From NCBI RefSeq assembly GCF_017316125.1, contig NZ_JAFLWA010000027.1, positions 1 to 52,331 on the forward strand: a DNA stretch of 52,331 nt, written 5' to 3'. The notes beneath the pieces were generated by a model, which was not told the origin of the DNA, made no database searches, and saw only the letters and a program-made list of their open reading frames with translations. A program made the translations under genes and the position numbers. Positions 1-52,331 of the stretch are shown in pieces (the first letter of the stretch is position 1; each line of letters starts with the position of its first letter). Source of the DNA: Enterococcus sp. DIV0660C. GTDB taxonomy: Bacteria; Bacillota; Bacilli; Lactobacillales; Enterococcaceae.

Positions 1-15
1 CGATCGCTGTTTTTA

Positions 16-126
16 TTATTCTCTTTTCGCGTCTTTAACTGCCCGAAAGATGGCTAAAACTGCGGGAATTGCTGAGACAACTGCGAGAAAAATTCCTAGT
101 TTTCCTGAATTTCTTTTCTTTGTCAT
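16..126 (-). CDS. small single-span membrane protein, 36 aa
   Basis: The reverse strand encodes a 36-residue peptide beginning MTKKRNSGKLGIF and ending KDAKRE. A basic N-terminus is followed by one hydrophobic segment (about residues 9-28) and a charged tail, as in a single-pass membrane peptide. A strong ribosome binding site (GGAGGGAG) lies about 8 bases before the ATG at 126, which is the main reason for calling it. I do not recognise a family. It precedes no obvious partner in the window, since the sequence ends 15 bases after its stop. Confidence 0.55.
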   Translation of the reverse strand: MTKKRNSGKLGIFLAVVSAIPAVLAIFRAVKDAKRE

Positions 127-194
127 AACATCTTCTCCCTCCTCTTTCCTTAAGTATAAAAAATTTTTTCAAATTTCTCAAAAGAAGCGATTCA

Positions 195-407
195 TTACGA
201 TACCATTTCAACTGGTGCATAAATATCATCCAGCTTAACTAACACACGATATTGTTTTTCATCAATAACAGAGTGGTCACATTGATCGTAGCTTTCAACT
301 AAAACAACAGCTGTGTTGGTATAGGTATGTTCGATATAACCAACGATTTCGTTAGTTACACCAATAGGTTTGCATATGTAAGATTTTCCAACTTCGATAT
401 CTAACAT
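195..407 (-). CDS. DUF2187-like small protein, 70 aa
   Basis: A 70-residue soluble protein starting MLDIEVGKSYICKP. The ATG at 407 is preferred over the adjacent TTG at 410 because AAGGAAGTG sits at suitable spacing. It resembles the small YkvS/DUF2187 type: a short beta-rich domain with a G-x-x-Y-x-C turn, then V-x-x-V-E-x-Y-D and a following DH. The window holds a clear paralogue at 18383-18619 that shares these motifs. The function is unknown. The gene stands alone, with an AT-rich promoter region upstream that carries a cre-like sequence. Confidence 0.7.
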   Translation of the reverse strand: MLDIEVGKSYICKPIGVTNEIVGYIEHTYTNTAVVLVESYDQCDHSVIDEKQYRVLVKLDDIYAPVEMVS

Positions 408-466
408 CAAAATTCACTTCCTTAATTGTTATTTGTTTTATTTATAATAACAGAAAATCGCCTCAG

Positions 467-480
467 TGAAAACGTTTTAT
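467..480. promoter_or_regulatory. cre-like sequence upstream of the DUF2187-like gene
   Basis: TGAAAACGTTTTAT matches the CcpA operator core (TGNAANCGNWWNCA) except at the last two bases. It lies 60-70 bases upstream of the start at 407. A CcpA role is inferred from the match alone. Confidence 0.3.
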
Positions 481-678
481 TTTATTTTTTTGTATTTTTT
501 TCTTTAAAAAATCAGGAATTGACCAAATAAAAAGTTATCTCACTTTTTATTTAATATCACTTAAGCTTCCAATTTTCCCCTTACGTAAGAAAGGTGACAA
601 AACTGTTCTTTTTTCGTTGCTTCTTGTTCGTGTAGTTTTTCCAGTTTTTTCATATACTGAGTAAAAGGAGGGATAACC

Positions 679-753
679 ATGGTTCTTATTCAAGCAGTAA
701 TCTTTATTACTTTAACAATTGGTCTACTCATTGGATTAACAGAAGATCGTTGA
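679..753 (+). CDS. 24-aa hydrophobic peptide
   Basis: A short open frame, MVLIQAVIFITLTIGLL then IGLTEDR, preceded by the near-perfect ribosome binding site AAAGGAGGGA six bases before the ATG. The peptide is almost entirely one transmembrane helix with a short charged C-terminus. Such peptides can be type I toxin-like or regulators of membrane complexes, but nothing here decides that. No convincing antisense RNA or promoter was identified. The strength of the ribosome binding site is the main support. Confidence 0.45.
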   Translation: MVLIQAVIFITLTIGLLIGLTEDR

Positions 754-798
754 TTTCTTTTGTTTTAAATAAAACATTCATTTATGGATGCCTCTTAA

Positions 799-827
799 TT
801 GCAAGAAAAATAAGATGGTGCTACACT
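799..827 (+). promoter_or_regulatory. sigma-70-type promoter for the 49-aa gene
   Basis: TTGCAA at 799-804 and TACACT at 822-827 are separated by 17 bases, and the small gene at 909 follows with a leader of about 75 bases. Confidence 0.55.
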
Positions 828-908
828 ACAGTTGTGTTCGAGATTTTACAGAGAATTTAACTGAAAATTTCTTGAATTCATTTCAACAATGGAAAGGAGG
901 AACTAAAC

Positions 909-1058
909 ATGACTTTTAACAAAACAAATATGACTTATCGCGTAGCTTTCGACACTTCAACCAATCGTTTTATGGCAATTGACGCAAAAAATGAACATAA
1001 TGTCGCTTTTGGTATTACAATCGAACAAGCTGTCCGAGCATTACATGAATCTAATTAA
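909..1058 (+). CDS. 49-aa protein, HicB-like fold possible
   Basis: A 49-residue soluble protein starting MTFNKTNMTYRVAF, with AAAGGAGG six bases upstream of the ATG, its own promoter, and a strong terminator directly after. The pattern Y-R-V-A-F-D-T, then G-I-T-I-E-Q-A-V-R-A-L-H-E, resembles the beta-beta-beta-alpha pattern of HicB-type antitoxins and related small proteins (the segment like TLEEALENL). No HicA-type toxin is adjacent, so a toxin-antitoxin role is not supported. It is a complete monocistronic unit of unknown function. Confidence 0.65.
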   Translation: MTFNKTNMTYRVAFDTSTNRFMAIDAKNEHNVAFGITIEQAVRALHESN

Positions 1059-1105
1059 GGAGCTGGCCACCCCACATGACATCTAAATCATTCTCGGAAA
1101 AAAAC

Positions 1106-1150
1106 TAAAAGAGGTTTGTACGTCTTAGACGATGCAAACCTCTTTTTATT
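1106..1150 (+). terminator. intrinsic terminator after the 49-aa gene
   Basis: AGAGGTTTG at 1110-1118 pairs with CAAACCTCT at 1135-1143, extended by an inner ACGTCTTAGACGAT hairpin, and is followed by TTTTT. Confidence 0.85.
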
Positions 1151-1177
1151 TTGCTATACAAAATTGTTTTGCTTTAC

Positions 1178-1211
1178 TAAAAAAGAAGCTGTGACATAAG
1201 CCACAACTTCT
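1178..1211 (-). terminator. intrinsic terminator of pgi
   Basis: On the reverse strand AGAAGTTGTG pairs with CACAGCTTCT around a short loop, followed by TTTTTT. It lies 17 bases after the pgi stop. Confidence 0.8.
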
Positions 1212-1227
1212 CCCATTCATTACACTA

Positions 1228-2574
1228 TTATAGACGTTCGTTCAATTCTTTTGCTAAGTCTTCAAAGCCTGGTTTGCCTAGTAGGGCGAACATATTTTTC
1301 TTATAGGCTTCTACACCTGGTTGGTCAAATGGATTAATTCCGTTCAAGTAACCAGAAATTCCGACAGCAATTTCAAAGAAATACATTGTATAACCTAAAG
1401 TATAAGCATCCATTTCTGGAATTTTAACTAGTAAGTTTGGCACATCGCCATCTGTATGTGCTAATAATGTTCCTTCAAAAGCTTTTGTGTTAACAAAGTC
1501 AACTTCTTTTCCTTGTAAGTAACCTAAACCATCTAAGTCAGCTTCTTGTTCAGGAATAGTGATTGATTTGCGAGGTTTTTCCACTTTAACGATTGTTTCA
1601 AAGATATTGCGACGACCTTCTTGGATATATTGACCTAATGAATGTAAGTCAGTAGAGAAGTTTGCACTTGAAGGATAGATTCCTTTTTGGTCTTTACCTT
1701 CAGATTCGCCAAATAATTGTTTCCACCATTCTGAGAAATATTGCATTCCTGGTTCATAGTTGATCAACAATTCTGTTACTTTGCCTTTACGGTAAAGAAT
1801 GTTACGCATTGCTGCATATTGGTAAGCTTCGTTTTCTTCTAGCTTATCACTTGCATATTCTTTACTTGCGTCAGCCGCACCTTGCATCAAGGCATCAATA
1901 TCTGCTCCGCTAACCGCAATTGGTAATAGACCAACAGCAGTTAATACAGAAAAACGTCCGCCAATATCATCAGGAATAACAAATGATTCCCAACCTTCAG
2001 CATCTGCTTCAACTTTTACAGCACCGCGTGCTTTATCAGTTGTTGCATAAATACGTTTGTTTGCTTCTGCTTGACCATATTTTTTCACTAATAATTCTTT
2101 GAACACACGGAAAGCAATGGCTGGTTCTGTTGTTGTTCCAGATTTAGAAATAACGTTCACAGAAAAATCACGATCACCAATTACTTCGATCAAGTCAGCT
2201 AAGTATGTTGAGCTGATTGAATTTCCTGCATAAAAGATTTGTGGTGCTTTACGTTCGTTGCCGTCTAATAAGTTGTAGAAAGTGTGGTTCAAGAAATCAA
2301 TTGCAGCACGTGCCCCTAAATATGAACCACCAATACCGATTACTACTAATACTTCTGAATCAGATTGGATTTTTTTAGCTGCTTCTTTGATACGTGCAAA
2401 TTCTTCTTTATCATAATTTGTAGGTAAATCGATCCAGCCTAAGAAATCGCTGCCTGCACCTGTACCTTCACGTAATAATTTGTCAGCTGCTGTTACTTGA
2501 CTTTGCATGTAACCTAATTCATATTCGTTGACAAACGGTGCTACTTTTGAATAGTCAAAATGAATGTGTGCCAT
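1228..2574 (-). CDS. pgi: glucose-6-phosphate isomerase
   Basis: A cytoplasmic enzyme that interconverts glucose 6-phosphate and fructose 6-phosphate in glycolysis. The 448-residue length is normal for the Firmicutes form. The sugar-phosphate-binding segment [11 protein letters not shown] is near residue 80, [10 protein letters not shown] near 145, the catalytic Glu region [24 protein letters not shown] near 275-295, and a QPGVEAYK signature near the C-terminus. The ATG at 2574 follows AAGGAGGAG. The upstream gene on the same strand is gdhA, 109 bases away with no terminator between, so partial co-transcription is possible. The region upstream of pgi also holds an imperfect inverted repeat at 2593-2616. 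Confidence 0.97.
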
Positions 2575-2683
2575 TTGATCTCCTCCTTAATAGTTTACTA
2601 TACAGGTATACTTTACGTTTTTTTTACTTTTTTTTCAAGCAAATATCCACGAACCTTTCAATATTTCCAAGAAAATTTTACAT

Positions 2684-4051
<1,368 letters not shown>

Positions 4052-4064
4052 TTAGCTAATTTTT

Positions 4065-4093
4065 ATTTTAGCTTATTTTTGGTCGCCACTCAA
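4065..4093 (-). promoter_or_regulatory. promoter of gdhA
   Basis: On the reverse strand TTGAGT (4093-4088) and TAAAAT (4070-4065) are 17 bases apart, about 30 bases upstream of the gdhA start. Confidence 0.55.
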
Positions 4094-4149
4094 AAATTTT
4101 TCTGCGTTTATTTTCGAAATATGCTACACTCACTTGTGAGGTGAAGCGA

Positions 4150-5412
4150 ATGGAAACGAACTACGATGTAATCGTTGTTGGCGCTGGTACCAGTGGAATG
4201 ATGGCAGCTATTAGTGCCGCAGAACAAGGTGCCAAAGTGCTATTAGTTGAAAAAAATAAAAAAGCTGGAAAAAAATTGCTAATGACTGGCGGTGGGCGTT
4301 GCAACGTCACAAACAATCGACCAGTAGAAGATTTAATCGCACATATCCCCGGCAATGGAAAATTTTTATATAGTACTTTTTCACAATTTGATAACTTTGA
4401 TATTATGAATTTTTTTGAAACACAGGGTGTACATTTAAAAGAAGAAGATCATGGCCGAATGTTTCCTGTTACAAATAAATCAAAAACAATCATCGAAGCA
4501 TTGATTACGCGTTTAAATGAACTTGGTGTTACGCTAGTTTTTGGTACAAAAGTTGAAAAACTGGTGCACAATAATGGACAAATCTATGGTATTCGAACAG
4601 AATTTGAAGAATTTCAAGCCCCTTGTGTGATTTTAACAACTGGTGGACGAACTTATCCATCAACCGGCTCAACTGGGGATGGCTACAAAATGGTAAAAAA
4701 AGTTGGCCATACCATCACGCCGTTATACGCGACTGAATCCCCTTTGATTTCCGAAGAACCTTTTATCCAAGAAAAAACCTTACAAGGATTATCTTTGCAA
4801 GATATTTCTTTAAGTGTCTTGAATAAAAAAGGACGAGTAATTACTGAACACATCATGGATTTACTTTTCACACACTTTGGTATTTCGGGGCCTGCTGCCT
4901 TACGTTGCTCAAGTTTTATCAATCAGGAATTAAAGAAAACGGGTGAACCAGTTGTTATTTCTCTAGATTGTTTCCCAACTCGATCCAATCATGATTTGAT
5001 CCAAGAACTAACCGCTAAAAGTCATCAATCAAAAAAAACATTGGTCAATGCGTGGCATGGCTTTTTACCCGAACGATTACTGACTTTTTATTTAAATCAC
5101 CTAAATATGGAACAACAGATTGGCCAACAGACAACGGAAAAACAGATTCAAGACTTTGTCCAATTGTGTAAAGAATTTCATCTTTTGATAAACAAAACTT
5201 TTCCGATAGAAAAATCTTTTGTAACCGGCGGTGGTGTTTCGTTGAAAGAAATTAATCCTAAGACCTTAGAAAGTAAACTGGTAACTGGATTATATTTTGC
5301 AGGTGAATTACTGGATGTTAACGGCTATACTGGTGGCTTCAATATCACAGCGGCTTTTGCTACTGGTCATGTTTCTGGCATGAATGCTGGTCAACAAGCA
5401 CAATCCATGTAA
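4150..5412 (+). CDS. HI0933-family FAD-dependent oxidoreductase
   Basis: A 420-residue flavoprotein of the HI0933/BaiN type, whose physiological substrate is usually unknown. The FAD dinucleotide-binding motif VVGAGTSGMMAAISAAEQG is near residues 10-28, followed by the family signature GKKLLMTGGGRCNVTN near 45-60. LTTGGRTYPSTGSTGDGY lies mid-protein and the C-terminal GLYFAGELLDVNGYTGGFN closes the FAD site. The ATG at 4150 is chosen over GTG at 4141 because GAGGTG is correctly spaced for it. A TGC-TACACT extended -10 at 4122-4130 gives a short leader. The gene is divergent from gdhA and ends at a shared terminator. Confidence 0.9.
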   Translation: METNYDVIVVGAGTSGMMAAISAAEQGAKVLLVEKNKKAGKKLLMTGGGRCNVTNNRPVEDLIAHIPGNGKFLYSTFSQFDNFDIMNFFETQGVHLKEEDHGRMFPVTNKSKTIIEALITRLNELGVTLVFGTKVEKLVHNNGQIYGIRTEFEEFQAPCVILTTGGRTYPSTGSTGDGYKMVKKVGHTITPLYATESPLISEEPFIQEKTLQGLSLQDISLSVLNKKGRVITEHIMDLLFTHFGISGPAALRCSSFINQELKKTGEPVVISLDCFPTRSNHDLIQELTAKSHQSKKTLVNAWHGFLPERLLTFYLNHLNMEQQIGQQTTEKQIQDFVQLCKEFHLLINKTFPIEKSFVTGGGVSLKEINPKTLESKLVTGLYFAGELLDVNGYTGGFNITAAFATGHVSGMNAGQQAQSM

Positions 5413-5454
5413 AGTATCACTAATCTAATGAAAGTATAATTGGTGGCGCATAAC

Positions 5455-5502
5455 AATAATCCCCTTCAAGTTAAATGAAACGCTAACTTGAAGGGGATTA
5501 TT
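5455..5502. terminator. bidirectional terminator
   Basis: A 19-base perfect inverted repeat (AATAATCCCCTTCAAGTTA at 5455-5473 and its complement at 5484-5502) lies between two convergent genes. T-rich sequence follows on the forward side. Confidence 0.85.
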
Positions 5503-5988
5503 TTATGCTTTGATGTCGACAAATTTTCCATTTGTCAATTGGCAAATGGCTTGTGGGGCTAACTCCATTTGTAAGCCTCGTTTGCCAGCGGAAATAATGA
5601 TTTGTTCATAGTTTTCCGCAATTTGATCGAGATAAGTTGGAAATAATTTTTTCATTCCGATTGGTGAACAACCGCCACGAATATAACCAGTAGTTGCTTC
5701 TAAATCACGTAAATGAAGCATTTCTACTTTTTTATTTCCAGAAACTTTTGCTAGCTTTTTCAAATCCACCTCATTTTCTCCCGGAATGACAGCGACTAGC
5801 GGACCGGTTACATTTCCTACAGCCACCAATGTTTTAAAAATTCGTTGTTCACTCCCAGGAATCTGATCAAAAATCGCTGTTGCACCTAAATGATTTTCAT
5901 CCCATTCATATTCGTGTTCCGTATACGCGATTTTTTTTTGCTCTACGAGTCGAATTGCATTTGTTTTTACTTGTTTTTTCTTCGCCAT
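5503..5988 (-). CDS. ybaK: Cys-tRNA(Pro)/Cys-tRNA(Cys) deacylase, YbaK/EbsC type
   Basis: A trans-editing enzyme of the YbaK/EbsC family that hydrolyses mischarged Cys-tRNA(Pro). The 161-residue length is typical. Recognisable family segments are FKTLVAVGN (with the conserved catalytic-site Lys), VAVIPGENEVDLKKLAK, the glycine-rich GYIRGGCSPIGMKK loop, and IIISAGKRGLQMEL near the C-terminus. Enterococcal homologues are often named ebsC. It is the last gene of a reverse-strand run rlmI-like, aroD, ybaK with short gaps of 17 and 56 bases, and it ends in the shared terminator. Confidence 0.93.
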   Translation of the reverse strand: MAKKKQVKTNAIRLVEQKKIAYTEHEYEWDENHLGATAIFDQIPGSEQRIFKTLVAVGNVTGPLVAVIPGENEVDLKKLAKVSGNKKVEMLHLRDLEATTGYIRGGCSPIGMKKLFPTYLDQIAENYEQIIISAGKRGLQMELAPQAICQLTNGKFVDIKA

Positions 5989-6044
5989 ATTTCCACCTCA
6001 TTGCAACTAGCTTGATAAATTCAAAGTACCATTAGTTACTATGA

Positions 6045-6797
6045 TCACTCAGCTAAACTCTTAATTATTTGTTGTAGTTCTTTCACAGGTATTTGTCCTG
6101 GTGCCGAAGCAGTTGCCTTCGAAGTTGCCCCAAAAGTAACTGCTGAACCCGTTAAACATCCTGCTACTCTTGATAACTTACCCATTTCTCCCATTGACAC
6201 AGTAATCAATGGGATTGAAACAAAGGCACTTGCTCGTTTAGTCAATTCAAGCAAGCGAAAAACATCTTGTTCTGTTTGTGGCATCATCGCTAACTTTCCG
6301 ATGCTAGCGCCAAAATGTTCCATCATATTTAAGCGATAAAGCAAGACCGGATCGGCTGGTGTCTCTTCAAATTCATGATTGCTGATGATGATTGGAATGT
6401 GATGATCTTTGATGCGTCCAATCATCCCACGTCCTAAGCTTTCAATCTGAAACAATTCAATGTCTACCATATCGACCAACTTTTCAGTCACCACTGTTTC
6501 GTACAAATCATGATATTCTCTAATCGATAAATCTCGTTTTCCGCCCTCAGCTAGCGTTCGAAATGTAAAAAGTAACGGTAATCCTTGAAGTTCATGTTGA
6601 AGAAGGACTAGTGTTTCTAGAACCTTTTCTAATTGCAAGATTTCTTGATAAAAATCGACGCGCCATTCTACTAAGTCAGCGCCTGCTTCACGCGCGAGAC
6701 GTGCTTCACTTAAGATTTCTTCCTGGGTTACGCCAGTTAATGGCGTACAAACTTTTGGTCGACCAGTCCCGATTTGCAAATTTTTCACTTGGATCAT
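6045..6797 (-). CDS. aroD: type I 3-dehydroquinate dehydratase
   Basis: Third step of the shikimate pathway: dehydration of 3-dehydroquinate to 3-dehydroshikimate through a Schiff base. The 250-residue length is normal for the class I enzyme. Visible active-site elements are EWRVDFY near 45, the catalytic His in ISNHEFEETP (near 143), the Schiff-base Lys in GASIGKLAMMP (near 170), and the C-terminal GSAVTFGATSKATASAPGQIPV loop. No other shikimate gene is in the window. It sits between rlmI-like and ybaK, probably in one transcript. Confidence 0.95.
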   Translation of the reverse strand: MIQVKNLQIGTGRPKVCTPLTGVTQEEILSEARLAREAGADLVEWRVDFYQEILQLEKVLETLVLLQHELQGLPLLFTFRTLAEGGKRDLSIREYHDLYETVVTEKLVDMVDIELFQIESLGRGMIGRIKDHHIPIIISNHEFEETPADPVLLYRLNMMEHFGASIGKLAMMPQTEQDVFRLLELTKRASAFVSIPLITVSMGEMGKLSRVAGCLTGSAVTFGATSKATASAPGQIPVKELQQIIKSLAE

Positions 6798-6814
6798 CCG
6801 TAACGACTCCCTTC

Positions 6815-7990
6815 TTACATTTGATTGATTTTATAAACAAATACCTTTAAATAATCTCCTTCTGGAAAAGTGTTTGTTGTTTGAAAATCATTTGGTAGGC
6901 GATACAGCCCGATTTCCTGATAGGAGACACCTTTTGCAATGAACTCATCTTCAATCATTTTTTGAAATTGTTGAATCGTAACGTTCGCCGCATTTGTTGA
7001 GGCAATTAGCACTCCTTCATCTGCTAAAATTTCCAGACTATCTTTGACTAATTCACCATAATTTTTTGCCACCCGGAAAACTTTCTTTTTGTTACGGGCA
7101 AAACTTGGTGGATCCAAAACAATAACATCATAAGTTAATTGTTTACGACTCGCATACTTAAAGTACTCAAAAACATCCATAACAATGATTTTTTGTTGTT
7201 CAAGATCTAAACCATTGACTTCAAATTGTTCCTGCGTTTTTTTTAAGCTTCTTTTAGCAAGATCTACACTGGTTGTTTCAACAGAACCACCCATCGCAGC
7301 TGCAACTGAGAAGGCACCTGTATAGCTAAACATGTTTAGCACCGATTTTCCTAGCGCCAACCCATCGACCAATGCTCCGCGCACTTCCTTCTGATCTAAA
7401 AAGATACCCGTCATCAAGCCTTCATTTAAATAGGTTGCAAACTGAACACCATTTTCTTTTACAATCAAAGGTTCTGGTGCTTCTTTTCCATAAATAAACT
7501 GACTTTCTGGCAAATCTTTCGTATCAAAACGAATTTTTTCATAAGCACCTAAAATTTCTGGATATGTCTTTTTAAATGCTTCAATCAATCCCTTTCGATG
7601 AAGATACAGCGTTTGGTTATACCAAGAAAAGACAGCAAACTGGTCATAATAATCAATGATCAAACCACCAATTCCATCTCCTTCACCATTGAACAAACGA
7701 AAGGCATTTGTTAAGTCATCACTAAAATAAGTTGTGCGTTTTGCTTTAGCTGCTGCAAATTTTTTCTCAAAAAAAGCCGTATCAAATGGTTCGTCCACTC
7801 GGCTTAATACCCAACCAATTCCTTTATTTTGCTTTCCTAAATAACCTTTTGCCACAAATTTATTTTGTTGATCTACTAAGTCGATCCATTCGGTCGTATC
7901 CATTTGCGTATCGACTAAATCTTCTTTTTGAATGAGCGGGTAACCCTTTCTGAATTGGGCGCTTGCTCGTTTTTTTACTTTTATTTTCAT
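6815..7990 (-). CDS. RlmI-like class I SAM-dependent methyltransferase (cysteine-free)
   Basis: A 391-residue protein with the layout of RlmI/YwbD: an N-terminal PUA-like RNA-binding domain (about 1-75), a linker subdomain, and a Rossmann methyltransferase domain (about 180-391). The SAM site is LNMFSYTGAFSVAAA (218-232). The motif IV equivalent is DVIVLDPPSFARNKK (288-302). RlmI makes m5C in 23S rRNA with a catalytic cysteine, but here the motif VI position reads IASTNAANVT and the whole protein has no cysteine. The m5C assignment is therefore doubtful, while methyltransferase membership is secure. aroD follows after 17 bases. Confidence 0.85.
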   Translation of the reverse strand: MKIKVKKRASAQFRKGYPLIQKEDLVDTQMDTTEWIDLVDQQNKFVAKGYLGKQNKGIGWVLSRVDEPFDTAFFEKKFAAAKAKRTTYFSDDLTNAFRLFNGEGDGIGGLIIDYYDQFAVFSWYNQTLYLHRKGLIEAFKKTYPEILGAYEKIRFDTKDLPESQFIYGKEAPEPLIVKENGVQFATYLNEGLMTGIFLDQKEVRGALVDGLALGKSVLNMFSYTGAFSVAAAMGGSVETTSVDLAKRSLKKTQEQFEVNGLDLEQQKIIVMDVFEYFKYASRKQLTYDVIVLDPPSFARNKKKVFRVAKNYGELVKDSLEILADEGVLIASTNAANVTIQQFQKMIEDEFIAKGVSYQEIGLYRLPNDFQTTNTFPEGDYLKVFVYKINQM

Positions 7991-8116
7991 TCATTCACCT
8001 GCTTTTACTTTCTCACCTTTCAGTATAACAAAAATCAAACGGCTTGTCTTAAGCCACAAACCTCTAAGAAAGCTTAAAGAATCCCTTAACCAACTGCCAT
8101 AAATCACTGGTTAGAA

Positions 8117-8145
8117 TTGACACTAAAATCTCCGACTAGTAAAAT
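8117..8145 (+). promoter_or_regulatory. promoter of the LTA synthase gene
   Basis: A perfect TTGACA (8117-8122) and TAAAAT (8140-8145) are 17 bases apart, giving a leader of about 75 bases. Confidence 0.7.
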
Positions 8146-8226
8146 AGGTTAGAATACGTAAGTTGTGTATTATGGGTTTTATGACACTCTTATTCTTATT
8201 TTTTGAGTGTAGAAAGGAAGGTTACT

Positions 8227-10356
8227 TTGAAACGTATAAAAACGCCCGCTTTTTTAAATAAGCGGCTCGGATTTTTTTCTTTGTTAGCTGTTTTAGTCTG
8301 GCTAAAAACAATTTTCGCTTATTTGATTGATTTCAATTTAGGGATTGAAAGTGGAGTGCAATACTTCATCCTATTTATCAATCCAATTGCGACTACTTTA
8401 TTATTACTTGGAATTGCTTTGTATGTAAGACGAGCAAAAGCTTCGTACATCACGATGATGGTGATTTTTTTCTTACTCACTTTGTGGGTGTTTTCAAATG
8501 TCACTTACTATCGTGAATTTACAGACTTTATTACCATCAATACTATTTTAGGCGCTGGAAAAGTTGCTAGTGGTTTGGGCGAAAGTGCCATCCGTTTGTT
8601 CCGCCCTTACGATTTATTGTATTGGATAGACTTTATTATCTTAACGGTTTTATTAGTCACTAAAAAAATAAAAATGGATGACCGTCCTATTCGGGCACGT
8701 ATGGCATTTGCGATTTCCACATTAGCGGTTATGATTTTTTCTGGAAATCTTTTCTTGGCTGAAGCCGATCGTCCTGAACTTTTGACTCGAACATTCTCCC
8801 GTGATTATTTAGTTAAGTATCTTGGTCTTAATGCTTTTATGGCTTATGATGGTTTTCAAACGTATCAAACAAACCAAGTTCGTGCTGAAGCAAGCCCTAA
8901 TGATATGAAGGAAGTTGAGAACTACGTTAAGGAACACTATGCTGAACCAAACGACGAAATGTTTGGTGTGGCAAAAGGCAGAAATGTTATCTATATTCAT
9001 TTGGAAAGCTTCCAACAATTTTTGATTGATTATAAATTAAAAGATGAAACAGGCGCCGAACACGAGGTAACACCATTCCTTAATAGTTTGTTCCATAGTA
9101 ACAGTACCTATAGTTTTGATAACTTTTTCCATCAAGTCAAGGCCGGAAAAACAAGTGATGCTGAAACCCTTATGGAAAATTCTCTGTTTGGGTTAAACCA
9201 AGGATCACTCTTTACGCAACTGGGTGGGAAAAATACTTTCCAAGCTGCACCTGATATCTTAAGTCAAACCCAAGGTTATACTAGTGCTGTTTTCCACGGA
9301 AACTCTGGTACTTTTTGGAACAGAAATGAGACTTATAAAAATCTTGGTTATGATTATTTCTTTGATTCATCTTATTACGATGTAACCGATGAAAACTCAT
9401 TCCAATACGGTTTGCATGACAAGCCATTTTTTGACCAATCCGTTCAATATTTAGAACATTTACAACAACCATTTTATTCAAAATTCATTGCGGTCTCAAA
9501 CCACTATCCTTATTCAAAATTTACGAATGAAGAAGCGGGATTCCCAATGGCAGCAACCAGTGATGAAACAATTAATGGCTACTTCGCAACTGCCAATTAT
9601 CTTGACACAGCAGTCGAAGAATTCTTTAATTATTTGAAATCAAGTGGGTTATATGATAACTCTGTCATCGTTTTGTATGGTGACCACTATGGCGTTTCAA
9701 ATTCGAGAAACAAAACTTTAGCAGAACTACTTGGAAAATCAAGTGATACTTGGTCAAACTTTGATAATGCACAAATGCAACGCGTCCCTTATATGATTCA
9801 TGTTCCTGGACAAACAAACGGTGGGATCAATCATACTTATGGTGGACAAGTTGATGCGTTGCCAACATTACTTCATTTACTAGGTGTAGATACCAAAGAT
9901 TATATTCAACTTGGACAAGATCTATTCTCTAAAGATCATGACCAAGTGGTAAGCTTCCGTGATGGTGACTTCGTTACACCAACTTACACTTACTACAGTG
10001 GTACGATTTATGACAACGCAACAGGTGAAGCTATTACCGATCCTTCTCCTGAGATTCAAGCAAAAATCGATGCATGGAAAGTTGAAGTTTCAAAACAATT
10101 GGCTGTTTCTGATCAAATCAATAACGGTGATTTACTTCGTTTCTATACCAATAGCAATCTTGATCCAATCGACGCTGCCAACTATGATTACAAAAATGGC
10201 TTAGAAAAAATGACTGCGATTGAGAAAAAACTAGGTGATAAATCAACCAGCGTATTTAGTCAAAACGGTAATAAATCAACAACTGATCTTTATGAAACAA
10301 AAACATACCAAGAAATAAATGGTACACCAACAACTGATACTTCTTCCAAAGAATAA
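8227..10356 (+). CDS. ltaS: lipoteichoic acid synthase (LtaS family)
   Basis: A polytopic enzyme that polymerises glycerol phosphate from phosphatidylglycerol on the outer membrane face. Five hydrophobic segments occupy roughly residues 15-190, followed by an extracellular sulfatase-fold domain. Active-site elements match LtaS: metal ligand Glu260 in YIHLESFQQ, nucleophile Thr309 in AGKTSDAETL, and YGDHYG later. The TTG at 8227 is chosen because AAAGGAAGG lies just before it, giving 709 residues; the in-frame TTG at 8203 has no such site. The tail beyond about residue 630 is Ser/Thr/Lys-rich. Enterococci often carry two paralogues, so this could be either. Confidence 0.93.
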   Translation: MKRIKTPAFLNKRLGFFSLLAVLVWLKTIFAYLIDFNLGIESGVQYFILFINPIATTLLLLGIALYVRRAKASYITMMVIFFLLTLWVFSNVTYYREFTDFITINTILGAGKVASGLGESAIRLFRPYDLLYWIDFIILTVLLVTKKIKMDDRPIRARMAFAISTLAVMIFSGNLFLAEADRPELLTRTFSRDYLVKYLGLNAFMAYDGFQTYQTNQVRAEASPNDMKEVENYVKEHYAEPNDEMFGVAKGRNVIYIHLESFQQFLIDYKLKDETGAEHEVTPFLNSLFHSNSTYSFDNFFHQVKAGKTSDAETLMENSLFGLNQGSLFTQLGGKNTFQAAPDILSQTQGYTSAVFHGNSGTFWNRNETYKNLGYDYFFDSSYYDVTDENSFQYGLHDKPFFDQSVQYLEHLQQPFYSKFIAVSNHYPYSKFTNEEAGFPMAATSDETINGYFATANYLDTAVEEFFNYLKSSGLYDNSVIVLYGDHYGVSNSRNKTLAELLGKSSDTWSNFDNAQMQRVPYMIHVPGQTNGGINHTYGGQVDALPTLLHLLGVDTKDYIQLGQDLFSKDHDQVVSFRDGDFVTPTYTYYSGTIYDNATGEAITDPSPEIQAKIDAWKVEVSKQLAVSDQINNGDLLRFYTNSNLDPIDAANYDYKNGLEKMTAIEKKLGDKSTSVFSQNGNKSTTDLYETKTYQEINGTPTTDTSSKE

Positions 10357-10363
10357 ACAATCC

Positions 10364-10398
10364 AAAAAGCGTGAGAAATTGAATTCTCACGCTTTTTT
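10364..10398 (+). terminator. terminator of ltaS
   Basis: AAAAGCGTGAGAA pairs with TTCTCACGCTTTT around a 5-base loop and is followed by TTTT. Confidence 0.88.
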
Positions 10399-10510
10399 GT
10401 CTTTTCACTTAACAGCTTCTCCCTGCTTTGAAAAATAACTCGTAATTTCTCAAAAAGAATTTCATACTTTATTCATATTCATTTTTTATACTTTATTAGA
10501 GGTGAAAAGT

Positions 10511-11239
10511 ATGAAAATAATCCGTTATGCCATTGCGCGTTTAGCATATTATAAAAAGCAAACAATTGTATATACTTTATTTTCCAGCTTCTTTGCTTTT
10601 TTGTTACTCATCTCTTTTAATTTATATAATTTACAAACTACTTTACACAAACAAATTCAAAACCGTTTAACTATCTTTAGTTCAACTAACCAAGAAGAAA
10701 AGATTCCACAACTAGATAGTGTTAGTCACTTCTATTCATCAGTTATTTTGGTTCTTGTCCTTTGCTTTGCGCTTTGTTTTTTCTTCTTTTTCATCCATAT
10801 CTTAAAACAAAATCGACAAGAATTGATGAATTGGCGTTTGACTGGATTTTCACAAAAAAAATTATTTTTCTTTGTCTACACACAAATGTTTGTACCCATT
10901 GCTGCCGCTTGTTTAGGTTTATTATTATGGAGTATCAGTTTCCAACATCTCTACGAAACTTTGCTACAAAGTATAAACTTAACTGTTCTTGACATATTTA
11001 AGTTTCCTGATTTTTCTGTTCCTTCTTCTGTTAGTGGATTGACCATTCCTATCAATCAAGAAGCTTTTTTTCAAATTGATTTTACGAGTGAATTTTTGCT
11101 TGTTGATACATTTAAAGGAATCGTTCAAACTCTTCTCACTTTAACTTTTGTTAGCTTATTTATAAGTGTTTTGTCCTTTATCTATTTTTCTCGAAGACTG
11201 CAAAAAGGGAGGTTCATTCAACATGAAACAACCAAATAA
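10511..11239 (+). CDS. ABC-transporter permease-like membrane protein
   Basis: A 242-residue protein with four predicted membrane segments (about 20-42, 80-102, 125-147 and 205-230). Between segments 3 and 4 is an extracytoplasmic stretch. The first-helix, long-loop and three-helix pattern with an RQELMNWRLTGFSQKKLF cytosolic turn resembles FtsX/MacB-type permeases, but it is about the size of one half. The ATG at 10511 follows AGAGGTG; the in-frame GTG at 10502 is less likely. It overlaps the following ATPase-like gene by 17 bases, so the two are translationally linked. Substrate unknown. Confidence 0.6.
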   Translation: MKIIRYAIARLAYYKKQTIVYTLFSSFFAFLLLISFNLYNLQTTLHKQIQNRLTIFSSTNQEEKIPQLDSVSHFYSSVILVLVLCFALCFFFFFIHILKQNRQELMNWRLTGFSQKKLFFFVYTQMFVPIAAACLGLLLWSISFQHLYETLLQSINLTVLDIFKFPDFSVPSSVSGLTIPINQEAFFQIDFTSEFLLVDTFKGIVQTLLTLTFVSLFISVLSFIYFSRRLQKGRFIQHETTK

Positions 11240-11735
11240 TACAGCTCATTTCAACTGCCTTACTGTTATTCTTAGTTCAAAAGAAAAACAACAACATTTA
11301 CTTAATGAATGGAAAGAAAATTTGGTGCTAGATGATACGCCAAGTTACACGATTATTCAAAAAAATTGGCCGATCTTTCCTTATTTAAAGTTGAAGGATC
11401 ATGTCTATTTAGATATTTCCAGTAAAGAAATCAAATCAACTGGTCCCACTTATCAGTCACAATTGAAACTTGATTCCTCTTGGGAAAAGCTGTCGGCAGA
11501 TGAACTCTCTTTATTAGAAAAAATCAAACTGCAACTCTTGCATGCGTTACTTTCTAAACGGACACAGATTATTGTGGAAGACGCATTTGATGACCTAACA
11601 ATCACCGAAACACAAGAATTGTTAGACATTCTTTGCTTGCTCGCTCGTCAAGAAAATCAAACAATCTTACTGTTCACCAATAATGCCACCATTGCCCACA
11701 GTCCCTATATTGATCATTTAGAAGATGCTTCCTAA
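11223..11735 (+). CDS. degenerate ABC-transporter ATPase-like protein
   Basis: A 170-residue protein that looks like the C-terminal half of an ABC nucleotide-binding domain. LSADE at 90-94 sits where LSGGE is expected, and ALLSKRTQIIVEDAFDDLT (108-126) aligns with the region from the signature helix to Walker B, with ED in place of DE. ILLFTNN (148-154) takes the place of the H-loop and lacks the His. No GxxGxGKS P-loop is present in the N-terminal part (VILSSKEKQQ instead). The ATG at 11223 follows GGGAGG. It is likely unable to hydrolyse ATP by the usual mechanism, yet the frame is intact and coupled to the permease-like gene. Confidence 0.6.
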   Translation: MKQPNNTAHFNCLTVILSSKEKQQHLLNEWKENLVLDDTPSYTIIQKNWPIFPYLKLKDHVYLDISSKEIKSTGPTYQSQLKLDSSWEKLSADELSLLEKIKLQLLHALLSKRTQIIVEDAFDDLTITETQELLDILCLLARQENQTILLFTNNATIAHSPYIDHLEDAS

Positions 11736-11784
11736 ATTTTTTTCATGTCCTTTACTCAATTGTTCTTACTAATGAAACATCATC

Positions 11785-11823
11785 AAAAAGCCAGATGCGA
11801 ATATCCTCGCACCTGGCTTTTTT
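11785..11823. terminator. bidirectional terminator
   Basis: AAAAGCCAG-TGCGA and TCGCA-CTGGCTTTT form a stem with one mismatch, followed by T residues. It lies between convergent genes, and its distal end touches the stop of the kinase gene. Confidence 0.82.
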
Positions 11824-13282
11824 AGTTTTCTTGAGACTCTTCTTTTATTTCTACATCTGGCAATCGGACAGTAAATGTTGTTCCTTTTCCTTCTTCACTC
11901 TCGACCTCGATTTTTCCTTTATGCAGACGAACTAGTTGTTGCACGATTGGCAATCCTAAACCAGATTCACCATATTTTGTATTCTTTCTTGATGGATCAA
12001 CCTTATAGTAACGTTCCCAAATATTTTTCATCTGCTGTTCTGAGATGCCGATTCCTGTGTCTTTGATTTTAATAATCGTTTCAAGATAGCCTTTTTCTAT
12101 ACTAATAGTAATTTGACCATTTTCGGTAAACTGAATCGCATTTTGAATAATATTAACCATGATTTGCACGAAACGATCATAATCAGCATACACATCAATT
12201 TCTTCCTGCGCTTCTAAAACCAGCGTGTCTCCAGCTGCTTCTGCTTTTGCTTCAAGCTGTGTCACAAGATTTCTCAAAGTTTCCGTTCCATTGAATTTCT
12301 TGATGACCATCGTAATTTGGTCGGTCCGGATTTTCTCATAGTCAAGATTCTCATTGACTAGTCGAATAAGGCGCTCCGTTTCATTTTTCATTAACTTGAT
12401 TGCATTTTCTCGTTGATTTTCTGGAATCGCGTCATAGGCAAGACCTTCTAGTAAGCCATTAATCGTGGTCAAAGGTGTGCGCATTTCATGTGCTGCATCT
12501 GCCATGAATTGACGTCGTCGATTCTCTTGTTCTTCAATTTCTGCTTGCGACTCTTTGAGCGAGTTCGTCATCTTATTGAAGTCGTCTGCGAGCTCGTCAA
12601 ATTCATCTTTGTCGTGAACAGGTAGCTGGACATCAAAATTTCCATTCGTTACTTCTTTGGTTGCATTACGCAAACGATTAATCCGTTTGACCTGAAACGC
12701 AGCAAATACGTAACTAGCAATAATCGCAACAATACTTGAAAAAATAAACCCTTTGAAAAGATTCAACGTAACTGAACGTACACTATTATCAATATTTCGT
12801 GCGGGCTGGCTCACAACCAAAGCACCATAAAATTCATGGTTCAAATTAAATGGTACTAGGGCGTATGAGGTCGCTTGTTGTTGCCCCAAAATATTTTTAT
12901 GATCGGTAAATTTTTGTTGTTTCCCGTTGCGCAAATTTTTCCATTGTTCTGGACTAATCGTAAAATCCAGCATAGAATCGTCTGTTGGATAAATAAGTCG
13001 TTCATTTTTATCAATAAAGATAAAGTTGACATTCTGCTCCGTCAATACTTGTTCTGTCAAAAGCAAAGCATTTTGAAACGCCTGATCTTGACTCAACTGC
13101 GGAAAGGTATTGGCATATGTTTGTGTGGTTTTTTCAACAGATTCCGCATAACCAAACAGTTGTTGGTAATTATTTTCTTCAATCGTCTGTTTCGTCAATT
13201 GTGTAAATGAAATCCCAACAATCAAAATAATCATGGCAATCATACTACAAAAAGCAAGTAATTGTTGATAAAGATAACGCAT
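11822..13282 (-). CDS. sensor histidine kinase, LisK/CsrS-like architecture
   Basis: A 486-residue membrane kinase. TM1 is about 11-29, an extracytoplasmic sensor domain runs about 30-172, TM2 is about 176-196, HAMP about 198-250. The HisKA phospho-acceptor is His265 in MADAAHEMRTPLTT, followed by HATPase_c with N-box IIQNAIQF, DTGIGIS and GESGLGLPIV. The start codon overlaps the stop of the response regulator gene by one base (TAATG). The stimulus is unknown. The architecture resembles LisK/EtaS-type envelope-stress kinases, but the identity of the system cannot be fixed from sequence alone. Confidence 0.9.
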   Translation of the reverse strand: MRYLYQQLLAFCSMIAMIILIVGISFTQLTKQTIEENNYQQLFGYAESVEKTTQTYANTFPQLSQDQAFQNALLLTEQVLTEQNVNFIFIDKNERLIYPTDDSMLDFTISPEQWKNLRNGKQQKFTDHKNILGQQQATSYALVPFNLNHEFYGALVVSQPARNIDNSVRSVTLNLFKGFIFSSIVAIIASYVFAAFQVKRINRLRNATKEVTNGNFDVQLPVHDKDEFDELADDFNKMTNSLKESQAEIEEQENRRRQFMADAAHEMRTPLTTINGLLEGLAYDAIPENQRENAIKLMKNETERLIRLVNENLDYEKIRTDQITMVIKKFNGTETLRNLVTQLEAKAEAAGDTLVLEAQEEIDVYADYDRFVQIMVNIIQNAIQFTENGQITISIEKGYLETIIKIKDTGIGISEQQMKNIWERYYKVDPSRKNTKYGESGLGLPIVQQLVRLHKGKIEVESEEGKGTTFTVRLPDVEIKEESQEN

Positions 13283-13998
13283 TAGGCAACACCAGAATCA
13301 TCAAACTTATAGCCGACGCCCCAAACCGTTTGAATGACTTGCGGACCGACTTTCTCAATTTTTTGACGAAGTTTTTTGATATGTGCATCAACTGTTCGCT
13401 CATCACCAAAATATTGATAATCCCAAACTAATTCCAATAGCTGTTCTCTTGAAAAAACTTGTCGTGGTTTTTTCGCCAAAGTAAATAAAAGATCAAATTC
13501 TTTTGGCGTCAACCCTTCAATCAATTGACCATCAAGATAAGCCTCACGAGTTTTAGTATTCATTTTAAAATGTTCTGTTTGAATGTCGAAATGATTATCT
13601 GATTCACTGGCTTCTTCTTTTGAATCGGCCAGTTCGCTTCGACGGTGCAGAGCTTTCATTCGTGCAATCAAAGTTAATGGACTAAACGGCTTCGTTACGT
13701 AGTCATCCGCCCCCATTTCTAACCCAATAACTTGGTCACTCTCTGAGTCACGTGCAGTCAGCATAATGATCGGCACTGTACTTGAGATTTTTCGAATCTC
13801 ACGCCCAACAACCATGCCATCCATTGTTGGTAAATTCAAATCAAGTGTAATCATGTCCCAATGTGCAGGATTTTCTAAAAATGCATCCAAACCGTCTTTA
13901 CCATCATACTTGAACGTTGCCTCCCAACCTTCATTCAAAAAAAACATCTGCATCATTTCAGAAACAGATTGGTTATCTTCAATCATTAAAATGTTCAT
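13282..13998 (-). CDS. OmpR-family response regulator
   Basis: A 238-residue regulator. The receiver domain has IEDNQ near the N-terminus, phospho-acceptor Asp in MITLDLNLPTMDG, the switch Thr in IIMLTARDS, and Lys in YVTKPFSP. The winged-helix domain has LTPKEFDLLFTLAKKPRQVFSREQLLE and a C-terminal GVGYKF wing. The ATG at 13998 is chosen because GGAGG lies at proper distance; the in-frame ATG six bases earlier would sit almost on the ribosome binding site. It is the middle gene of the operon SdpI-like / regulator / kinase, with overlaps at both ends. Confidence 0.93.
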   Translation of the reverse strand: MNILMIEDNQSVSEMMQMFFLNEGWEATFKYDGKDGLDAFLENPAHWDMITLDLNLPTMDGMVVGREIRKISSTVPIIMLTARDSESDQVIGLEMGADDYVTKPFSPLTLIARMKALHRRSELADSKEEASESDNHFDIQTEHFKMNTKTREAYLDGQLIEGLTPKEFDLLFTLAKKPRQVFSREQLLELVWDYQYFGDERTVDAHIKKLRQKIEKVGPQVIQTVWGVGYKFDDSGVA

Positions 13999-14329
13999 AG
14001 TCATCCCCTCCGGATTTCTGGTCAAATTCCTGTAATTTTTTTTCCGTTAAAATAAAGATCGGCATAATTGGAAAAACTAATACCAACAGTTCAATCAAAA
14101 AGTAATTCGTATTTCCTGTTACTTTTAATAAATAGCCGATCACTGCCATTATCAAGCCAAAAATAATAAAATAGTTGCCACTAACTTTCTGGGCTAACTG
14201 CCAGTGTTCATCCGTTTTGGTAGCTAACGGTGAGTGGTAACCATACAATGGCAAGTTTCCTTTGGAAGGAAACAAGCGAAAGAAAATACCAATAGTCGTT
14301 AAAGCAACACCTACAACTAAAAAAATCAT
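13979..14329 (-). CDS. SdpI-family small membrane protein
   Basis: A 116-residue protein with three hydrophobic segments. The central signature YGYHSPLATKTDEHW followed by AQKVSGNYFII matches the SdpI/YhfL C-terminal domain (GYRTP...W..A...SG). In Bacillus SdpI gives immunity to the SdpC toxin and controls SdpR, but most homologues are uncharacterised. AGGAGG lies six bases before the ATG at 14329. The end overlaps the response regulator gene by 20 bases, making it the first gene of a three-gene operon. A role in sensing or envelope protection is inferred only from this context. Confidence 0.75.
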   Translation of the reverse strand: MIFLVVGVALTTIGIFFRLFPSKGNLPLYGYHSPLATKTDEHWQLAQKVSGNYFIIFGLIMAVIGYLLKVTGNTNYFLIELLVLVFPIMPIFILTEKKLQEFDQKSGGDDYEHFND

Positions 14330-14413
14330 TGATTTCCTCCTAAAAAGTTCTCTTTCTAGTATACTCCAAATAGTCTTGTGAACCAATATATTCAATAATT
14401 ATTCATGAAAGGT

Positions 14414-14441
14414 TTGTCTTTTGTTCATTCTTTGTTAAGAT
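14414..14441 (+). promoter_or_regulatory. promoter of the HAD phosphatase gene
   Basis: TTGTCT (14414-14419) and TAAGAT (14436-14441), spacing 16, lie about 33 bases before the start codon. Confidence 0.45.
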
Positions 14442-14473
14442 AGGTTTATTGAAAAGATAAAGGAGTTTTTTTT

Positions 14474-15247
14474 GTGTCAAACTATCAAGCAATTACTTTT
14501 TTTGACCTAGATGGAACACTGCTAGATGCGCATTCAACAATCACTCCAGAAGTTGCATCTGCTATGAATGCCTTAAAAGAAAATCACGTCTTACCTGTTA
14601 TTGCAACTGGAAGAACAGAAATCGAAATCCAAAAGATCATGGAAGATGCTGGAATCACTTCAGCTGTTACCATGAACGGCTCTTATATTCGTGTGGATGG
14701 AAAAGAAATCCACTCTGAGCTTTTTTCAGAAGAAGAATGTCAAAGAATGTATGAACACGTTCGTTCACAAGGTCATGAACTTTCATACTACAATCACGAA
14801 AATATTTGGTGTACTGGCCACAACCAAATAATGATTGATGCCTATAACTTCATTCATTCTGAAGTCCCACCAATTGAACCTTTTGCTTTTCGCGAAAATA
14901 AAATCAACATGCTCTTGATTCTTTCACAAAGTGGCGATGAATATTATCATGAACAGTTTCCTGAACTAACTTTTTATCGAAACGGCCCATATTCAATTGA
15001 TACCGTAAAAAAAGGAATCTCTAAAGGTGCTGGCGTCAAACGACTAAAAGACGAATTAGGGTTGACTAATGTCCCAACTTTTGGATTTGGTGATGGGCCG
15101 AATGACTTTGCCCTTCTAGAAGCTTGCGACAATAAAATTGCAATGGGTAATGCCTATGATGGACTAAAAGAGTTAGCGACTTTCGTTACTAAAAAAAATA
15201 CTGAAGGTGGCATCGTCCACGCATTGAAACATTTTGATTTGATCTAA
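14474..15247 (+). CDS. Cof-type HAD-IIB sugar-phosphate phosphatase
   Basis: A 257-residue HAD hydrolase of the Cof/YkrA subfamily. Motif I is FFDLDGTLLD (about 9-18), motif II IATGRT near 43, motif III Lys in KKGISKGAGVKRL, and motif IV GFGDGPNDFALLE near 200, with a large IIB cap domain between II and III. These enzymes usually dephosphorylate sugar phosphates or flavin/PLP intermediates; the substrate here cannot be told. The start is GTG at 14474, preceded by AAAGGAG. It is monocistronic, followed by its own terminator. Confidence 0.88.
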   Translation: MSNYQAITFFDLDGTLLDAHSTITPEVASAMNALKENHVLPVIATGRTEIEIQKIMEDAGITSAVTMNGSYIRVDGKEIHSELFSEEECQRMYEHVRSQGHELSYYNHENIWCTGHNQIMIDAYNFIHSEVPPIEPFAFRENKINMLLILSQSGDEYYHEQFPELTFYRNGPYSIDTVKKGISKGAGVKRLKDELGLTNVPTFGFGDGPNDFALLEACDNKIAMGNAYDGLKELATFVTKKNTEGGIVHALKHFDLI

Positions 15248-15273
15248 AAAGTAAATGAGCCGTCTTTAAGAAG

Positions 15274-15310
15274 TCTCGAAACAGGTAGCACTGTTTCGAG
15301 ATTTTTTTTT
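15274..15310 (+). terminator. terminator of the HAD gene
   Basis: TCTCGAAACAG pairs with CTGTTTCGAGA around a 6-base loop, then nine T. Confidence 0.88.
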
Positions 15311-15385
15311 AAACTTCAACGAATTTTTTATGAATCATATTTTTATTCTTTTATCTGCTCTTACTTTGTTCTTAACGCTTTTTTA

Positions 15386-15413
15386 TTGAAAATAGTTTAA
15401 AATATGGTATACT
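15386..15413 (+). promoter_or_regulatory. promoter of ssrA
   Basis: TTGAAA (15386-15391), 16-base spacer with a TG extension (TGGTATACT), and TATACT (15408-15413). Transcription would begin about 30-35 bases before the mature tmRNA 5' end. Confidence 0.7.
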
Positions 15414-15453
15414 GTTTTTGTGCGTAATGCATCTGTAACCCTTGTGACTTTAC

Positions 15454-15818
15454 GGGGACGTTACGGATTCGACAGGCACAGTTTGAGCTTGAATTGCGTT
15501 TCGTAGGTTACGTCTACGTTAAAACGTTACAGTTAAATATAACTGCTAAAAACGAAAACTATTCTTACGCTTTAGCTGCCTAAAAACAGTTAGCGTAGAT
15601 CCTCTCGGTATCGCCCATGTGCTCGAGTAAGGGTCCTAACTTTAGTGGGATACGTTTCAACTTTCCGTCTGTAAGTTGAAAAAGAGCGCATCAGACTAGC
15701 AATACAAAATGCCTGTCACTCGGCAAGTTGTAAAGCGAAACCTTAAATGAGTTGACTATGAACGTAGATTTTTAAGTGGCGATGTGTTTGGACGCGGGTT
15801 CGACTCCCGCCGTCTCCA
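15454..15818 (+). ncRNA. ssrA: transfer-messenger RNA (tmRNA)
   Basis: The 365-base RNA rescues stalled ribosomes. The 5' end GGGGACGTTACGGATTCGAC pairs with the 3' end GTCTCC to form the tRNA(Ala)-like acceptor, and GGGTTCGACTCCCGCC provides the T arm. The tag frame starts at GCT (15545) and reads AKNENYSYALAA before TAA at 15581-15583, close to the enterococcal AKNEN-S-ALAA type. The encoded sequence ends at the discriminator A, so CCA is not genome-encoded and must be added. A promoter precedes it and a terminator follows at 15850. Confidence 0.97.
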
Positions 15819-15849
15819 TATTTATATTGTTGAGACAAACAATAATACG

Positions 15850-15879
15850 AAAAAACGTTGTTCAATCAACGTTTTTTTA
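15850..15879 (+). terminator. terminator of ssrA
   Basis: AAAAAACGTTG and CAACGTTTTTT around a 6-base loop, 30 bases after the tmRNA 3' end. Confidence 0.85.
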
Positions 15880-15974
15880 TTTTGCTCAAATAGAGAAAAT
15901 TTGATTAACGCTTTGTAGTAAAGAGGCTAAACTACCTGCCAGAAAAAACGTTGAAACTTATTATTGCTCATAAA

Positions 15975-16024
15975 AAAACGACCTAAGCCTTTCATAAAAG
16001 AGAGAAAGACTTAGGTCACCTTTT
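15975..16024. terminator. terminator downstream of the phospholipase operon
   Basis: GACCTAAG plus TTTC pairs with GAAAG plus CTTAGGTC, with T tracts on both sides. It is the first terminator met by reverse-strand transcription leaving 16168. The 16020-16167 stretch in between is AT-rich with no gene seen. Confidence 0.7.
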
Positions 16025-16167
16025 TATAAAATTCTAGTGTCGGTCTGAATATTAACTAAATTTATCTACTATCATCTGATTTTGATTGATGATCAACTTC
16101 CTCATTGATTATACAAAAAATACTTCATAAGATTTGCAGGGTGAAAGTCTGATAAATTCGCTATTAT

Positions 16168-16428
16168 TCACACAAAAAATGCCGGAAAGATAAACACGAG
16201 AACTAAATATATCGGAAATACTAACATCATGATACTATTTGCTAAAAGAATAACTGTCCTATAAGTCCCTCTTTTCAATCTTATCGCTATTAATAGTCCG
16301 ATTGAACCGATTAATGGTGTAAAGACAGATAGAGGAATTCCTAATGAAAAAAAAGATTGTTGAAGAAACATAACTATGCCTAATAAAATAGTAATTACTG
16401 ATAAAGTAATCCTTACTTTTTCATTCAT
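16168..16428 (-). CDS. small three-span membrane protein, 86 aa
   Basis: A hydrophobic protein starting MNEKVRITLSVIT with three membrane segments (about 6-24, 29-49 and 58-82) joined by short basic loops such as RLKRGTYR. The ATG at 16428 overlaps the stop of the phospholipase-like gene (TGATG), so translation is coupled. I do not recognise a family. Its size and position as last gene of the operon would suit an immunity or membrane-protection function against the phospholipase, or a transport accessory role, but that is inference. Confidence 0.65.
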   Translation of the reverse strand: MNEKVRITLSVITILLGIVMFLQQSFFSLGIPLSVFTPLIGSIGLLIAIRLKRGTYRTVILLANSIMMLVFPIYLVLVFIFPAFFV

Positions 16429-16934
16429 CAACTGAATACAACATATGCACCTGCAGCAACCGCATATTTATAACTTAACTTGTTTGTACTATTCATAATA
16501 GCCTTCAACCTTGCCCGAAAATTTTTATTACAAGTTGTATTATTTCCGCCATGTATATAACAGTAATCATGATACATACATGCTGTATCTAAATCATCAG
16601 TAGGCGTATTTCCTTTTCCTGCATTTCCATAACCACAATAGTTGCCATAAATTAAAAATGTTGCTCTAGCACTTATACTTCTTTCTGTTGAGTCAAATGA
16701 TTCAATTACATAGCCAATTTCGATAATATAATCCTCTACACCATCTAATTCTGCAGACTCAATATCAAAATACTTGTTACCTTCATTATCCACATAAGTA
16801 TATTGTTCAACAACAGAAATAATATCTTCGTTTTCTGGTGTTAATTTTTCATTAACTTCTGCAGTTGCAGTAATACCACCTATTGTAAAAATACAAGTTA
16901 ATGCTAATAATACTGTTAATATATTTTTTTTCAT
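16428..16934 (-). CDS. secreted phospholipase A2-like protein
   Basis: A 168-residue exported protein: signal peptide about 1-26, a pro-like acidic region to about 92, then a compact PLA2 core. YGNYCGYGNAGKGN is the calcium-binding loop, and PTDDLDTACMYHDYCY contains the catalytic His122-Asp123 pair, an almost textbook match to the secreted PLA2 signature. Four cysteines (100, 119, 125, 135) allow two disulfides. The ATG at 16934 is preferred to 16940 because AAGGAG is seven bases away. It is the middle gene of three overlapping genes. The gene is much more AT-rich than its surroundings. Activity on phospholipids is predicted from motifs, not shown. Confidence 0.85.
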   Translation of the reverse strand: MKKNILTVLLALTCIFTIGGITATAEVNEKLTPENEDIISVVEQYTYVDNEGNKYFDIESAELDGVEDYIIEIGYVIESFDSTERSISARATFLIYGNYCGYGNAGKGNTPTDDLDTACMYHDYCYIHGGNNTTCNKNFRARLKAIMNSTNKLSYKYAVAAGAYVVFS

Positions 16935-16936
16935 TT

Positions 16937-17473
16937 TCATACTCCTTTTTTTATGAATGATGCAAGCCCATCTTTTTCAGGATTAAATACTATTTTTTTA
17001 CCTTTTGAATGATTTAATCTTACTAAAGTTGGAACTTGTGTGATGCCATATTCATTGATTAACTCTTCATAATGTAAATGATCCTTATCATTAGTATCGA
17101 AATAATATATTTTTCGATCAGTATGTTCTACTATTGGCGTTAGCGTTTGAAGAAAACCTTGACAAACTGAACAGTCATTCCTACCAAAGTAAAGCAAAAT
17201 ATTATCTTGATTCAATAAATATAGTTCGTGACTGTTCATTATTATCAATTTATTTTTATCTTCTAAATTAGCAATCTTTTCATCATAAATTTTAACTTCT
17301 TCTTGCATATTTTGTTTTAACTCTATTTTTTCTGAATTTATATGTTGCAATCTGTTTGGTATCTTTTCAAAATAAAAAATAAAATATCCACCCCCCATCG
17401 TTATTAAAAGAACTAAACAAAATATTACGAAAACAAACCTCCTTCTTCTCATTGAGTTCTTTTTCACCACCAA
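16937..17473 (-). CDS. membrane-anchored thioredoxin-like protein
   Basis: A 178-residue protein: basic N-terminus, one membrane anchor (about 13-34), a likely coiled-coil spacer (about 41-75), then a thioredoxin-fold domain with active-site CSVC at 101-104 (YFGRNDCSVC) and the cis-proline QVPT at 147-149. It resembles bacteriocin-accessory and thiol-disulfide oxidoreductase proteins acting outside the membrane. The stop overlaps the next gene's region, so it heads the operon with the cysteine-containing phospholipase. The start is uncertain: TTG 17473, GTG 17470/17467 or ATG 17452 are all possible, none with a strong ribosome binding site. Confidence 0.78.
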   Translation of the reverse strand: MVVKKNSMRRRRFVFVIFCLVLLITMGGGYFIFYFEKIPNRLQHINSEKIELKQNMQEEVKIYDEKIANLEDKNKLIIMNSHELYLLNQDNILLYFGRNDCSVCQGFLQTLTPIVEHTDRKIYYFDTNDKDHLHYEELINEYGITQVPTLVRLNHSKGKKIVFNPEKDGLASFIKKGV

Positions 17474-17572
17474 AATCTCTACTATGTCTTTCTACCAAAC
17501 TACCCATTCTATACAAAAGTATCGATATATGTATTATCAACAAGCACATTAAATCACGAAAACACCGCAAAA

Positions 17573-17586
17573 GAAAACGCTTTCTC
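17573..17586. promoter_or_regulatory. cre-like palindromic sequence
   Basis: GAAAACGCTTTCTC, 100 bases upstream of the thioredoxin-like gene, matches the central part of a CcpA operator but lacks the outer TG and CA. The whole 17474-17792 gap otherwise shows only AT-rich sequence and no supportable gene. Confidence 0.25.
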
Positions 17587-17792
17587 AGATAGTTAGAGTT
17601 ATTTAATAAATTTTAATGCAAACTTTCTAGATATACTCACTGCGACAACTGCAAATTCCTCTTAGTCACTTCCATTTGTCATCCAAAAATGAATCCTTCT
17701 CTTAACTAAAATAAAGAAATCTGTATTTTAACAAAAAAACGCAAGGAACATCTCTCCTCACGTTTTCCTTTTTCTTCTATTAAACTATGAGC

Positions 17793-18230
17793 CTACAAAA
17801 TTTTTTCCATTCGGATATGTTCAACTGGCGCAATCGCCATTAAATACGTCTCTCCATATGCAACGTAACCCATTTTTTCATAAAATGATTGCGCACTTAC
17901 CCGCGCTTCTAATTCGATTCTTTTGGCTTGCTTTTTTTTCGCATAAAGTTCTAGATGTTTGAGCAATTGTTTGCCTACACCTGCACTTTGCCTTTGCGAA
18001 TCAACACATAGATACTCAACTTTCATTTTTGATTCATCTAGCTTCTGATTAAGCACGCCAACACCTAAAAGGAATTCATCATCAAACGCTCCAAGAATAT
18101 ATTGCTCCGCCTCATGTGAAAAATCCTCTTCTTCAATCGTTAACCCCAGCGGAATACGCATGACTTTATTTCGCAAGTTTAACGTTTGTTGATATTTTTC
18201 TGAGTCGTACTCAATTTTTTGGATATCCAT
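17793..18230 (-). CDS. GNAT-family N-acetyltransferase
   Basis: A 145-residue acetyltransferase starting MDIQKIEYDSEKYQ. The acetyl-CoA motif A is VEYLCVDSQRQSAGVGKQLLKHLE (about 70-93, with the Q/R-x-x-G-x-G/A type loop) and motif B ARVSAQSFYEKMGYVAYGETY follows. The substrate cannot be predicted. The ATG at 18230 is chosen over 18239 because AAAGGA lies nine or more bases from it but abuts the earlier one. Homologues of the ElaA/YjcF type are small-molecule acetyltransferases. Monocistronic. Confidence 0.88.
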   Translation of the reverse strand: MDIQKIEYDSEKYQQTLNLRNKVMRIPLGLTIEEEDFSHEAEQYILGAFDDEFLLGVGVLNQKLDESKMKVEYLCVDSQRQSAGVGKQLLKHLELYAKKKQAKRIELEARVSAQSFYEKMGYVAYGETYLMAIAPVEHIRMEKIL

Positions 18231-18324
18231 TTTCTTCATTCCTTTCAAGTAATCATTAAAACTAGTTCCCAGTATAACCATTCTCCAGTAAATTTTAAAG
18301 GGGAAATAAACACTACAATTTTTT

Positions 18325-18370
18325 TCAAAAAAAAAAACCATTAAACACCTTTGCCAGGTGCTGAATGGTT
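18325..18370 (-). terminator. terminator of the second DUF2187-like gene
   Basis: On the reverse strand AACCATTCAGCACCT pairs with AGGTGTTTAATGGTT, followed by a run of T (A run at 18327-18337 on the forward strand). Confidence 0.85.
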
Positions 18371-18382
18371 ATACTTATTGAA

Positions 18383-18619
18383 TTAGGCAATTTCAATCAA
18401 ATAACGTTCCGATATTTCTGGATTACAAATTTCAGAATACTTAGCCATGACTTTTCCAGCTTTTTCCAGAACCTCTGCATGATCGATACTATCGTATTCT
18501 TCTACACAAAGAATCACTGAATTCTCTAATTTTTTTATGATTTCTCCAGTTACTTTCTTTTTCAATCCAATCGCATGACATTCATAAGTTTGTCCCAAAA
18601 TGATCTCTTCTTTTTCCAT
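18383..18619 (-). CDS. DUF2187-like small protein, 78 aa (paralogue)
   Basis: A 78-residue soluble protein starting MEKEEIILGQTYECHAIG. It shares with the protein at 195-407 the G-x-T/S-Y-x-C turn, the following I-G, a central V-x-x-V-E-x-Y-D with a nearby DH, and a late Lys-containing strand, so the two are paralogues. AGAAGGTGA lies seven bases upstream. The function is unknown; such short beta-barrel-like proteins may bind nucleic acid. It is monocistronic with its own terminator. Confidence 0.75.
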   Translation of the reverse strand: MEKEEIILGQTYECHAIGLKKKVTGEIIKKLENSVILCVEEYDSIDHAEVLEKAGKVMAKYSEICNPEISERYLIEIA

Positions 18620-18711
18620 AGTTAATCACCTTCTAATTATTTTATAATCTCATTGGAATTATATTAACATTAAAATCAAATGAAGAAAAATGATAACTTA
18701 AGTATTTTTAT

Positions 18712-18761
18712 AAAAAAATTGATTAAACTACTTGTTGAATTTTAGCAAGTAGTTTAATCAA
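18712..18761 (-). terminator. terminator of the msr gene
   Basis: A perfect 17-base inverted repeat (18718-18734 with 18745-18761, ATTGATTAAACTACTTG), with TTTTTTT following on the reverse strand. Confidence 0.85.
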
Positions 18762-18792
18762 TCGAATTCGTTTTATCTCGTTCTAAACTTCA

Positions 18793-19284
18793 CTAGCAAG
18801 TAAGATTGACTTTAGCAGGCACGGCTTTCTCTACTAGCGCCACGTATTGTTCTAAAAATTGTTTGTCGATTTCATCGTAACCTGCGACTTTTCCGCAATC
18901 AATATCTAAAACACCTACTAATTCTCCGCCTTTAACTAATGGAACCACGATTTCTGAACGTGCAGCTGAATCACATGAAATATAATTTTCATGACTTTTT
19001 ACATCTGTGACAATAAGTGTTTCTCGTTTTGCCGCTGACTCCCCGCAAACGCCTTTGCCCAGTTTGATTCTTGTACAAGAAACTCTTCCTTGAAACGGCC
19101 CAAGAATTAGTTCTTTACCATCAAATAGATAGTACCCCGCAAAGACCGTTTCCGGTAAAGTATCTGCTAAAAGTGCTGAAGAATTCGCAAGATTGGCTAG
19201 CCAATTCGTTTCAGCTTCAAGTAATCCTTGTTGTTGTAACAGTAAAAGTTCATACGCATCTCTTTTTTGTTTTTCTGACCACAT
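18793..19284 (-). CDS. msrC: free methionine-(R)-sulfoxide reductase (GAF domain)
   Basis: A 163-residue single GAF-domain enzyme that reduces free Met-R-sulfoxide with thioredoxin. The family's three cysteines are present: Cys70 in GRVSCTRI, Cys80 in GKGVCGES and Cys104 in [12 protein letters not shown], spaced exactly as Cys84/94/118 of the E. coli enzyme. The substrate pocket segment SEIVVPL and GVLDIDC follow. The ATG at 19284 is preceded by AAAAGGAGT. It is a stand-alone antioxidant gene upstream of an atypical regulator on the same strand. Confidence 0.93.
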
Positions 19285-19350
19285 CGCAGCAACACACTCC
19301 TTTTATTCAGAAATTATAGCTCAGTTATTCCTCCAATACCAGTTGTAATT

Positions 19351-20013
19351 TTAATGTGTAGCATTTGTAAAACGATACCCACGACCATGAACCGTTTGGA
19401 TATAGTTTGCACTTCCCGCAACTTCTTCGATTTTCTTGCGAATATTCTTGATGTGCGTATCAATCACTCTTCCCGATCCTTCTTCATTGCCCAATAAAAT
19501 CAATAATTCTTCACGAGAAAAAATTCGTAAAGGATGGTTCAACAGCAAACTAAACAAACGATACTCCGATTTTGTTAAAGAAAGTTCTTGTTCATGTAAT
19601 AAGATCACTTGCTTTTCTTCCAACACTTGGAACTTCTGATAAACAGGCTGATTATTAGTTTTTAATTTTTTTTGCTTCAATAATGCTGAGCGCAAGGATT
19701 CTACTTTTGCCTTCATTAATTCAAAACTAACAGGCCAAGACCATAAAATGTTTACACCTTTTTGGAATAAAACAATTTTTTCTTGCTCGGAAAGTGGTTC
19801 GGTACAAGCAACAACTAATGGAAAGCGACTCGCAACTGATTCTGGGAGCTCTGCCAAACGATCATCCATAATAAGTAGGACATCTGCTGATTCATTATGT
19901 AATTTCGCTAGAACGGATTGATAACTCACTTTTAACTCTAACTGCTCTTTTTGCAATCGTTTCATTATTGAAGACAGTGTTTTTTTATTTTTCGTAAATA
20001 TTTTTATATGCAC
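19351..20013 (-). CDS. orphan OmpR-type regulator with degenerate receiver domain
   Basis: A 220-residue protein. The C-terminal winged helix is convincing: LTKSEYRLFSLLLNHPLRIFSREELL, then DTHIKNIRKKIE and VHGRGYRF. The N-terminal domain has the receiver fold and a candidate Asp (VLLIMDDRL, residues 50-51). It lacks the acidic pair after strand 1 (IFTKNKKTL instead) and lacks the conserved Lys (NILWSWPVSFE where YxxKPF is expected). Phosphorylation by the usual route is therefore unlikely. No kinase gene is adjacent. The start is GTG at 20013 with AAAGGAGGAA before it. It is divergent from the M23 hydrolase gene, a possible target. Confidence 0.85.
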   Translation of the reverse strand: MHIKIFTKNKKTLSSIMKRLQKEQLELKVSYQSVLAKLHNESADVLLIMDDRLAELPESVASRFPLVVACTEPLSEQEKIVLFQKGVNILWSWPVSFELMKAKVESLRSALLKQKKLKTNNQPVYQKFQVLEEKQVILLHEQELSLTKSEYRLFSLLLNHPLRIFSREELLILLGNEEGSGRVIDTHIKNIRKKIEEVAGSANYIQTVHGRGYRFTNATH

Positions 20014-20252
20014 CTAATTTCCTCCTTTCTCTTCATTCTTTTACACAATTTACTCAATCATACCTTTCTTTTCCTCTGGATCATTTATCAATTCGATTGA
20101 GTTTGTATCAATTATTTTGTAATTATTTCAGTTATATTAAATTTTTCTTTTTTTCACTCATTGAATGAATCTTCACAACTTCCACACAACTCTGTCTTAC
20201 AATACAAAATGTAAAAATTGAAATGGATAAAAAAGATGTTAGTGGGGAAACT

Positions 20253-21629
20253 ATGATTAAGTTAAAAAAAATCGTCACATGTTCATTTGCGCTAAGCTTA
20301 CTTTGCATGCCAATTGCCACGCAAGCAGATACTTTAGACGACAAGATCAATGAACAAGAACAAAAAATTGAACAACTACAAAAAAATCAAACTGCTTCTG
20401 AACAAGAATTGGTAATCATTAAAGAAAACGTCAGTCAGATTGAAAAAGAAAGTTATAAAATCCTTCAACAAAAAAATACTGAAGAACAAACATTAACTAA
20501 CTTGATTCAAAAAATAGCTGACTTGAAAGAGAAGATTGCTAAACGTGAGGAACAAATCCAAAAGCAAGCTCGCAATGTTCAAACAAATCAAAATGCCAGC
20601 GATATTCTATCTGTGATGGCGGAGTCTGATTCGATCAACGAAGCAATTACCAAAGCGTATGCCGTAACAAAACTGATCAGCGCAAACAAAGAGATTATGT
20701 CTGAGCAGCAAAAAGATCAAGCTGAATTAGAAACACTTCAAAAGAAATCAGAAGAAAAATTACAATCTTTGATTGAAACAACGAATGAATTACAAGCCAA
20801 ACAAGATGAGTTGACGAAAGCAAAATTAGATCAAGAGGTTAAAATCAACGAACTATCTGCTAGCTTAGCTACTGAGAAAAAACAGAAAGAAAAATTTGAA
20901 AAACAAAAAGTTGAAGCAGAGAAAAAACGTCAAGAGCAACTAAAAGCTTTGGCAAAACAACGTGCTGCTGAAGAAGCTGCTCGTAAAAAAGCAGAAGAAG
21001 ACGCGCGCAAAGCTCATGAACAAAAACAAAAAGAACTCGCTGTGGCTGCTGAAAAAGAGCGCATTGCTAATGAAGCGCAGGCTCAATCATTAGCTGCTCA
21101 AAAAGAACAGAAACAAAAGGTTGAATCATCAAATGAAGTACAAACCGAAAACAACACAGAAAATAGCACACCAGTCGTTTCTGTTCCGGAAGTACCTGAA
21201 GAAGATAATGTAACTAAACCAGAAGAAAATACTTCAGGTTGGAGCGTGCCATTAGCTTCACTTGTTATCACGAGTCCTTTTGGTAATCGTGTTGATCCTA
21301 CTGGCGCATCCGGTACATCTCACGACGGAATTGATTTAGCTGGAGCTTCTGGAACACCCGTTTTTGCTGCAAAAGCTGGAAAAGTTGTTGAAGCTGGCTA
21401 TCATTGGTCTGCAGGAAACCATGTCATTATCCAGCATGCTGATGGCTATTATTCTTATTATATGCATTTAAGTAGTTTCTCTACGAATGTTGGTGCCTCT
21501 GTTAATGCAGGAACACTTCTAGGCGGTATGGGAACAACAGGAAATTCAACTGGGGTTCACCTTCATTTTGGTGTCTCAACAAGTTTATGGTCTAATTTTG
21601 TAGATCCAGCCCCATTATTAGGTATTTAA
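20253..21629 (+). CDS. secreted M23 peptidoglycan hydrolase with coiled-coil domain
   Basis: A 458-residue exported protein. Signal peptide about 1-26 (MIKLKKIVTCSFALSLL, cleavage near TQA). A long Gln/Lys/Glu-rich coiled coil runs from about 28 to 290, followed by a Pro/Thr/Glu linker. The C-terminal LytM/M23 metallopeptidase has zinc-ligand motif HDGID and HLHFG. The architecture is that of EnvC/PcsB-like cell-separation hydrolases, although PcsB itself has a CHAP domain. The ATG at 20253 follows GTGGGGAA; the upstream in-frame ATG at 20223 would precede a non-signal extension. The divergent regulator at 20013 may control it. Confidence 0.92.
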   Translation: MIKLKKIVTCSFALSLLCMPIATQADTLDDKINEQEQKIEQLQKNQTASEQELVIIKENVSQIEKESYKILQQKNTEEQTLTNLIQKIADLKEKIAKREEQIQKQARNVQTNQNASDILSVMAESDSINEAITKAYAVTKLISANKEIMSEQQKDQAELETLQKKSEEKLQSLIETTNELQAKQDELTKAKLDQEVKINELSASLATEKKQKEKFEKQKVEAEKKRQEQLKALAKQRAAEEAARKKAEEDARKAHEQKQKELAVAAEKERIANEAQAQSLAAQKEQKQKVESSNEVQTENNTENSTPVVSVPEVPEEDNVTKPEENTSGWSVPLASLVITSPFGNRVDPTGASGTSHDGIDLAGASGTPVFAAKAGKVVEAGYHWSAGNHVIIQHADGYYSYYMHLSSFSTNVGASVNAGTLLGGMGTTGNSTGVHLHFGVSTSLWSNFVDPAPLLGI

Positions 21630-21635
21630 GTTAAG

Positions 21636-21723
21636 AAAAGCGCGAAACAGAATGCGCATTTTTCAAAAGAATTAGCTGTTACGCTATTTTTGAAAAATGA
21701 TATTCTTGTCTCACGCTTTTTTT
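21636..21723. repeat. long interrupted palindrome acting as bidirectional terminator
   Basis: The arm starting at 21636 (AAAAGCGCGAAACAGAAT...ATTTTTCAAAA) pairs with the arm ending at 21723 (TTTTGAAAAAT...ATTCTTGTCTCACGCTTTT). The apical loop (AGAATTAGCTGTTACGCTA) lies between them. It separates two convergent genes and ends in T7. The size (88 bases) exceeds a simple terminator and may be a dispersed repeat of the genome. Confidence 0.7.
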
Positions 21724-21745
21724 GTATGCTGGAAATAGAAGCTAC

Positions 21746-22456
21746 TTATTCTGCTGTTTGAATTTCTTCTGCTAAGTTGGCATAATCGATTTCATTATCA
21801 ACAAATGTTCCGTCATTGACTGGAAAATGTTGAATAAGCGATTCGATACGACTACTTTCCACTAGGCCATTTGCTAATTCAAAATCAATCACATGCCCAC
21901 CGAATGTTTTGCTTTTATCAAGAAAATGCAAATGGAATCCAGCAGCTGCTACTCCTTGAAATAATTCAGGAGTAAAGAATCCGACTAATGTTCCTTCCAC
22001 TTCTTCTTGATGAAATTCTGGTTGGTCTTGCGAAACTTCTACAAGTCTTTTATAAGGTTTTTCTTGTTTTGGCATGATACGAATATGCACATTTTTAAAT
22101 ACCCCAGTAATTTTAACTGCAATAAATAAATTTTTCCCTGCTTCTTCTGCCAAAATCGTTTCTTTTAATACATCACCTAGATGAGGCGTTGTGATTTCGA
22201 TACTTCTATCTGGTGTAAAATCTGTTACAGCTGCATAAGGTGTTTTTTCTTCACCTGTCAAACGCACAACTGAACCATCTGATTTTCCTTGATAAGCGAC
22301 TCCATCCACAATAATAACTTCCCCATCTAAACCGTGGAGCGTTCCTAATCCTAACGTTCCGTGCTTCAAGACCTCAGCCATCTTTTCCGTTCCATCCATC
22401 AATCCTGCCATCAATGCACCTAGTGTACCGTGTTGGTATAAACTTGCCTCTGTCAT
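21746..22456 (-). CDS. budA: alpha-acetolactate decarboxylase
   Basis: Converts (S)-alpha-acetolactate to acetoin, a pH-neutral overflow route from pyruvate. The 236-residue length is typical. Family segments are LYQHGTLGALMAGLMDGT at the N-terminus, HGTLGLGTLHGLDGEVIIVDG, then the zinc-binding GFHLHFLDKSKTFGGHV (His-x-His plus a later His) near 180-196. The ATG at 22456 is chosen because the conserved MTEASLYQHG start follows; the in-frame extension has no homology. It lies 19 bases after alsS, so they form an alsS-budA operon. Confidence 0.94.
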   Translation of the reverse strand: MTEASLYQHGTLGALMAGLMDGTEKMAEVLKHGTLGLGTLHGLDGEVIIVDGVAYQGKSDGSVVRLTGEEKTPYAAVTDFTPDRSIEITTPHLGDVLKETILAEEAGKNLFIAVKITGVFKNVHIRIMPKQEKPYKRLVEVSQDQPEFHQEEVEGTLVGFFTPELFQGVAAAGFHLHFLDKSKTFGGHVIDFELANGLVESSRIESLIQHFPVNDGTFVDNEIDYANLAEEIQTAE

Positions 22457-22475
22457 TCTACACACATCCCTTTTC

Positions 22476-24143
22476 TTAATAGAATTGATCCGGTAAAATC
22501 GTTTCACCGAGTTTTTCATTATCCCGATAATCAATTGGAATATCAATGATTACAGGTCCTTCAGTGGCAAAACCATCAGTTAAAGCTTGTTCTAGTTCCT
22601 GAACATTCGTTGCTCGAATTCCTTTTGCACCAAAAGCTTCTGCATATTTAACAAAGTCAACCGGACCAAAGTCAACACCTGATGACCGTTGATATTTCAT
22701 TTGTTCTTGGAATTCAACCATATTATAGTGACCATCATTCCAAATCAAGTGAACGATATTTAGTTTTTTTCGTACAGCTGTTTCTAAATCTTGTGCAGAA
22801 AACAGGAAGCCACCATCACCAGAAACTGAAACGATTTGCGTATTTGGACGAACTAGTGCAGCTGAAATTGCCCATGGTAAAGCCACACCTAATGTTTGCA
22901 TTCCATTACTAAATAGTAAGTGACGTGGTTCGTAGCTTCTAAAGTGACGTGCCATCCAAATATAGTGACTACCTACGTCAACGGTGACGGTCATTTCGTC
23001 AGTCACTTTTGATTGTAATGTGTTAATGACTTCTAATGGATGTAAAATTCCTTCGTCTTCTGTCTTTTCTACAACATCGCGAGCTGTTAATTTTTCTTGT
23101 AATGAGTCAAGATATTCATTCGCATCACCCGATACTTGTTGCGCTTCTAAAGAATCGCTAAGTAAATCAAGCGTTGCCGCAATGTCACCAATCAATTCTC
23201 TTTCTGGTTGCATAAATGAATCGATTTCAGCTGGTGTCTCATCGATGACAATGATTCTTGCATCTTTTTCTGCATTCCAGTTACGTGCTTCATATTCAAT
23301 CGGATCATAACCGATGGCGATGACTAAATCACTTCGTTTTAATAACATATCACCAGGTTGATTTCTAAACAAACCTACTCTCCCAAAGAAATGTGATTCT
23401 AATTGACGTGAAATGACGCCTGCAGCTTGGAATGTTTCAACAACAGGTAATGAAGTTTTTTCCACTAATTTGCGAATAGCTGCGGTTTCCTTTTCACTTG
23501 AACCACGCATTCCCACCAATAAAACAGGCAGTTTTGCTTCACGAATGCGCTCAGCTAAGTAGCTGATATCATTAGCAGATGCAGAACCTAATTGTGGATC
23601 ACTTAAAGGTTGGATCACATCACTTTTCACCGGTGCATCAACGACATCCTGTGGAATACTGATAAAGCTTGCACCTTTTTTTGAACTTTTCGCCATACGA
23701 TACGCATTAGCAATCACTTCTGAAATTGTTTCTGGATCTTGGATTTCCGCACTGTACTTTGTAATTGGTTTAAATAATGCTGCATTATCCATACTTTGGT
23801 GCGTCAGTTTTAATAAATCACTTCGTTTTACTTGTCCGCCAATTGCTAATACTGGATCGCCTTCGGCAGTTGCTGTTACTAACCCAGTTGCTAGATTACT
23901 TGCACCAGGACCACTTGTCGCAATAACAACTCCAGGTTCACCAGTAATTCGACCAATTGCTTGTGCCATAAATGCCGCATTTTGTTCATGCCGAGTCACG
24001 ATCAATTCAGGGCCTTGGTCTTCTAATTCATTGAATACACCATCGATTTTTGCGCCAGGGATACCAAAGATATAATCTACGTGATGATTAATCAAGCTTT
24101 CTACTACAGCTCTAGAACCTTGTTTCATTTCTTTTTCCATCAT
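22476..24143 (-). CDS. alsS: catabolic acetolactate synthase
   Basis: A ThDP-dependent enzyme condensing two pyruvates to alpha-acetolactate. The 555-residue length fits AlsS. Visible are the active-site Glu region ([20 protein letters not shown] then [13 protein letters not shown]), [14 protein letters not shown], and the ThDP-binding motif [29 protein letters not shown]. The FAD-independent catabolic class, rather than IlvB, is inferred from overall similarity and from budA downstream. No small regulatory subunit gene is adjacent. The ATG at 24143 follows AAAGGAAG. An extended -10 promoter with an overlapping inverted repeat lies at 24202-24239. Confidence 0.95.
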
Positions 24144-24201
24144 ACAACTTCCTTTAACAGCTTATTTTCTTTCAACTCAGATAATAAACAAGCAACACAA
24201 A

Positions 24202-24239
24202 GTAATACAGTTTATATATCTGTTACAAAAAATAGTATA
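24202..24239 (-). promoter_or_regulatory. alsS promoter with imperfect inverted repeat
   Basis: On the reverse strand TGC-TATACT (24234-24242) is an extended -10. Immediately downstream lies an imperfect inverted repeat built on GTAATACAG and CTGTTAC (24202-24226), positioned as an operator. The controlling protein is unknown. Confidence 0.4.
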
Positions 24240-24555
24240 GCATGACTTATAGGATTTGTTTAGTAATAAGCTAAATAAATTTCAAGAAATAGTAACAGTT
24301 CACTCGACATCTATTACACTACTATAAATAATCAAACTTTCTTTGTCATATTTTTATAAGTTTCCATTTCTTTTTGTCTTTCAATTACTTTTAGCTGAAG
24401 AAACAGCCATTCCATTAAAAAAATATTTCTCACTAAAAAATGCTCAAATTGCTGTCAAGACTGCTTTTACATTAAATAACACTCTCTTCTTCCTATCACG
24501 CGGTAATTTTAGAAATTTACTTTACTCTTTATAAACTTTAACTTTAGATGTGGTT

Positions 24556-24574
24556 GTCGAGGAGTCACCTCGAC
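24556..24574 (+). promoter_or_regulatory. GC-rich hairpin in the chitinase leader
   Basis: GTCGAGG-AGTCA-CCTCGAC is a perfect 7-base-pair stem in an otherwise AT-rich leader, 38 bases before the chitinase ATG. It has no T-tract, so it is not a terminator. It may control mRNA stability or translation. Confidence 0.4.
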
Positions 24575-24612
24575 CGCTGCAAAAATATTTTATCAAGGGG
24601 AGAAAAGAAAAA

Positions 24613-26955
24613 ATGAAGACAACAAAATGGAAAACGTTGCTAGCAGCTTCGATGGCAGGATTGACACTATTATCTTCTGCACCACTTCAAGCATTTGCAA
24701 CTGAAACACAAGGGAATAATTCTGGTTTGGTAATGGATGACACATCAAATGTCATCAACGGATTAACAGACGCACACATGTGGTCAAATGACAACGGCGC
24801 TTCTTGGACACGTGGAAAAGAAAACCAAGTTTTTAAAGGAACTCAAAAAGTCATCGTTGCAAATTACGATGAACAAATCGCATCTGCTCAAACTTGGTCA
24901 GCAAAATCTTATGCTGGTGGATCACTGGTTATCTATAAAAACGCATTATGGACAAATTCTTATTGGGCAGAAGCGAATCAAGCGCCTGGTTCTGCACCAA
25001 TGTGGACAAAAGTAAAAGATGTTCCAGCTGGAATTGCAACATTTAATTTCAACAAATTTACAGGTGCAGCCGCTGATGACTATCAAAAGGTCCAAGCTGA
25101 AACTGTTCAAAATCAGAAAAAAGTTATTGGTTATTTCGCTAACTGGCAAGGTTACAAAACAGATTATGAACCAAATAATGCTGACTATAACTATAGCCAA
25201 GGCGTTCTTGATGGAAAAGGATATGATCCAGTTGACGTACCTTTCGATAAAATCACGCACGTAAACTATGGCTTCATGATTATTGATCCTAAGACAGGAA
25301 AATTAACTTCAAACGACGCTTGGGCAGATTTTGATGATACTGTATCAGGTGGTGGGAAAAACTATATCGGCCAAATCACTGACATGGCGGATGAAAATGA
25401 CGTAGCAGCGATGGTTTCAATCGGTGGTTGGAACAATTCAGTTAACGATATGGCTTTTGATATTGTGACAAAAACACCTGAAAAAATGGATGCTTTCACA
25501 GATGAAGCAGTTAAATTTATGTTAGATCATAACTTTGATGGTATTGATATCGATTGGGAATACCCGGACAACGCCGATCGCCAGACAAAATTTATTGCCT
25601 TGATGAAACAGCTACGTGAAAAATTAACAGTGGCAGGAAAAGAAAATGATACATATTATCAATTAAGTATTGCTGTAACAGCTTCACACGAAAAAATGGA
25701 ATTTATCGCTCCTGAAACAGTCAATGAGTACGTTGATAACTTCAATGTCATGACTTATGATTTCCGTGGTGGATTTGATACACAAACAGGGCATCACTCT
25801 GGATTGTATGCAACTGAAACAGATAAAGACCAAAAATTCAACGTTTCTTCCGCAATGAAAGAATACAGCGAAACATATAACATTCCTAAAAACAAATTAA
25901 TGGTGGGTATGAGTTACTACTCACGTGGATTTGCAAATGTGGAATCTGGTGAATTAGGTGCTGCAAGTAGTGGTGCTCCAGTCGGTGGCACTTGGGATGA
26001 TCCTTACCAACCAGCTGGCCTAAAACCTTGGTGGCAAATCAAAGACCTCGAAGCTCAAGCGAACGAAGATCCTAATGACAGCTTAGTTGCTAAATGGGAC
26101 GATCAAGCAAAAGCACCATATATTTACGATGCAGACGCAAAAGAATTCTATTCTTATGATAATATCCAATCAATCCAAGAAAAAGTAAATTGGACAATTA
26201 AAAATGAATACGGTGGTGCTATCGTTTGGGAATTAGGTTATGATACAACGGATGCGGAATTAGGATCAATCGTTAAAAATGTCCTAACTGCAGAACCAAC
26301 AGATCCACCAGTTGAGGAAAGCGATCTACTTGGTATTAGACTTGATCAGAGAGAACGTAAAACTTACATGAATCTGAATTTGACACCCGAGCAATATAAT
26401 AGCAAAACACGTTATATGGTTTATCTAGATGGCAAATATGCTTTTGAAACATATAACGGTAAATGTTACTATTCTCATATTGACAAATCATCAACTACAG
26501 AAGATAAAACCGTGATCGAAAAAGGCTTTGCTGGTAAAGCCCAGCAAAAGATGGAGGTTTATATCGTAGCTGGTGAACCGGGGCAATCCACTAACGATAA
26601 AAAGTTAGTTGACACAATGACTTTAGACAAAGACATTGACTTAGGTATTGACGAAGTAAGCAATGCTGTGAAAAACATTACTTATAATAAAAAATCTATT
26701 TATATTGATATTGATCGAAAAGCCTATGAAGGCAACAATCGTATGATGGTCTATAGAAATAATAATTACCTAGCGGAAGTTTTTGCATCTAAAATTTATT
26801 ATAGCGCGCTAGTTAAAAAGACAAATGATACTGTTCAAATCAGAGTTGACAGTCCGGTGGAATCTGGCGACATTATTGAAGTACGCTTAAGTAGTGGCCT
26901 ACCATCACATGTTAGCGACACCTTAAAATCTTTAATGACAGTTACTGTAAAATAG
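24613..26955 (+). CDS. secreted GH18 chitinase with CBM5/12-like module
   Basis: A 780-residue exported glycoside hydrolase. Signal peptide 1-29 (cleavage near AFA-TE). A CBM5/12-like module lies about 92-134 (W-S-A-x-x-Y...VIYKNALWTNSYW...PGSAPMW). The GH18 barrel runs about 168-560, with SIGGW at 269-273 and catalytic DGIDIDWE with Glu316 as acid. Late barrel Trp in GGAIVWELGYD. The C-terminus has two related modules (about 572-680 and 693-780) sharing MVY-x-x-x-x-Y and YYS motifs. The ATG at 24613 is preceded by AAGGGGAG; the upstream in-frame GTG would add a non-signal tail. Monocistronic. Confidence 0.94.
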   Translation: MKTTKWKTLLAASMAGLTLLSSAPLQAFATETQGNNSGLVMDDTSNVINGLTDAHMWSNDNGASWTRGKENQVFKGTQKVIVANYDEQIASAQTWSAKSYAGGSLVIYKNALWTNSYWAEANQAPGSAPMWTKVKDVPAGIATFNFNKFTGAAADDYQKVQAETVQNQKKVIGYFANWQGYKTDYEPNNADYNYSQGVLDGKGYDPVDVPFDKITHVNYGFMIIDPKTGKLTSNDAWADFDDTVSGGGKNYIGQITDMADENDVAAMVSIGGWNNSVNDMAFDIVTKTPEKMDAFTDEAVKFMLDHNFDGIDIDWEYPDNADRQTKFIALMKQLREKLTVAGKENDTYYQLSIAVTASHEKMEFIAPETVNEYVDNFNVMTYDFRGGFDTQTGHHSGLYATETDKDQKFNVSSAMKEYSETYNIPKNKLMVGMSYYSRGFANVESGELGAASSGAPVGGTWDDPYQPAGLKPWWQIKDLEAQANEDPNDSLVAKWDDQAKAPYIYDADAKEFYSYDNIQSIQEKVNWTIKNEYGGAIVWELGYDTTDAELGSIVKNVLTAEPTDPPVEESDLLGIRLDQRERKTYMNLNLTPEQYNSKTRYMVYLDGKYAFETYNGKCYYSHIDKSSTTEDKTVIEKGFAGKAQQKMEVYIVAGEPGQSTNDKKLVDTMTLDKDIDLGIDEVSNAVKNITYNKKSIYIDIDRKAYEGNNRMMVYRNNNYLAEVFASKIYYSALVKKTNDTVQIRVDSPVESGDIIEVRLSSGLPSHVSDTLKSLMTVTVK

Positions 26956-26970
26956 AATACATTGTTACCC

Positions 26971-27008
26971 AAAAAGAGCGCATAGTCTTTCACTGTGCGC
27001 TCTTTTTT
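26971..27008 (+). terminator. terminator of the chitinase gene
   Basis: AAAAAGAGCGCA and TGCGCTCTTTTTT around a 13-base loop. The following 27009-27306 stretch is AT-rich leader sequence with no gene seen. Confidence 0.85.
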
Positions 27009-27306
27009 CTTTACCCTATTTAGATTTGTATTTGTCAATCACTACGCAAGTAATCAAATAAGTTTATGAAACAATACTAAGAAGTCCAATTAGCCACGTT
27101 TTCTTTTCCTTTTGTTTACTAACAAAACTTCGAGGGCTTATTTTTATCATTTATTTTCACTTTTCGCTAAATTATTAAAAAAAGCAACGTATTAAAACCT
27201 TTATCTACCAACAAGTCAGAGTGTTTTAATCAAACTTGTCTAATCGAAAAGAAACAATTACAATTAAACAGTAGTGTAGAACGCATAAAGAGTGGTGTAA
27301 CAGACA

Positions 27307-28806
27307 ATGGAACTTTTTAATTTACTCGAAAAAAATGGTAAAATCCAGATTTCGATTATTCATTATTTATTAGATAAAAATTTAACAGCAGATATTCCTA
27401 AACTGTTAAATGATTTAGCAGTTACTCCTTTTCTTTTTAATAATAATATCGAAGAATTAGCTTTTATTTTAAAAGCATTAGAACTTGATTTGAGTCTTGA
27501 AATCAATCACGAAAAGAATCAAATTACTTTAAAAAAAAGCAACCAAACAAATCTAGATAAACTATACTATTACTACCTCCAAGAATCGACGAAATATCAG
27601 ATTTTACTCCATCTGTACCATCATTCTAGCTATTCGATCTATGAATTATCTCAACGATTTTTAATTAGTGAAGCTGCAGTTTATCGGCATATTACAAAAC
27701 TAAATGATTTGCTAGAAGAGTTTAACATCAAAATTCGGCGAGGAAAAATGACTGGTGATGAATTACAGATTTGTTACTTTTTCTTCCAACTAATTTGGAA
27801 TTCAGTTCCTTTGGAAGAACTTCATCAAAAAGAAAACGATCGCAATAGTTTATTGTTCGTTTCCTTTCTGGAAAAAAAATTAAAGCAACAGTTTGGTACC
27901 ACTACTCGTTTAAAACTTTATTTGTGGATCTGGATTTTGAAGAAAAGGACAAAAAAATTAACGAATCCACCTTCTGTCGAAACGATGGCTATCTTAGGGA
28001 AAGACTACCTTGAAGAACCTATTTATCAATTGGTTCGTGAGTCCTATTTTCTCTCTGTAAGTCCCTCTGCTGAATTACAATTCGAATACAAAGCAACTTA
28101 CTTATATTTATTTATTTCTTCCTTCTTTGTTCTCGAACGTAGTCATCGCTCTTTACTTCCAACCAATGAGTGGCCGACATTCAATCCAAAAGTCATCCAA
28201 CTGAATCAGATGGTCGTGGAACAAGTCAAAACAGCCTATCGTCTTGACTCTGAAGACATCGATCCACAGTTTATTCAAGAATGGAAGTACTTTTTAACAC
28301 AGTTGAACAGCACGATCGTTTATTTTAAAGGAAATATCACTTTTTTCGAAGAAGAAATGTTGTTTGAGCGACTAGTTAATCAATCGATTTTTACACCAAA
28401 TTTTGAACTCGTTCAAACAATCATTCAAGAAACAGAAGATATTCTTGGTTTTGCTCTTCTTGAAACAACCAGACAGTTAGTTACGCGAATCCACCTTTAC
28501 TTTATCAATCAAATGCGTCGTTTTTCTCAATTAACGATTCAAATTGGCGTTTTTTTTAATCGGGACAACTTACAGACAAATATCGTGATGGAAAGTATCA
28601 AAAACGAGTTCGACACAAAATTTTACATTCATTGCGAAGAAGCTGACGTCAATAAAAAATATGATTTGCTGATCTCTGACTCTGCATTTGCCACGCATCA
28701 GTTTTCATTTAAAGACTTATACATTATCAATGATTTCAAGACACAAACAGACATCCAAGCTTTAACTCAGCTACTTAAAGACTATTCAAAGAAAGAAGGA
28801 ATATAA
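27307..28806 (+). CDS. Mga/AtxA-like transcriptional regulator
   Basis: A 499-residue regulator with the Mga/AtxA layout. It has an N-terminal winged-helix region, then a helix-turn-helix segment near residues 95-145 (YSIYELSQRFLISEAAVYRHITKLNDLLEEFNIKI). A long helical central part resembling the PRD-like domains follows, with a C-terminal EIIB-like end (IQIGVFFNRDNLQTNIVMESIK...DLLISD). Such proteins respond to sugar status and control surface genes or nearby targets. It ends directly before the flavoprotein gene (TAATTG), so the two form an operon. The ribosome binding site (AGTGGTG) is weak. Confidence 0.8.
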   Translation: MELFNLLEKNGKIQISIIHYLLDKNLTADIPKLLNDLAVTPFLFNNNIEELAFILKALELDLSLEINHEKNQITLKKSNQTNLDKLYYYYLQESTKYQILLHLYHHSSYSIYELSQRFLISEAAVYRHITKLNDLLEEFNIKIRRGKMTGDELQICYFFFQLIWNSVPLEELHQKENDRNSLLFVSFLEKKLKQQFGTTTRLKLYLWIWILKKRTKKLTNPPSVETMAILGKDYLEEPIYQLVRESYFLSVSPSAELQFEYKATYLYLFISSFFVLERSHRSLLPTNEWPTFNPKVIQLNQMVVEQVKTAYRLDSEDIDPQFIQEWKYFLTQLNSTIVYFKGNITFFEEEMLFERLVNQSIFTPNFELVQTIIQETEDILGFALLETTRQLVTRIHLYFINQMRRFSQLTIQIGVFFNRDNLQTNIVMESIKNEFDTKFYIHCEEADVNKKYDLLISDSAFATHQFSFKDLYIINDFKTQTDIQALTQLLKDYSKKEGI

Positions 28807-30174
28807 TTGAAAGTCATCGTTATCGGCGGCTCCCATGCTGGAATTGCTGCTAGTAAATATTTGAAAAAATTAGATTCAAATGTTGAAGTATACTTAATTG
28901 AAAAGTCAAAAGTTCTGGGTTTCATTCCAAGTAGCGTCAATTTGATTTTTAATGGATTATTTACCGCAAATGAAATCGAAAAAGGTGAAGTGGGTGATCA
29001 ATCAACACTCGAAAATCTAGGTATCCATTTACTTCTTGAAACAACCGTTAGCAACATCGACTTGGAAAAGAAAGAAGTGACTTATCAAAGTAACTTGCAT
29101 AAGGAGACTACTATCCAAACATTCGATAAACTCATTTTAGCAATGGGATCTGATCGCTTCAGTCCGTTGATTCCAGATACGGAAGAGACTCACCAAAATA
29201 TTATTACGTATAAGAGTCGTTCAAAAACAATTGAAGCCTATCAAAAAATCAATGAAAGCGACCAAATCGCTATCATTGGTGCCGGTCTGATTGGTTTGGA
29301 ATTAGCTAGTAGTTTGGCTGCACAACCGGATAAAAAAGTAACAATTATCGAGCAGATGAATCGCCCGGCGTTTCGCTATTTTGATGAAGAAATTACTAAC
29401 ATTTTGTTGCAACATATACCTGACTCGATTGATTTACGGCTATCGGAAAGTTTCAATCACTATCAAGTAATTAATAAAAGTGGCAAAGAACAATTAGAAG
29501 TTCAATTCTTCTCGGGACAAACGAAAGTTGTCGATACCTGCGTCTTTGCAGTTAATCCTAAACCCGAAATTGAATTAGTTGAGCATTTGATCGATCTTGA
29601 TTTCGACCAAACAATCTTAGTAAATGATTTCATGCAAACTTCTAATCCAGATGTCTATGCAATTGGTGATTTGGTCAAATTACCATTCGGCGTTCATGGT
29701 GAACCAGCCTACCTGCCACTTATTGGAAATGCACGTAAAACTGCATTGGTCGCTGCCAGCCACATCACATTACCTGATCCACAGCCAATTTCTAATTCTC
29801 AGCGAGCAATTGGAACAGAAATCTTTGGTGTCTTCCTCGGTAGTACTGGAATTACAAAAGACGAAGCGGATTTTTATGATTTAGAAACAACTTCGATCAC
29901 TAAAACATATACGCATTTTTCTAAGTATCATGCCGATAAAGGTTTCTTTGTCACAATCAAAGTGCTGTATGATAGCCAAACTAAACAGTTATTTGGTGCC
30001 CAGTTGATTAGCAGCCAAAAAGATATGTTGGATTTGATCAATATCCTTACGCAAATGATTATCGATCAAGCAAGTGTTGACTCACTTGTTTTTTCTGAAA
30101 TTTATTACAATCCAAAATTATCACCTGCAACTAATTTTTTGGCTGATATCGGTTTAGATGCTTTAAACAAATAA
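28807..30174 (+). CDS. NADH oxidase/CoA-disulfide reductase-like flavoprotein lacking Cys42
   Basis: A 455-residue FAD- and NAD-binding protein of the Nox/Npr/CoADR family: FAD motif VIVIGGSHAGIAASKYL (3-19), NAD-binding IAIIGAGLIGLELA in the middle, the FAD-binding TSNPDVYAIGD motif near residue 285, and a dimerisation domain at the C-terminus. Family members use a redox Cys at position 42 (in a motif like FLSCG). Here FIPSSVN places Ser at 42, so peroxide or oxygen reduction by the normal sulfenic chemistry is not expected. The start is TTG at 28807, preceded by AGAAGGA, directly after the stop of the Mga-like gene. Confidence 0.88.
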   Translation: MKVIVIGGSHAGIAASKYLKKLDSNVEVYLIEKSKVLGFIPSSVNLIFNGLFTANEIEKGEVGDQSTLENLGIHLLLETTVSNIDLEKKEVTYQSNLHKETTIQTFDKLILAMGSDRFSPLIPDTEETHQNIITYKSRSKTIEAYQKINESDQIAIIGAGLIGLELASSLAAQPDKKVTIIEQMNRPAFRYFDEEITNILLQHIPDSIDLRLSESFNHYQVINKSGKEQLEVQFFSGQTKVVDTCVFAVNPKPEIELVEHLIDLDFDQTILVNDFMQTSNPDVYAIGDLVKLPFGVHGEPAYLPLIGNARKTALVAASHITLPDPQPISNSQRAIGTEIFGVFLGSTGITKDEADFYDLETTSITKTYTHFSKYHADKGFFVTIKVLYDSQTKQLFGAQLISSQKDMLDLINILTQMIIDQASVDSLVFSEIYYNPKLSPATNFLADIGLDALNK

Positions 30175-30219
30175 ATAGACAGCAACCTCTATTATTCTAT
30201 TTGAGGTTGCTGTCTATTT
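30173..30219 (+). terminator. terminator of the Mga-like/flavoprotein operon
   Basis: AAATAGACAGCAACCTC (30173-30189) is perfectly complementary to GAGGTTGCTGTCTATTT (30203-30219), a 17-base-pair stem. Confidence 0.85.
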
Positions 30220-30229
30220 TAAAAATAAA

Positions 30230-30280
30230 AAACTGCAAACAACGTTTAGACATCTGATTGTCCAACTTCGTTTGCAATTT
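30230..30280 (-). terminator. terminator of the WxL locus
   Basis: TGCAAAC and GTTTGCA outer stem with inner AGACA/TGTC pairing; on the reverse strand it runs into TTTTTTATTTTT. Confidence 0.65.
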
Positions 30281-30291
30281 TTATTAGGTTT

Positions 30292-31344
30292 TTATTTCGT
30301 TTCTGTTTCTGACTCTTCCTCTTTTTTTCTTCTCTTAAGAAGAATGATCCAGAATATTCCTAATAGAATGATTGCAAGGAGAATGCCAAAAACAAGATAA
30401 ATCCACATTGGAATGGCTGTTTTCTTGCCTGCATCAATCGTTGCTCCATTGATTTCTTTGGCTTGTTTATCTGAAATCGTGAAGTTTTCATCAAACACCC
30501 ACTCATTGTCTTTTGCATCTGTTACACGCAGATGCAAGCTATATTCACCAGCTTCAAGTGGTTCTTTTTCCCAATCGATTGCAAAACGATAGCTTGAGTT
30601 TGGCGCTAATTGCATATCATTATCGTAAGCCACGTGACGCACTTCTTTGTTCGTTTTACGATTTTTTACCGTTGCGTCATAAGTTAAGTGACCATAGGCA
30701 TCCATTGTTGGATTTTCTAAGATAGCTACTACACTAGTTTTTCCAAATGAAATAGCAGGTTCAACTTTTTTCAACTCTAACTTTCTTGCTATTTCTGTGT
30801 CCGTTTCAGTTAGTTTCAAGCCTAAGATATACCCGTAACTATTCACGATTCCTTTTTGATCTTTATCTGCTTCTTTCACCACTTGGATTGCTGCTAAAAT
30901 TTGACCATCAAAGCGATCTTTGGGCATCGTTAACGTAATTGGCACATTTTTACTGCTTTTTTTAGGAACAGTTACTGTATCTGCTACTTTTGCAATCGAA
31001 TCGATCGCATAAGGATAATTATTCTTTTCCGATTCCGCTTTTTCATTGTAGTCAATAAACCCTTGGCTATTCGTGTAGGCTTGATTGATCCCCATTTTAT
31101 AAGTTGAATCCTCATTGGAAGTATTGTTGATTTTTACATTGATGGTTTGTTCTTGTGCTGGTTCCATTCGTAAATCGAAAAAACTTTTTTCTTTGTCAAT
31201 TTGGTTCTCTGGAATGACTGCTTGGATATCATAACCAACTTCACCGGCATCTTCTTGTGCAAATGCTGGTAATGGTGCTGTCAAAAGCAAACTCAACAAC
31301 AAACTACTTGCTATCAGTCGCGACTTCTTTATTTGTTTGAACAT
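30292..31344 (-). CDS. DUF916/DUF3324 WxL-interacting cell-surface protein
   Basis: A 350-residue membrane-anchored surface protein. The signal peptide ends near residue 29 (PAFAQED). The DUF916 domain (WxL protein host/peptidoglycan-binding) spans about 35-155, with SFFDLRMEPAQEQTINVKINN. DUF3324 follows about 165-290. One C-terminal membrane segment (about 316-338) is followed by the basic tail KRRKKEEESETETK. Members bind WxL proteins and peptidoglycan. It is the last gene of the WxL locus, separated from the small WxL gene by a hairpin at 31377-31404. Confidence 0.93.
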   Translation of the reverse strand: MFKQIKKSRLIASSLLLSLLLTAPLPAFAQEDAGEVGYDIQAVIPENQIDKEKSFFDLRMEPAQEQTINVKINNTSNEDSTYKMGINQAYTNSQGFIDYNEKAESEKNNYPYAIDSIAKVADTVTVPKKSSKNVPITLTMPKDRFDGQILAAIQVVKEADKDQKGIVNSYGYILGLKLTETDTEIARKLELKKVEPAISFGKTSVVAILENPTMDAYGHLTYDATVKNRKTNKEVRHVAYDNDMQLAPNSSYRFAIDWEKEPLEAGEYSLHLRVTDAKDNEWVFDENFTISDKQAKEINGATIDAGKKTAIPMWIYLVFGILLAIILLGIFWIILLKRRKKEEESETETK

Positions 31345-31376
31345 TCTTGATTTCTCCTTATTTTAAACATTGAATA

Positions 31377-31404
31377 AAGAAGCCGCGCAGATGCGCAGCT
31401 TCTT
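31377..31404 (-). promoter_or_regulatory. intercistronic GC-rich hairpin
   Basis: AAGAAGC(C)GCGCA pairs with TGCGC(A)GCTTCTT. On the reverse strand it is followed by TTTATT, only a weak T run. It may partially terminate transcription or stabilise the upstream small-WxL mRNA, lowering DUF916 expression relative to it. Confidence 0.5.
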
Positions 31405-31437
31405 GGCATTCGTACATTGATTACTTGTGTTTCTTGA

Positions 31438-32040
31438 TTATTTTGCGTCTGCTGTGTTGTATAGTTGGTATTGGATGCTTCCAGCTAATGTATCACCTGC
31501 AACTAATGCACGATCTGTATCAGTAAAACCGATTGAGACCTTGTTCACAGTTGTTTCGATCAAACCAGTGTTGTTGGCAGCTGTTTTAGTAGCTTCCGCT
31601 TTCGCTACGATCCCTTCAGCACCTGTTGCAGCAAGCTCTGTACCGTCGATTTGGAATGAATCAACTGTGAATTCTTTTGAATCTGAAGAGCGAGTCAATT
31701 TGTTATTAGCAACATTGGCTTTAACAGACCATTCACGATCGATACGGTCATTGAAGACTTCGATTGTTTCATCTGTTAAATCAGCAGTCAAATTATATGT
31801 TGCATTTTGTAGTTTTGATTCAAAGTTATAAGCAGCTGGTACTTTTTCTAAAGTCAACATTTTTTGATTTGGGTCTGTTGGATCAAGAGGATCTGTTGGA
31901 TCGTCGTTATCAGTGATAACGACTTCTGTTGGTGTTTCTCCTTTTTGATCGACTACTTCTTGTGCGTGAACACTTGTTGCTCCTATAGTTGTTAATACCA
32001 TTGCGCTTAATGTCATACTTACGATTTTTGTGCTTTTCAT
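31438..32040 (-). CDS. small WxL-domain surface protein
   Basis: A 200-residue exported protein: signal peptide about 1-26 (SVHAQE), an acidic Pro/Asp-rich spacer with DPTDPLDPTDPN, then a single WxL domain. The first motif is EWSVKANV and the C-terminal one SIQYQLYNTADAK, where the usual W-x-L is Y-Q-L. WxL domains attach non-covalently to peptidoglycan and to DUF916 proteins. AAAGGAG lies eight bases upstream of the ATG. It corresponds in position to the small WxL protein of enterococcal WxL loci. Confidence 0.9.
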   Translation of the reverse strand: MKSTKIVSMTLSAMVLTTIGATSVHAQEVVDQKGETPTEVVITDNDDPTDPLDPTDPNQKMLTLEKVPAAYNFESKLQNATYNLTADLTDETIEVFNDRIDREWSVKANVANNKLTRSSDSKEFTVDSFQIDGTELAATGAEGIVAKAEATKTAANNTGLIETTVNKVSIGFTDTDRALVAGDTLAGSIQYQLYNTADAK

Positions 32041-32090
32041 TTTAATATTCTCCTTTAAATTTGGTTATTATAAAAAATTAGTTATAAAAA

Positions 32091-32657
32091 CTAATCTATT
32101 TCCGGTGTGTTTAATAAAGTAACTATTTGTTGACCAACAAACTCCCCTATAGGTAAATTCGCCGGCAGTTCTAAATGGATCTTTTGCTTCTCAATTTGAT
32201 AATAGTACTTAGTTGATTGAGAAGAGTAAGCTTCCAAGATCGTTGCAGTCTCATTTAGATCGGCTGCAATTTTTTGTGGTGTTGCCTGAACGACTTCTCC
32301 TGATTGATCGGTACTCAATCTCCCTTGACCAAGTAATACTTTCACTTGATATTCCTGACCATTCGCAAATGTTGAAAGCTGATAGGTCAATTGCCAAGGG
32401 CTTTTTTTATTTTCCCGTTGATCCCTGACAGCAATCAACAGGTCACCAGTTGCTTGAATTTCTTGTTCATGAGCTGATTTTTGATAAGTACCAAAAGTTG
32501 GTGCTGTCACTTTTTCTAACTTGATTGGACTTTCTACAATGGTGACATTCATTGGTGTCTGATCTTCTTCTCCTGAAACTTCTTGCGCAGAAGCTGGAAC
32601 TGAGAGCAAAAGACAAAGTAGTAATCCGACGAAAATAAACTCAATTCGTTTCTTCAT
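32091..32657 (-). CDS. WxL-domain surface protein with degenerate second motif
   Basis: A 188-residue exported protein with signal peptide about 1-25 (PASAQE). The domain has a first motif SPWQLTYQLS (W-x-L intact). The C-terminal motif is GQQIVTLLNTPE, where Trp is replaced by Val. The rest (KLEKVTAPTFGTY, GDLLIAVRDQR) fits the WxL strand pattern. Its ATG overlaps the end of the preceding LPKTN gene by 17 bases, with AAGGAGG upstream, so translation is coupled. It may be a specialised partner of the other WxL proteins. Confidence 0.85.
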   Translation of the reverse strand: MKKRIEFIFVGLLLCLLLSVPASAQEVSGEEDQTPMNVTIVESPIKLEKVTAPTFGTYQKSAHEQEIQATGDLLIAVRDQRENKKSPWQLTYQLSTFANGQEYQVKVLLGQGRLSTDQSGEVVQATPQKIAADLNETATILEAYSSQSTKYYYQIEKQKIHLELPANLPIGEFVGQQIVTLLNTPEID

Positions 32658-32946
32658 CTTCGGCGTCCCTCCTTCTCAACCAGAAAACCAAGAACGCGAT
32701 TCCGATGAATAATGTTCCAACAAACGAAAGCATGAATGCCCTCGTTTCATTGGTTTTAGGTAGTAATGAATGACTATTATTCCCACCTATTTCCCCAGGT
32801 TGAGTATTCTTTCCGTTGACGATCCGAAAAGTGACTTGCTGTTCATCTATATCAAAGTTAGGTTGCTCACTAGCAAAAGTATCCAGACTGCTAAATAACA
32901 AAAGTCCAAATACGATCATCAAGCTCTGAATGATTCTTTTTTTCAT
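32641..32946 (-). CDS. small sortase-motif-like surface protein (LPKTN)
   Basis: A 101-residue precursor with signal peptide about 1-26 and a mature part of about 35 residues before the motif. The C-terminal sorting signal is LPKTNE (62-67), a hydrophobic segment 69-90, and tail RRRDAEDEETN. This is the standard anchor arrangement except that the Gly of LPXTG is Asn. WxL loci usually encode one small LPXTG protein at this position. It is translationally coupled to the downstream WxL gene. Confidence 0.85.
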   Translation of the reverse strand: MKKRIIQSLMIVFGLLLFSSLDTFASEQPNFDIDEQQVTFRIVNGKNTQPGEIGGNNSHSLLPKTNETRAFMLSFVGTLFIGIAFLVFWLRRRDAEDEETN

Positions 32947-32958
32947 TCCTTTGCCCCC

Positions 32959-35844
32959 CTACTCCGGTACTTCCGTGTCATAAAGATTCCACTTCACAAC
33001 AGCTTTACCACTATAATCACCGACACGCATGTAATTATCACTTTGAAGCAAGATACCTTCTGATTCGTTCCATGTTTTAGTCGTCATAAAGTCCGTTGAT
33101 GTCACGTCCCCTTTACGCATCACAAGCACAGGGTCTGACATTATCGATTGTGCAGTACTTGAGCCATCATTTTTAAAGACAAAATCAAATGGTGTAGCCT
33201 CTGTTAACTCAGCCTGTACATATAATGACCAAGTTGAAGTATCTTCACGACTATCAAAAACACTCAATGTCATTGGATTATCACTATCTCTAATCAAAGT
33301 TCCTTTTGATTCACTCGCTTTTCTTCCAGTCCAACTTAATATGTCTGGCGCAGTTTCAAATGAAAGTTTCCCAGTGACATTCAACATCAATTTCAATGTT
33401 TGAACCTCATCACCACGTGTCATGGTAATTGTATACTCATTCATTCCCGGGACAATTTTATCTGAAGGAATATGCCAATTATAGCTATTGAACTCTGTTG
33501 AACCTGTTGCGACGATTTGAGCGAACTCATTAGTTGCATCAGGATTCTTTCGATTGATCTTGAATTTTAAAATATCCCCATCATCTTCATCTTTCCAATA
33601 GAACATTAAGTCATACCCATCAGCTACTTCTGAACGATCTTTTGTATCCGTCTTTTCAGTAACTACATTAGGTGTTTCCCAAGACAAAACTGTTGGGTGT
33701 TCGGGTTTTGGAACGATCCAGTAGGGTACCTCTTCTCCTTGAAAACTTCGTATATCACCAACCGTATTTTCTCTAGCTGAAATCTGACTATTGAAATAAG
33801 TTTTTGTTATTGACCCCTTTGATTTCAGAGTTGCCGTATATTCAAAAGTACTGTCTTGACCAATACCAACGTTACTACTTGGATTAAAGTTCACGGTCAC
33901 GATTCCTTCCTCACTTACTGAACCTGTGACCCCAGCAACTTCTTTATGATTAACTTTGATGTTTTTGATGCCTTTTGAAAGATCGTACAAATTTGGATCT
34001 AAGTAAGATTCCCATTTGGTTACATCGTAAACGTCCTCTGCTTGCGCATCTATTGCAAAGTTAGACTTCATAGTCACTTCTTCGCCATATTCAACAGATG
34101 GCAATGAATCGTTGTACTCTGCTGAGTCATTTTTGTCAACAATGGAAGTATCGTTAGTCGTTACATCATCGTTAACAGCTGCGCCTAGATCTACTGGCAC
34201 TTGGGTGAAAACAAATTTTGTTTGACCACTTGCTGCTCCGTTTGCTGCGGTGAATCCCCAATAAGCTTTTCCTTCATTGGCACTTAATTTCAATTGTGCT
34301 TCAAGATCAGCATAAGGAATGGTTGTTTCATTGGTTTTGACTCCAGTTAAAGGATTTTCTAAGTAGTAGGAAAATTTTTGTGTTGCTTTGTTAAAGTCAT
34401 AACGAAATTCATACCACGTCCCATTTTGAATACTCCCCAAAGCCGTAAGCCCTCGGTGATTGATCATTGCCGTATAGCCATGAGCACCAAGTCCTAAGAA
34501 ACCACTGTTCCACCAAGAACTTCCTCCCATAGAGATATAACCGTTCGCTAAATCACCAGGATAGGCATACGCCATATGGGGAATGATTTTTGTATCAGCC
34601 GATTGACCATCATAATTGGTGCCATCACTTTCGTTTGCATCCGTATTTCCATAAAGGTCAAACTCAACTGCAACAGAATTTTTAATAGCAAAAACATTTG
34701 GTCTTTTACTCTCTTCTTTTCCCCATGAATTCGTTCCACCATAAACACCTAAGTTTTGTCCGTCACTCTTCGAATTGGCAGTAGTTAACGCTTGGCTTTT
34801 TGCAGGATCATTTTGCATCACAAAAGCAAATCCATCTGCTTGTTCTGTCCCAAAATTCACATACGTTCTTCCGTGAAAATCCTGATTAAAATCTAAGCGA
34901 TATTTGTCATTCGACCAAACACCGACAGCTCGATTACTTCCTGAAAGAGAAATTTCATCATACGGCATTCCGTTATTCTGGTCCGGTGAACCGGATAGAA
35001 TCACTTCTCCAGCAGAAATATTAGTACCATTGGGTCTACTTTTTGCAATCGTAGAAAAAATCCCATCTAATTTAATCGCTCCTTTAGGTACAATCGGATT
35101 TCCTGTACCTAATGATGCACGCGTTAACCCACTTCTTGCTGCAATAGCTGGCGCAGCAGTACGTTTTGTTTCTAAACTGGAAGTTTCTTTTGTCCTTTCA
35201 GTTGTTTCCTTAGATGATGAACTCGTTGCTGATTCAATTGAAGTTGTTGCTTCAGTCGTTTCATTCATAGTTTCTTCTGATTCGTCTATCGAGCTCTCAG
35301 TAGCTGTTGTATTTTCTTCTGTTGTGTTCATTTCCTCACTGCTTGTTTCTTCTGTTGCAGTATAAGAAAAGTCATACGATTTTTTTTGGTTCAAGAAAAC
35401 TTGTTTTTCCTCTTCACTTATTACTGGGGAAATTTTCAGCGTGTAATCGAATTGCTGGGGAATTTGTTTCGTTTGGATCTCGAGTTCTATTGTTTGAGCT
35501 TGCTGATTCTTTTCACCAATTTGATAAACACCATTTTTATCTGGTATCAATTCTTGTTCTTTATCTGGTTGGTAAACACTAAGGACATCAGTAGGTTCAG
35601 TAATAGTGAAAGTCATTTGACGATTTGCTTCAGATGCTGCTTTTTCAATCAATACCGTCCAAACAAGATTTCCAGATTCAACTTGCTCTACTTTTTTGAG
35701 CGAAACTTCGCCAACTTGATTCTGGTTTTCTTGCGTACTTTCCGTGGTCACAGCCTGAACGATTTTTGGCGAAGCCAACATTGACGGTGCAACAAGTAAT
35801 GAAACTGTGACTTGTAAAACCAACATTTTCGTAAACTTTTTCAC
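32959..35844 (-). CDS. large WxL protein with L-type lectin-like domain
   Basis: A 961-residue secreted surface protein, first gene of the WxL locus. Signal peptide about 1-31. An N-terminal beta domain to about 160 is followed by a Ser/Thr/Glu-rich stretch (about 165-235) and an L-type lectin-like domain (about 255-555, with QADGFAFVMQND, LGVYGG, VAVEFDLYGN and AYWGFTAANG). Ig-like repeats follow to about 790, then a C-terminal WxL domain with both motifs intact (TSTWSLYVQAEL and AVVKWNLYDTEVPE). It probably binds glycans at the cell surface. The downstream genes encode its likely WxL partners. Confidence 0.92.
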   Translation of the reverse strand: MKKFTKMLVLQVTVSLLVAPSMLASPKIVQAVTTESTQENQNQVGEVSLKKVEQVESGNLVWTVLIEKAASEANRQMTFTITEPTDVLSVYQPDKEQELIPDKNGVYQIGEKNQQAQTIELEIQTKQIPQQFDYTLKISPVISEEEKQVFLNQKKSYDFSYTATEETSSEEMNTTEENTTATESSIDESEETMNETTEATTSIESATSSSSKETTERTKETSSLETKRTAAPAIAARSGLTRASLGTGNPIVPKGAIKLDGIFSTIAKSRPNGTNISAGEVILSGSPDQNNGMPYDEISLSGSNRAVGVWSNDKYRLDFNQDFHGRTYVNFGTEQADGFAFVMQNDPAKSQALTTANSKSDGQNLGVYGGTNSWGKEESKRPNVFAIKNSVAVEFDLYGNTDANESDGTNYDGQSADTKIIPHMAYAYPGDLANGYISMGGSSWWNSGFLGLGAHGYTAMINHRGLTALGSIQNGTWYEFRYDFNKATQKFSYYLENPLTGVKTNETTIPYADLEAQLKLSANEGKAYWGFTAANGAASGQTKFVFTQVPVDLGAAVNDDVTTNDTSIVDKNDSAEYNDSLPSVEYGEEVTMKSNFAIDAQAEDVYDVTKWESYLDPNLYDLSKGIKNIKVNHKEVAGVTGSVSEEGIVTVNFNPSSNVGIGQDSTFEYTATLKSKGSITKTYFNSQISARENTVGDIRSFQGEEVPYWIVPKPEHPTVLSWETPNVVTEKTDTKDRSEVADGYDLMFYWKDEDDGDILKFKINRKNPDATNEFAQIVATGSTEFNSYNWHIPSDKIVPGMNEYTITMTRGDEVQTLKLMLNVTGKLSFETAPDILSWTGRKASESKGTLIRDSDNPMTLSVFDSREDTSTWSLYVQAELTEATPFDFVFKNDGSSTAQSIMSDPVLVMRKGDVTSTDFMTTKTWNESEGILLQSDNYMRVGDYSGKAVVKWNLYDTEVPE

Positions 35845-36100
35845 TTTTTCTCCTCCCTTCTGCTTGTTTTACTATATTGATTTTGTGCATGAACAACTTA
35901 AGTACACAGAACATCGTTTTATTCCATAACTTAGTATATTCATTTTTTCTGAAAATTTTTATCAGATTTTTTTCGTTTTTCAAAAAAACGTGAGAGTTTC
36001 GTCGACAAAACAGTTTCAAATCAACAGTTAAACAGCTAACATTAAGTAAGAAAGCTTTTTTTCACTCAGTGAGAATGAACTTATATCTGATTTTTTACAC

Positions 36101-36138
36101 AAAAAAGAGCAGGACATCTAAATTGTCCTGCTCTTTTT
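36101..36138 (-). terminator. terminator downstream of the broken WxL gene
   Basis: AAAAAGAGCAGGACA is complementary to TGTCCTGCTCTTTTT. It lies 48 bases after the ancestral stop of the WxL pseudogene, and A/T tracts on both sides allow either direction. Confidence 0.8.
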
Positions 36139-36185
36139 GCTCGTACTTTGTTCACAACCTTCGCGTATTGCTTACATCATTTCGT

Positions 36186-36620
36186 TTATTTGTTCATGTC
36201 TTGACCTTGTCCATCAACTAGATTCCATTCCAATGTACCAGTCTAGTTTCCGATTCTTTGTTTCTCAACAGGAAGTGCCACTTTCAATCCATGATCTTTT
36301 CCATTCCAATCATCTGAGATGACTTCTTCACTATCCATTTCCAGTTTGACAGATTCCACGATTTGCATTGATTCAAAAAGTAGAATTTCTCCTCCACTTG
36401 TTTGATAGGATAAACACCCTGCTAAACTATTATCTACAGAAGTTAATACTTCTTTTTCCCGTGAAGTGATCGTCCAAGTATCTTTTTTAGACCCTCTAGT
36501 ATCTGAAACTGTTAAGTTTCCAGTTGCTTGGCCGAATTTAGTTACACATTTGTTACTAACTGGGACTTGACCAAATTCAATTTTAGAATGACGGTCAGTG
36601 ATATTGCGAAGCAGTCTCAA
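36186..36620 (-). pseudogene. WxL-domain gene remnant with internal amber stop and no signal peptide
   Basis: Reading in one frame gives a recognisable WxL domain: KIEFGQVPVSNKCVTKFGQA, LTVSDTRGSKKDTWTIT, then VALPVEKQRIGN. A TAG (36245-36243) interrupts the last strand, and beyond it the frame continues TGTLEWNLVDGQGQDMNK and ends at TAA (36188-36186), including the second motif E-W-N-L. The N-terminal region has no signal peptide: the ATG with AAGGAGT upstream (near 36655) is in another frame and meets TGA after ten codons. Both ends are therefore damaged. It is separate from the intact five-gene WxL locus. Confidence 0.8.
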
Positions 36621-36900
36621 ATCAATAGGGGGGGACTTTTTATCTTCATTTTTTATTTGTAAATAACTCCTTCGTAAAAAATAAATCTTACAGGAACCAG
36701 TCAGCTTCTAAAATTTTTCCACGTACTTGGTCTGACCTTATCATCAAAATAATTTTGTAACTTGCTTGATATTCATTTTTTGAATACTCGGAGAATTCCC
36801 CAGTGACTATCCAAAATTGCAATTGTACTTTCTCTTTACAGGCTCCTATAATCTGAACTGTTCAATAATTTATTACTCAATCGAATTGGAGGAAATCAAA

Positions 36901-38661
36901 ATGACTACAAAAATTACTGAAAAAATGAAATTTAGTCCTGCTTTTGAATATATTGATGATGGTATCGAGCATGGTATTCTTAGTCCCTTTGAAACAAAAG
37001 AAGTTAGATTGAAAAAAGGAGACGTCATTGCCGAAGGATTCAAACCACTTTCTGGTGATATTCGTCTGTTAAAAGACATTCCTGTAAAATTACGCGATGG
37101 TGTGACGATTTATACAGATATTTATTTACCAATTACCACGGAAAAAGTCCCTGTTTTAATTGCTTGGAGTCCTTATGGAAAAAGTGCAGGAACTGCGCCT
37201 CGTTATAAAAATCTTTTTAACATGCTAGGCATGGGCAACCATTGGAATTCTGGCTTAACAAAATTCGAAGGTCCAGATCCCGATTATTGGTGTGCTCATG
37301 GATATGCTGTATGCAATCCTGATATGCGTGGTATTGGAGCTAGCGAAGGAAACATAACTATGATTGGTTCCCAAGAAGCTGAAGATGGCTATGATTTAAT
37401 TGAATGGTTAGCCACCCAATCCTGGAGCAATGGAAAAACGGCTCTCACTGGGACTTCTTATTTAGCTTTTTCACAGTGGTATATTGCTGCCGAACAACCA
37501 CCACACTTAACTTGTATCAATCCTACAGAAGGATTAGCCGATGGTTATCGTGACTTGGCTTTTATCGGTGGTATTTCTGATAAAAATTTCATTGAACGAT
37601 TACAAGTAAACCATGTTAGTAACACAAATGCCCTACGTGAAGACCTGACGAAAGAAATCGATGCTTATCCATTAGCTAATGCAGAAATCTGGCAAGACAA
37701 GAACGCTGATCCAAGTAAAATTACTGTTCCTGCTTTTGTAATTGCCAGTTATTCAAATACTTTGCATACCATGGGTACTTTCCGTTCTTGGCGAACATTA
37801 GGTTCAAAAGAAAAATGGCTTAGAATCCATGACCGTCAAGAATGGCCTTACTATTATGATGAAAAAAACGTGGAAGAATTACGACGCTTCTTCGATTACT
37901 ATCTACTCGAAAAGAAGAATGATTGGCCTGAAACACCAACTGTTCGCTACTCTATTCTTGATTTTCAAGGAGGAAATCAAACAGATATTCCAGCGAAAGC
38001 TTTCCCACCAGCCACTGTTGAAAACAAACGCTACTATCTAAATGGAATGACTCGTTGTCTGCAAGAAACTCCAGAAACAACAGATTTCCCTGTGAAATAT
38101 GCTGCCGAAACTTTACCTGGACGAACTTCATTTCAAATGACTTTCAAAAAAGACACAACTTTTATTGGCTATCCAAAAGCGAAATTATTCATGGAAGTTG
38201 AAGGCTATGATGATATGGATGTTTTTGTTTGGGTACAGAAATTAGATCGTTTCGGTAATGTGTTAAGCGAGTTTGTTGTTCCTAATCAGGGTGCTGCGTT
38301 ACAAGATTTTACACAAGAAGGTGCTTCTGCCTTGCGTTACAAAGGTGCTTGGGGAAGATTACGTGCCTCTATGCGTCAGCTTGATCGTAAAGTTGCCACT
38401 GATGAGATTCCTGCGTACAGTTTTGATCAAGTTGAGAAAATAAAACCGGGAGAAATTGTTGAATTAGAGATTGTTTTAAGTCCTATTGGCTTAGCTTATA
38501 AAACAGGCGAAACGTTACGGGTTGTCATAAGTACAAAAGATGAACTTGGCTCTGTTATGCCTGGAACACCAGGTTGTACTCCAGACAATCAAGGACTTCA
38601 CATTCTTCATACAGGTGGTGAATATGCTTCATATATCCAGTTACCTCTATCAACTAAATAA
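36901..38661 (+). CDS. CocE/NonD-family (X-Pro dipeptidyl-peptidase-like) hydrolase
   Basis: A 586-residue alpha/beta hydrolase. The N-terminal catalytic domain has a DIYLPITTEKVPVLI entry strand, YWCAHGYAVCNPDMRGIGASEG, and the nucleophile elbow GTSYLAFSQW with Ser. The C-terminal jelly-roll domain of this family includes VPNQGAAL and RVVISTKDEL, ending at QLPLSTK. Substrates range from esters to acyl-peptides; none can be assigned. No signal peptide is seen, so it is cytoplasmic. The ATG at 36901 follows TTGGAGG; the upstream in-frame region has no homology. A LysR gene follows in the same direction. Confidence 0.88.
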   Translation: MTTKITEKMKFSPAFEYIDDGIEHGILSPFETKEVRLKKGDVIAEGFKPLSGDIRLLKDIPVKLRDGVTIYTDIYLPITTEKVPVLIAWSPYGKSAGTAPRYKNLFNMLGMGNHWNSGLTKFEGPDPDYWCAHGYAVCNPDMRGIGASEGNITMIGSQEAEDGYDLIEWLATQSWSNGKTALTGTSYLAFSQWYIAAEQPPHLTCINPTEGLADGYRDLAFIGGISDKNFIERLQVNHVSNTNALREDLTKEIDAYPLANAEIWQDKNADPSKITVPAFVIASYSNTLHTMGTFRSWRTLGSKEKWLRIHDRQEWPYYYDEKNVEELRRFFDYYLLEKKNDWPETPTVRYSILDFQGGNQTDIPAKAFPPATVENKRYYLNGMTRCLQETPETTDFPVKYAAETLPGRTSFQMTFKKDTTFIGYPKAKLFMEVEGYDDMDVFVWVQKLDRFGNVLSEFVVPNQGAALQDFTQEGASALRYKGAWGRLRASMRQLDRKVATDEIPAYSFDQVEKIKPGEIVELEIVLSPIGLAYKTGETLRVVISTKDELGSVMPGTPGCTPDNQGLHILHTGGEYASYIQLPLSTK

Positions 38662-38736
38662 TCGATTGGACTTGTGAATTAAGGTTGATCATTCTATACT
38701 GATACCATCAATTATTTTTATTTGAATGGAGTCCGT

Positions 38737-39636
38737 ATGAAATTATCGACCTTAACCTATTTTGTTGAAGTTGCTACTGAGGGTAGCTTTACAAAAGCTT
38801 CTCAAAAATTATACATTTCACAGCCGACCTTAAGTAGACGAATCCAAGAATTAGAAACAGAACTTGGAGTCAAACTATTTATTCGAACAAGCCATTCTCT
38901 TACCTTAACCAGTGCTGGTAGACAATTTCTGGTTGAAGCAAATGATCTTTTGAAACGTGTCGATCATTTAACACACCTTTTTGATCACCAGAAAAGTACC
39001 GAAAGTCATTCACATCTTTTTCGGATTGGTTACCTCCCTAATTTCAATATGGGAAAAATGTTTCAGCTATTCGAACAATTTAAATCAGAACATACTAACG
39101 TCAAGTTCGTATTGAAACAAGATACACCTATGAACCTGTCTGAGGGACTTTTAAAAGATGAATATGATATGGTCTTTAACCTTTCCAATTATTTTCAACC
39201 AAATAAGTCACTCGAAACCATTTTATTTATGAAAAATCATTTACAAGTTGCAGTTCCGGTTCATCACTTATTGAGTCATCAAAAAAATGTTGATTTCTCC
39301 GAACTAAGTCAAGAAACATTCATTCTTCTCGAAAGACAGCAATCTCCGATTATTGTTGATTATGTTATCAATCAATTTATCAACTACGGTTTTAATATCA
39401 AAGCAAACTCTTATGTAAAAAATCTTGATGAAGGATTGTCAAAAGTATCTGTCGGCGATGGTTTGGCCTTTCTATACTCAGGAATGGACGATGGAACATT
39501 AGAGGAAAGGTACCATATCAAAATTATTGATTTAAAAAAGAACCAGACAAATCAAGATATCGTCGCTGCTTTTACTCGAGAAAAAAATAGCGGACTTTTT
39601 GGAGAACTAATTCACTTCTTAAAGGTACATTCCTAA
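38737..39636 (+). CDS. LysR-family transcriptional regulator
   Basis: A 299-residue regulator with an N-terminal winged helix (MKLSTLTYFVEVATEGSFTKASQKLYISQPTLSRRIQELE) and a substrate-binding-like domain from about 90, with FRIGYLPNF. The ATG at 38737 has TGGAG nearby and matches the family start; the in-frame TTG at 38722 is less likely. It lies 75 bases after the CocE-type gene, in the same direction, and ends before a strong terminator. It may regulate that gene or the bacteriocin genes further on, but there is no direct evidence. Confidence 0.92.
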   Translation: MKLSTLTYFVEVATEGSFTKASQKLYISQPTLSRRIQELETELGVKLFIRTSHSLTLTSAGRQFLVEANDLLKRVDHLTHLFDHQKSTESHSHLFRIGYLPNFNMGKMFQLFEQFKSEHTNVKFVLKQDTPMNLSEGLLKDEYDMVFNLSNYFQPNKSLETILFMKNHLQVAVPVHHLLSHQKNVDFSELSQETFILLERQQSPIIVDYVINQFINYGFNIKANSYVKNLDEGLSKVSVGDGLAFLYSGMDDGTLEERYHIKIIDLKKNQTNQDIVAAFTREKNSGLFGELIHFLKVHS

Positions 39637-39750
39637 TAGAGGCTCTTCTTAAATTTCTTATTTTTAGACCACAAATGTTGTCAAAAATGAATGATTTGCT
39701 TAAACATAAAAATACTGGTCTTCAGTCTCACCTTCTATGTCAACAGTTAA

Positions 39751-39797
39751 AAAAAAGTATCCAGAAAGAACAGGATGTTCTCTCTGGATACTTTTTT
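39751..39797 (+). terminator. terminator of the LysR gene
   Basis: AAAAAGTATCCAG with inner AGAACA pairs with TGTTCT and CTGGATACTTTTTT. This separates the regulator from the bacteriocin transcript. Confidence 0.88.
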
Positions 39798-39955
39798 AAG
39801 TTTTATTCCTTAATTACATAAAAACCATCACATTTTTATTGCTATCATGATTTAAGACCAAAAATTATCTCTTTGAGGACAACTTTTACAAGTAATTTAT
39901 TTGTCATGTTATGGTTCAACTGTAACAAAAATCTCTTTAAGGAGCGTGTTTACTC

Positions 39956-40180
39956 ATGCGATATAAGAAAATGTTAACCCTAACAGAAATGCAACAAACA
40001 ATTGGTGGAGGCGCGAATAAAACACAAAAATGTATTGCTGGAGTTGCAGGTGGATTAATTACCGGAGGTGTAGGCGGTGGCATAAAAGGATTCGGCGTAG
40101 GCGGACCTTGGGGAGCTGCAGCAGGGGGCGTACTTGGTGGTGCTGGTGCAGGATTAGCTGCAGCGGCGACTTTTTGCTAA
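39956..40180 (+). CDS. class IIb bacteriocin peptide A precursor (ABP-118 beta-like)
   Basis: A 74-residue precursor. The double-glycine leader ends LTEMQQTIGG at 17-18, giving a mature peptide of 56 residues. The mature part carries many GxxxG/AxxxA helix motifs, Cys26 (QKC) and a C-terminal Cys74, plus GGPWGAAAGGV. The segment C-x-AGVAGGLI...GGPW...AGG...C resembles the beta peptide of ABP-118/salivaricin-type bacteriocins. AAGGAG lies nine bases upstream of the ATG. A weak extended -10 (TGTTATGGT at 39907-39915) precedes it, typical of inducible bacteriocin promoters. Its stop overlaps the next start. Confidence 0.88.
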   Translation: MRYKKMLTLTEMQQTIGGGANKTQKCIAGVAGGLITGGVGGGIKGFGVGGPWGAAAGGVLGGAGAGLAAAATFC

Positions 40181-40371
40181 TGGATAATCAATCAAAAAAA
40201 ATCTGCTACTTCTTGATTAGTGACGTGATTCTTTGTATCGGAACACTAATTTTGTTTCTTTTTTCGGGACTGTCAGTTAAGGAAGCTTTGCGATCTCCAA
40301 TCATGATTTTTGAATATATTTATGTTACTGTTACTTGGATTATTTACTTTTTTACGAAACAAAAAAAATAA
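40180..40371 (+). CDS. probable bacteriocin immunity protein, 63 aa
   Basis: A 63-residue protein with two membrane segments (about 11-30 and 41-59) and a basic tail TKQKK, starting MDNQSKKICYF. The ATG overlaps the stop of peptide A (TAATG), so it is made with the bacteriocin. Position between the two peptide genes and small membrane topology fit bacteriocin immunity or accessory proteins. No family is recognised beyond this. It is the only candidate immunity gene in the locus. Confidence 0.72.
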   Translation: MDNQSKKICYFLISDVILCIGTLILFLFSGLSVKEALRSPIMIFEYIYVTVTWIIYFFTKQKK

Positions 40372-40385
40372 TAGTGGGAGGACAT

Positions 40386-40607
40386 ATGGACAATAAACGT
40401 GTATTATCAACAAAGGAAATCCAAAATATTACCGGAGGCGGATTAAGTAACTTCGGAAAATGTGCAGCTGGCACATTTGGAGGAATGTTTACAGGTATGG
40501 GAACACTTGGACTAGCTGGCTCAGCTATTGGACCCGCGGGTACTGTACTTGGAGGGACTTATGGTGCGCTTGGTGGAGCATTGACTGGTGCTGCAGCTAG
40601 TTGTTAA
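40386..40607 (+). CDS. class IIb bacteriocin peptide B precursor (ABP-118 alpha-like)
   Basis: A 73-residue precursor. The leader ends STKEIQNITGG at 17-18, giving a mature peptide of 55 residues. The mature part is hydrophobic, with FGGMFTG, IGPAGTVLGG, GALGGALTG, Cys26 (GKC) and a C-terminal Cys73. FGG...AG...GPAG-VGG...GGALT...C resembles the alpha peptide of ABP-118. GGGAGG lies five bases upstream of the ATG. Together with peptide A it should form a two-component pore. No strong terminator was seen before the bidirectional one at 40748. Confidence 0.88.
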   Translation: MDNKRVLSTKEIQNITGGGLSNFGKCAAGTFGGMFTGMGTLGLAGSAIGPAGTVLGGTYGALGGALTGAAASC

Positions 40608-40747
40608 AAGATGCGCATTTGTTTAACAAACCCTAAGAAATTCTGCGACTGTTACACATTTTTATTTCTATGTTCCCGAAAGGAATCATCACTCCTTTTT
40701 ATATCATAAGAGAGATAAAAGAAGCAAAATCTAAAAGTCATTGATAC

Positions 40748-40779
40748 AAAAAAAGTCTCAATCGTTGAGACTTTTTTTG
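40748..40779. terminator. bidirectional terminator after the bacteriocin locus
   Basis: AAAAAAAGTCTCAA-TCG-TTGAGACTTTTTTT, with T tracts on both strands, lies between convergent genes. Confidence 0.9.
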
Positions 40780-40783
40780 TATG

Positions 40784-42154
40784 CTATTTGCTCATCACTG
40801 TTAATATCAAGGTACAAATACCTAGCATAGTCAATCCAAATCGTAATAATTCATTTTTTTGTAGACTCATACTTTTCATTAACTCTTTAACTCCCATTAG
40901 TACTAAGAGAACAATAACAATGTAAAGTATATAGTACGTCCGCATTCCCGAAGCCCAGACTGTAGGAGAAAATCCCATAATTACTCTTGAACAAAATCCC
41001 ATTATCATCAAAATAACTAATAAAATAGCAGTTTTTTTATTGTCAAAACTTAAATAAATACCAACAATCAAACAAATCAATAACCCTAAAACTACTAAAG
41101 TAGCGATCCAAGTACCAGGATAAAAAAGTGACAATTTTGTTCCTAACCCTGTAAAGAGATTATTCAAATTACTACTACTCCAAATCATCGCTCGTTTATT
41201 TCCACTAACGTAAGTAAAACTTTGTCCCATTGTATTGCCAAAATAAATAGTCAAATTTAAGAACAACGGCAATGCAGTCAATATACGTACATAGTAGTTT
41301 TGATGTTTTCTATATACTAGAATAAAAACTAGGGAAAATAACAATAAAAACAAAATATTCATGTCTAAAAAAAATGGCTTTCCAAATGATGAAATACCTA
41401 AATCTAGCTTATTAAGAAAATTGAAATTTTTATACTCAGGAAACCACCTATTAATTTCATGCACAGCACGTAATGCATTCCCTGGAGTTGTTAAAGAGAA
41501 AATTAATTCTGCTAAGCTTATTATTGAAAAGACTGATAGCTTATAACTATATCGACCATTAACAATTAAATATAGACTAACTATACTAGTTAGAACAAAA
41601 AAACAGGCATTCACTTGTTCTTGATTAGTTGAAAATATTAATAAAGGAATACTTAACCAATATATTTTTCTAGTTATTTCTTCTCCTCTTAAAACTTGGA
41701 AAAACGGATAAAAAGCTAGTAAACTAAACGCAACTGGCCACTGATAGTTTAAGGTGGTTGCTCGCCAACCAGTTTCCCCCATCACTGTCATCGGCACTAA
41801 ACAGTATATAGAAAAAACCAATAACAAATTTTTAACATTTATTTTCTCAAAAACATACTTGCAGAGCAACACTACAGTTCCTACCATAACCATAGAATTT
41901 AATAATTTCCATAACGCAAAATGTTTAGAAAAAAACATTAAAAATAACTCCACAATAATTCTTGAACTCCATGTTTTATAATGTTCTATGGAAGCACCTA
42001 AATAACCAAGTTTATCTAGTCTACTCGCATAAACCATATCATCTGCTCTGATAGTCGGCATATACATATTAAAAAGTAAAAACACGCCCCAAATTCCTAA
42101 TAACACCAAAAACAATTCTTTATTTTTTGTTATTTTTATACTATGTTTGTTCAT
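40784..42154 (-). CDS. polytopic membrane protein, DUF6056/GT-C-like
   Basis: A 456-residue protein with about ten to twelve hydrophobic segments. After the first membrane segment comes a short loop with MPTIRADDMVYASRL, an acidic pair typical of GT-C-fold enzymes and of the DUF6056 family, then HYKTWSSRIIVE. GETGWRATTLNYQWPV follows, which is also seen in that family. Members often sit near surface-polysaccharide genes. The ATG at 42154 follows AAAGGAG; the upstream in-frame TTG at 42193 would add a non-membrane extension. The gene is AT-rich. Function unknown, possibly glycosylation of surface polymers. Confidence 0.7.
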   Translation of the reverse strand: MNKHSIKITKNKELFLVLLGIWGVFLLFNMYMPTIRADDMVYASRLDKLGYLGASIEHYKTWSSRIIVELFLMFFSKHFALWKLLNSMVMVGTVVLLCKYVFEKINVKNLLLVFSIYCLVPMTVMGETGWRATTLNYQWPVAFSLLAFYPFFQVLRGEEITRKIYWLSIPLLIFSTNQEQVNACFFVLTSIVSLYLIVNGRYSYKLSVFSIISLAELIFSLTTPGNALRAVHEINRWFPEYKNFNFLNKLDLGISSFGKPFFLDMNILFLLLFSLVFILVYRKHQNYYVRILTALPLFLNLTIYFGNTMGQSFTYVSGNKRAMIWSSSNLNNLFTGLGTKLSLFYPGTWIATLVVLGLLICLIVGIYLSFDNKKTAILLVILMIMGFCSRVIMGFSPTVWASGMRTYYILYIVIVLLVLMGVKELMKSMSLQKNELLRFGLTMLGICTLILTVMSK

Positions 42155-42193
42155 TTTATACTCCTTTCTATATTTACCAATAGAGTATAACAT

Positions 42194-42734
42194 AGCCTTA
42201 AGAGTTATTTAAATCTATCTTTTTAGTTATCTTTAACTAGTTGTAGGTATCCCTTGTGTGAGAAACTTGATTCGAGCATCAAGTAGATATTAGAAATATA
42301 TATCTTACTCAAGATTCCTTCACATTTAGACTGATTGCACGTATGTAAAACGACGTCAAGTCCCTGCTCTTTCTTCCATCAAAAATCAAAAGCTGACCTA
42401 TCATTCCCTTGCTATCTATGATTTTTTTACGTTTTTACGTCTAGATGAGCAATGGCACAACGATTTTGATAACTGTTATAAATGCTTATCTTAGGAAGCG
42501 TAAAAAAGAGATGAGTTTTGATGAAACTATAATCTATGCTCACATATCTTTATCTTTCGCCATATACATATATCTAAACTAACAGAAATAGGAACGCGTT
42601 GGACACAAGAAAAATAAAATTACTCAACAAATTCACTTGTACGTTCCCCAAGGGATGAGAGAAAAATTACAAATTTACCTTGAACTTTTATAAAATCTTT
42701 GCCTTTTATACTAGAAGATATATAACAGTAAGAC
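42194..42734. other. gene-poor AT-rich intergenic region
   Basis: About 540 bases with no supportable gene on either strand. A short forward reading (42624-42690), with IHLYVPQGMREKLQIYLELL before a stop, resembles small DNA-binding or replication-associated proteins but has an in-frame stop just upstream and no start. This suggests decayed mobile or plasmid-derived sequence. Confidence 0.4.
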
Positions 42735-42737
42735 AAA

Positions 42738-42769
42738 AAAACCCCCTTGCCTAAGCAAGGGAGCTTTTT
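42738..42769 (-). terminator. terminator of rplS
   Basis: On the reverse strand CTCCCTTGC-TTAG-GCAAGGGGG is followed by TTTTTTT. This ends the rimM-trmD-rplS run. Confidence 0.88.
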
Positions 42770-42786
42770 GGTCGAATAACAATAAA

Positions 42787-43134
42787 TTAACGACGGATTT
42801 CTTTGATACGAGCAGCTTTTCCGTGTAATGCACGTAAGTAGTACAATTTTGCACGACGTACTTTACCGTAACGAACTACTTCGATTTGAGCAACACGTGG
42901 TGTGTGTACTGGGAATGTACGTTCAACGCCCACTCCGTTAGAAATTTTACGAACTGTGTAAGTTTCGCTGATTCCAGCACCACGGCGTTTGATTACAACA
43001 CCTTCAAATAACTGGATACGTTCACGTGTACCTTCGACAACTTTCGCGTGAACACGTACAGTGTCACCAGGGCGGAAAGCTGGGATGTCAGAACGTAGTT
43101 GTTCTTTTGTTAATTCTTCGATTAATGGATTCAT
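42787..43134 (-). CDS. rplS: 50S ribosomal protein L19
   Basis: A 115-residue protein at the 30S-50S interface. The sequence has the L19 hallmarks: [55 protein letters not shown] and a basic tail [21 protein letters not shown]. Length is typical. It is the last gene after rimM and trmD and has its own 140-base leader, which may carry a regulatory structure. The ATG at 43134 follows AAGGAG. Confidence 0.98.
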
Positions 43135-43277
43135 GTTTTCTTCTCCTTATTCCAAACATTCTTATGAGTAAACTCACAGCGGAACATCGTAATAGTTAAG
43201 TGCTTTGCACTCACCACAAAATAGTAACATACTACCAATTGAGTGTAAAGTACATTTTCATGACAAACACATTTTTT
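43135..43277 (-). promoter_or_regulatory. rplS leader, possible L19 leader element
   Basis: The 143-base gap between trmD and rplS carries a short inverted repeat AGTGCAAAGCACT. An L19 leader RNA family is known upstream of rplS in Firmicutes. Membership is inferred from position, not from a verified structure. Confidence 0.3.
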
Positions 43278-44021
43278 CTATTCTGTTTCTTCTTGCTTGA
43301 TTTCAGCTAAAAACTTCTCCATTTGTGGTGTCAGTTCTAAGTCAGCTAGTAAATCAGGACGTCGTTGAACTGTTCGACGTAGAGATTCCTTTAATTGCCA
43401 CTCCTCAATCAACTTGTGATTACCATTTGTTAATACATCAGGAACTTTCATTCCCTTGAACTCAGCAGGTCTTGTGTATTGTGGATGTTCAAGCAATCCG
43501 GTAGAATATGAATCCGTTTGGGCAGAGGTTTGATTTCCTAATACATCAGGAAGTAAGCGAACAGTCGCATCAATCATAACCATCGCTCCAAGTTCTCCTC
43601 CAGTCAACACATAGTCACCCAACGAAACTTCATCTGTTACCAATGTTCGAATTCGTTCATCATACCCTTCATAATGACCACAAATAAAAACTAAATGTTC
43701 TTCTTGTGAAAATTCTTCTGCCATCGCTTGATTAAACTGTTTCCCAGCTGGATCTAACAAGATCACACGTTTCTTGACAGTTGGGTCTGCTTCATCGATT
43801 GCTTTCAAATTGTCATAGATTGGTTGAACTTTCAGTAACATACCAGCTCCACCACCATAAGGATAGTCGTCTACTGTTTGGTGTTTGTTATCAGAATACT
43901 CACGAAAATTAGATACACTGATATCTAGCAATCCTTTAGCAACAGCCTTTCCAATAATTGATTCACCCATAGGACCTTCAAACATTTTAGGAAATAGGGT
44001 CAATACATCAATCTTCATCAT
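43278..44021 (-). CDS. trmD: tRNA (guanine-37-N1)-methyltransferase
   Basis: Makes m1G37 in tRNAs, preventing frameshifting. A 247-residue SPOUT enzyme with the trefoil knot: [12 protein letters not shown] (about 115-126), [19 protein letters not shown] (about 135-153), and the C-terminal [21 protein letters not shown] is near residue 60. The ATG at 44021 is preferred over 44018 because GAAGGG is seven bases away; [10 protein letters not shown] starts at 44018. The 5' end overlaps the rimM 3' end, giving translational coupling. Confidence 0.96.
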
Positions 44022-44532
44022 CAATCAACCCTTCTGGAATTTCCACATGGACTACGCCATTAGCTACATCTACTTCTTTTACAACTGATGCAATATAAGG
44101 AAGCAACAAATCTTTTTTCTTTTCACGTTGAACGACCCAAACATCATTTGCTCCTGGAGAAAGGATTTCTTTCACTTTTCCAAGTTTTTCGCCAGCTTCA
44201 TCCAAGACCACTAAACCGATGATTTCATGATAGTAAAATTCATTTTCTTCTAACTCTGAAATTTCTTCTTTTGACACCTTTAAAATGCCGTCACGATATT
44301 TTTCGACATCATTGATTGACGGATGTCCTTCAAAACTTAATAAATCAAAATTTTTATGTTTACGATGACTTTTGATAGTCAATTCAACAGGTGCTTTTCC
44401 ATCTTGAAATAAAGTGAGTTGCGCTCCTTTTTGGTAACGCTCCTCAGGAAAATCAGTCGTTGAAATGACACGAACTTCTCCTTTTAACCCTTGAGTATTG
44501 ACAATTTTTCCAACATTTAGATATTCAGTCAC
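44008..44532 (-). CDS. rimM: ribosome maturation factor RimM
   Basis: A 174-residue 16S maturation factor binding S19. The N-terminal barrel domain starts [19 protein letters not shown], and the C-terminal PRC-barrel has [24 protein letters not shown] and [14 protein letters not shown] with an acidic end [17 protein letters not shown]-like sequence precedes the ATG. It overlaps trmD, as in most Firmicutes. Confidence 0.96.
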
Positions 44533-44651
44533 AATTTTTCCTCATTTCTTTTTTCTCTGCTTCATTTTAGCATGGGCGTTTGGGCAATTCTAGTTTTGTT
44601 TTTTAAAATGAATTCTTTTTTACTTTTATACAAAAAAGCATGACGCAAAAA

Positions 44652-44685
44652 AAAAACTGTTTCGAAAAAATTCGAAACAGTTTTT
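44652..44685 (-). terminator. terminator of the rpsP-khpA unit
   Basis: AAAAACTGTTTCGAA-AAAA-TTCGAAACAGTTTTT is a perfect 15-base-pair stem. It lies between khpA and rimM and on the reverse strand is followed by a T run. rimM-trmD-rplS may therefore have a separate promoter or rely on read-through. Confidence 0.88.
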
Positions 44686-44688
44686 GAT

Positions 44689-44937
44689 TTATTCCTTATC
44701 ATCGACGATATTCAAACGAACCTTTTTAGGTGCGTTGATTCGTACCCCGTAAACGATTGTCCGGATTGCTTTTGCAACTCGTCCTTGTTTTCCAATGATA
44801 CGACCAATATCTTCTGGTGCTACAGTTAGATTGTATTCATAAAAATCTTTCGATTCAACGACCTCTAACCGAACTTGATCAGGATGAGTGACTAACGGAC
44901 GAACGATTGTTAAGACTAGCTCACTTAAATCTTTCAT
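44689..44937 (-). CDS. khpA: KH-domain RNA-binding protein KhpA
   Basis: An 82-residue single KH domain protein (YlqC type). The nucleic-acid-binding GxxG is in IGRIIGKQGRVAKAIRTIV (about 43-61). The protein heterodimerises with KhpB/EloR in related bacteria and affects cell division and elongation. It lies 11 bases after rpsP and ends in the terminator at 44652. Confidence 0.95.
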   Translation of the reverse strand: MKDLSELVLTIVRPLVTHPDQVRLEVVESKDFYEYNLTVAPEDIGRIIGKQGRVAKAIRTIVYGVRINAPKKVRLNIVDDKE

Positions 44938-44948
44938 ATCCGCTCACC

Positions 44949-45224
44949 TTATTTCTTTGAAAATTTAGCTTCGTGGTGTTTTTGCATAACGCCTTCTTTT
45001 GAAAGGATGTTACGAACTGTATCTGAAGGTTGCGCACCTTTTGATAACCAGTTAAGAACTAAGTCTTCTTTTAAAACTACTTCTGCAGGGTCTTTCAAAG
45101 GATTGTAAGTACCTACAGTTTCGATGAAACGTCCGTCACGAGGAGAACGTGAATCAGCTACTACAATACGGTAAAAAGGACTCTTTTTAGAACCCATACG
45201 TTTTAAACGAATTTTAACTGCCAT
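44949..45224 (-). CDS. rpsP: 30S ribosomal protein S16
   Basis: A 91-residue protein with the S16 signature [35 protein letters not shown] and [16 protein letters not shown]. The promoter at 45263-45291 gives a leader of about 30 bases with GGAGGTGG before the ATG. khpA follows. The gene is first of its transcript, unlike the common ffh-rpsP linkage. Confidence 0.98.
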
Positions 45225-45262
45225 TATTTATTTCCACCTCCATTGATTTATTCACAAGATGT

Positions 45263-45291
45263 AGTGTAACAGTTTTTTTTTACCCTGTAAA
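45263..45291 (-). promoter_or_regulatory. promoter of rpsP-khpA
   Basis: On the reverse strand TTTACA (45291-45286) and TACACT (45268-45263) are 17 bases apart. Confidence 0.65.
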
Positions 45292-45453
45292 GCTTTTTTT
45301 CTTTACAGGTTTATAAATTCCTTTTTTTCAGTGATTATAGGCATTTTTGACGATAATTTTATTGGGCTTTTAACTAGTAAGTGCTTTTATTTGCTCGTTT
45401 TACTTATTTTTTGTAAGATAGTTATGAAAGATAATTATTAGGAGGTTCTATTT

Positions 45454-46008
45454 ATGACAAAAAAAATTGGCTTTTTTATTGGTAGTTTAAGAAAAGATTC
45501 TTATAACAAAAAGGTTGCTGAAGCTTTCGCAAGCTTACTACCTGATGGCTATGAAAGTGTCTTCGTTAAAATTGATGATCTTCCTTTCTACAATGAAGAT
45601 CTTGAAACACCAGAAAATGCACCTGAAGCTTGGACTCGTTTCCGTAATGAAGTAAAAGATCTAGATGGCGTTATTTTCGTTTCACCTGAATACAATCGTT
45701 CAATCCCAGCAGCTTTGAAAAACGCGCTAGACGTTGGTTCTCGTCCTTACGGTCAAAGCGTTTGGGATTCAAAACCTGGTTTAGTTGTTACAGCTTCTCC
45801 TGGTGGAATCGGCGGTTTTGGTGCTAACCATATTATCCGTCAATCGCTAGTCTTCTTAAATGTACCAACACTTCAACAACCAGAAGCTTATATTGGTAAT
45901 ATCGTTAACTTAGTTGGTGAAGATGGAAAAATCATTGATGGTACAATGAAATTCTTTGAAACAATTATGAATGCGTATATTGACTTCTTGGAAAAATTGA
46001 CGAAGTAA
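45454..46008 (+). CDS. NADPH-dependent FMN reductase family protein
   Basis: A 184-residue flavodoxin-fold oxidoreductase. IGSLRKDSYNKKVAEAF (about 9-25) is the FMN phosphate loop, and VSPEYNRSIPAALKNALDVGSRP (about 76-98) is the family signature of NADPH:FMN/chromate/quinone reductases. The segment TASPGGIGGFGANHIIRQ follows. AGGAGG lies eight bases upstream. It reduces quinones or azo compounds by analogy. It sits on the opposite strand inside the ribosomal block. Confidence 0.92.
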   Translation: MTKKIGFFIGSLRKDSYNKKVAEAFASLLPDGYESVFVKIDDLPFYNEDLETPENAPEAWTRFRNEVKDLDGVIFVSPEYNRSIPAALKNALDVGSRPYGQSVWDSKPGLVVTASPGGIGGFGANHIIRQSLVFLNVPTLQQPEAYIGNIVNLVGEDGKIIDGTMKFFETIMNAYIDFLEKLTK

Positions 46009-46174
46009 ACAAAGGTTGGGAAAGAAGTTTACAACTCCAATAAATAAGAATAAATTTTCAGAAATTGATTGTCAAATTTTTGCGAAATCTTGACTTATTT
46101 TGAAGTGAATGCAAGCTATCTTAAGAAGTTGCTTGGAAAACATCGTGAATAAGATTGTGGCTCAAAGCGATCAA

Positions 46175-46220
46175 CAAAAAAAGTTGTTTGCCAAATAAAA
46201 AATTTGGCAAACAACTTTTT
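46175..46220. terminator. bidirectional terminator with 18-base-pair stem
   Basis: AAAAAAGTTGTTTGCCAAAT and ATTTGGCAAACAACTTTTTT form a perfect stem between convergent genes. In the preceding 160 bases (46009-46174) only a short stretch GTTGGGAAAGAAGTTTACAACTCC looks like a decayed intergenic repeat. Confidence 0.88.
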
Positions 46221-46741
46221 TATTTTTTTCGATAATGTAATTCAATAAATTGACCAAACTCCTGCGAATCAATATACTCTAATCTTTCTTGATACTCACC
46301 AGGTTCAAACAAACGAATTCCCTCACCGAGTAAAACTGGCGTGATTTGGATCCACCACTCATCAATCAACTGACTTTCTAGCAAAGGTTTAAGTAGCGCC
46401 CCGCCACCAACAATCCAAATATCTGAACCTGATTCTTGTCGAATTTTTTCTATAAACGAAGCTGGATCCTCATTGATTACTGTTGCATCTGGTAGAACCA
46501 ATGATTGATTTCTTGAAAATACATAATTTTTCTTTTCTGGATATAACAGTTCTGCATCTAAAGATTTCTTAGCTTCTTCGTAGGTTTTTCGCCCCATGAT
46601 TGTTGTATCAATTGTTTGATAAAATGATTCATAAGTTGTTTTCTCACCTGTTGGCGTATCAAATAACCACTGTAAACCATCTTCTTTTGTTGCCAGATAG
46701 CCATCCAAACTAATTGCGCCATAAAAGACGATTTTTCGCAT
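46220..46741 (-). CDS. dihydrofolate reductase-like (RibD C-terminal) family protein
   Basis: A 173-residue protein of the RibD_C/DHFR-like fold: MRKIVFYGAISLDGYLA at the start, GRKTYEEA near 52, a glycine-rich cofactor loop SDIWIVGGGALLKPLL near 110-125, then IDEWWIQITPVLLGEGIRLF. Members are usually small reductases with unknown substrates, not true folate enzymes. GGAGAGGAG lies six bases upstream of the ATG. It is followed by the bidirectional terminator. Confidence 0.9.
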   Translation of the reverse strand: MRKIVFYGAISLDGYLATKEDGLQWLFDTPTGEKTTYESFYQTIDTTIMGRKTYEEAKKSLDAELLYPEKKNYVFSRNQSLVLPDATVINEDPASFIEKIRQESGSDIWIVGGGALLKPLLESQLIDEWWIQITPVLLGEGIRLFEPGEYQERLEYIDSQEFGQFIELHYRKK

Positions 46742-46781
46742 GTGCTCCTCTCCTTCACGTTAGATTTTATCTATTAATTGA

Positions 46782-47363
46782 CTAGTTTTCTTGAATGGTT
46801 GATTGCTTTACTTCTAGATGTCTAAAACAATCAGTGACATGATCGTTAATGATGCCGACTGCTTCTAAAAAAGCGTAAATCGTGGTACTCCCAATAAATT
46901 TAAAGCCGCGTTTCTTCAATTCTTTCGTGATCTTGTCAGATAGTTCACTCGTTGTCGGAATTTCTTCTTGTGTTTGATACATATGATTTACTACCTTATC
47001 ATCAGAAAACCCCCATAAAAAAGTAGCAAAACTTCCAAATTCTTGTTGGATCTTTTGAACAGCCTTTGCATTATGAATAGCAGCTTCAACTTTTCTTCGA
47101 TTACGAATAATTCCTTTATCTTGAAGCAAAGATTCTATTTTATTTTCGTCATATGCTGCCACTTTTTCTAAAGAAAAATTGTCATACGCATGATCAAAGG
47201 CTTCTATTTTATTTAAAATCGTTTGCCAACTTAATCCTGCTTGATTGATGTCTAGCATTAGTTTGCGATAAAGTCTTTGATCATCATATTCTGGAACACC
47301 CCAAATCGTATCATGATATTGTTGCATTGATGCTGTACTTTCTGCCCAAGAACATCGTTTCAT
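46782..47363 (-). CDS. tag: DNA-3-methyladenine glycosylase I
   Basis: A 193-residue base-excision repair enzyme removing 3-methyladenine. Features are MKRCSWAESTASMQQYHDTIWGVPEYDDQRLYRKLMLDINQAGLSWQTIL (the conserved Cys and His zinc ligands and catalytic Glu region), and the C-terminal FIGSTTIYAFLEAVGIINDHVTDCFRH with zinc ligand His and Cys. The ATG at 47363 is chosen over 47378 because GGAGG-AAGG lies just upstream. It lies between the RibD-like gene and ffh, on the same strand as both. Confidence 0.95.
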   Translation of the reverse strand: MKRCSWAESTASMQQYHDTIWGVPEYDDQRLYRKLMLDINQAGLSWQTILNKIEAFDHAYDNFSLEKVAAYDENKIESLLQDKGIIRNRRKVEAAIHNAKAVQKIQQEFGSFATFLWGFSDDKVVNHMYQTQEEIPTTSELSDKITKELKKRGFKFIGSTTIYAFLEAVGIINDHVTDCFRHLEVKQSTIQEN

Positions 47364-47390
47364 TTTCCTTGCCTCCATGTTTATTTGTGA

Positions 47391-47435
47391 ACAAAAAAGC
47401 TATGACAACATCTCAATCAATCGTTTGTCATAGCT
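47391..47435 (-). terminator. terminator of ffh
   Basis: AGCTATGACAA and TTGTCATAGCT form a stem around a 16-base loop; on the reverse strand TTTTTTGTT follows. Confidence 0.8.
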
Positions 47436-47460
47436 CAAATCCATTCCATTCAGCAATCGC

Positions 47461-48879
47461 TTATTTACGTTTTTTCTTTTTCTTCTTGTTTTTCTTAACC
47501 ATGCGATTCATCGCCATTTTTCCAAGTTTTCCTTTGACGCCTGTTCCAAACATTTGGTCCATTCCTGGAATATTCATGTCACCTTTCGACATCTGTTGCA
47601 TCATCTTACGAGATTCTTTGAATTGTTTGATCATGCGGTTTACTTCTACCACACTGTTTCCTGAACCAGCAGCAATCCGACGACGACGGCTAGGGTTCAA
47701 CAAATCAGGGTTTTCTCGTTCAGCAGGTGTCATCGAGTACACCATTGCTTTTTTTCGTTCCACATCTTTTGGATCAACTTTTACATTTTCAATACCGGGT
47801 ACTTGATTCATTCCTGGAATCATTTTAATTAGATCTTCTAATGGACCCATTCCCATTACTTGATCCAGTTGTTCAATAAAATCATTGAAGTCAAAAGAAT
47901 TTTCCCGCATTTTTTGGGCAAGTTCTTCCGCTTTTTTCTCGTCATAATCTTGTTGCGCTTTTTCAATCAGGGTCAACATGTCACCCATACCCAAGATTCG
48001 ACTAGCCATACGATCTGGATGGAAGACTTCCAGATCTGTTAATTTTTCACCTGACCCGATAAATTTGATTGGCGCACCGGTTACTGAACGAATAGATAAC
48101 GCTGCCCCACCTCTGGTATCTCCATCAAGTTTTGTAATGACAACCCCAGTAATGCCTAATTGCTGATTGAAGCTGTCCGCTACATTGACCGCATCTTGTC
48201 CAGTCATCGCATCAACAACCAACAGAATTTCATTTGGTTGTGCAATTTCTTTGATTTGCTTCAACTCATCCATCAACAGTTCATCAATGTGTAAACGACC
48301 AGCCGTATCGATCAAGACATAGTCATTTTTCTTTTCTCTAGCAACTTCCATCCCTTGACGAACGATTTCCACTGGACTGACATCTGTTCCCATATCAAAG
48401 ACAGGCACATCTAATTGTTGGCCCAAGACTTTCAATTGGTCAATCGCTGCAGGTCGGTACACGTCTCCTGCAATCATCAATGGTCGTGCTTTTTCATTTT
48501 TCTTCAAAAAGTTTGCTAGTTTCCCAGCAAATGTTGTTTTACCAGCCCCTTGTAACCCAACCATCATAATCACAGTTGGGATTTTTGGTGACTTGATCAA
48601 TTCTGCTGTTTCGGAACCCAAGGTGATCGTTAGTTCCTCATCAACGATTTTGACGATTTGTTGTGCAGGTGACAAGCTTTCAAGAACTTCTACTCCTACT
48701 GCGCGTTCTCGCACACGTTTTGTAAAGTCCTTGACTACTTGTAAATTGACATCGGCTTCCAGTAATGCTAAGCGGATTTCTCGCATCATTTCTTTGACGT
48801 CAGCCTCTGATACTTTCCCTTTTTTTCTTAATTTTCCCATCGCCTGTTGCAGACGTTCTGTTAAGCTTTCAAATGCCAT
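47461..48879 (-). CDS. ffh: signal recognition particle protein Ffh
   Basis: A 472-residue GTPase that binds 4.5S RNA and signal peptides. The NG domain has GLQGAGKTTFAGKLA (P-loop near 107-115), DTAGRLHIDELL (near 188) and TKLDGDTRGGAAL (near 247). The M domain has MGPLEDLIKMIPGM and a basic C-terminus KKNKKKKKKRK. The start at 48879 (MAFESLTERLQ) is chosen over 48888 because the latter abuts AAAGGA. ylxM lies just upstream, in the conserved ylxM-ffh pair. Confidence 0.97.
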   Translation of the reverse strand: MAFESLTERLQQAMGKLRKKGKVSEADVKEMMREIRLALLEADVNLQVVKDFTKRVRERAVGVEVLESLSPAQQIVKIVDEELTITLGSETAELIKSPKIPTVIMMVGLQGAGKTTFAGKLANFLKKNEKARPLMIAGDVYRPAAIDQLKVLGQQLDVPVFDMGTDVSPVEIVRQGMEVAREKKNDYVLIDTAGRLHIDELLMDELKQIKEIAQPNEILLVVDAMTGQDAVNVADSFNQQLGITGVVITKLDGDTRGGAALSIRSVTGAPIKFIGSGEKLTDLEVFHPDRMASRILGMGDMLTLIEKAQQDYDEKKAEELAQKMRENSFDFNDFIEQLDQVMGMGPLEDLIKMIPGMNQVPGIENVKVDPKDVERKKAMVYSMTPAERENPDLLNPSRRRRIAAGSGNSVVEVNRMIKQFKESRKMMQQMSKGDMNIPGMDQMFGTGVKGKLGKMAMNRMVKKNKKKKKKRK

Positions 48880-48911
48880 TTTCTTCATTCCTTTAATTAG
48901 TTTCTAGTTTG

Positions 48912-49250
48912 TTACTCTTCGATGTCTTGAATTTGTTGAATAAAACCGATCAGTGCATCGTCTTTTGGATAGTGCTCGGTGACATAAGTCATCAGTTTTT
49001 CTAAGGTTTGTTCACGCACGATGTAGTTTGAAAAAAGATGCAGTTTTTTCTCGTAGTCTTCTAAAATTTTTCCAGTTCTCTTAATGTTATCATAAACTGC
49101 TTGTCGACTGACTTGATATTCTTCTGCAATTTCTCCAAGTGAAAAATCATCCGCATAATACAATTCCATATAATTCATTTGTTTTTCAGTTAATAAGGTC
49201 GAGTAAAATTCAAAAAGTGCGTTCATTCGATTTGTTTTTTCAATTTCCAT
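48912..49250 (-). CDS. ylxM: YlxM-family DNA/SRP-associated helix-turn-helix protein
   Basis: A 112-residue protein with a helix-turn-helix like sigma factor region 4: [40 protein letters not shown] (about 30-70). YlxM homologues bind SRP components in streptococci. It lies 32 bases before ffh, the usual arrangement. The start at 49250 directly abuts the stop of the DUF523 gene. Confidence 0.93.
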
Positions 49251-49736
49251 TCAACTCACCTCATTTATCTTTGTGATTTCTTGCTGTTGTGCTAACCAAT
49301 CCTCATCAGATAGAACGCTCATCTTCTGTTTTAAAAAATAAGCAGTTGCAACGCCTACACCTTCTGCCAATGTACCAGAAAATGTACCATCGTAAATTTG
49401 ACTACTACCACATGAAGGGCTTTTTGCCTTCAAAATGAGTTGGTCAATTTGTTGTTCTTTTAATTTTTGCCAAGCAAGAATTGCACCTGCCTGATATTCC
49501 TTTGTCACATCGACCCCTTTGGAAGTCACGACCCTTGCCTTTTCATTCCAAACATCAAATCCATCTCCGCCGACAATTTCTGCTGGATCTCTGGGAATCG
49601 GTAAGCCACCCAAAACTTCTGGACAAACCATGATGGCTTCATGGTTTTCAACCATTGCGACAAGTTGCAAAACAGCTTTTGGCTGACCGTCATAACGACA
49701 TGATACACCGCCTAAGCAAGCACTGATACCAATCAT
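49251..49736 (-). CDS. DUF523/TudS-family cysteine-cluster protein
   Basis: A 161-residue protein of the DUF523 family, some members of which are [4Fe-4S]-dependent thiouracil desulfidases (TudS). The conserved Cys residues are in ISACLGGVSCRYDG (about 4-17), MVCPEVLGGLPIPR and SPSCGSSQIYDG. The ATG at 49736 is the family start, with GGAAG upstream; the longer in-frame start at 49763 is not supported. The stop abuts ylxM, so it is the first gene of a ylxM-ffh transcript. Confidence 0.9.
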   Translation of the reverse strand: MIGISACLGGVSCRYDGQPKAVLQLVAMVENHEAIMVCPEVLGGLPIPRDPAEIVGGDGFDVWNEKARVVTSKGVDVTKEYQAGAILAWQKLKEQQIDQLILKAKSPSCGSSQIYDGTFSGTLAEGVGVATAYFLKQKMSVLSDEDWLAQQQEITKINEVS

Positions 49737-49864
49737 TTGAATCGCTTCCTTTCCTTCCAACAAAGTGCCTAGTTATTATACCATTTATTGAGTTGGTTAC
49801 ATAGCCCCTACCCTTGATTCTATGCTAAAATAGTAAAGCATGAATATGTTTTAAAGGAGCGCTT

Positions 49865-50569
49865 ATGAAAAAAATCTTAGTTGTTGATGATGAACCTTCC
49901 ATCGTCACTTTATTAACCTTTAACTTAGAAAAAGAAGGCTATCAAGTTACTAGTGCAACGGATGGACGCGAGGGATTAGAACTTGCTTTAGATCAAGCCT
50001 TTGATTTTATTATTTTAGATGTCATGCTTCCTTCAATGGATGGCATGGAAATTACGCAGAAACTTCGTCAAGAAAAAAACGATACACCTATTTTGATGCT
50101 CACTGCCAAGGACGATCAGATTGATCGTATTTTAGGTTTAGAGATTGGTGCCGATGATTACTTAGTTAAACCATTTAGCCCACGCGAAGTATTAGCTCGA
50201 ATGAAAGCTATTTTTCGACGAATGGAACCTCGAAATGTCCCCGTTGAAGAAGAAGAACCAGAATATTTAACAGCGGGTCAAATCATTGCGAACTTAACAA
50301 ATTTTCAAGTCACAGTTGATGGTCGTCTGATTGAATTGACCCCCAAAGAATTTGAATTGTTAGTTTACTTTATGAAGCGAAAAGATCGCGTCATTGATCG
50401 AGACACTTTACTCGAGCGTATCTGGAATTTTGATTTTGCTGGTCAAAGTCGAATCGTCGATGTTCATGTCAGTCACCTGAGAGAAAAAATCGAACGTGAT
50501 CCAAAACACCCCAAATATTTAGTAACGGTTCGCGGATTTGGCTATAAATTTCAGGAGCCTCGACTATGA
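49865..50569 (+). CDS. phoP: OmpR-family response regulator, PhoP/PhoB type
   Basis: A 234-residue regulator with receiver motifs VDDEPS, phospho-Asp in FIILDVMLPSMDGME, MLTAKDD and YLVKPFSP, then a winged helix ending GFGYKF. AAAGGAG lies six bases before the ATG, and an extended -10 (TGCTAAAAT) is upstream at 49823-49831. The stop overlaps the kinase ATG by four bases. Similarity to PhoP of the phosphate system is inferred from the pairing with a PAS-containing PhoR-like kinase; a phosphate transporter gene is not visible in the window. Confidence 0.88.
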   Translation: MKKILVVDDEPSIVTLLTFNLEKEGYQVTSATDGREGLELALDQAFDFIILDVMLPSMDGMEITQKLRQEKNDTPILMLTAKDDQIDRILGLEIGADDYLVKPFSPREVLARMKAIFRRMEPRNVPVEEEEPEYLTAGQIIANLTNFQVTVDGRLIELTPKEFELLVYFMKRKDRVIDRDTLLERIWNFDFAGQSRIVDVHVSHLREKIERDPKHPKYLVTVRGFGYKFQEPRL

Positions 50570-52293
50570 AAAATTGGAAAACTTTCTCAAGACGTCTCCT
50601 ATTCTTGGTCTTTTTTCTAACAGTTTTTCTTGGTAGCTGGCAACTTATCTCAAATTATTTTCAACAACAAATTATTGAACAACAAGAAGAATACTTGACA
50701 AAAAAAGCACAATTATTGACGCGACAGCTTACTTGGTCGAACCCTGATTCAGTGGAAAACAAGGAAATTTTGACAGAATTCGTTCATCAATCTTCTGAAC
50801 GAATCACGTTATTGGATGCTGTTGGCAATGTTTTGTATGATACCAGTGATGATGACCTAACAGGCAGTCGTAGTACACGTCCCGAAATCAAAGCTGTTCT
50901 TGATGGTGGTCGATTGGGGAGTTCCTTGCGTCAAAGTGAGACTGTAAATGAACAACTTCTCTATGTCGCTTTACCCATTAAAGAAAACGGTCAACTAAAA
51001 GCTATTATCCGAATTGCCGAACCAACTAGTGGTTTTTTACCACGCACAGAAAATTTTCGTCGTTGGGTATTTTTATTCTTTCTACTTTTCTTTGGTATTC
51101 TTTCAGGAATGATCGCTTACTTTGCTCATCAGCGAAACGAACCTTTGCATACCGTATTACCTGTGTTGAAAAAAATGGTCAATGACCCTGAGGAAACCGA
51201 AGTCATTATGCAAACCTCAGATCAATGGGAAGAGCTTTATCAAACGATTAATGCATTAAGTGAACAAATGAGTCATATGTATCGTGCTTATGCAACGACT
51301 GAAGAACAGTTATATACATTGCTGAATGAATTGATGATTGGTGTCTTTTTGATTGATTCAGAGTCACATTTACGTTTACTGAATCCTAAAATGCAGATGC
51401 ATCTTGGGGTTACATCTTATCTGACTTCGCAACCTTACGCTGAGGTAATTCAAGAACCTCAACTAATCCATTTAATTCATCAGGTTTCTACTGCTAATCC
51501 ATTAGTTCAGCAAGAAATCAAATTAAGTGAGGGCAACCAAACGCTAGACATCAGTTTACGTTACTTTAGCAATGCAGACGGAACTGGACAAATTCTAGGC
51601 GTAGCTTATGATTTAACGAAAGTTCGGCGGCTCGAAAAAGTCCAGAAAGATTTTGTTGGAAATGTTTCTCATGAATTAAAAACCCCTGTTACTTCATTGA
51701 TGGGCTTCACAGAAACACTTCTTGATGGTGCTAAAGATGACCCAGAAACATTGACTACTTTTTTAGAAATCATGCAAAAAGATGCACATCGTTTAGATCA
51801 ATTGATTCGCGAAATCATCCAATTATCTAAAGATGGTGAAAACTTATATGAATCACAAACGATTTATCTGGAATCTTATTTTGAACAAATTATTCAAAGC
51901 TACCAACCATTTATCAAACAGAAAAAATTAAGTGTTAAACTTTTGGGAAATAATGGTTCATTCACTGTTCAGTCAGAAATTTTATATCCAATCATCAAAA
52001 ATTTGATTGAAAATGCCATTCAATACTCAAAAGAAGGCGGTCAAATCATTATTCGTTATCGTGTAGATGAACATTTGTGGTTTTCTGTCCAAGACTTTGG
52101 AATCGGAATCGACCAAGAAGATCAAGAACGGATTTTTGAACGTTTTTATCGCGTTGATAAAGCACGTAGCCGACATTCTGGGGGTACAGGTTTAGGTCTG
52201 GCAATCGTCAAAGACTATGTTAATCTGTTAAACGGCAAGATTACTGTGGAAAGTCATCCCGGTGTTGGTTCTACTTTTGAAGTGACTTTATGA
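50566..52293 (+). CDS. phoR: PhoR-like sensor histidine kinase
   Basis: A 575-residue membrane kinase: TM1 about 10-30, extracytoplasmic sensor domain about 32-165 (YDTSDDDLTG), TM2 about 166-188, a PAS-like domain about 245-350, HisKA with His369 in VGNVSHELKTPVTS, and an ATPase domain with NLIENAIQYS, DFGIGI and GGTGLGLAIV. The layout is that of PhoR of Gram-positive phosphate sensing. It overlaps phoP by four bases and ends before a possible next gene at 52295. Confidence 0.9.
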   Translation: MKNWKTFSRRLLFLVFFLTVFLGSWQLISNYFQQQIIEQQEEYLTKKAQLLTRQLTWSNPDSVENKEILTEFVHQSSERITLLDAVGNVLYDTSDDDLTGSRSTRPEIKAVLDGGRLGSSLRQSETVNEQLLYVALPIKENGQLKAIIRIAEPTSGFLPRTENFRRWVFLFFLLFFGILSGMIAYFAHQRNEPLHTVLPVLKKMVNDPEETEVIMQTSDQWEELYQTINALSEQMSHMYRAYATTEEQLYTLLNELMIGVFLIDSESHLRLLNPKMQMHLGVTSYLTSQPYAEVIQEPQLIHLIHQVSTANPLVQQEIKLSEGNQTLDISLRYFSNADGTGQILGVAYDLTKVRRLEKVQKDFVGNVSHELKTPVTSLMGFTETLLDGAKDDPETLTTFLEIMQKDAHRLDQLIREIIQLSKDGENLYESQTIYLESYFEQIIQSYQPFIKQKKLSVKLLGNNGSFTVQSEILYPIIKNLIENAIQYSKEGGQIIIRYRVDEHLWFSVQDFGIGIDQEDQERIFERFYRVDKARSRHSGGTGLGLAIVKDYVNLLNGKITVESHPGVGSTFEVTL

Positions 52294-52294
52294 A

Positions 52295-52331
52295 ATGTCA
52301 CACGAAAATCGAAAAACAGCGACGAAAATCG
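52295..52331 (+). CDS. start of a downstream gene, cut by window edge
   Basis: An ATG at 52295 opens the frame MSHENRKTATKI to the window end, two bases after the phoR stop. The ribosome binding site (GAAGTGA) is moderate. In related genomes phosphate ABC transporter genes can follow phoPR, but twelve residues cannot identify it. Confidence 0.35.
   Translation, partial: MSHENRKTATKI

Follow-up and report, generated by a model that had tools for sequence, protein, structure and literature searches.

A two-peptide bacteriocin cassette in Enterococcus sp. DIV0660C, very probably of the ABP-118/gallocin A subgroup and most likely served in trans by an EntF-type locus

We identified in Enterococcus sp. 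DIV0660C a three-gene cassette that very probably encodes a two-peptide bacteriocin of the ABP-118/gallocin A subgroup. For export and induction, the peptides most likely depend on an EntF-type locus that acts in trans from another contig (C31) of the same genome. The cassette lies in a 52,331-nt stretch of DNA (contig NZ_JAFLWA010000027.1), here called the window, and spans from a putative promoter at 39851 to a terminator-like hairpin at 40744-40782. Its features are:

39753-39795, no strand assigned: inverted repeat resembling a terminator, in the gap that separates the cassette from the upstream LysR-type gene (stem of 20 pairs; minus-strand call)
39851-39864, plus strand: putative response-regulator repeat, first half (by matrix score)
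39873-39886, plus strand: putative response-regulator repeat, second half, 22 bp after the first
39910-39915, plus strand: candidate -10 element TATGGT, weak, placed by eye where related promoters have theirs with respect to the repeat
39956-40180, plus strand: P0001, beta-type precursor (74 aa; 18-residue double-glycine leader, mature peptide of 56 residues with Cys8, Cys56 and one proline, Pro33)
40180-40371, plus strand: P0002, two-span protein, probable immunity protein (63 aa; from operon position and 62% identity to its plasmid counterpart)
40386-40607, plus strand: P0003, alpha-type precursor (73 aa; 18-residue double-glycine leader, mature peptide of 55 residues with Cys8, Cys55 and one proline, Pro32)
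40744-40782, plus strand: terminator-like hairpin closing the cassette (terminator call)

A preliminary description had reported two double-glycine precursors flanking a two-span membrane protein, and the translations bore this out, with the 63-residue P0002 between P0001 and P0003. The two precursor genes and the small putative immunity gene lie in one transcription unit, in which the stop codon of P0001 and the ATG of P0002 overlap by one base and P0002 and P0003 are separated by 14 bases. Double-glycine leaders follow a characteristic residue pattern, and both leaders were found by reading to carry hydrophobic residues at -12 and -7 and a glutamate (E) at -8. Predicted cleavage after G18 gives mature peptides of 56 (P0001) and 55 (P0003) residues, as first described, and the cysteines previously noted at residue 26 and at the last residue of both precursors are also present, Cys26 corresponding to mature residue 8. 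P0002 has two hydrophobic stretches (by eye), matches no family among the Pfam and NCBIfam models and does not resemble the short ABP-118-locus protein with which it was compared; it is probably the immunity protein. Upstream of the cassette is a LysR-type gene (38740-39636), for which a search of 14 other genomes from the genus gave nothing at E 1e-40, so the neighborhood may be accessory.

For comparison with ABP-118, we read its alpha and beta sequences from the pMP118 record and compared each alignment score with those of 1000 shuffles, also with the cysteines held fixed. P0001 aligned with ABP-118 beta at a score of 74 and P0003 with ABP-118 alpha at 73, and with either type of shuffle none of the 1000 reached these scores. 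The cross pairs scored 60 (reached by 1/1000 shuffles, and by 2/1000 with cysteines fixed) and 48.5 (3/1000 and 5/1000), so that each peptide aligned best like with like, which supports the ABP-118-type assignment first proposed for the cassette. Local BLASTP matches to ABP-118 were short (12 and 21 residues). Both precursors fell under the cut-offs of the NCBIfam lactobin A/cerein 7B model TIGR03949 (P0001 14.7 bits and P0003 10.3 bits; cut-off 21.5) and the Pfam bacteriocin model PF10439 (11.2 and 18.0 bits, respectively; cut-off 27.1). The plasmid orthologue of the beta peptide (P0008) passes TIGR03949 with 23.9 bits, while ABP-118 alpha and beta themselves gave no match to this model at E 0.1. 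Neither P0001 nor P0003 matched a solved structure at E 1.

A copy of the cassette was found in the Enterococcus faecalis plasmid LR962590.1, a record without gene annotation that contains the same three genes in the same order; this recurrence and the mostly synonymous differences show the trio to be more than chance open frames. Mature P0001 differs from its plasmid copy by 2 non-synonymous (2 residues) and 21 synonymous codons, and mature P0003 by 3 non-synonymous (3 residues) and 22 synonymous codons. With dN/dS of 0.017/0.85 for beta, 0.043/0.78 for alpha and 0.25/0.81 for P0002, the comparison reveals purifying selection on the cassette peptides. The leaders are far more diverged (non-synonymous codons 9/19 and 9/18). 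On the plasmid, the trio adjoins a C39 exporter, a kinase, a regulator and an EntF-like inducer. We also observed that the plasmid's inducer/bacteriocin promoter region is duplicated (L011, 7200-7570 and 9400-9770) with the window-type trio behind one of the copies, suggesting that the duplication allowed capture of the trio by the regulon.

A third copy, in genome G187, has the same gene order and adjoins an inducer, a kinase and a regulator. Its beta peptide is shortened to a mature length of 25 residues, and the start of a C39-peptidase exporter frame downstream ends beside a transposase-like frame (L038, 11827-13144); for both reasons the locus appears degraded, and the shortened beta means that not all copies keep both long peptides. 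Beyond these, relatives were scarce. A search of the family with P0001 matched 5 of 105 genomes; in the four besides the window's own, the match covers the leader and the opening residues of a different mature peptide. Across the taxonomic order, 395 genomes yielded 5 with matches for A1 and 4 for A2. G187 held the only full-length close match to P0003 outside the window's genome in these searches of the order, and among plasmids LR962590.1 was the sole record retrieved with P0001 and P0003. Viral contigs gave no confirmed P0003 relative and no DNA-pattern match; in genome contigs, alignment A4 produced 43 pattern stretches, none confirmed by tblastn, and a DNA pattern produced none. These negative searches carry little weight because the peptides are glycine-rich and the BLAST low-complexity filter may hide relatives; for example, a mature ABP-118 alpha query missed pMP118, which encodes ABP-118 alpha. 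A search of full-text literature found no paper with any of five stretches of P0001 and P0003 in its running text, as distinct from figures or supplements, and the available text of PMC9000605, PMC10891205, PMC11750935, PMC8229437 and related literature names no such enterococcal pair.

Having seen no exporter, inducer or kinase beside the cassette, the preliminary description had placed export and regulation elsewhere and called for a genome look-up for a C39-peptidase ABC exporter. This expectation was upheld, as the sole C39-peptidase match in the genome lies outside the window, on contig C31, in a complete-looking locus. It encodes the exporter (716 aa; TIGR01193, 834 bits, cut-off 524), an accessory protein (464 aa; TIGR01000, 407 bits, cut-off 259), a regulator (248 aa) that we read as LytTR-type, a kinase (431 aa) and an EntF-family inducer (41 aa; 74.3 bits, cut-off 35). 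The best NCBIfam models for the regulator and kinase were AgrA and AgrC, both under cut-off. Compared with plasmid LR962590.1, identity is 80% for the exporter, 69% for the regulator and 46% for the kinase. The cassette is at least 13 kb from these genes even if contigs C20 and C31 abutted, and we infer that its export and control would be provided in trans. EntF-family genes were found in 9 of the 105 family genomes. The C31 locus also encodes another bacteriocin precursor, P0004 (L008, contig C31, 8771-8989), of a type present in 2 of 105 genomes, followed by a small membrane-protein frame on the other strand. Over its first half, mature P0004 is nearly letter-for-letter identical to an enterocin B-like peptide of genome G025; over its second half it departs from that peptide, as though the module bounded by the two cysteines had been swapped.

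We searched for a control element with a matrix built from five inducer-gene promoters and seeded by eye. Its training pairs came from nine EntF loci, of which L012 and L013 were merged (identical boxes), L015 and L018 were dropped because no good site lay 260 bp or less from their inducer gene, and L020 was dropped because the pattern did not find it. The top-scoring sites in the plasmid locus were the plasmid promoters, which were absent from training. In the window, the site at 39851 scored 14.7 and ranked 2 of 104590 positions, a rank that did not change when the training site contributed by this genome was removed. One site scored higher (15.2, at 19968), and no role is known for it. When the upstream region was dinucleotide-shuffled 5000 times, the score of the cassette repeat was reached in 15 cases. 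From the first half-repeat to the ATG of P0001 is 105 bp, the usual distance in EntF-type regulons and the same as in front of the plasmid trio. Among other bacteriocin promoters, the best site lay at 104-106 bp in 6 of 8, a count that includes one promoter twice because the plasmid's two promoters are copies; these six scored 19.6-27.0, all above the cassette repeat. The two that did not fit were those of P0004 (5.9, at 107 bp), though it is right beside the pheromone gene, and G187 (13.8, at 187 bp). Scanning the plus strand upstream of P0001 for a constitutive promoter revealed no sigma-70-like site in the region covered, and comparing short words between the upstream regions in the window and on C31 gave no useful signal. 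A possible precedent for remote regulon members comes from G025, of the same genus, whose loci L015 and L041 we take to be the enterocin A/B/X regulon: there, entB-like and entX-like genes are preceded by the repeat at 106 bp, although the EntF-family gene is about 187 kb away. The cassette repeat may well be the binding site of the C31 regulator.

Both mature peptides (Cys 8/56 in P0001, 8/55 in P0003) have the length, weak charge (net +1 and 0, respectively, inside the cysteine span) and placement of two cysteines near the N and C ends that mark the ABP-118/gallocin A subgroup. A single proline divides the cysteine span into arms of 25 and 23 residues in P0001 and 24 and 23 in P0003. Since each arm is about the length of one membrane crossing, the natural reading is a hairpin that would turn at the proline and be stapled at its open end by a predicted disulfide. 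In a pattern scan of the fetched loci, covering 25 double-glycine peptides with two or more cysteines and leaving out the 45-kb flank L028, a centred proline was present in 14 of 14 peptides with a cysteine span of at least 29 (spans 29-48, proline at most 1.5 residues from the centre), compared with 0 of 5 with spans of 15-24. Random placement would centre the proline with a chance of 0.06-0.16 per peptide; since the peptides were fetched by similarity and are mutually related, the 14/14 count is not itself a probability. ABP-118 beta and a G047 peptide, which the pattern missed, also fit the rule. According to the available text of PMC10100652, gallocin A has disulfides in both peptides, loses activity on reduction and is modelled as helical hairpins, and ABP-118, brochocin C and thermophilin 13 are likely members of its disulfide subgroup. 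The preliminary description had suggested that an end-to-end disulfide would set the pair apart; the idea is sound, but as a distinguishing feature it belongs to this already published subgroup. A more speculative thought, which we hold to be possible but doubtful, is that the cysteine-stapled, proline-centred hairpin is one shared fold cutting across the class IIb/IId divide, with ABP-118-type pairs and enterocin B-type single peptides of one regulon as modular and possibly combinable versions of one membrane element; P0001, P0003 and P0004 would then be three hairpins sharing one transporter and acting as a set.

The same anatomy also bears on whether P0001 and P0003 are a pair at all. They could be two independent one-peptide bacteriocins of the enterocin B-like kind that share an operon and one immunity gene without complementing each other, given that the regulon also includes enterocin B-like peptides with this Cys-to-Cys, proline-centred build, and that P0001 and P0003, at 40% identity to each other, could be duplicates. 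Against this, their best alignments are with opposite partners of the proven ABP-118 pair, and in 3 of 3 copies the two genes have stayed together in unchanged order, separated by the gene for one small membrane protein, which leaves independent action quite unlikely in our judgment. Peptides with double-glycine leaders can also act as signals, and P0001 and P0003 might be signal or surface peptides that do not kill. Their length, glycine-rich membrane-like composition, pairing and similarity to ABP-118 all speak otherwise, and the C31 locus already encodes a short EntF-type pheromone, making this explanation very improbable.

It is somewhat easier to imagine, though still unlikely, that the cassette is silent, having been separated from its export and control genes on its move to this site, and is now either not expressed or not secreted. 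No export or control gene is adjacent, the promoter repeat scores lower than those of relatives, and the absence of a close match to the neighboring LysR-type gene in the rest of the genus sample suggests recent acquisition. Yet the frames are complete, amino acid changes are few and silent ones many, the promoter repeat keeps the 105-bp distance seen in the plasmid, and G025 likewise has regulon members far from its EntF-family gene. We therefore favor a functional two-peptide bacteriocin that most likely kills competing bacteria. In the mechanism we propose from these gene data, the EntF-like pheromone from C31 would activate the C31 kinase and LytTR-type regulator, and the regulator would bind the 22-bp-spaced repeat 105 bp before the first cassette gene. 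The C31 C39 exporter would then cleave both leaders after the double glycine and export both peptides, in each of which a Cys-Cys bridge would close across a helical hairpin turning at the central proline. Together, P0001 and P0003 would enter the membrane of related bacteria and permeabilise it, and P0002 would shield the producer.

Elsewhere in the window, we considered a thioredoxin-like protein, P0019 (16937-17473, minus strand), as a disulfide helper for the cassette. It has a weak PedC/BrcD match (31.4 bits, cut-off 120) and 28% identity over 109 residues to the pMP118 thioredoxin, but we left it unassigned because other thioredoxin-like matches exist in the genome and a phospholipase A2-like gene adjoins it. 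The two neighbors (16428-17473, minus strand), a secreted phospholipase A2-like protein (PF00068, 36.1 bits, cut-off 32.1) and a membrane-anchored thioredoxin-like protein with a CSVC motif, form a possible toxin-like enzyme with its own disulfide helper, which may also serve the bacteriocins. In genome G174 (L023, 616-1686), we noted another cysteine-rich peptide pair preceded by a thioredoxin-like protein (PedC/BrcD 69.6 bits, cut-off 120) in a gallocin-like arrangement.

Cysteine-bridged two-peptide bacteriocins are a small group, which the cassette extends by an enterococcal member that has a near-identical copy on a plasmid. For an orphan operon, the cassette now comes with a concrete prediction of the exporter, pheromone and promoter element serving it from a distance, and genome mining that expects an exporter beside the peptides would overlook or misread cassettes of this kind. 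Mutation and mass spectrometry offer an inexpensive way to probe the central-proline rule.

Among known systems, ABP-118 of Ligilactobacillus salivarius UCC118 (pMP118) shares like-with-like matches of both peptides, two cysteines near the ends, a central proline, double-glycine leaders and a system of pheromone, kinase, LytTR regulator and C39 exporter. It differs in that the window peptides exceed those of ABP-118 by about 10 residues, their genes flank the probable immunity gene with beta in first place, and the export and control genes are on another contig and not in the same cluster; the pMP118 locus also has a thioredoxin-family gene, while none was found among C31 open reading frames of at least 45 aa in the 20 kb read. 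The plasmid LR962590.1 trio differs from the window in its adjacent exporter, kinase, regulator and inducer, its place behind a duplicated promoter, and its diverged leaders. The presumed enterocin A/B/X regulon (G025 L015, L041) has the EntF-family inducer and the 22-bp-spaced repeat about 106 bp before remote bacteriocin genes, but other mature peptides. Gallocin A (GllA1/GllA2) of Streptococcus gallolyticus, as the available text of PMC10100652 describes it, likewise consists of two long, weakly charged peptides with two cysteines each and a small immunity protein; it is the founder of the disulfide subgroup, with disulfides, killing and immunity established by experiment; those of the window pair are predictions from sequence.
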